IMG/VR virus record: IMGVR_UViG_3300030099_007666
Span: 1-20,395 of that record
Source of the DNA: a virus
Direction: 5' to 3' (one strand)
DNA length: 20,395 nt
This document shows positions 1 through 20,395 of this stretch, piece after piece; positions within the stretch are counted from its first letter, which is position 1; each line of letters begins with the position of its first letter. A model generated the notes under the pieces. It saw nothing but the letters and a program-made list of their open reading frames with translations, had not been told where the DNA came from and made no database searches. The translations under genes and the position numbers were made by a program.

Positions 1-2420
1 GCAACATCGAAGCACTAGTAACACATGATGGCACAGATGCATACATTACAACATACAATGAATTTTTTACTGGTAACAATAGTCTGATATCATTGACTGC
101 AGACCTCAATGGTACTTCTTTACGATTGAGAGGCTCGGCAACATCCGGTGATAGCACGAAGGTAATTGTAAACAGGATCGTTGCATTTGGAGACTCGGAA
201 TCAGAAGAATCAAATAGTGACAGCACAAGGAAAATAATCGGAAACACAATAGTTTCAAGTACGGCGACTGAATTTGATTCATTTCAGGCAAGTGTGACAG
301 ATGCAGTGCATTACGTTGTTACCGGCCAAAAAGGATCGGATGAAAACTTTATTTGTGAAGCAGTCGTTGTGACAGACGGAACAAATGTCTTTGTGTCACA
401 AGGGCCAAATGTCAGTTCCAAAAGCACAGACATGTTGGAAATATCCGCAACTATATCATCTGGCACGGTAAGTGTCAAGGCAAGTTCGACTTCGGGATCA
501 TCAACGGTCCAGGCCTTTGCAGTCAGATTAAAAGCGCCAACAAGTGCCACAGCGACAATCGATAGTTTTTCAAAAGCGGATTTCAGGGGTGCAAAATATT
601 TCATCTCCATTAATAATCTAGACACAAACGAAGTCAGCAACATAGAGGCATTGGTTGTGCATGACGGCACGAACGCTTACATCAATGAGTACAACGAACA
701 TTTCAGCGGAAGTAGAAGTTTGATAACACTAACCGCCGATGTGTCAGGATCCAATGTTAGACTGCGTGGCGTTGTGACCATTGATAACACCAGGGTAACA
801 TTCTATAGAATAATTTTAAGTGATGGTATGACTGATGTAACAGGTGGCACAAATGTCAATGTAATCGGCGACGAAACTATTTCTAGTGCAGTGACAACCT
901 TGGACACTTTCGATGATACCGAAATTGATGGTGCTCATTATGTTATCGTGGGAAATAATTCGTCCGAAGGTGCATCATCTATCCAAGAAGCAACGGTGGT
1001 CACAGATGGCACCAATGCTTTTGTCAGTTCCGGCCCTTTTGTAAGTTCCAAGGACACAAATCAAATTGATTTAACCGCATCACACGATGGATCCAGCACG
1101 GTGACATTATCGGCATCCTCGACTTCGGGTGGATCTACAAAAGTTAATGCATACCGAATCCACTTGAAAGCGCCTGAAACTAATTTGGCAACTCTTGATT
1201 CATGGGCCAAGGGATCATTCAGAGGTGCCAAATATTATATTTCGGCAGAAGAAACTAATATTGGACACATCACCAACATTGAGGCATTGGTTGTGCATGA
1301 CGGGACTGACGCATACATTTCAACTTTCAATGAACACAATTCTCACACTTCGTTAGTGCAATTGACTGCGGACATTGACTCAAGCAACAATGTAAGACTA
1401 CTAGCAGATCCACAAGCTTCGGATGTTAAAATTAAATTCTATCGTATCAGATTGGCAGACAATGAGTCTGATTCTACCGGTACCGACTTTAACACAATAG
1501 GTGCTGTAACGGTATCGAGTTCGGCAACAGCAATTGATAGTTTTGTTGACTCAAGCCATACCGGTGCCCATTATGTAATAGTTGGGCATAATTCAAGCGA
1601 AGCATCAGCTTCAATATCAACGGCTACCGTGATAACAAATGGAACTACCGCATTCGTGTCGCAAGGTCCTGAGGTGTCAACAAAAGATTCGGCTCATCTC
1701 ACTTTGACTGCCGCACATGATGGTTCAAACACCGTGACTTTAAGTGCCGCATCAACTTCTGGTGCAAGTACAACCGTGAACGCTTTCAGAATACATCTGT
1801 TGGCAAGTAATGAGTTTGCTTATGACGTAGTAGATACCTTTGCACACGGAAGTCATCAAGGAGTAAATTATATATTGGTAGGAAAAAATGGAGACAACGA
1901 AAGTCAGATTGCTGACTTAGGTATTGTGACAGATGGAACATCGGCATTTATCCTGCAAGATGGACCAAACATCAGCACACATTCAACCACAACGCCTTTA
2001 ATGAATTTTTCAACAGGAGTCAACGGCGACAATGTAGAACTAAGAGCAACAAATAATCAAGAAAACACAGACACGGTTGTCAACATCTACAAATTACAAT
2101 TGGCGAGAGCGGCTGGAAATCCTTCTTCGATCAAGACCTTAGATACCTTTTCTGCCAGCACCTTTAGAAGTGCAAAATACACGGTATCTATAAGCGATTC
2201 TGCCAGTGGAGATCTAGGACTATATGAAACATGCGACGTCTCAGTCACACATGACGGTAGCAATGCGTTCTTATCTGTGTTTGGCAGAACAACCAATCAC
2301 ACAGAAGATTTGCTCACGTTCAGTGCAGACATAGATAGCGGAAATGTACGACTAAGGGGAACGATAAGTAATACTAACGCACACACGGTAACGGTGGTGA
2401 GAAAGGTTATGAACACATAA
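1..2420 (+). CDS. Modular repetitive virion/appendage protein (5' end outside window)
   Basis: The reading frame is open from base 3 through the stop at 2418-2420, so the gene begins upstream of the window; the TTG at 93 is only an internal leucine codon. About 806 residues are visible. They are built from roughly eight modules of ~90 residues. Two types alternate: type A carries 'RGAKYFIS' followed by 'VVHDGTNAYI' and 'LTADV', while type B carries 'GAHYVIVG' followed by 'VVTDGTNAFVSQGP' and 'LTA'. Each module ends in a strand such as 'AYRIHLKA'. The composition is rich in Ser, Thr, Asn, Asp and Gly with almost no Cys, and no enzymatic motif is seen. This is typical of beta-rich phage surface fibres or decoration proteins in marine T4-like phages. 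A role in host attachment or surface decoration is inferred from composition and from the neighbouring fibre-like genes. The next gene starts one base after the stop. Confidence 0.75.
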   Translation, partial: NIEALVTHDGTDAYITTYNEFFTGNNSLISLTADLNGTSLRLRGSATSGDSTKVIVNRIVAFGDSESEESNSDSTRKIIGNTIVSSTATEFDSFQASVTDAVHYVVTGQKGSDENFICEAVVVTDGTNVFVSQGPNVSSKSTDMLEISATISSGTVSVKASSTSGSSTVQAFAVRLKAPTSATATIDSFSKADFRGAKYFISINNLDTNEVSNIEALVVHDGTNAYINEYNEHFSGSRSLITLTADVSGSNVRLRGVVTIDNTRVTFYRIILSDGMTDVTGGTNVNVIGDETISSAVTTLDTFDDTEIDGAHYVIVGNNSSEGASSIQEATVVTDGTNAFVSSGPFVSSKDTNQIDLTASHDGSSTVTLSASSTSGGSTKVNAYRIHLKAPETNLATLDSWAKGSFRGAKYYISAEETNIGHITNIEALVVHDGTDAYISTFNEHNSHTSLVQLTADIDSSNNVRLLADPQASDVKIKFYRIRLADNESDSTGTDFNTIGAVTVSSSATAIDSFVDSSHTGAHYVIVGHNSSEASASISTATVITNGTTAFVSQGPEVSTKDSAHLTLTAAHDGSNTVTLSAASTSGASTTVNAFRIHLLASNEFAYDVVDTFAHGSHQGVNYILVGKNGDNESQIADLGIVTDGTSAFILQDGPNISTHSTTTPLMNFSTGVNGDNVELRATNNQENTDTVVNIYKLQLARAAGNPSSIKTLDTFSASTFRSAKYTVSISDSASGDLGLYETCDVSVTHDGSNAFLSVFGRTTNHTEDLLTFSADIDSGNVRLRGTISNTNAHTVTVVRKVMNT
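1..2420 (+). repeat. Tandem A/B protein modules, ~90 residues each
   Basis: Eight related segments follow each other in one frame. The diagnostic 'DG(T/S)(N/D)A(Y/F)' core recurs at about 45-60 (partial first module), 375, 660, 1005, 1300, 1640, 1930 and 2250. Type A and type B alternate for the first six, giving a double unit of roughly 185 residues; the last two are more divergent. The repeats are clear at protein level and diverged at DNA level, so they are old duplications rather than recent slippage. Confidence 0.7.
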
Positions 2421-2421
2421 A

Positions 2422-3996
2422 ATGCCAAGAATTAATCTTAATGTAGGAGAGCGAGCCAACGACGGCAAAGGTGCTACTTTGCGTGATGCAATGATCGATG
2501 TGAACACAATGTTCACTGAGATATACAACGCACCTGGAATAAGCACAGACACTTTAACTTTTACCGGTAATGAAATAAGTGCGGTCAGAAGTAATGACGA
2601 TATAGTTTTTGCACCGGCCGGAACAGGAGCGGTTGTTTTACCTGCTTTAAAATTCAATGGCAACAACATTGAAGGCACACGTACAAATGATGATATAAAT
2701 CTTTTGCCGTCAGGCACAGGAAGAGTTGTATTTGGATCTATAGCCATCAATGGAACCACTTTGAGTTCGGATGATTCGTCTTCAATCAATATTAATGAAG
2801 ACTTGATAGTAGACGGAACATTAACAACTTCGGGTGCGGCGACTATTACAGGAACAGTAACGGCGGCAACAGGGTCTACATTTGGTAACCTTACAATTGC
2901 AAATGGATCAATAACCGATTCATCCGGGGCAATTAGCTTCGGCAATGAAAATTTAAGCACCACAGGAACAATGACGGCTGGATCAGGCTCTTCGTTCGGA
3001 AACCTCACACTTGCCGACGGATCAATCACAGATTCAAGTGGAGCGATAAGTTTTGGTGATGAAAATTTAAGCACCACAGGAACGTTGACGGTTGATGGAC
3101 TTACAACACTGGGAAACCTTACAGTGACAGGTACAAGCTCGTTAGCAGGAACTGTAACCATAGACAATCTAACTTTCAATGATAACATTATTGGGTCAAG
3201 TTCAAATGCGGACATTCGTTTGACTCCGGGTGGAACTGGATCAGTAATTGTCAGTAATTTGACAATAGATGACAATATAAACATCACTGATAATATTATT
3301 AAAACTACTGTTTCAAATTCGAATTTGGAGCTTAAACCAAGTGGTACAGGTACGGTAAAAGTAGGAAGCGATTTAGATATCAATGGTGGAACAATAGATG
3401 GGACAGCAATAGGTGGCTCAACAGCGGCGGCTGGAACTTTCACAACTTTGACAGCAAATACTTCTATCACTATAGATGGCGTAACAATCACAGACAATAC
3501 CGTGTCGGCAAATGCTTCAAACTCCGACTTGGAACTTTCCGGTAACGGAACAGGTGGAGTGACCATCAGTGGATTTACTTTCCCAACGTCTGATGGATCA
3601 TCAGGGCAGTTCTTAAAAACAAACGGATTAGGTGTGCTATCTTTTGGAACAGCAGGTGCTAGTTTGAGTCATTCCGATATTGCAGATGCAACAACAACTG
3701 TGGCAAGTTCGGCAACTACTGTCTTAAACACTTTTGCCAAGGGCACATATCGAAGCGCCAAATACTTTATTTCTATAGTTGACTCAACAAATAGTAGATT
3801 TGAAATAGTGGAGGCAAATGTGACCCATGACGGCTCTGACGCATACATATCCACGTTTGGATCAACAACAAATTACACAGGTCCATTGACAACTTTTTCA
3901 GCAGATGTAAGTGGAAGTGATGTGAGAGTATTGGTGACAAACATTTCCAACAATAGCACAGTATTCAAATTCCAGGCCATTTATATAGACGCATAA
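2422..3996 (+). CDS. Tail fibre-like repetitive structural protein with N-terminal cap and C-terminal module
   Basis: The 524-residue product starts with a cap, 'INLNVGERANDGKGATLRDA' followed by 'NTMFTEIY', seen in variant form at the start of the next two proteins. Then come repeated blocks such as 'NGTTLSSDDSSSININEDL', 'LTPGGTGSV' and 'LELSGNGTGGVTI'. Residues ~154-229 hold two tandem 38-residue repeats. The last ~100 residues switch to a module ('YRSAKYFISI', 'VTHDGSDAYISTFG', 'FSADVSGSDVRV') that matches the type A modules of the upstream gene. This is a beta-structured, low-complexity virion protein; a fibre or adhesin role is inferred. The start is the ATG one base after the previous stop, so the two genes are probably co-transcribed and translationally coupled. 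Confidence 0.75.
   Translation: MPRINLNVGERANDGKGATLRDAMIDVNTMFTEIYNAPGISTDTLTFTGNEISAVRSNDDIVFAPAGTGAVVLPALKFNGNNIEGTRTNDDINLLPSGTGRVVFGSIAINGTTLSSDDSSSININEDLIVDGTLTTSGAATITGTVTAATGSTFGNLTIANGSITDSSGAISFGNENLSTTGTMTAGSGSSFGNLTLADGSITDSSGAISFGDENLSTTGTLTVDGLTTLGNLTVTGTSSLAGTVTIDNLTFNDNIIGSSSNADIRLTPGGTGSVIVSNLTIDDNINITDNIIKTTVSNSNLELKPSGTGTVKVGSDLDINGGTIDGTAIGGSTAAAGTFTTLTANTSITIDGVTITDNTVSANASNSDLELSGNGTGGVTISGFTFPTSDGSSGQFLKTNGLGVLSFGTAGASLSHSDIADATTTVASSATTVLNTFAKGTYRSAKYFISIVDSTNSRFEIVEANVTHDGSDAYISTFGSTTNYTGPLTTFSADVSGSDVRVLVTNISNNSTVFKFQAIYIDA
2881..3108 (+). repeat. Tandem 114-bp (38-residue) repeat inside fibre-like gene
   Basis: Two consecutive units of 114 bp begin at 2881 and 2995. 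Both encode 'FGNLT', 'GSITDSSGAISFG' and 'ENLSTTGT'. The stretch encoding 'ENLSTTGT' is nearly identical at DNA level in both (around 2946-2968 and 3060-3082). A weaker third start ('LGNLTVTG') follows at about 3109. The high DNA identity suggests a recent duplication, or continued gene conversion between the units. Confidence 0.75.
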
Positions 3997-4022
3997 AATT
4001 ACATTAGGTTTATAGAATATCT

Positions 4023-4030
4023 AATAAATA
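4023..4030 (+). promoter_or_regulatory. T4-type late promoter box (AATAAATA)
   Basis: AATAAATA lies in the 58-base gap after the 2422-3996 gene and matches the T4 late consensus TATAAATA except for the first base. Transcription would start about 6 bases downstream, near 4036. That leaves a leader of about 19 bases containing the Shine-Dalgarno sequence at 4041-4048 before the GTG at 4055. Confidence 0.65.
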
Positions 4031-4054
4031 TTGTATCAACAGAGGAAGATACAA

Positions 4055-4558
4055 GTGGCACAACAGACCATAAGCATAGGATCTACAGCAAACGACGGAA
4101 CAGGTGATTCGTTGCGTGTTGCATTTAACAAAATAAACTCTATGTTCACAGAGTTATATGGTGAGACTGCGGCAGATTCTCAGATATCTTTTTCCGGCAA
4201 TAAAATTAGTTCCAATGCCTCAAACGCCAATCTAGTATTGGAGGCCAGTGGTACAGGAGCGATCGAATTAGAAGGAATCCAAATTAGAGACAATCACATA
4301 GAAGGCACACGAAGTAATGACAATTTAATATTGTCAGCTTCAGGAACAGGCAACATAGTATTGGGTGCCGTCAAAATAAACGGAACGACTTTGAGTTCTG
4401 ATGACTCAAGCAAAATTTCAATAGCAGAAGCAGTCGATGTAAATGGCAACTTAGTTGTCACAGGCTCACAGATAGATTTTACAAATTTACCAACAAGCGA
4501 CCCAGGAACAGCGGGAAGGCTTTACAGAGATGGTGCAACAGTGAAGGTAAGCATATAA
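4055..4558 (+). CDS. Short fibre-like structural protein (GTG start)
   Basis: The GTG at 4055 is preferred over the TTG at 4031. It has AGAGGAAG six bases upstream, the TTG lies immediately beside the late promoter box, and the resulting N-terminus 'MAQQTISIGSTANDGTGDSL' aligns directly with the next gene's 'MAKQTINIGSSANDKTGDPL'. The 167-residue product has the N-terminal cap followed by 'FNKINSMFTELY', then 'SGNKISSNASNANLVLEASG', 'IEGTRSNDNLILSASGTGNI' and 'NGTTLSSDDSSKISIAEAVD' blocks. It ends with 'GRLYRDGATVKVSI'. It looks like a shortened version of its two larger neighbours and is probably a paralogue. A virion or fibre role is inferred. The stop is followed one base later by the next start. 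Confidence 0.7.
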   Translation: MAQQTISIGSTANDGTGDSLRVAFNKINSMFTELYGETAADSQISFSGNKISSNASNANLVLEASGTGAIELEGIQIRDNHIEGTRSNDNLILSASGTGNIVLGAVKINGTTLSSDDSSKISIAEAVDVNGNLVVTGSQIDFTNLPTSDPGTAGRLYRDGATVKVSI

Positions 4559-4559
4559 T

Positions 4560-6203
4560 ATGGCAAAGCAAACAATTAACATAGGTAGTTCGGCCAACGA
4601 CAAAACAGGTGATCCGTTAAGAACGGCGTTTAACAAGATAAACGAAAACTTTACTGAGTTGTATGGTGCGTCACCTTTTGGACAACAGGTAACAATATCC
4701 GGTAATCAGATTTCGGCTAACGAATCGAATGCAGATCTTGTTTTATCTGGATCCGGCACCGGTGGTGTTGTTGCAAGTGCTGTTCGAATTGATGGTACAA
4801 GTCTAAGTTCTAGTGATTCGACGAAGATAAACATCAATGAAAATTTAGACGTTGATGGTAATATTACAGCATCAGGAGACATAACGGCCACAGGTAACAT
4901 CTTCGCAAACGGAAACATAAATTTAGGAAACGCATCCAGTGACCAGACAAAGGTTGTTGGTGTATTCGAAGCAGACAATATTCAGATAGATGGAACAACA
5001 ATCACAACAAACACAACCAATGGCAGTGTAACCATAACAGGTAATGCAACAGGAGGCGTGAATGTTGAAAACTTGACAATCAACGACAACACAATATCAT
5101 CTCCTTCCAATTCGGACATTGTCATAGAGCCAGGTGGAACTGGTGATGTGGTGCTAAGTGCCTTAAGAATCAACGGAACAACATTAGATTCGTCCGATTC
5201 AAGTTCAATAACTTTGGGAGAAGCGGTTGACATTACAGGTGCTTTGACAGGCACATCGGGATCATTCAGCACAACATTGGCAGTGACCGGCACAACCACG
5301 TTGACTGGTGCAACCACAATCAATAACAGTTTGACTGCAAATTCAGTCACAACAAATACCATTGCATCTAATGGCTCAAATGCGGATTTAAGTATCCAAC
5401 CTAGTGGCACAGGAGATGTATTAATAAGTGCATTGAGGATAAATGGAACAACATTAGATTCATCCGATTCAAGTAAAATTACCGTTGCTGAACAGCTTGA
5501 CGTAACAGGAACTTTGGTTACAACAGATATTACAACCACCGGTACACACACAATTACAGGACAGTCAGATATTGATTTTGTAAGAATTAAAGATCATACA
5601 ATCACAACAAATTCATCCAATGCGAATTTAAATCTTTCTGCAAACGGCACTGGAACAGTCACAGTTGATTCAACAATGACAACAGGCAATATAAACACAA
5701 CAGGCGACATTGCGATTACTGGCAGATTAGATGTTGATAATATTGCAATAGATGGAAACGGAATTATCGCAACAAATAGTGGTGGTGATATCAACATCAA
5801 TCCAAATGCAACAGGACAAGTTACAATTGGTGGATCCAATGTATCAGTTCCTAGCATGTTGTCTGCATCGACTTTATTTGCCCAGACTGAGATACTATTG
5901 GCAGATAGTGCAAAAATAAGATCGGCTGTTACAAACTCTGATATTATTTTAGAAACAGAAGGCACAGGATCAGTTGTGCTAGAAGAAGTTTCGATAACGG
6001 CTAACAAAATTACAACACATGTATCAAATGCTGACTTGCAATTAGACACGGACGGCACAGGATTGATCGATATCTTAACCGATACTCAGTCAACGGTCGG
6101 ATCTGCCGGAGGTGCATCAGCGTTGCCTGGACAACCAACAGGATATATAAAGGTCAAGATAGCAGGCACAACAAGGGTCATACCTTTCTACGATCAGTCA
6201 TAA
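4560..6203 (+). CDS. Tail fibre-like repetitive structural protein
   Basis: The 547-residue product begins with the shared cap ('MAKQTINIGSSANDKTGDPL', then 'FNKINENFTELYG'). About five block repeats follow, each containing 'NSDIVIEPGGTGDVVLSAL', 'RINGTTLDSSDSS' and 'ITVAEQLDVTGTL' or variants. The C-terminal tail 'GYIKVKIAGTTRVIPFYDQS' is of a type seen at the ends of fibre-like proteins of marine T4-like phages. No catalytic motif, signal peptide or TM segment is visible. It is the second gene of the late transcript from 4023-4030. The cap and repeats are shared with 2422-3996 and 4055-4558, so the three are a paralogous set. Their exact place in the virion cannot be read from sequence. Confidence 0.75.
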   Translation: MAKQTINIGSSANDKTGDPLRTAFNKINENFTELYGASPFGQQVTISGNQISANESNADLVLSGSGTGGVVASAVRIDGTSLSSSDSTKININENLDVDGNITASGDITATGNIFANGNINLGNASSDQTKVVGVFEADNIQIDGTTITTNTTNGSVTITGNATGGVNVENLTINDNTISSPSNSDIVIEPGGTGDVVLSALRINGTTLDSSDSSSITLGEAVDITGALTGTSGSFSTTLAVTGTTTLTGATTINNSLTANSVTTNTIASNGSNADLSIQPSGTGDVLISALRINGTTLDSSDSSKITVAEQLDVTGTLVTTDITTTGTHTITGQSDIDFVRIKDHTITTNSSNANLNLSANGTGTVTVDSTMTTGNINTTGDIAITGRLDVDNIAIDGNGIIATNSGGDININPNATGQVTIGGSNVSVPSMLSASTLFAQTEILLADSAKIRSAVTNSDIILETEGTGSVVLEEVSITANKITTHVSNADLQLDTDGTGLIDILTDTQSTVGSAGGASALPGQPTGYIKVKIAGTTRVIPFYDQS

Positions 6204-6220
6204 TAACACGCCAAAAACTT

Positions 6221-6228
6221 AATAAATA
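6221..6228 (+). promoter_or_regulatory. T4-type late promoter box (AATAAATA)
   Basis: AATAAATA lies in the 44-base gap before the 812-residue gene. Its flanks (TT before, CTGG after) resemble those of the box at 4023. The predicted start of transcription near 6234 coincides with the Shine-Dalgarno GAAGGAG at 6234-6240, seven bases before the ATG at 6248. Confidence 0.65.
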
Positions 6229-6247
6229 CTGGTGAAGGAGTAAGTTC

Positions 6248-8686
6248 ATGTCAACACCCGTGTGGACAACCACAGCAGGTAAACTAGCGTCTATCGACGA
6301 AAAAGTAGAGTTCAGCCAGCAATTAGTAGCTACTAGTAGCTCTACGATTGCTTACTCCGTAATTGCAGGAAGCCTACCTTCAGGAATGAAACTTACTTCA
6401 ACAGGCTTACTGACCGGGATACCAGCAGAAGTAGAAAAAAGAACAAGATACACCTTCGTTGTTCGTGCGACTGCTGGTTCCCTAATCACAGATAGAAGTT
6501 TTTACCTTGATGTTGAAGGGCAGGACAATCCAACATTCACAACAGCATCGGGTAGATTGCAGTTGGATGATTCTACAAGTGTTGGTGTATTTTGGGTATT
6601 GGATGGCGCACAAATTAATTTCCAGGTGCAGGCCACCGATGTGGATACAAGGTCCGGACATTCTTTAACTTATGAAATTGAGAGTGGAGAATTGCCGCCT
6701 GGCATAACATTGAGTTCGTCAGGACTTCTTACTGGTATAGTAAAATTAACAGACAATGATTTTTCAAGCAAAACAATATTGAGTAAACATTATACTTTTA
6801 ATGTAAGAGTATTTGACGGAACAAGTTTCTCCACACAAGAAAATCAAATACATGTTGTTTCTGCAAATTATTTTAAAGTATCAAACACTGAAATAACTAT
6901 TGACCAAACATTAATAGGCGGAGTCCAATTGACTATGGACTTCAGCACATTCAGAAAACCGATCTTCCTCACACCAAGTGATCTTGGAACATTTAGACAT
7001 GACAATCAAACTGTAATCAAAATAGATGTTCTAGACGCTGATCCTTTGGAAGCCGCGTTCGTTTATTCTATACAATCAGGATCTCTTCCATCAGGACTAA
7101 GTTTGAACACAACTAATGGTGAAATATCCGGAACATTGGCTAAACAGGAAGCAGTCGAAACAGATTTCACATTTACTATGCGGGTAAACAGAGAGATAGC
7201 AACAGACTTGAATGTATTCGCCGATCAAACATTCACCATGAAAGTCATTGGTGGAATAGACATTGGCATATCTTTTACAACGCCTGCCACAGTTGGAACA
7301 TTGACAGCAGATATTCCAAGCCTACTTTCTATCGAGGCCGAGTCGGAATATTCCAACAGGGTGCTGTCATACACTCTTACAGAAGGAACATTACCCACAG
7401 GAATCACTTTGTCATCTACAGGCAATCTCATAGGAACAATCGACAAGGATGATTTTACCGATTCTACAACTTCCTTTACTTTTACGGTCAATGTTAGCGA
7501 TCAATATCAACAGTCAGCATCATCAAAAGAATTTACTATTAACGTTGATATTCCATTCACTACAAAAGAACATGGATCCATGTTTGGTGAGGCAACAAGC
7601 CTAATAGATCAAAATATATTTTATAACATAGCTCAAGACAGAAATATTAATTCCCCGGAATACATATTTAGACCAGAGGATTCTAATTTCGGAATGAATA
7701 ACAAGCCTGACATGTTACTAATTGCCGGTCTCCAAAATCAAACTCTTACAACTTTGCAAAATCAGATGGAGCAAAATCATGCACCTAAAACTTTATATTT
7801 TGGTGATTTGAAAACTGCTGTTGCCAAAGAAAATGGCGTGGTGAAATACGAGGTTGTTTACATCGACATGAAAGATAACCTTGTCAATAACGAAGGGAAC
7901 GCAGTTGGGTCATCAGTGGCTGTGAGATCAAATGTCGCTACACCAATACTTGGGCCGAGAGCAGGAACAACCGAAATTACTGCGGATGCAGATGTATATG
8001 AAGTCACGCACAGAAGTGGATTAGCATTCAGCACTTCCGGATCTAAGGTTAGATTCGCAAATCAATTGAGTGCTGACCTAGACTTCATGGACATATTGTA
8101 TCCAAATGCCTTGGCAAATATGAGGACAAGAATGAAGAGTCTTGGCCATAAAGAATGGACACATTTGCCATTATGGATGAGGACAACGCAATCCGGAGAC
8201 CTTGCACCATTAGGATGGGTTCCGGCTGTGGTAATTTGTTATTGCAAACCAGGAACCAGTGAGTTGCTTAAGAAAAGAATAACCGATAAAGAACTGGATT
8301 TCAAAAATATTAATTTTATAATTGACAGATACAAGTTTAACAAAAGCTCTGTTACTCCTGCACAATTTATTGGAGACGGAACCACAAGCACTTTCGAACT
8401 AGATGAAATAGTCCACGAAGAAGATATGTTGGTAAAAGAAGACGCGACACGTGTATTTGTTGGATTCGGCATCAGAGCAGACAACCAGTTGGACCCAAAT
8501 TCTCAACGAGCAGATTCTGATCTTGTATCAGCAGATCATGAATTTGGTATTGACTTGTCGCATGATACGGTTAATCTAAAAACTACCATTAATTTTAGGA
8601 AAGCGCCTCCGACGAATGGCACAATAATCACAGTGGACAGATTGAACGATAAATATCTTAAATTTAGACACAAAGGAATATTTTAA
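6248..8686 (+). CDS. Large virion protein with four He_PIG-like Ig repeats
   Basis: The 812-residue product begins 'MSTPVWTTTAGKLASIDE'. Roughly residues 1-430 contain four Ig-like repeats with the putative-Ig (He_PIG) signature: 'AGSLPSGMKLTSTGLLTG', 'SGELPPGITLSSSGLLTG', 'SGSLPSGLSLNTTNGEISG' and 'EGTLPTGITLSSTGNLIG'. The C-terminal ~380 residues are different: less repetitive and with more charged and aromatic residues. They include 'FIGDGTTSTFELDEI', a GDGxTxxF motif frequent in marine phage structural proteins. Ig-like repeats in phage virions commonly bind carbohydrate or the cell surface; that role is inferred here. It has its own late promoter and strong Shine-Dalgarno, so high late expression is likely. 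The stop overlaps the next start (TAATG). Confidence 0.75.
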   Translation: MSTPVWTTTAGKLASIDEKVEFSQQLVATSSSTIAYSVIAGSLPSGMKLTSTGLLTGIPAEVEKRTRYTFVVRATAGSLITDRSFYLDVEGQDNPTFTTASGRLQLDDSTSVGVFWVLDGAQINFQVQATDVDTRSGHSLTYEIESGELPPGITLSSSGLLTGIVKLTDNDFSSKTILSKHYTFNVRVFDGTSFSTQENQIHVVSANYFKVSNTEITIDQTLIGGVQLTMDFSTFRKPIFLTPSDLGTFRHDNQTVIKIDVLDADPLEAAFVYSIQSGSLPSGLSLNTTNGEISGTLAKQEAVETDFTFTMRVNREIATDLNVFADQTFTMKVIGGIDIGISFTTPATVGTLTADIPSLLSIEAESEYSNRVLSYTLTEGTLPTGITLSSTGNLIGTIDKDDFTDSTTSFTFTVNVSDQYQQSASSKEFTINVDIPFTTKEHGSMFGEATSLIDQNIFYNIAQDRNINSPEYIFRPEDSNFGMNNKPDMLLIAGLQNQTLTTLQNQMEQNHAPKTLYFGDLKTAVAKENGVVKYEVVYIDMKDNLVNNEGNAVGSSVAVRSNVATPILGPRAGTTEITADADVYEVTHRSGLAFSTSGSKVRFANQLSADLDFMDILYPNALANMRTRMKSLGHKEWTHLPLWMRTTQSGDLAPLGWVPAVVICYCKPGTSELLKKRITDKELDFKNINFIIDRYKFNKSSVTPAQFIGDGTTSTFELDEIVHEEDMLVKEDATRVFVGFGIRADNQLDPNSQRADSDLVSADHEFGIDLSHDTVNLKTTINFRKAPPTNGTIITVDRLNDKYLKFRHKGIF

Positions 8687-9249
8687 TGGCAAGTAACATA
8701 GTACCAGGAAACATAGATACAGGCTATCCAAAAGCAGGACAGGACAATAGTTCACAAGGCTTTAGAGACAATTTTACACAGATAAAAACAAATTTTGATG
8801 AAGCAAAAACCGAGATTGAGGACTTGCAATCAAACAAAGCCAGTCTTAACGGCTCAAGTGATTTTGCAGATAACGAAGTAACAAGGGCAAAATTAAAAGA
8901 TACAAGTGAAACAGTTTTTGCACATGGAACAACAGGTGGATCGATTGTTTTGAATCATACAAACGGTCATTACCAAACATTAACAACGAACGCATCTGTA
9001 ACATTGTCATTTACAAATTTACCAGCTACCGATCAATTGGGTAGAATAATACTGGATGTAAATGTTGTCAGCACTGCACACACAATCACAATCCCGTCTG
9101 CAGTTATAGTTGCGAGTAATGTCAGTGGTGGAGACGGTTCTTCGGACACAATCACCGTGCCAACTTCGGGTAGGCATCTATATGAATTCATGACTCCAGA
9201 CAACGGAACAACAATCTTGATGCATGAGCTCGGAGCCAACTACATCTAA
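8686..9249 (+). CDS. Small fibre-like / tail-associated structural protein
   Basis: This is a 187-residue protein. The N-terminus 'YPKAGQDNSSQGFRDNFTQI', followed by a short helical stretch ('FDEAKTEIEDLQSNKASL'), is a recognisable motif of T4-like marine phage tail-fibre-type proteins and plays the same cap role as the 'ANDGTGD' caps upstream. The remainder is beta-rich ('GGSIVLNHTNGHYQTLTTNA', 'HTITIPSAVIV') and ends 'ILMHELGANYI'. It is translationally coupled to the previous gene by a TAATG overlap. Function in attachment or the baseplate periphery is inferred from motif and position. Confidence 0.65.
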   Translation: MASNIVPGNIDTGYPKAGQDNSSQGFRDNFTQIKTNFDEAKTEIEDLQSNKASLNGSSDFADNEVTRAKLKDTSETVFAHGTTGGSIVLNHTNGHYQTLTTNASVTLSFTNLPATDQLGRIILDVNVVSTAHTITIPSAVIVASNVSGGDGSSDTITVPTSGRHLYEFMTPDNGTTILMHELGANYI

Positions 9250-9250
9250 T

Positions 9251-9257
9251 AGGAGGT
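9251..9257 (+). promoter_or_regulatory. Perfect Shine-Dalgarno AGGAGGT
   Basis: AGGAGGT sits four bases before the ATG at 9262, directly after the stop of the preceding gene. It is the strongest ribosome binding site in the window and contrasts with the many genes here that lack one. Confidence 0.7.
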
Positions 9258-9261
9258 AGTA

Positions 9262-9513
9262 ATGTACTTTCATCCATTACAAGAAGAAATAGCAAACATG
9301 AGTGACGAGGACATTTCTAAAAGAATAAAGGAATTGTCACGGAAAGTAAACATAGCTAGAAGAGGACGCAATCCAGAGATACTGGCGAGATTACAGCAGG
9401 CCTTGATGACATATCAAAATGCGATCAAACAGAGACGTTTGGAAGAGTGGCACAAAAATTATAAGAAGGCCCGCAACGAACCAGATCTCGGAGATTTGAT
9501 CAATATTGAATAG
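9262..9513 (+). CDS. Small helical conserved protein
   Basis: This 83-residue, highly charged protein is predicted to be almost entirely helical ('ISKRIKELSRKVNIARR', 'ILARLQQALMTYQNAIKQRR', 'EWHKNYKKARNE'). It has a basic middle and an acidic C-terminus ('EPDLGDLINIE'). There is no signal or TM segment. The coiled-coil-like heptad pattern suggests a structural, scaffold or adaptor protein. The strong Shine-Dalgarno and its position directly after the appendage genes suggest late expression. I do not recognise a named family, although small helical proteins like this occur near the structural genes of T4-like marine phages. Confidence 0.6.
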   Translation: MYFHPLQEEIANMSDEDISKRIKELSRKVNIARRGRNPEILARLQQALMTYQNAIKQRRLEEWHKNYKKARNEPDLGDLINIE

Positions 9514-9519
9514 TAAGTA

Positions 9520-10161
9520 ATGTTGATGTCAAATCAATTCAGTTGGAAAACCAAATTCAAATCAATCATTGTGGTAGACGGTGAATTGTTTCCCAATGAA
9601 TATGATTTAAATATTTTCATATCAGCACACACTCCAGATCTTAAAGAACAATCAGATTATTTTGAAAGATTAAAAAATTTGTTTGAAAGGGTTTTCACTA
9701 ACACAATAACCACATGGCGTGACGAGCCATTGTATCCTGTTCTTAAAAAGCAAACAAATAACAGATTCGTTGAATTACCAAGACCACCCTATGATCAAAT
9801 AATGGCGGCCGTGTGTTTCTGTAAAGCCAATGCTGTGCTTGATAGCAAAATTATAATTAACAATCTAGAATTAAGCAGTTGGCAAGGAGACGGTATTACC
9901 TATTCGGTTGACAAGAACTCCCCAGAACTGCTACTATTAGATCAAAAGGATTGGTTCAGTAAAAAATTTAGCAAATTTGATCCATGGTGGTTGAGACCAG
10001 ATACTGCTACATATGATGAGGAACATGCAAAAGGCATCTATACAGGACACTTCAGTTGGAACAATTCAAAAATTCCAGTTGACAAGAAGCACGAAGACCA
10101 TGCTAAAATATTTGAGTTCAGTCCAAAGGTTTTAGATGGTGGAAAAAATAAAAACAAATAA
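9520..10161 (+). CDS. Conserved protein of unknown function
   Basis: The 213-residue product is not recognised. It is a mixed alpha/beta soluble protein, rich in aromatics ('SWQGDGITYSV', 'FSKFDPWWLRPDTATYDEE', 'IYTGHFSWNN'), with no TM segment or signal. It starts 'MLMSNQFSWKTKF'; the second methionine codon at 9526 is an equally possible start, because neither has a clear Shine-Dalgarno. The C-terminus is basic ('DGGKNKNK'), and its last 26 bases overlap the start of the DnaE-like gene. That overlap suggests coupled translation and perhaps a shared role with the downstream protein. Confidence 0.55.
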   Translation: MLMSNQFSWKTKFKSIIVVDGELFPNEYDLNIFISAHTPDLKEQSDYFERLKNLFERVFTNTITTWRDEPLYPVLKKQTNNRFVELPRPPYDQIMAAVCFCKANAVLDSKIIINNLELSSWQGDGITYSVDKNSPELLLLDQKDWFSKKFSKFDPWWLRPDTATYDEEHAKGIYTGHFSWNNSKIPVDKKHEDHAKIFEFSPKVLDGGKNKNK

Positions 10162-10657
10162 ACATGGCGATTGCATTTACACAGAGCAAGATGCAATAAA
10201 TTTACTTTATACAAATCCAAATTTCGACATCACAAAACTTTTCTTTGAATCTACTGACAAATACAACAACACAGTAAAAGAACTTGGGTTGGATTTTCCA
10301 AAAATACACAAGGTGCCAGAACGTGCAGATGTTGTAGAGTTTGATAGGGCTAACAGTGAACAATGGCACATGCCAGAACATTACAGTAAATTGAATGTCC
10401 TGCAATGGTTGTTAGACAAATGTCAGAATGACGAAGAACGGTTCCGAGTTCAAGCAGAATATAGTTTGTTTGAGGAGAAGAAATTCATCAAGGTGTTGCA
10501 ATTTTTGATTTATTTTGTTGACACACTAAGAGCAAACAATGTGGTATGGGGAGTAGGAAGAGGCAGTTCGGTGGCGAGTTTTTGCTTATTTTTGATTGGT
10601 GTACACAAAATAAATCCTATGTCGTACAATTTGGATCACCGTGAATTTTTAAGATGA
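10136..10657 (+). CDS. Truncated C-family DNA polymerase (DnaE/PolC palm)-like protein
   Basis: The product is 173 residues. Residues ~100-173 closely resemble the start of the palm domain of bacterial DNA polymerase III alpha. The key stretch is 'NNVVWGVGRGSSVASF' at ~134-149, against the family motif GPGRGSAAGS, followed by 'LFLIGVHKINPMSYNLDHREF', against the family pattern LGI-x-DP-x-Y-L-FERFL. The helix before it ('FEEKKFIKVLQFLIYFVDTL') corresponds to the family's GF-x-YFLIV segment. In true polymerases the catalytic PDxDxD follows immediately after FERFL; here the protein ends at that point ('EFLR' then stop). It therefore lacks the catalytic aspartates and cannot polymerise by the known mechanism. 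It overlaps the preceding gene by 26 bases. Homology is supported by motif order; function is unknown and could be nucleotide/DNA binding or a repurposed fold. Confidence 0.65.
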   Translation: MVEKIKTNKHGDCIYTEQDAINLLYTNPNFDITKLFFESTDKYNNTVKELGLDFPKIHKVPERADVVEFDRANSEQWHMPEHYSKLNVLQWLLDKCQNDEERFRVQAEYSLFEEKKFIKVLQFLIYFVDTLRANNVVWGVGRGSSVASFCLFLIGVHKINPMSYNLDHREFLR

Positions 10658-10663
10658 TAAGTA
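10657..10663 (+). promoter_or_regulatory. Possible variant late promoter box (ATAAGTA)
   Basis: ATAAGTA overlaps the stop of the DnaE-like gene, 20 bases before the next ATG, and differs from the late box by one base. A start of transcription near 10669 would leave the Shine-Dalgarno AGGAG (10673-10677) inside the leader. The same variant occurs before the minus-strand gene starting at 18300. Confidence 0.3.
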
Positions 10664-10683
10664 ATAACAAATAGGAGCATATA

Positions 10684-11067
10684 ATGGTAGCAAGAGCACC
10701 CAGAAAAAGAATGTACAGAACCATGCAAGGACGCATGATTGACATTGAAAAACTAAGAGGCGCCAACGAGGACGTACGAGCAGTTGGTAATATGAACGTC
10801 AATGCACGTGGAGATGTGCTGAGCAAAAGCGGACAAGTTGTCACGCCTAAGGCAAAAGTAATACAAAAATATTATCAGCAACCAAAAGGCAGAGTGGATG
10901 ACACTCCAAGAAGAGCCAAACCAACTCCGGCTAGAAAAATGCCTCCACAGCCAACAGCAACGCAGAAGACAGCTCCAGTGGCACCAAAAGCCCAACAACC
11001 GAAAGTGGCAAAAAAGACCACAACAGAGAAAAAAGGCATCGATGCCGCTCTTGACGGACTAGAATAA
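10684..11067 (+). CDS. Small basic protein with disordered Pro/Ala/Lys-rich tail
   Basis: The product is 127 residues with a good Shine-Dalgarno (AGGAG, 6 bases before the ATG). The first ~65 residues ('RAPRKRMYRTMQGRMIDIEK', then 'AVGNMNVNARGDVLSKSGQVV') look compact and conserved in style. From ~70 to 115 it is a low-complexity Pro/Ala/Lys/Thr/Gln tail ('KPTPARKMPPQPTATQKTAP', 'KVAKKTTTEKK'), ending in a short acidic helix ('GIDAALDGLE'). It is strongly basic overall. I recall similar small proteins near structural genes in T4-like marine phages, without a known function. Nucleic-acid binding or a head/tail accessory role is possible but not shown. Its 3' end contains the -35 element of the next gene's promoter. 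Confidence 0.6.
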   Translation: MVARAPRKRMYRTMQGRMIDIEKLRGANEDVRAVGNMNVNARGDVLSKSGQVVTPKAKVIQKYYQQPKGRVDDTPRRAKPTPARKMPPQPTATQKTAPVAPKAQQPKVAKKTTTEKKGIDAALDGLE

Positions 11068-11079
11068 ATCAGCTATAAT
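11051..11079 (+). promoter_or_regulatory. Near-consensus sigma-70 promoter for GroES-like gene
   Basis: TTGACG (11051-11056), a 17-base spacer, then TATAAT (11074-11079) matches the bacterial housekeeping consensus except for the last base of the -35. The -35 lies inside the upstream gene. The ATG at 11088 is 8 bases after the -10 box, so the transcript would start within a base or two of the initiation codon. This predicts early expression by host polymerase. Confidence 0.7.
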
Positions 11080-11087
11080 ACTTCTAT

Positions 11088-11531
11088 ATGGGACAAATAG
11101 AAGACTTACAACACAAAGGATTTGGATCACATGGTGGTAAGCAATACACCGTGGACTACGACATCACGCCACTAAAGAAAAGAGTGTTGGTTTCGGACAT
11201 GCATTTTGGAGAAACAAAATCCAAAGGCGGAATAATACTTGTCGACGACGACGGATCGGCCGACGGTATACATCCTAGATGGGCCAAAGTTTACGCCATC
11301 GGCAAAGAACAGGAAGATGTAAAGGTTGGTGAATGGATAATGGTTGCACACGGACGTTGGTCTAGAGCATTCAAAGTAAAAAAGGAAGGCGTAGAATTAG
11401 AGGTTAGAATGATCGATGAAAATGATATTTTACTTGTATCACAGGAAGAGCCAGAACAGAACAGACACAAAGCAGGATATGTCAACACAGGTGGTATGCA
11501 ACAGATGACATCACTGCCAGGCAATGACTAA
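11088..11531 (+). CDS. groES: GroES-like co-chaperonin
   Basis: The 147-residue product contains a GroES fold at residues ~26-118. 'ITPLKKRVLVSDM' is the first strand, 'GETKSKGGIIL' at ~41-51 closely resembles the GroES mobile loop ETKSAGGIVL that docks on GroEL, and 'WAKVYAIGKEQEDVKVGEWI' is the GEVVAVG...VKVGD core. 'IDENDILLV' is the final strand. Bacterial GroES is ~97 residues; this protein has a ~25-residue N-terminal and a ~29-residue C-terminal extension. T4 supplies gp31 as a co-chaperonin to let host GroEL fold the major capsid protein, and this protein very likely does the same in the host cytoplasm. The mobile loop is more GroES-like than gp31-like. It has its own sigma-70-type promoter and its stop overlaps the next gene by 8 bases. 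Confidence 0.8.
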   Translation: MGQIEDLQHKGFGSHGGKQYTVDYDITPLKKRVLVSDMHFGETKSKGGIILVDDDGSADGIHPRWAKVYAIGKEQEDVKVGEWIMVAHGRWSRAFKVKKEGVELEVRMIDENDILLVSQEEPEQNRHKAGYVNTGGMQQMTSLPGND

Positions 11532-11907
11532 AAAAATTACAATCACAAGAACATTCGTACCAATCGACAAACTGGTGACGATGGCAGAAATGGGCCTGGG
11601 AGCAGTGCGTCCACTCAATAAAGAAAAAAGAAGTTGGATAGCCAAATTGATAAGACAGCAACTATGGGATCCGATACTGGTTACACCAATCAAAGATTCT
11701 GGGTATTACTTGCTTACAGATGGTTGGCACAGGGTACAAGCCGCAAAAAAATTAAAGCAAAAAGAAATTGAGGCCGTGAAATTACCTGCCGACATTGGAT
11801 TGAGCATGTCAAAGGCAAACAAAATTTTACGTGACATAGACAGAGAGTATGGTTTCAAATTGAAGTGTAGTGATATAATAGGACAATGGGCGTTCTATCA
11901 AGATTGA
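11524..11907 (+). CDS. ParB/Srx-fold domain protein
   Basis: The 127-residue protein has a ParB-like N-terminal fold. 'FVPIDKL' is followed by a helix ('KEKRSWIAKLIRQQLWDPIL'), then the signature 'YLLTDGWHRVQAAKKLKQ' at ~62-79, equivalent to the DGxHRxxAAxxL box of ParB-like proteins, and 'EIEAVKL' as the next strand. In ParB itself this fold binds CTP; related phage proteins include DNA-modifying enzymes and kinases. The DNA-binding HTH domain of ParB is absent, and the ~40-residue C-terminus is unlike ParB. It overlaps the co-chaperonin gene by 8 bases and ends 31 bases before UvdE, so early expression from the 11051-11079 promoter is likely. The fold assignment is fairly secure; the function is not. 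Confidence 0.6.
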   Translation: MTKKITITRTFVPIDKLVTMAEMGLGAVRPLNKEKRSWIAKLIRQQLWDPILVTPIKDSGYYLLTDGWHRVQAAKKLKQKEIEAVKLPADIGLSMSKANKILRDIDREYGFKLKCSDIIGQWAFYQD

Positions 11908-11931
11908 CAATTTTCCAAAATATGCTAAAAT
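11904..11931 (+). promoter_or_regulatory. Sigma-70-type promoter for UvdE gene
   Basis: TTGACA (11904-11909) is followed by a 16-base spacer and TAAAAT (11926-11931), preceded by an extended TG (TGCTAAAAT). The ATG at 11939 lies only 7 bases after the -10, so the message is predicted to start at or within a base of the initiation codon. The -35 overlaps the stop codon of the ParB-like gene. Confidence 0.65.
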
Positions 11932-11938
11932 TACAAAC

Positions 11939-12979
11939 ATGCGTATAGGTTTTTGCTGTAAATGGCTTAACAGCCATTCTGAATTTGGTGGCATGAAAGT
12001 GAATGCCAAAGACAGGGACCTTAATGGCAGATCAACCACGATGCGTTGGCTGAGAGAACATCCAGAAGATGCAGTCCAAAGGCAGTGGGATATCATGAAT
12101 CATAATGCCACCGCCGCTAGAAAATTGGTGCAACGTGTTGGTTCCCTGCCACCCGAACGTAGGATGGTGAGACTAGGAAGTGAAATGTTGCAAGGCTACA
12201 CAGAAGCTAATTGGATAGACTGGTGGCAACAACCACACATCCAAGATCATTGTGAAAGGATATTTGCACCCGTTGGTGAAATGGCTCGCAAACTAGATGT
12301 AAAGGTCAGTTTCCATCCTGGGCAATTTTGTGTCCTAAGCAGTGAAAGTGCAGACATCAGAAAGAGAAGTGTAGAAGAATTTGAATATCATGTCGACATG
12401 GCCAGGTGGATGGGATTCGGCAAGTCATTCCAGGATGGTTGCAAGATCAACGTACATATCTCAGGCAGGCGTGGACCACAGGGTATTATTGATGCACTTC
12501 CTAAACTATCACCTGAGGCAAGAAATCTTATCACAATCGAAAACGACGAAATGGGTTGGGGGCTTGACGCCAGTCTTGAATTGGAAAAACATCTTGCATT
12601 GGTCATGGACATTCATCATCACTGGATACGAGATGAAGAATACATTGAAGCGACAGATGACAGGGTCAAAAGAGTGATCGATTCATGGCGTGGACAACGT
12701 CCAACGATGCACTACTCGTATTCGAGGGACGAACACTTGGCGGTTGCAAATCTTGGCGACAAGACGCACACCGAAATGCATGACATTAAGATGTTGCTTG
12801 AACGGGGTTGCAAGAAACAAAAACTTAGAGCACACTCCGATTTGTTACCAAATCGGGCAGTCAATGACTGGGCACTCAGTTTTAGTGAACATTTTGATAT
12901 ACAGACAGAGGCCAAAGGCAAAAACATAGCCGCGGAACAATTATATAGACAACACTTAGAAAATGCGGCTATAGAATGA
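11939..12979 (+). CDS. uvsE: UV-damage endonuclease (UvdE/UvsE family)
   Basis: The 346-residue protein matches the UVDE TIM-barrel family over its whole length (bacterial members are ~280-320 residues). Family landmarks appear in order: 'MRIGFCCKWLN' (strand 1), 'MVRLGSEML' at ~76-84, 'VSFHPGQFCVLSS' at ~123-135 with His126, 'INVHISG' with His173, 'LITIENDE' with Glu201, 'VMDIHHHW' with Asp224 and His226-228, 'TMHYSYSRD' with His258, and 'RAHSDLL' with His299. These His/Asp/Glu residues form the metal site. The enzyme nicks 5' to cyclobutane dimers and 6-4 photoproducts, starting a photolyase-independent repair route useful in sunlit surface water. The promoter suggests early expression. The TGA stop overlaps the ATG of a 39-residue ORF. 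Confidence 0.85.
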   Translation: MRIGFCCKWLNSHSEFGGMKVNAKDRDLNGRSTTMRWLREHPEDAVQRQWDIMNHNATAARKLVQRVGSLPPERRMVRLGSEMLQGYTEANWIDWWQQPHIQDHCERIFAPVGEMARKLDVKVSFHPGQFCVLSSESADIRKRSVEEFEYHVDMARWMGFGKSFQDGCKINVHISGRRGPQGIIDALPKLSPEARNLITIENDEMGWGLDASLELEKHLALVMDIHHHWIRDEEYIEATDDRVKRVIDSWRGQRPTMHYSYSRDEHLAVANLGDKTHTEMHDIKMLLERGCKKQKLRAHSDLLPNRAVNDWALSFSEHFDIQTEAKGKNIAAEQLYRQHLENAAIE

Positions 12980-13095
12980 TTGAGAAAATTAAAGCATTTG
13001 CTAGATGGGTAAGTTTGATCCCTTTGTTACATGCCCCTGCATATTTTCTTGCCATAGTGGGACTGATACTTCTTATATTGACATTTACACTATAA
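12976..13095 (+). CDS. 39-residue single-pass membrane microprotein
   Basis: An ORF of 39 codons plus stop starts with an ATG that overlaps the UvdE stop (ATGA), a classic translational-coupling arrangement. The product begins with a basic amphipathic stretch ('MIEKIKAFARWVSLI') followed by a hydrophobic helix ('APAYFLAIVGLILLILTFTL') that reaches the C-terminus. It therefore looks like a one-TM inner-membrane peptide. It ends by overlapping the 3' end of the minus-strand gene by 6 bases and fills what would otherwise be a 110-base gap. A holin-like, toxin-like or membrane-accessory role can be imagined, but nothing in the sequence decides it. A chance ORF is possible, although the overlap and the clean TM pattern argue against that. 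Confidence 0.5.
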   Translation: MIEKIKAFARWVSLIPLLHAPAYFLAIVGLILLILTFTL

Positions 13096-13629
13096 CTTAC
13101 TGTTTTCCAAGTAAGTTTGGGTCATAAAAAACTCCTTGTAATCGAAGTTGGTAAAGTCTCCGCTGTCATGATATAAATCACCCTGTAACCATAGTAACAT
13201 GTTTGGTTTCCATATTAAGGTTTCGACTAAATTTTTATCTTGATCGTAGATCCGTGTTGATGCTCCTTTGAAATTTGTTCTATCGCCGTCCACCGAATAA
13301 GGAAATATTATACTTTTTCCCGGTGTGCAATCATCATTGGGTGTAGTGTCTTTATGTATAGGCAGTGGTCCGAACATTCGATTAAATGATGAAAAATTAT
13401 ATTTTGTGTTGGCAGGCAACAGTGCTTGTATCATAGGAATTATCTCTTTGGTAAACAATTTAAATCCTAAGTGATTTTTTGTCGATTTGTTAGAAAGGTT
13501 TTGGAATATGCCCCAAGCTAATGACTCATGGTACTGCTCTCCAGTTGAAACCTTTTTGTACATGACTTTCCATTTTTCAAGTTGATCATCTTGCACAAAG
13601 TTTTCAATATAACCATAATTAGTAACCAT
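13090..13629 (-). CDS. 2OG-Fe(II) oxygenase-like (HxD...H) protein
   Basis: The 179-residue minus-strand protein has a double-stranded beta-helix style motif. 'PLPIHKDTTP' contains His92-x-Asp94, followed ~60 residues later by 'LWLQGDLYHDSGDF' with His154. Together these would form the facial triad of Fe(II)/2-oxoglutarate dioxygenases. Strands between them ('KSIIFPYSV', 'ETLIWKPNMLLW') fit the fold. The usual downstream Arg/Lys that binds 2OG is not obvious ('KEFFMTQTYL'), so activity is uncertain. T4-like marine phages carry several such proteins; substrates are generally unknown. It lies opposite to its neighbours, convergent with the microprotein and divergent from gene 44. A late box sits 5 bases before its ATG, and there is no Shine-Dalgarno. 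Confidence 0.55.
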   Translation of the reverse strand: MVTNYGYIENFVQDDQLEKWKVMYKKVSTGEQYHESLAWGIFQNLSNKSTKNHLGFKLFTKEIIPMIQALLPANTKYNFSSFNRMFGPLPIHKDTTPNDDCTPGKSIIFPYSVDGDRTNFKGASTRIYDQDKNLVETLIWKPNMLLWLQGDLYHDSGDFTNFDYKEFFMTQTYLENSKL

Positions 13630-13634
13630 AAAAA

Positions 13635-13641
13635 TATTTAT
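13635..13641 (-). promoter_or_regulatory. Late promoter box (ATAAATA), minus strand
   Basis: Read on the minus strand, AATAAATA is followed by five T residues and then the ATG at 13629. The box is exact in its last seven bases. The spacing places the predicted transcription start at or next to the start codon, leaving no room for a ribosome binding site. Confidence 0.6.
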
Positions 13642-13652
13642 TGGTTGTTTTT

Positions 13653-13682
13653 TTGTTTAAAATATATTACAGTATGTAATAT
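13653..13682 (+). promoter_or_regulatory. Possible sigma-70-type promoter for gene 44
   Basis: TTGTTT (13653-13658), an 18-base spacer and TAATAT (13677-13682) form a weak promoter-like pair in very AT-rich DNA, 12 bases before the ATG at 13695. The -10 lies inside a perfect inverted repeat (separate entry). The match is poorer than for the two sigma-70-type promoters upstream. Confidence 0.3.
13664..13682 (+). promoter_or_regulatory. Perfect inverted repeat upstream of gene 44 (possible operator)
   Basis: The 7-base arms ATATTAC and GTAATAT flank the 5-base loop AGTAT, centred in the 65-base divergent intergenic region. The element overlaps the candidate -10 of gene 44 and ends 12 bases before its ATG. 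It could be a dimeric-repressor operator or a weak RNA hairpin in the leader; AT-rich DNA can also give such a repeat by chance. Confidence 0.35.
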
Positions 13683-13694
13683 GAGATCAATGAT

Positions 13695-14621
13695 ATGAAA
13701 GACCTTTGGGTAGAAAAGTATAGACCAAAAACGTTGAAGGAATATGTTGTTAGGGACGAAGCACAACGTAACCAAATACAAACATGGATTGACGATAAGG
13801 CCATACCGCACTTGCTGTTAAGTGGTGCTCCGGGCGTGGGTAAAACAACACTGGCAAAGGTTTTGTTTCAGGAACTAGATGTAAGCAGTTATGACATACT
13901 GGAGATAAATGCATCAAGAGAAAATTCAGTAGACACTGTGAGAGAAAAAATAAATTCATTTGTACAGATAATGCCTTTTGGTGCGTACAAATATGTGTTA
14001 CTGGACGAGGCTGATTACATGAGTCCGAACGGACAGGCCGCACTTCGTGGTGTGATGGAAATGTATCATACATCAGCAAGATTTATTCTAACTTGCAACT
14101 ACCCGAACAGGGTGATTCCTGCACTGCACAGCAGGTGCCAAGGCTTCCACATGGAAACAATTGACAAAAATGAATTCACGGCAAGGACAGCAGAAATTTT
14201 GATTGCGGAACAGATAGAGCCAGACATAGAAGTGCTAGACACATATGTAAAAGCAAGTTATCCTGACCTGAGAAAGTGTATCAACATGATACAGCAGAAT
14301 TGTAGAGACGGCAAACTGATGCCACCAAAATTGGGTGACTCAGGACAGCAGGATTATAGGTTACAGATGGTTGAACTATTCAAAGCAGGTAAAATTAATG
14401 AAGCAAGAAAACTTGTGTGTGCTCAAGCTAGACCCGAAGAGTGTGAAGAGATATACAGGTGGTTGTATGACAATCTAGATATAATATCCAAAGACGAAGA
14501 CAATCAGGACAAAGCAGTGTTAATAATAAAACAGGGATTGGTAGATCATTCGTTTGTTGCTGATCCAGAAATAAATTTAGCTAGTGTCATGATCAAATTA
14601 GCAAAGTTGTCAAATGGGTAG
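13695..14621 (+). CDS. 44: Sliding-clamp loader ATPase subunit (T4 gp44 / RFC small-subunit type)
   Basis: This is a 308-residue AAA+ protein of the RFC/gp44 clamp-loader family, with length typical of gp44 (~320). The N-terminus 'LWVEKYRPKTLKEYV' is the RFC box. Walker A 'GAPGVGKTT' lies at ~44-52 and Walker B 'VLLDEADYM' at ~101-109. Sensor 1 is 'FILTCNYPNRV' at ~130-140, and the arginine finger 'SRC' is at ~146-148. The C-terminal helical region ('KLVCAQARPEECEEIYRWL') is the oligomerisation collar. With gp62 it would load the gp45 clamp onto primed DNA for the phage polymerase. In T4 and cyanophages the gene is flanked by 45 and 62; here it stands among late genes and is followed by an 87-residue protein that I cannot identify as gp62. 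It overlaps that gene by 8 bases. Confidence 0.9.
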   Translation: MKDLWVEKYRPKTLKEYVVRDEAQRNQIQTWIDDKAIPHLLLSGAPGVGKTTLAKVLFQELDVSSYDILEINASRENSVDTVREKINSFVQIMPFGAYKYVLLDEADYMSPNGQAALRGVMEMYHTSARFILTCNYPNRVIPALHSRCQGFHMETIDKNEFTARTAEILIAEQIEPDIEVLDTYVKASYPDLRKCINMIQQNCRDGKLMPPKLGDSGQQDYRLQMVELFKAGKINEARKLVCAQARPEECEEIYRWLYDNLDIISKDEDNQDKAVLIIKQGLVDHSFVADPEINLASVMIKLAKLSNG

Positions 14622-14877
14622 GAAACATGCTAAAAAAAGATACTTCTGTGTGAAATACACTCTGAAGCCCGATAAAAAATTTGACGAATTAGTGACCCTT
14701 TCTCGTAAAAAAATCGGTCCAGGTAAGATGCAAGAATACTCGGTTGTCTTAGATCTTGTGAATGAAGAAATATTAAAGAACGAGTTGCCTAACACAGAGT
14801 CCATCACATACCAAAGAATGTTTGAACACTATAATCAATATTACAAAGATGCTATCGACGCCTTTGTTAAATCTTAA
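14614..14877 (+). CDS. Small conserved protein following gene 44
   Basis: The ATG lies inside the end of gene 44 (overlap ATGGGTAG), so translation is probably coupled. The 87-residue product is basic at the N-terminus ('MGRKHAKKRYFCVKYTLKP'). It continues with a helix ('DKKFDELVTLSRKKIGPGKM') and a strand ('EYSVVLDLVNEEIL'), and ends in a helical 'RMFEHYNQYYKDAIDAFVKS'. The position is where gene 62 (clamp loader small subunit) normally lies, but T4 gp62 is 187 residues and I see no convincing similarity. It may be a reduced partner of gp44 or an unrelated conserved protein; the sequence does not settle which. Confidence 0.6.
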   Translation: MGRKHAKKRYFCVKYTLKPDKKFDELVTLSRKKIGPGKMQEYSVVLDLVNEEILKNELPNTESITYQRMFEHYNQYYKDAIDAFVKS

Positions 14878-14891
14878 TACCGTACATGTGT

Positions 14892-15152
14892 TTAAGAAGC
14901 GCCAACCGCCTCATTTTCCATAATTTTGTTAACACTTTCCGTCTTCTTCTGTCTTTTTGTTTTCGTATTTTTAGCCAATTTTGATTTAACATATACAATT
15001 TTATCCGTTTGTCGTAGATTCCTTTTTTCCTTATCAGCTTCCATAATTTCCTTTGATACAAAGGCCGCATTTGTTGGCTTTTGAATAATAACATTTGATA
15101 CCTCGTTGATTGTGTAAAGTTGTGATTTGATGTGTCTTTGTGTTCGACTCAT
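14892..15152 (-). CDS. Small basic protein of unknown function, minus strand
   Basis: The 86-residue product starts 'MSRTQRHIKSQLYTINEV' and is rich in Lys, Arg and Thr ('KEKRNLRQTDKIVYVKSK', 'NTKTKRQKKTESVNK'), with an acidic end. It fills the 350-base region between two plus-strand genes that otherwise holds no ORF, and it has a late-type box (TTAAATA) seven bases before this ATG. An in-frame ATG at 15194 would give 100 residues but would place the box inside the gene, so the shorter start is preferred. Its 3' end is 14 bases from the end of the convergent 14614-14877 gene. No family is recognised; the charge suggests nucleic-acid or protein binding. Confidence 0.5.
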   Translation of the reverse strand: MSRTQRHIKSQLYTINEVSNVIIQKPTNAAFVSKEIMEADKEKRNLRQTDKIVYVKSKLAKNTKTKRQKKTESVNKIMENEAVGAS

Positions 15153-15159
15153 GTACAAA

Positions 15160-15166
15160 TATTTAA
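15160..15166 (-). promoter_or_regulatory. Late-type promoter box (TTAAATA), minus strand
   Basis: TTAAATA on the minus strand differs from ATAAATA by one base. It is separated by seven bases from the ATG at 15152, the same tight spacing seen at other late genes here. Confidence 0.4.
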
Positions 15167-15217
15167 TGTTGTCCATAGGCCAAAAAGTATGCATATTTTA
15201 CAAAGCAGATTTTACTC

Positions 15218-15224
15218 ATAAATA
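15218..15224 (+). promoter_or_regulatory. Late promoter box (ATAAATA)
   Basis: CATAAATA is followed by six bases and the ATG at 15231. Transcription is predicted to start at or one base before the start codon, with no Shine-Dalgarno possible on such a message. It would drive the plus-strand set up to 17421. Confidence 0.65.
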
Positions 15225-15230
15225 AGCGTT

Positions 15231-15710
15231 ATGCACGATGTATTAGATATAATCCGTAATGTACAGGGGCTATACGCCGTAGGCCCTACTTTGGGCATAC
15301 TTAAAGACTACGAAAGGGTAATGGACGAACTAGACCTATATGTGTTCGAAAATTGGCAGGACGGTGAACTGCTAGAGGGCCCAAAAGATTCTAGACATTT
15401 TGTCACTTGTAGTTTCATGTGGCCTGAAGATAGGATGCCAGATCCAACTGGTGGACAAAGACTACTTGACAGAGGATGTAAAGTATCATACAGACGAGAC
15501 GAATTACTGAAGCCAAGACAGATTAAGTCTCCAGAAGATTACAGGCCCGGCACAACCAAGGGCAAGATTGACGCACATCCAATTTGGATTGTAGAGATAA
15601 AGATGCCAAAAGAACTGATTGGCAATTTTAAGTTTGGCAGAGATAACATCGAAAATCAAGACGAAACAGATATAGCAACACAGGATCAAAATAATTTAGA
15701 TGCAAATTAA
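15231..15710 (+). CDS. Conserved protein of unknown function (late operon, first gene)
   Basis: The 159-residue soluble protein has no signal or TM segment. It begins 'MHDVLDIIRNVQGLYAVGPT', has a central 'HFVTCSFMWPEDRMPDPTGG' segment and 'CKVSYRRDELLKPRQIKSPE', and ends in a polar, probably disordered tail ('ENQDETDIATQDQNNLDAN'). 'HPIWIVEIKMPKELIG' looks like a buried strand followed by a loop. It resembles conserved proteins of marine T4-like phages of unknown role, possibly virion-associated given the late promoter; that is inference. The last 11 bases overlap the next gene. Confidence 0.55.
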   Translation: MHDVLDIIRNVQGLYAVGPTLGILKDYERVMDELDLYVFENWQDGELLEGPKDSRHFVTCSFMWPEDRMPDPTGGQRLLDRGCKVSYRRDELLKPRQIKSPEDYRPGTTKGKIDAHPIWIVEIKMPKELIGNFKFGRDNIENQDETDIATQDQNNLDAN

Positions 15711-16440
15711 TGAAGGACTAAAGGCCGGTGATTTGGAAGGCGTGATCGATAAACGTTTTTCCATAGACCAATTTAAATCAAAAATGGGCGATGACAAAAA
15801 CATCATGGTCCTTGCTTTTACGGCAGAAGGACTTGCGCCTGCCAAGGACCTAGAACGTTTTGCTGAGACCGGATATAAAGAAATTTTAGATGCAGATGCA
15901 ACTCCTGGCGCAATGGCAGATGGCAAACACAAAGTATTTGTTGAATTTGCAAGACAGGATGGAGTTATCATGCATATAATGAAATTTTTGGAAGACCTCA
16001 AAAAACTTACCAATATTGAAGAGTTTGAGTACACTTATCACAAAGGTGAAAATCCAACTCTTGTATCTGCAGGTACCATGCAGGAGATGGTTCCTACAAC
16101 TCCTGACGCATACGAACAAAAGGTCAATGAAATGAAAATTGGTGAAGCAAAAAACTTTTTTGACAAATACGACATGTTAGAATGTGCAATGGAGGACAAT
16201 ATTTTAAGTGTCAAAAAGGCAGGCACACAACAAGAGTTACAATTTGAAATACACAAAGTTGGATCAACTAATGAAATCATGAAAGAAGCTAAAGCATTTG
16301 CTTTGGACATAGATTCGGTGGCAGAATGCACACATCTTACAAAATACTTTGGTCCTTACAATATTACCAAAACCACTGAAAACAGATTCATTTTCAACAA
16401 AGGTGATGAGTCTGCACTATTAAGTAAGTACAAATGGTAA
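15700..16440 (+). CDS. Conserved protein of unknown function (late operon, second gene)
   Basis: The product is 246 residues, acidic, alpha/beta, with no TM segment. Residues ~1-40 ('INEGLKAGDLEGVIDKRFSI') and ~41-100 ('KNIMVLAFTAEGLAPAKDLE', 'MHIMKFLEDLKKLTNIEEFE') contain regular amphipathic helices and strands. The C-terminal half includes 'TQQELQFEIHKVGSTNEIMK' and 'YNITKTTENRFIFNKGD'. The layout suggests two similar alpha/beta subdomains. I recognise this kind of protein as a conserved unknown of T4-like marine phages but cannot assign a function. It overlaps the gene before it by 11 bases and the peptidase gene after it by 7, so all are likely translated as a coupled set. Confidence 0.55.
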   Translation: MQINEGLKAGDLEGVIDKRFSIDQFKSKMGDDKNIMVLAFTAEGLAPAKDLERFAETGYKEILDADATPGAMADGKHKVFVEFARQDGVIMHIMKFLEDLKKLTNIEEFEYTYHKGENPTLVSAGTMQEMVPTTPDAYEQKVNEMKIGEAKNFFDKYDMLECAMEDNILSVKKAGTQQELQFEIHKVGSTNEIMKEAKAFALDIDSVAECTHLTKYFGPYNITKTTENRFIFNKGDESALLSKYKW

Positions 16441-16898
16441 GGTTATCAAAAAATTTCACGCTACAAGAATTCACTAAAAGTCAAACAGCAACAAGAAAAG
16501 GCATAGACAACACGCCTGGTGAAGAACATCTTGCCAAAGCAAAGGATCTTTTTGAAAATGTGGTGCAGAAGGTCAGGGACAACTTTGGAGTAACAGTAAT
16601 TAACTCTGGATATAGGGGTCCAGCACTTAACGAAGCTGTAGGCGGTTCCGAAAGATCGCAACACTGTAAAGGCGAAGCGGTGGATATAGAATGTCCAGGC
16701 ACCCCTAATTATGATGTGGCAAAATGGATTGAAGATACCTTAGACTTCGATCAACTGATATTAGAATTCTATACACCAGGTATACCTGATTCAGGATGGG
16801 TACACGTTTCTTACAAATCTGACGGTAATCGTAAAAGTGTTTTGACTGCAATGAAGGAGAACGGCAAGACCGTCTATAAAACAGGATTAATACAATAA
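16434..16898 (+). CDS. M15-family peptidoglycan peptidase (likely endolysin)
   Basis: The 154-residue protein of the peptidase M15A type starts 'MVRLSKNFTLQEFTKSQTAT', the usual N-terminus of this family. Landmarks are 'VINSGYRGPALNEAVGG' at ~55-71 with Arg61, the zinc motif 'SQHCKGEAVDIE' with His77 and Asp84, and 'GWVHVSY' with the third zinc ligand His124; Glu111 is a possible catalytic acid. These enzymes cleave D-Ala-containing peptide cross-bridges of peptidoglycan. There is no signal peptide, so release through a holin would be needed if it is the endolysin; a virion-borne lytic role is an alternative. It sits in the late operon starting at 15231 and about 1.4 kb before the spanin-like pair, which fits a lysis function. 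Confidence 0.75.
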   Translation: MVRLSKNFTLQEFTKSQTATRKGIDNTPGEEHLAKAKDLFENVVQKVRDNFGVTVINSGYRGPALNEAVGGSERSQHCKGEAVDIECPGTPNYDVAKWIEDTLDFDQLILEFYTPGIPDSGWVHVSYKSDGNRKSVLTAMKENGKTVYKTGLIQ

Positions 16899-16899
16899 A

Positions 16900-17421
16900 A
16901 TGTATCAAAAATGTTTTTTAGATTACGATCACAATTTTTTTGTCGAGCAGGAATACAAAGAAGAACCAACTAGTTGTATCAAACATCAGATCAACGAGCT
17001 TGACGACATACACAAAAAGTATGGTGGCTTTCCGGAAACATATACTTTTGCCAATACGAAAATACATCAATTATGGTATACCAATGAACAAATTGATTTC
17101 GAGGCCATAGGAAAGCAATTAGGAGTCGAGGTGGTTACAGTCAGTTCTATAAAGCAACCTCCTGGACAAGTTGTTCCATTGCATAGAGACACTTTTTTCC
17201 AAATCAAAAAAAAATTTCCTGATGACAAGAGATTGAAAGTACGGGCAAACATATATCTCCAGGATTGGAAGATGGGACAGTTTATACAGTATGACGACAC
17301 AGTTGATGTGAAGTGGAAAGCAGGCGATGGACACATATGGGACAGCAATGTTCTCCACGTCAGTGCTAACGCAGGATTTGACGACAAGTACACTTTGCAG
17401 GTGAGTGGTTTTTTGTTATAA
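16900..17421 (+). CDS. 2OG-Fe(II) oxygenase-like protein
   Basis: The 173-residue protein carries the Fe(II)/2-oxoglutarate oxygenase pattern. 'QVVPLHRDTFFQI' has His95-x-Asp97; 'RANIYLQDWKMGQFIQYDD' and 'VKWKAGDGHIWDSN' supply the jelly-roll strands and turns. 'VLHVSANAG' has the distal His153, and 'DDKYTLQVSGF' follows with Lys163, a candidate 2OG carboxylate ligand. All triad positions are present, so it is probably active; the substrate is unknown. Proteins of this type are frequent in marine T4-like phages. It starts one base after the peptidase stop and ends immediately beside the 3' end of the opposing minus-strand gene. It is clearly different from the oxygenase-like protein at 13090-13629. 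Confidence 0.6.
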   Translation: MYQKCFLDYDHNFFVEQEYKEEPTSCIKHQINELDDIHKKYGGFPETYTFANTKIHQLWYTNEQIDFEAIGKQLGVEVVTVSSIKQPPGQVVPLHRDTFFQIKKKFPDDKRLKVRANIYLQDWKMGQFIQYDDTVDVKWKAGDGHIWDSNVLHVSANAGFDDKYTLQVSGFLL

Positions 17422-18300
17422 TCAAATAGTAATTCTTTTATCCCATATCCTACTAAAACATAAACGATTTGTATCTATACCTCTGTCGTATTCAGAATAT
17501 TTTCCAGATGTATCTAAACCAAATATTACACAATCCGATGGAGTTAAATGTAAACTAGCACAGGAATCTTTTTGTAAATCTTTATATTTTTCATATAGCC
17601 AATTATTACTAAATTTTTTTATCATTTGGTGACCTATATTGACACTGAATAAGTTTACATAATCATTTTGATTATAGGCAAATAAAGTATCATCAAAAAA
17701 TTGCCTTCTCATCCTGATGCCTATCCTGTGGTGTTCTACAGGAAAAACTTTGCTTAATGACGTGGTAATTGTATGAATACATTTGTAACTAAGGTCGAGC
17801 TCTTCTATTTTTGATATACTGATGTACGCAAGATCTAACATCACAGGAATATCAAGTTGTTCGCACTGCTCTAATACATTATAAAAGTTGACAGGTATAT
17901 TTCCTGTGCCTGAGAACGGACAACTCATCACAACTACATCACCGGACTTTAGTTTATCATCACCTATGTCAACACATGATTTAAAATAATTACGTCCCAT
18001 CAACCAATGATAAAAAAATTCTCCTTTTAGCAGACGCAAACGTTTATTGATGTGTTGATGATAGAATTGACCAAAAGTTTCTGTGGTGCCAGCACTGAAG
18101 TCAATGTTTCCAAAATTTTGTATTCCTTGAAAATTTTTACCACTGCATATCCATTCTTTGTAATCTTTCAAGAACTTTTTACTATCACCTATTTCATGGT
18201 TGATGTTTTTTAAATGTTCAACAGACTCGGGGTCGTGGATGCTCCATGCACCTCCATAAGGTTTATTTCTTAACGGTGGTAATACATGATTGATAGCCAT
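17422..18300 (-). CDS. Compact PLP-dependent aminotransferase-like (fold type I) protein
   Basis: The 292-residue minus-strand protein shows the order of elements typical of fold-type I aminotransferases. 'IDFSAGTTETFGQFYHQH' at ~67-83 resembles the phosphate-binding GATEA segment. 'VVVMSCPFSGTGNIP' at ~122-136 corresponds to the NP-x-NPTG region, and 'IPVMLDLAYISIS' at ~151-163 to the DEAY strand, with Asp156 for the pyridine nitrogen and Tyr159. 'TTSLSKVF' at ~179-186 has Lys184 as the Schiff-base lysine, followed by 'RIGIRMRR'. Usual family length is ~350-400, so the N-terminal arm and C-terminal small domain are shortened; 'LCFSRIWDKR' near the end may hold the substrate-carboxylate arginine. 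The canonical Asn of the NPTG loop is altered. It is a single-gene minus-strand unit between plus-strand late genes, with a variant late box upstream. Active aminotransferase or repurposed fold cannot be decided by reading. Confidence 0.6.
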   Translation of the reverse strand: MAINHVLPPLRNKPYGGAWSIHDPESVEHLKNINHEIGDSKKFLKDYKEWICSGKNFQGIQNFGNIDFSAGTTETFGQFYHQHINKRLRLLKGEFFYHWLMGRNYFKSCVDIGDDKLKSGDVVVMSCPFSGTGNIPVNFYNVLEQCEQLDIPVMLDLAYISISKIEELDLSYKCIHTITTSLSKVFPVEHHRIGIRMRRQFFDDTLFAYNQNDYVNLFSVNIGHQMIKKFSNNWLYEKYKDLQKDSCASLHLTPSDCVIFGLDTSGKYSEYDRGIDTNRLCFSRIWDKRITI

Positions 18301-18306
18301 TTGATT

Positions 18307-18314
18307 TACTTATA
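18307..18314 (-). promoter_or_regulatory. Variant late promoter box (TATAAGTA), minus strand
   Basis: TATAAGTA on the minus strand has one change from TATAAATA and lies six bases before the ATG at 18300. It forms a divergent pair with the plus-strand box at 18330-18336, 15 bases away. Confidence 0.4.
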
Positions 18315-18329
18315 GGCGTATATTTGACC

Positions 18330-18336
18330 ATAAATA
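18330..18336 (+). promoter_or_regulatory. Late promoter box (ATAAATA)
   Basis: CATAAATA is followed by eight bases and the ATG at 18345. The in-frame TTG at 18324 lies upstream of this box and so cannot be on the transcript; that supports the ATG as start. Confidence 0.65.
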
Positions 18337-18344
18337 TTAGCCAT

Positions 18345-18818
18345 ATGTTTTCAAGCATTAGAATGATATTCACAGTATTAATAATCACCGGAATAGCCGG
18401 TGCAGGTATGTATGTGATGAAATTGAGGGCAGATAACGCCACACTTAAAGCAAATCAAATTAAATTAGAGACAGCGGTTGCAGAACAGAACAAGGTGTTG
18501 GAACAACAGAAAAAAGATTTTACGGCAATAATGGAAAGCAATAAGAAATTAAATGTATTGATCAACACATTCAAAAAAGATCTACAGGATCTAGACAAAC
18601 GTTTCACAAAGAAAAACAGAGACATAGGCAAACTTGCAATAGAAAGAACAAAATCTATAGAACGTATTGTCAACAACGGTGGGAAAAATGCCGCAAGATG
18701 TATCGAGTTGGCATCAGGTGCAGAGCATACTGAAGCAGAACTAAAGGCAACATTAAAATCACAAATCAACCCAGAGTGTCCAGCACTTGCAAATCCAAAT
18801 TATGTACCACATCAATAA
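18345..18818 (+). CDS. Membrane-anchored coiled-coil protein (i-spanin-like)
   Basis: The product is 157 residues. An N-terminal TM helix (~7-25, 'MIFTVLIITGIAGAGMYVMK') is followed by a long charged coiled-coil (~28-110: 'NKVLEQQKKDFTAIMESNKK', 'LQDLDKRFTKKNRDIGKLAI'). A short C-terminal segment with two cysteines ('ARCIELASGAEH', 'NPECPAL') completes it. This is the architecture of an inner-membrane spanin: N-in anchor, periplasmic coiled coil. The next gene is a lipoprotein that overlaps its 3' end by 17 bases, as in many Rz/Rz1-type pairs. The C-terminal 'GAEHTEAELKATL' also recalls phage Rz-like proteins. A general structural membrane protein is the alternative. Confidence 0.55.
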   Translation: MFSSIRMIFTVLIITGIAGAGMYVMKLRADNATLKANQIKLETAVAEQNKVLEQQKKDFTAIMESNKKLNVLINTFKKDLQDLDKRFTKKNRDIGKLAIERTKSIERIVNNGGKNAARCIELASGAEHTEAELKATLKSQINPECPALANPNYVPHQ

Positions 18819-19167
18819 AATATTTGCATTAGCATTAATTGTATTACTAACAGGTTGTAGTATAGGTGGCGAGAAAAAGATCAAGATATTTTCAGTTGAG
18901 AAACCAAGGGAAAAATTAAACTACGAGATGCCAACTCCATTACAAATGGAGGAAATTTACTGGCATATTATCACAAGTGAAAATGCAGAGGAAGTATTCA
19001 AAAAACTAGAAGAAGCAGGAATAGATCCTGTGTTATTCGGAATCACAGATAAAGACTTCCAGGTGCTGGCTAGAAACTTTGCACAGATAAGGCAAAAACT
19101 ACAGGAAACAAACAACCTGCTTGAAGAGTACAAAAAATACTACGAAGATTCTGGTAATACTCAATAA
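18802..19167 (+). CDS. Lipoprotein with coiled coil (o-spanin-like candidate)
   Basis: The preferred start is the ATG at 18802, giving 121 residues; the in-frame TTG at 18787 would only add five residues before the signal. The N-terminus 'MYHINKIFALALIVLLTGCS' is a textbook lipoprotein signal with lipobox LTGC and the lipidated Cys at position 19. The mature part is charged and helical ('LQMEEIYWHIITSENAEEVF', 'LARNFAQIRQKLQETNNLLE', 'YKKYYEDSG'). It starts inside the previous gene in another frame. Together with that TM plus coiled-coil neighbour, it fits a two-component spanin that fuses inner and outer membranes at lysis. It is longer than most o-spanins and is not Pro-rich, which weakens the call; the lipoprotein assignment itself is strong. 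Confidence 0.6.
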   Translation: MYHINKIFALALIVLLTGCSIGGEKKIKIFSVEKPREKLNYEMPTPLQMEEIYWHIITSENAEEVFKKLEEAGIDPVLFGITDKDFQVLARNFAQIRQKLQETNNLLEEYKKYYEDSGNTQ

Positions 19168-19170
19168 ATA
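19164..19170 (+). promoter_or_regulatory. Late promoter box (ATAAATA)
   Basis: CAATAAATA overlaps the stop codon of the lipoprotein gene and is followed by eight bases (CTACTATT) and the ATG at 19179. Predicted transcription starts within about three bases of the start codon. Confidence 0.65.
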
Positions 19171-19178
19171 CTACTATT

Positions 19179-19613
19179 ATGAAGATCAGTGATTCAACAT
19201 CAATCTCGATGCCAATGCGGAACCTAATTTCAATCGTGGCGGCAGTTGCGGTTGGCGTATGGGCATATTTTGGAGTTATCGAAAGACTAAACAAGTTAGA
19301 AACACAATCAGTTCTTCTAGAGAAGGACATGACTGCCGAAGATGAAAGATTGCACAACGAAGTTACAAAAAACACAGACTTCAGGATTAGATATCCACGA
19401 GGCGAATTGGGTCAAAGTTCACAAGACATAGAACAGTTCATGTTGATAGAAGATTTATATAAAAGTGTAGATAGGATGCAAAAGCATCTAGACGACATGG
19501 CAAACAACAAGGTAAACATAGAGTTTCTCAAAGAGCAAATGGAAAAAGCACTAAGGTCTATTGAGAAATTAAAGGACGCTGACAGAGAAATAGTGTATAA
19601 GAACGGAAACTAA
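19179..19613 (+). CDS. Conserved membrane-anchored coiled-coil protein
   Basis: The 144-residue product has a short N-terminal tail 'MKISDSTSISMPMRN', one TM helix (~15-34, 'LISIVAAVAVGVWAYFGVI') and then a long helical, charged region. A central 'TDFRIRYPRGELG' motif is followed by a second coiled coil ('LIEDLYKSVDRMQKHLDDMA', 'FLKEQMEKALRSIEKLKD'). The 'SMPMRNLIS...VGVWAYFG' start and the 'F-R-PRGE-G' motif are, in my recollection, conserved in T4-like cyanophage proteins of unknown function. It has its own late promoter and no Shine-Dalgarno. The placement among envelope proteins suggests a lysis or membrane-remodelling role, which is inference. Confidence 0.65.
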   Translation: MKISDSTSISMPMRNLISIVAAVAVGVWAYFGVIERLNKLETQSVLLEKDMTAEDERLHNEVTKNTDFRIRYPRGELGQSSQDIEQFMLIEDLYKSVDRMQKHLDDMANNKVNIEFLKEQMEKALRSIEKLKDADREIVYKNGN

Positions 19614-19614
19614 T

Positions 19615-19824
19615 ATGATAGAAGCAGTTGTAGCCTTGTTAATGTTTGTAAATGGAGAAATAAAGGAACATCGTATCCAAGAAAATATGGCAGGATGCCT
19701 TAGAGGTAAACGTCATGCAGAAAGAAATTATAGTCCTAGTGTTAAATATCAATGTTGGAAAGGTAAAGCCGAGACTGAGATTTACATGGGAGAGAAATCA
19801 ATCAAGGCAATAATATTAGAATAG
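19615..19824 (+). CDS. Small protein with hydrophobic N-terminus
   Basis: The 69-residue product starts one base after the preceding stop. The N-terminal 'MIEAVVALLMFVNGEIKEHR' is a short hydrophobic stretch without a basic leader, so it is either a weak signal peptide or a buried strand. The rest is basic with two cysteines ('AGCLRGKRHAERNY', 'SVKYQCWKGKAE') that could form a disulphide if exported. It ends 'EKSIKAIILE'. Similar small proteins accompany the preceding membrane protein in T4-like marine phages, as far as I recall. Function is unknown. Confidence 0.55.
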   Translation: MIEAVVALLMFVNGEIKEHRIQENMAGCLRGKRHAERNYSPSVKYQCWKGKAETEIYMGEKSIKAIILE

Positions 19825-19833
19825 GAAAAAATT

Positions 19834-20395
19834 ATGGAACTAATAGTATCACTGGCAATTAAATTTTGGCAATGGACGATATTGATCGCTGTTGTCATAA
19901 TTGGTGCAATAATCAACTTCACAGACAAAAGAAAAAAACCAAATTTAAAATTTAGTTTTACAAGTTTCCCGGAGTTGCAACCTGTCGCAATCAAAACAAA
20001 GGGCAAGGGCTTCTGGAAAGGTATCGCTATGTGGTTGTTATCAACTAGAAACTGGGTGTTGACCAAAGACTGGAAATACAACATAGACGGAAAAGAGTAT
20101 GTGATACCGGCAGGATTCCAATTCGATGGTGCAAGTATTCCTAAGTTTCTAAGAACATTCTTCTCACCAGTTGGTGTGTTATTATTAGGCGGATTGGTTC
20201 ACGACTATGCCTACAAATACAAAACACTTTTAGAAATCAACAAGGAAAAAACAATGGGTGAATTGACCCAAAAAAGAGCTGACGAAATATTCAGAGATAT
20301 TAATATAGTTGTAAATGGTTTCTATTCAATGAACTACCTTGCATACTGGTCATTGAGAATTGGCGGCTTCGTTGCATGGAATGGTCATAGAAAAA
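19834..20395 (+). CDS. DUF1353-like membrane-anchored protein (3' end outside window)
   Basis: The frame is open from the ATG at 19834 (AGGAA eight bases upstream) to the window edge; 187 residues are visible. A TM helix lies at ~12-29 ('QWTILIAVVIIGAIIN'). The body matches DUF1353: 'YVIPAGFQFDGASIPKFLRT' at ~89-108, then 'LGGLVHDYAYKY' at ~118-129. The DxASIP and HDY motifs in this order define the family, whose role in phages is not established. A basic helix ('EKTMGELTQKRADEIFRDI') and a second, amphipathic or membrane-prone region ('NYLAYWSLRIGGFVAW') follow. The N-terminal anchor is unusual, since many family members are soluble. It is the last gene of the membrane/envelope block. Confidence 0.7.
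   Translation, partial: MELIVSLAIKFWQWTILIAVVIIGAIINFTDKRKKPNLKFSFTSFPELQPVAIKTKGKGFWKGIAMWLLSTRNWVLTKDWKYNIDGKEYVIPAGFQFDGASIPKFLRTFFSPVGVLLLGGLVHDYAYKYKTLLEINKEKTMGELTQKRADEIFRDINIVVNGFYSMNYLAYWSLRIGGFVAWNGHRK

Follow-up and report, generated by a model that had tools for sequence, protein, structure and literature searches.

What is a fragment of a bacterial-type replicase doing in a T4-like phage? The window (the whole stretch of viral DNA that was analysed, 20,395 nucleotides) contains a gene for a 173-residue protein that resembles part of DnaE, the family-C polymerase of bacteria, and that terminates just where the catalytic aspartates should begin. Such a piece is, as the original prediction remarked, surprising at first sight in a phage of a kind that uses a family-B polymerase; it is explained if it is half of a split polymerase. 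Our preferred reading, which we consider probable, is that the gene specifies the N-terminal, nucleotide-binding half (N-half) of a minimal family-C polymerase, and that it and a second protein (C-half) assemble into one palm/fingers active site.

The gene at 10136-10657 and its product

The open reading frame starts with ATG and stops with TGA, and an in-frame TAA follows directly. The match of its product to DnaE is far beyond chance. Residues 94-172 match PF07733 (DNA_pol3_alpha, the Pol III alpha NTPase domain) with E 1.1e-10, the best of the matching NCBIfam DnaE models gives E 7.7e-10, and PHROG 11127 ('DNA polymerase', 171 positions) is matched end to end (protein residues 8-173 against profile positions 10-171, E 1.2e-44). 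Searches with PHROG, Pfam and NCBIfam profiles gave no match to a PHP domain in the 173-residue protein. A GRGSxxxS loop had been predicted at about residues 141-148, and GRGSSVAS lies exactly there; this is presumably, as in DnaE, the loop that binds the triphosphate of the incoming dNTP. The helix that follows, LIGVHKINPMSYNLDHREFLR, had been described as LGI..DP..Y.L..R.FL; the helix is indeed present, and its supposed Asp-Pro is Asn-Pro. The chain ends ...NLDHREFLR, at the very point at which DnaE goes on with (M)PDxDxD (in agreement with the original prediction), and the three catalytic aspartates of family-C enzymes are absent from it.

Table 1. Positions of the gene, its parts and its neighbours in the window
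Feature	Position	Strand	Remarks
Upstream 213-aa gene	9520..10161	+	71/71 close relatives
Probable N-terminal half of a split minimal family-C (Pol III alpha-like) DNA polymerase	10136..10657	+	173 aa, PHROG 11127
Residues 1-74, N-terminal extension beyond the aligned DnaE region, least conserved part	10136..10357	+	
GRGSSVAS loop, residues 141-148	10556..10579	+	nearly invariant
Tandem stop TGA TAA at the conserved end	10655..10660	+	
Downstream 127-aa gene	10684..11067	+	PHROG 14844; 69/71 close, 50/53 distant loci
GroES-like co-chaperonin (gp31-like)	11088..11531	+	PF00166 E 3e-7; 63/71 close, 50/53 distant loci
gp44-type sliding-clamp-loader large subunit	13695..14621	+	PHROG 168 E 6e-78; 46/53 distant loci

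An AlphaFold2 model of the N-half (48-sequence alignment; pLDDT 90.3, pTM 0.73) suggests that its fold is that of the N-terminal part of the family-C palm. In VIA-align comparisons, residues 75-173 of the model superimpose on mycobacterial DnaE1 (5lew; Z 11.8, rmsd 2.4, 98 residues) and residues 76-173 on positions 278-393 of E. coli alpha (2hnh; Z 10.0), while PolC (9qpc) gives Z 11.2 and the best unrelated structure Z 3.8. The family-C palm homology claimed at the outset is thus upheld by profile and model alike, and the unrelated fold that was named as counter-evidence did not appear. The top nine Foldseek matches to the N-half in the PDB are all family-C polymerases, at E values none of which falls below 0.001; with the C-half, too, family-C polymerases come out on top and no E value is below 0.001, so it is chiefly the VIA-align results and the profile matches that carry the structural claim. 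Residues 1-74 are confidently folded in the model, yet lie outside the DnaE alignments; they are possibly a partner-binding module.

The break point is conserved. One scan of viral contigs yielded 57 relatives of the N-half at 65-92% identity, and a scan with an N-half profile confirmed at least 589 stretches. Comparison of length and stop position in related phages, the check that had been proposed, gave a clear result: in 117 of the 125 relatives with a readable stop, the protein ends exactly 33 residues past GRGS, and in the other eight within 34-37. This constancy extends to phages whose N-halves are 32-38% identical (SCTP-2, Paride, GAP32, 121Q and Atu_ph07). Homologues continuing into PDxDxD, which would have marked the present copy as a broken gene, are not found (0 of 125): no PDxDxD occurs in any forward frame up to 600 nt past the stop at the 125 loci, nor is there a single-frame fusion of N-half and C-half among them. 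The dN/dS of the N-half against three close relatives is ~0.11-0.14. Residues G139, G141-S145, V146, S148, E170, F171 and L172 are invariant in 48 diverse N-halves, and the mean frequency of the commonest residue is 0.89 around GRGS, as against 0.44 in residues 1-74.

The surroundings of the gene are also kept. The first 26 bp of the gene are shared with the end of the upstream gene, and this overlap recurs in 59 of the 71 close relatives; the succession of N-half, 127-aa protein, GroES-like protein and gp44 persists even in distant relatives (53 loci). AGGAG precedes the next ATG (10684), which bears out the Shine-Dalgarno sequence proposed for that gene. (A UvdE-like UV-damage endonuclease gene, at 11939-12979 with PF03851 E 1e-27, lies between the GroES-like and clamp-loader genes of the window; it is present in 42 of 71 close relatives and in none of 53 distant loci.) A broken or frameshifted gene is rejected on account of the fixed stop, the dN/dS, the gene order and the lack of a dnaE remainder downstream; 10136-10657 is a defined, well-conserved short gene, as first supposed.

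The second half and its distribution

The catalytic aspartates are to be found elsewhere. The fingers model PF17657 matches, weakly, 190-217 aa frames of related phage records, and it was through these matches that the C-half was identified; PF07733, in 11 related records, convincingly matches the N-half alone (two further matches are weak and sub-threshold). PHROG 11778 matches the C-half proteins, about 190-215 aa in length, nearly end to end. The C-half of Atu_ph07, which reads MKNIPDIDIDFYDRD..., starts at PDxDxD. The C-half motifs come in DnaE order: MPDIDIDF, K-x-D (which we take to be K553-x-D555 of E. coli alpha), ALIRP (the IRP motif) and KKSHAxAYA. A C-half profile aligned to DnaE retains this order from MPDIDIDF (5lew 413) onward at weak sequence similarity (E 3e-4); in an alignment of C-halves, D3, D5, K66, D68 and R135 do not vary. 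Methionine directly precedes (P)DxDxD in 73 of 85 C-halves, so that the M of the DnaE MPDxDxD motif appears to serve as the C-half start codon. The distance from DxDxD to K-x-D is ~60 residues, compared with about 150 in E. coli alpha, which implies that the thumb is missing or reduced.

For a marine C-half, AlphaFold2 gave a model with pLDDT 89. The full length of the model can be superimposed on Taq (3e0d 461-838, Z 9.7) and PolC (3f2b 971-1361, Z 9.5), and its residues 1-189 align with 400-781 of E. coli alpha (2hnh, Z 8.3). The structural similarity of the C-half to DnaE and PolC is moderate (Z 8-10, rmsd 3.7-4.6; best unrelated structure 3.2); Foldseek also places family-C polymerases on top. 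Since the N-half ends at position 393 of E. coli alpha and the C-half starts at 400, the two abut on alpha. No intein-like extension is seen where the N-half ends or where the C-half begins; splicing is therefore not expected, and association would be non-covalent. A clamp-binding tail on C-halves was considered and rejected: an SYxFS-like tail, unlike the tails of gp43, is present in just 22 of 85. Erwinia Huxley-type records match the C-half with E 0.2-4, which was put down to chance. Several Rak2-like phage records annotate the C-half as 'putative membrane protein' (CBB_287, L311:6035-6685), likely a misannotation.

Both halves are present in all seven reference phages, in all five viral contigs of at least 180 kb, and in two contigs found by way of the C-half (465 and 181 kb). 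Their genes are far apart, at map distances of 11-182 kb (N-half and C-half at 13.3 and 44.3 kb in 121Q, 213 and 247 kb in GAP32, 58 and 241 kb in Atu_ph07, 68 and 79 kb in Slicko01), and the C-half gene typically lies near uvsW-, gp61- and gp41-like genes. A phage collection holds 60 records with an N-half (E < 1e-8) and 63 with a C-half; among the C-half matches listed, 59 of 60 are also in the N-half list, the exception being PP728206, a 109-kb record. Nine of ten related genomes checked have a family-B polymerase. Alishewanella phage Slicko01 (L064, L145), at 141 kb not a jumbo phage, carries both halves; its family-B polymerase is apparently in two frames (578 + 322 aa).

The window is a 20-kb fragment, and neither a C-half nor a family-B polymerase lies within it; nor are both halves together on any contig of its closest clade, these contigs being fragments of up to 103 kb. 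Because the window and its closest contigs are without the C-half, pairing in this lineage is argued from a collinear relative and from MAG binning. The relative, G002 (228 kb), has both halves and is broadly collinear with G005, a contig of the window's clade. Its arc at 29-46 kb, with uvsW-, C-half-, gp61- and gp41-like genes (names assigned by visual inspection of the sequence), has matches only among C-half contigs, and its gp44 and family-B polymerase arcs only among window-clade contigs; G005 encodes an 887-aa family-B polymerase homologue, 62% identical to that of G002. Direct joining of the window-clade contigs G005-G010 to the C-half contigs G021-G026 failed: the two sets have no overlap and represent complementary arcs of G002.

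As to binning, the Pelagibacter MAG bin to which L301 belongs includes an N-half 69% identical to that of the window, a gp44 93% identical, and a C-half that shares 85% identity with the one on contig G021; in the Rickettsiales bin to which L302 belongs the corresponding values for N-half and C-half are 61% and 76%. Such evidence is circumstantial: the phage contigs of a bin may belong to different phages, and two N-halves are present in the Rickettsiales bin. (N-half phage contigs L301, L302, L304 and L305 are binned in Pelagibacter, Rickettsiales and Neomarinimicrobiota MAGs, a weak hint of hosts or else contamination.) The window's clade would be expected to have a C-half in one copy, of the MPDVDIDFFDRDGVLKLFKHTP type.

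A predicted active site in two chains, and its alternatives

The two halves are homologous to family-C polymerases, the break between them is invariant, they co-occur, their models tile on single-chain DnaE, and the sequence is under selection. All this is consistent with the catalytic aspartates having been not lost but placed in a second gene, far off in the genome. N-half and C-half would bind one another non-covalently, with the GRGS loop of the former keeping the triphosphate of the dNTP next to the aspartates of the latter that bind metal; the C-half would supply all three catalytic aspartates and the fingers, and the active site would be complete only upon association. The predicted pair, devoid of a PHP domain and with its thumb absent or reduced, may extend primers as an accessory polymerase beside the family-B gp43, its probable tasks being the filling of gaps, repair, or a share of lagging-strand synthesis. 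That very many environmental T4-like phages have, as a second polymerase beside their family-B replicase, a working PHP-less two-subunit family-C enzyme of ~370 residues with its active site formed in trans is a more tentative proposition, to which we give slightly less than even weight. A literature search of incomplete coverage found no report of experiments (biochemistry, interaction) on the split pair.

In some marine contigs a minimal Pol III in one piece is encoded as well, and its presence might render the split pair superfluous in them. This polymerase of ~563 aa (L246:1435-3159, L244:1507-3195 and L245, on contigs G021, G035 and G026) has no PHP domain, contains TRGSAGSS...DLPDVDIDF, and matches PF07733 with E 8e-43 as well as fingers. 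Its gene, ~5-6 kb from the split C-half gene, represents a second family-C enzyme in some marine contigs.

What else might the halves be? They could form a complex that is not a processive polymerase but a specialised nucleotidyltransferase, or an accessory factor that serves the gp43/gp44 replisome in a nucleotide-dependent way. The lack of a PHP domain, of most of the thumb and of everything past the fingers would fit such a role, as would the presence of a full family-B polymerase and the location of the N-half gene near the clamp loader and of the C-half gene near primase and helicase; retention of all catalytic residues, GRGS in the N-half and D3, D5, K66, D68 and R135 in the C-half, speaks for a polymerase instead and makes this alternative unlikely, if still the strongest of those considered. 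Interference with the host replicase, suggested in the original prediction, would have the N-half act alone, mimicking the DnaE palm as a decoy or an inhibitor; it does resemble that palm and is devoid of catalytic aspartates. Such a role is improbable, and the suggestion found no support: every sufficiently complete genome checked has a matching C-half, and the most conserved part of the protein is the catalytic GRGS loop, for which a decoy has no obvious need. Moreover, the contacts that alpha is known to make with tau, epsilon and the clamp do not lie in the palm.

The further suggestion of a lone dNTP- or DNA-binding protein is not supported either. For a palm fold domesticated as a virion component, one can cite the genes annotated as structural that lie nearby in some jumbo phages; the N-half (CBB_328) and C-half (CBB_287) of phage CBB are both missing from the 55 virion proteins identified by mass spectrometry, and absence from that list, although not proof, argues against a virion role and leaves it very improbable. 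Decay of a captured dnaE into a truncated pseudogene would account for the presence of just a small part of DnaE, but not for a stop position kept across very divergent phages, a low dN/dS, a preserved gene order and the lack of any dnaE remnant downstream; its likelihood is negligible.

Relation to known polymerases

The split polymerase has a precedent. The account of group 2.2 jumbo phages in Iyer et al. 2021 (PMC7824862), in the part of it concerned with Pol III, already describes or predicts a split enzyme consisting of a short N-terminal NTP-binding protein and a separate C-terminal Mg- and template-binding protein, with the genes far apart and a family-B polymerase in the same phage. 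PHROG 11127 and PHROG 11778 match the halves described there, and the window's standalone N-terminal protein likewise ends before PDxDxD; unlike those jumbo isolates, the window, itself a 20-kb fragment, comes from a T4-like lineage of marine phages. Added here to that account are this marine lineage, the constancy of the break, the methionine at the C-half start, the tiling on solved DnaE structures, the genome-wide co-occurrence, and virion data that speak against a structural role. Pectobacterium phage CBB encodes a homologous N-half of nearly equal length, with the same stop and the same GroES-gp44 neighbourhood; this protein, CBB_328, was reported to resemble Pol III alpha but to be truncated (172 vs 1120 aa; Buttimer et al. 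2017, PMC5259590). The authors noted the truncation alone; the partner CBB_287 is annotated as 'putative membrane protein'.

Together, the halves share with bacterial DnaE and PolC the palm helices, GRGS loop and FL helix (N-half) and the PDxDxD, K-x-D and fingers motifs (C-half); they differ in being two chains, in having no PHP domain and a missing or reduced thumb, and in ending with the fingers. Cyanobacterial split-intein DnaE is also a family-C polymerase made from two genes, with, as far as is known, a different break point; the phage halves, in contrast, have no intein-like extension at the junction. Matches to PHROG 7513 (461 aa) run to ~444-452, near its end, and this may be another DnaE-like protein that ends close to the same point.

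A specific two-protein hypothesis can thus take the place of a truncated polymerase of unknown purpose, and annotations can be corrected, both of C-halves filed as 'putative membrane protein' or 'hypothetical' and of N-halves filed as 'alpha subunit'. An active pair would rank with the smallest family-C polymerases and would imply that the active site of such an enzyme is divisible between two chains; it would also raise the question of why T4-like phages keep a bacterial-type polymerase beside their family-B replicase.

Follow-up and report, generated by a model that had tools for sequence, protein, structure and literature searches.

The stretch of DNA analysed here (hereafter the window) is 20,395 nt long and constitutes the whole of the IMG/VR virus record IMGVR_UViG_3300030099_007666. 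Megablast, run with the complete window as query on phage records, returned no match. The window is T4-like, as it carries genes for a clamp loader subunit (PHROG 168, E = 6e-78) and for baseplate/tail-fibre connector proteins. Two overlapping genes on its plus strand are the subject of this work. The first, or i-gene (18345-18818; ATG at 18345, stop codon ending at 18818), encodes a candidate i-spanin of 157 amino acids, comprising a transmembrane (TM) segment at about residues 7-25, a heptad-patterned helix at residues 27-98 and a C-terminal part with Cys119 and Cys145. The second, or o-gene (18802-19167; ATG at 18802, stop codon ending at 19167), lies in another frame and encodes a candidate o-spanin of 121 amino acids, with a signal peptide (residues 1-18), the lipobox LTGC including Cys19, and a mature domain with a long terminal helix at residues 83-114 in the AlphaFold model. 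The two reading frames share 17 nt (18802-18818). A previous interpretation made from the letters alone (the sequence-only reading) had described a TM and coiled-coil protein overlapped by 17 bases, out of frame, by an LTGC lipoprotein gene, and the start and stop codons, hydropathy and heptad test all agree with this description.

An i-spanin should possess a single N-terminal TM segment followed by a periplasmic helical or coiled-coil domain, and three analyses point to such an organization in the i-protein: (i) its only TM segment is N-terminal, with the highest 19-residue Kyte-Doolittle window (2.02) beginning at residue 7, (ii) hydrophobic residues at heptad positions are in excess by 0.479 over residues 27-98, a value reached in 6 of 5000 shuffles, and (iii) the AlphaFold model contains helices at residues 2-91 and 94-123, albeit with low overall confidence. 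The single-chain models of the two proteins have pTM values of 0.30 and 0.27, which are low, and the profiles of both proteins found only weak, irrelevant matches in the PDB. The o-protein has the signal peptide and lipobox cysteine expected of an o-spanin, namely a short, lysine-containing N-terminus followed by a hydrophobic core and LTGC, and is predicted to be an outer-membrane lipoprotein.

The o-gene was the sole candidate in a heuristic lipoprotein scan across the window. In first-order Markov simulations, chance candidates of at least 40 amino acids arose at a mean of 0.38 per window, and any candidate of at least 100 amino acids was seen in one of 60 simulated windows; a lipoprotein of the length of the o-spanin is thus unlikely to occur by chance. 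Selection on the two genes is strongly purifying, as pN was well below pS in all 13 relatives compared, both for the i-gene (pN 0.08-0.20, pS 0.59-0.78) and for the mature part of the o-gene (pN 0.05-0.24, pS 0.71-0.95).

Conservation and variation among relatives

The sequence-only reading had proposed a search for the overlapping pair in related phages. Two scans of IMG/VR, combined with phage records and the window, yielded 97 DNA-distinct loci with both genes, which derive from the best 80 loci per scan (167 and 210 confirmed candidates) and are not a random sample. Among them are the window (L164) and, from isolates, the three phages L001, L002 and L167. Five were dropped from scoring, three for want of a scorable o-gene start (L001, L024 and L140) and two for want of an i-gene start (L009 and L075); outside the 97 stand loci in which the o-gene (L111, L129, L158 and L169) or the i-gene (L003, L033 and L168) was undetected. 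A lipobox was present in 95 of the 97 loci by a loose pattern and in 88 by the strict pattern [LVI][ASTVI][GAS]C. The two misses are Pelagibacter phage HTVC008M, in which the frame is interrupted, and L024, which has LSEC.

The i- and o-genes overlap by 1-71 nt in 81 of the 94 loci scored and are separated by a gap of 1-94 nt in the remaining 13. The commonest overlap was that of the window (17 nt, 37 loci), followed by 71 nt and 8 nt (14 loci each), 14 nt (10 loci), 20 nt (four loci) and 1 nt (two loci). Some of this variation can be traced to the N-terminus of the o-spanin. The mature domain in L011 is 99% identical to that of the window, yet it follows a different signal of 29 residues, and in L032 a mature domain 93% identical to that of the window is joined to another signal, with a 52-nt gap between the genes. 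The o-spanin signal peptide is thus swapped among relatives with near-identical mature domains, and the spacing of the genes accordingly varies between an overlap of 71 nt and a gap of 94 nt. For other spanins, families with both overlapped and separated members, as well as changed lipoylation signals, were known before, according to the accessible part of PMC6139136, and the swap described here is therefore one more example.

Two cysteines beyond residue 30 occur in 94 of 95 i-spanins and none in the remaining one, and all 92 o-spanins scored have no cysteine besides the lipid-bearing one. Every one of the 92 scorable pairs combines two periplasmic cysteines in the i-spanin with none extra in the o-spanin.

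Assignment to spanin families and alternative explanations

The best family for the i-protein was PHROG 739 (‘Rz-like spanin’; E = 1e-8, profile positions 2-119 of 122; next best family at 0.001), and the o-protein matched PHROG 812 (also ‘Rz-like spanin’; E = 2.1e-7, profile positions 2-92 of 102), so that the matches cover most of each partner. When the phage T4 proteins were scanned, PHROG 739 was the top family for PseT.3 (5.6e-37) and PHROG 812 for PseT.2 (3.1e-41), and the tie to a tested spanin thus rests on more than a label. The same top families were obtained for the pairs of phages Pv27 and Phosso; in phiM12 the i-gene was best in PHROG 739 and the o-gene second best in PHROG 812. 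Spanin genes can be embedded, overlapped or separated, and the 17-nt overlap is one of these arrangements. At least one periplasmic cysteine in one partner was reported for 507 of 528 two-component spanins in the part of PMC6139136 available, and the window pair has two, in the i-spanin. Counting against a spanin are the modest PHROG scores and an identity of 16-18% to the T4 pair. Judging from the arrangement of the genes, their signals, their conservation and their kinship with the T4 families, we consider it very probable that the pair at 18345-19167 is a spanin of two components and a relative of T4 PseT.3/PseT.2. The i-spanin/o-spanin interpretation given earlier is thereby supported, the paired lipobox layout being kept in relatives.

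The two proteins might instead serve a different purpose in the envelope or the virion, such as superinfection exclusion or a part in the particle, and resemble spanins in looks only. Virion structural genes lie close by at 15231 and 15700 (PHROG 12928 and 13138), and the Cor family for superinfection exclusion (PHROG 1119) gave a very weak match to the o-protein (E = 0.73). However, the top matches of both partners are the spanin families that hold the tested T4 pair, and a lipoprotein for superinfection exclusion would have no need of a membrane partner conserved along with it. We therefore regard this explanation as highly improbable.

A separate spanin elsewhere in the genome had been named in the sequence-only reading as the finding that would speak against a spanin at this locus. 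The record is merely 20,395 nt long, so this point was examined by proxy in relatives. PHROG 739 is unspecific in six-frame searches, as nine of the 14 genomes used as controls matched it at 0.001 and all 14 at 0.1, and we therefore relied on PHROG 812, which matched none of the 14 at 0.001 and 10 at E up to 1. In each of the 12 large relatives (103-328 kb), PHROG 812 matched once. When the complete L017 record (196,581 nt) was scanned for lipoproteins, the o-spanin was accompanied by a single further ORF, which runs antisense to the i-gene, and there was no other paired lipoprotein candidate; in T4, used as a positive control, the same scan recovered PseT.2 among four lipoprotein-like ORFs. 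As a general rule, the o-spanin being always the sole lipoprotein was rejected: it holds in L017 but fails in HTVC008M (five lipoprotein-like ORFs) and T4 (four). Alternatively, the real spanin may lie elsewhere, with 18345-19167 encoding a copy that is decayed or accessory. This might be suggested by the fragmentary record (20.4 kb), by the interrupted copies deposited for HTVC008M and by weaker second PHROG 739 matches, which, apart from the split gene of HTVC008M, were seen in two long records (G003 and G007), but the single PHROG 812 match in 12 of 12 records, the L017 scan (196.6 kb) and a pN far below pS in both genes make such a scenario exceedingly unlikely.

Neighbouring genes and a possible lysis module

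The T4-type spanin pair would be expected to act together with an endolysin. An M15 peptidase gene, likely encoding the endolysin of the same lysis module, is found on the plus strand at 16434-16898 (Peptidase_M15_3, PF08291, E = 1.3e-19; PHROG 894, E = 2.1e-44), and ends 1446 nt before 18345, in accordance with the distance of about 1.4 kb given previously. Two genes are inserted between the M15 gene and the spanin genes, one on the plus strand (16900-17421) with a weak match to PhyH dioxygenases below the cut-off, and the other on the minus strand (17422-18300) with no significant family match. Such inserted genes are rare among the relatives and occur in both orientations. A relative of the M15 gene was found upstream of the spanin genes in 56 of the 97 loci, and at most 150 nt away in 28 of the 97, mostly at 15 nt. 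None was seen upstream in the other 41 loci, which counts against the spanin reading; in seven of these, including the window excerpt, the sequence available upstream is shorter than 1.6 kb, and most of the 41 have enough.

The sequence-only reading had placed the whole set under late boxes. Sites resembling TATAAATA numbered 36 in the window against 34 expected, which is not above chance. All seven ATAAATA cores, however, lie within 45 nt upstream of a gene start in our gene list; for these boxes, the positions are informative and the counts alone are not. One core stands directly before 18345 and another before 19179, but neither the M15 gene nor the o-gene is preceded by its own box. The late-box claim is only partly right. 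The late-promoter-like box CATAAATA (18329-18336, plus strand) ends 8 nt before the ATG of the i-gene, and an ATAAATA box occurs at this same distance in 35 of 95 loci and at 5-8 nt in 43 of 95. The boxes at 18329-18336, 19163-19170 and 15217-15224 each end 6-8 nt before an ATG. If the ATAAATA box is a T4-type late promoter, the transcripts would be nearly leaderless.

Beside the spanin genes, a plus-strand gene at 19179-19613 encodes a one-TM, coiled-coil-like protein (PHROG 20984, 1.1e-34). The T4 holin T has one N-terminal TM segment and a periplasmic domain, a layout that the 19179 product resembles, and we put the protein forward as a holin candidate, as a lead only. Of 50,697 phage records, 45 contain the gene; named Pelagibacter phages account for 40 of these, and the other five are uncultured or of unknown host. 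This near confinement to Pelagibacter phages suggests a SAR11 host. When these 45 records were compared with the best 60 of 550 M15 matches, seven genomes carried both genes; the two are at most 1.7 kb apart in five (HTVC027P, HTVC034P, HTVC035P, HTVC010P and HTVC106P) and more than 10 kb apart in two (HTVC026P and 023Pt_psg01).

If the pair works as a spanin, the N-terminal TM segment would fix the i-protein to the inner membrane, with the helical part of this protein spanning the periplasm, and the o-protein, once exported, would receive a lipid at Cys19 that anchors it in the outer membrane. The two would meet through their periplasmic C-terminal regions, and the i-spanin may form dimers linked by disulfides through Cys119/Cys145. 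Caged by the cell wall, the complex would be held back until the endolysin, probably the M15 peptidase encoded at 16434 as the partner of the pair, removes the wall. The complex could then collapse and fuse or disrupt the outer membrane, letting the phage out. We infer both the formation of the complex and the timing of its action.

Comparison with known spanin systems

The window pair shares with T4 PseT.3/PseT.2 the PHROG 739/812 families, the i-then-o gene order, the one TM segment, the lipobox and the C-terminal helix of the o-spanin. The T4 genes overlap as well, by 4 nt. When Rz and Rz1 are missing from lambda, the T4 pair can take their place in lysis, as stated in the part of PMC6139136 available. 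The T4 pair is not near the T4 endolysin (PMC6139136, available part), whereas the window pair has the M15 gene nearby. The cysteines are also placed differently. In T4 the i-spanin lacks them and the o-spanin has two, which are essential and conserved in its family (PMC6139136, same part), whereas the window has two in the i-spanin and only the lipid-bearing one in the o-spanin. The absence of Cys87 and Cys98, essential in T4, from the window o-spanin counts against a spanin. In the narrow T4 type, two essential cysteines lie in the o-spanin and none in the i-spanin; the window pair departs from this and is thus classed as a T4-type relative, not as a member of that subtype. Its pattern fits the general trend described in the portion of PMC6139136 at hand, in which two i-spanin cysteines accompany fewer o-spanin cysteines. 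The alignments for the Sinorhizobium phages phiM12 and Phosso show no cysteine besides the lipid-bearing one in either partner; L003 and L168, Sinorhizobium phage spanin homologs, are an exception to the disulfide rule.

It is tempting to speculate, although we hold this to be rather less probable than its contrary, that in SAR11 T4-like phages the essential disulfide of the T4-family spanin was shifted out of the o-spanin into the i-spanin, that the o-spanin signal peptide is an exchangeable cassette by which one family drifts from a 71-nt overlap to full separation, and that the one-TM gene at 19179 is the missing holin, completing an M15-spanin-holin module. If this is true, the phages of the commonest marine bacteria would have a complete lysis module. 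The spanin assignment itself gives names to two ‘hypothetical’ genes that recur in many viral contigs from the sea (the two scans confirmed 167 and 210 candidates), and the cysteine shift and signal-peptide swaps constitute a natural experiment on the evolution of the spanin disulfide and of gene overlap.

Twenty Prochlorococcus and Synechococcus phages are listed without identifiable spanins in the part of PMC6139136 available. None of six T4-like cyanophage genomes gave a credible match to PHROG 739 or PHROG 812 (T4 control, 2e-43 and 9e-39); a PHROG 812 match in cyanophage P-HM2 (E = 0.003) was rejected as a stretch of 48 positions with an internal stop. On our assignment, one large group of marine T4-like phages carries a spanin, whereas marine cyanophages are listed as spanin-less in that part of PMC6139136. 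Spanins of SAR11 phages are not described in the titles and abstract openings of the literature searched, which mostly excludes subscription papers.

A described counterpart is found in the Vibrio phage Pv27, for which the accessible part of PMC12063606 names ORF174 as i-spanin (TM, coil) and ORF175 as o-spanin (lipoprotein) under ‘Rz-like spanins’. By our own reading of numbering and features, these are CDS0174 and CDS0175 of the deposit, and Pv27 homologs of both proteins appear among our matches H24 and H5. The Pv27 pair is about 30-32% identical to the window pair and likewise has overlapping genes (by 14 nt), two cysteines near the end of the i-spanin and none extra in the o-spanin, but its lipobox is VVGC instead of LTGC. 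Homologs in Va1, phiKT1024, Pv27 and HTVC008M are given as hypothetical proteins in deposits or match listings. The earlier remark that spanins are rarely annotated in marine T4-like phages thus stands for the deposits, but not for the Pv27 paper, which names both proteins in the part seen (PMC12063606).

Judged by both genes, HTVC008M is the most closely related of the named isolates (about 43-50% identity). Its pair (117049-117785; 7510-8246 in L001) has both frames interrupted in the deposit, by either sequencing error or real decay, and is annotated as short hypothetical proteins. It adjoins primase and ribonucleotide reductase genes, unlike the M15 setting of the window. Further lipoprotein-like ORFs of 116 and 197 amino acids lie at 135837-136187 and 136945-137538 in this phage. 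The broken frames of HTVC008M and its additional lipoprotein-like ORFs weigh against the spanin assignment.

Lambda Rz/Rz1 is alike in principle, combining a TM coiled-coil partner with an outer-membrane lipoprotein. The Rz-like family PHROG 89, to which we take lambda Rz to belong, matched the window protein at E = 0.19, and we do not place the pair in the lambda Rz/Rz1 family. The lambda genes are fully embedded, according to the available part of PMC6139136, whereas those of the window overlap by only 17 nt. The window pair is a fresh, somewhat divergent addition to the spanins already known, its modest novelties being a cysteine placement that is the reverse of that in T4 and the swaps of the o-spanin signal peptide.
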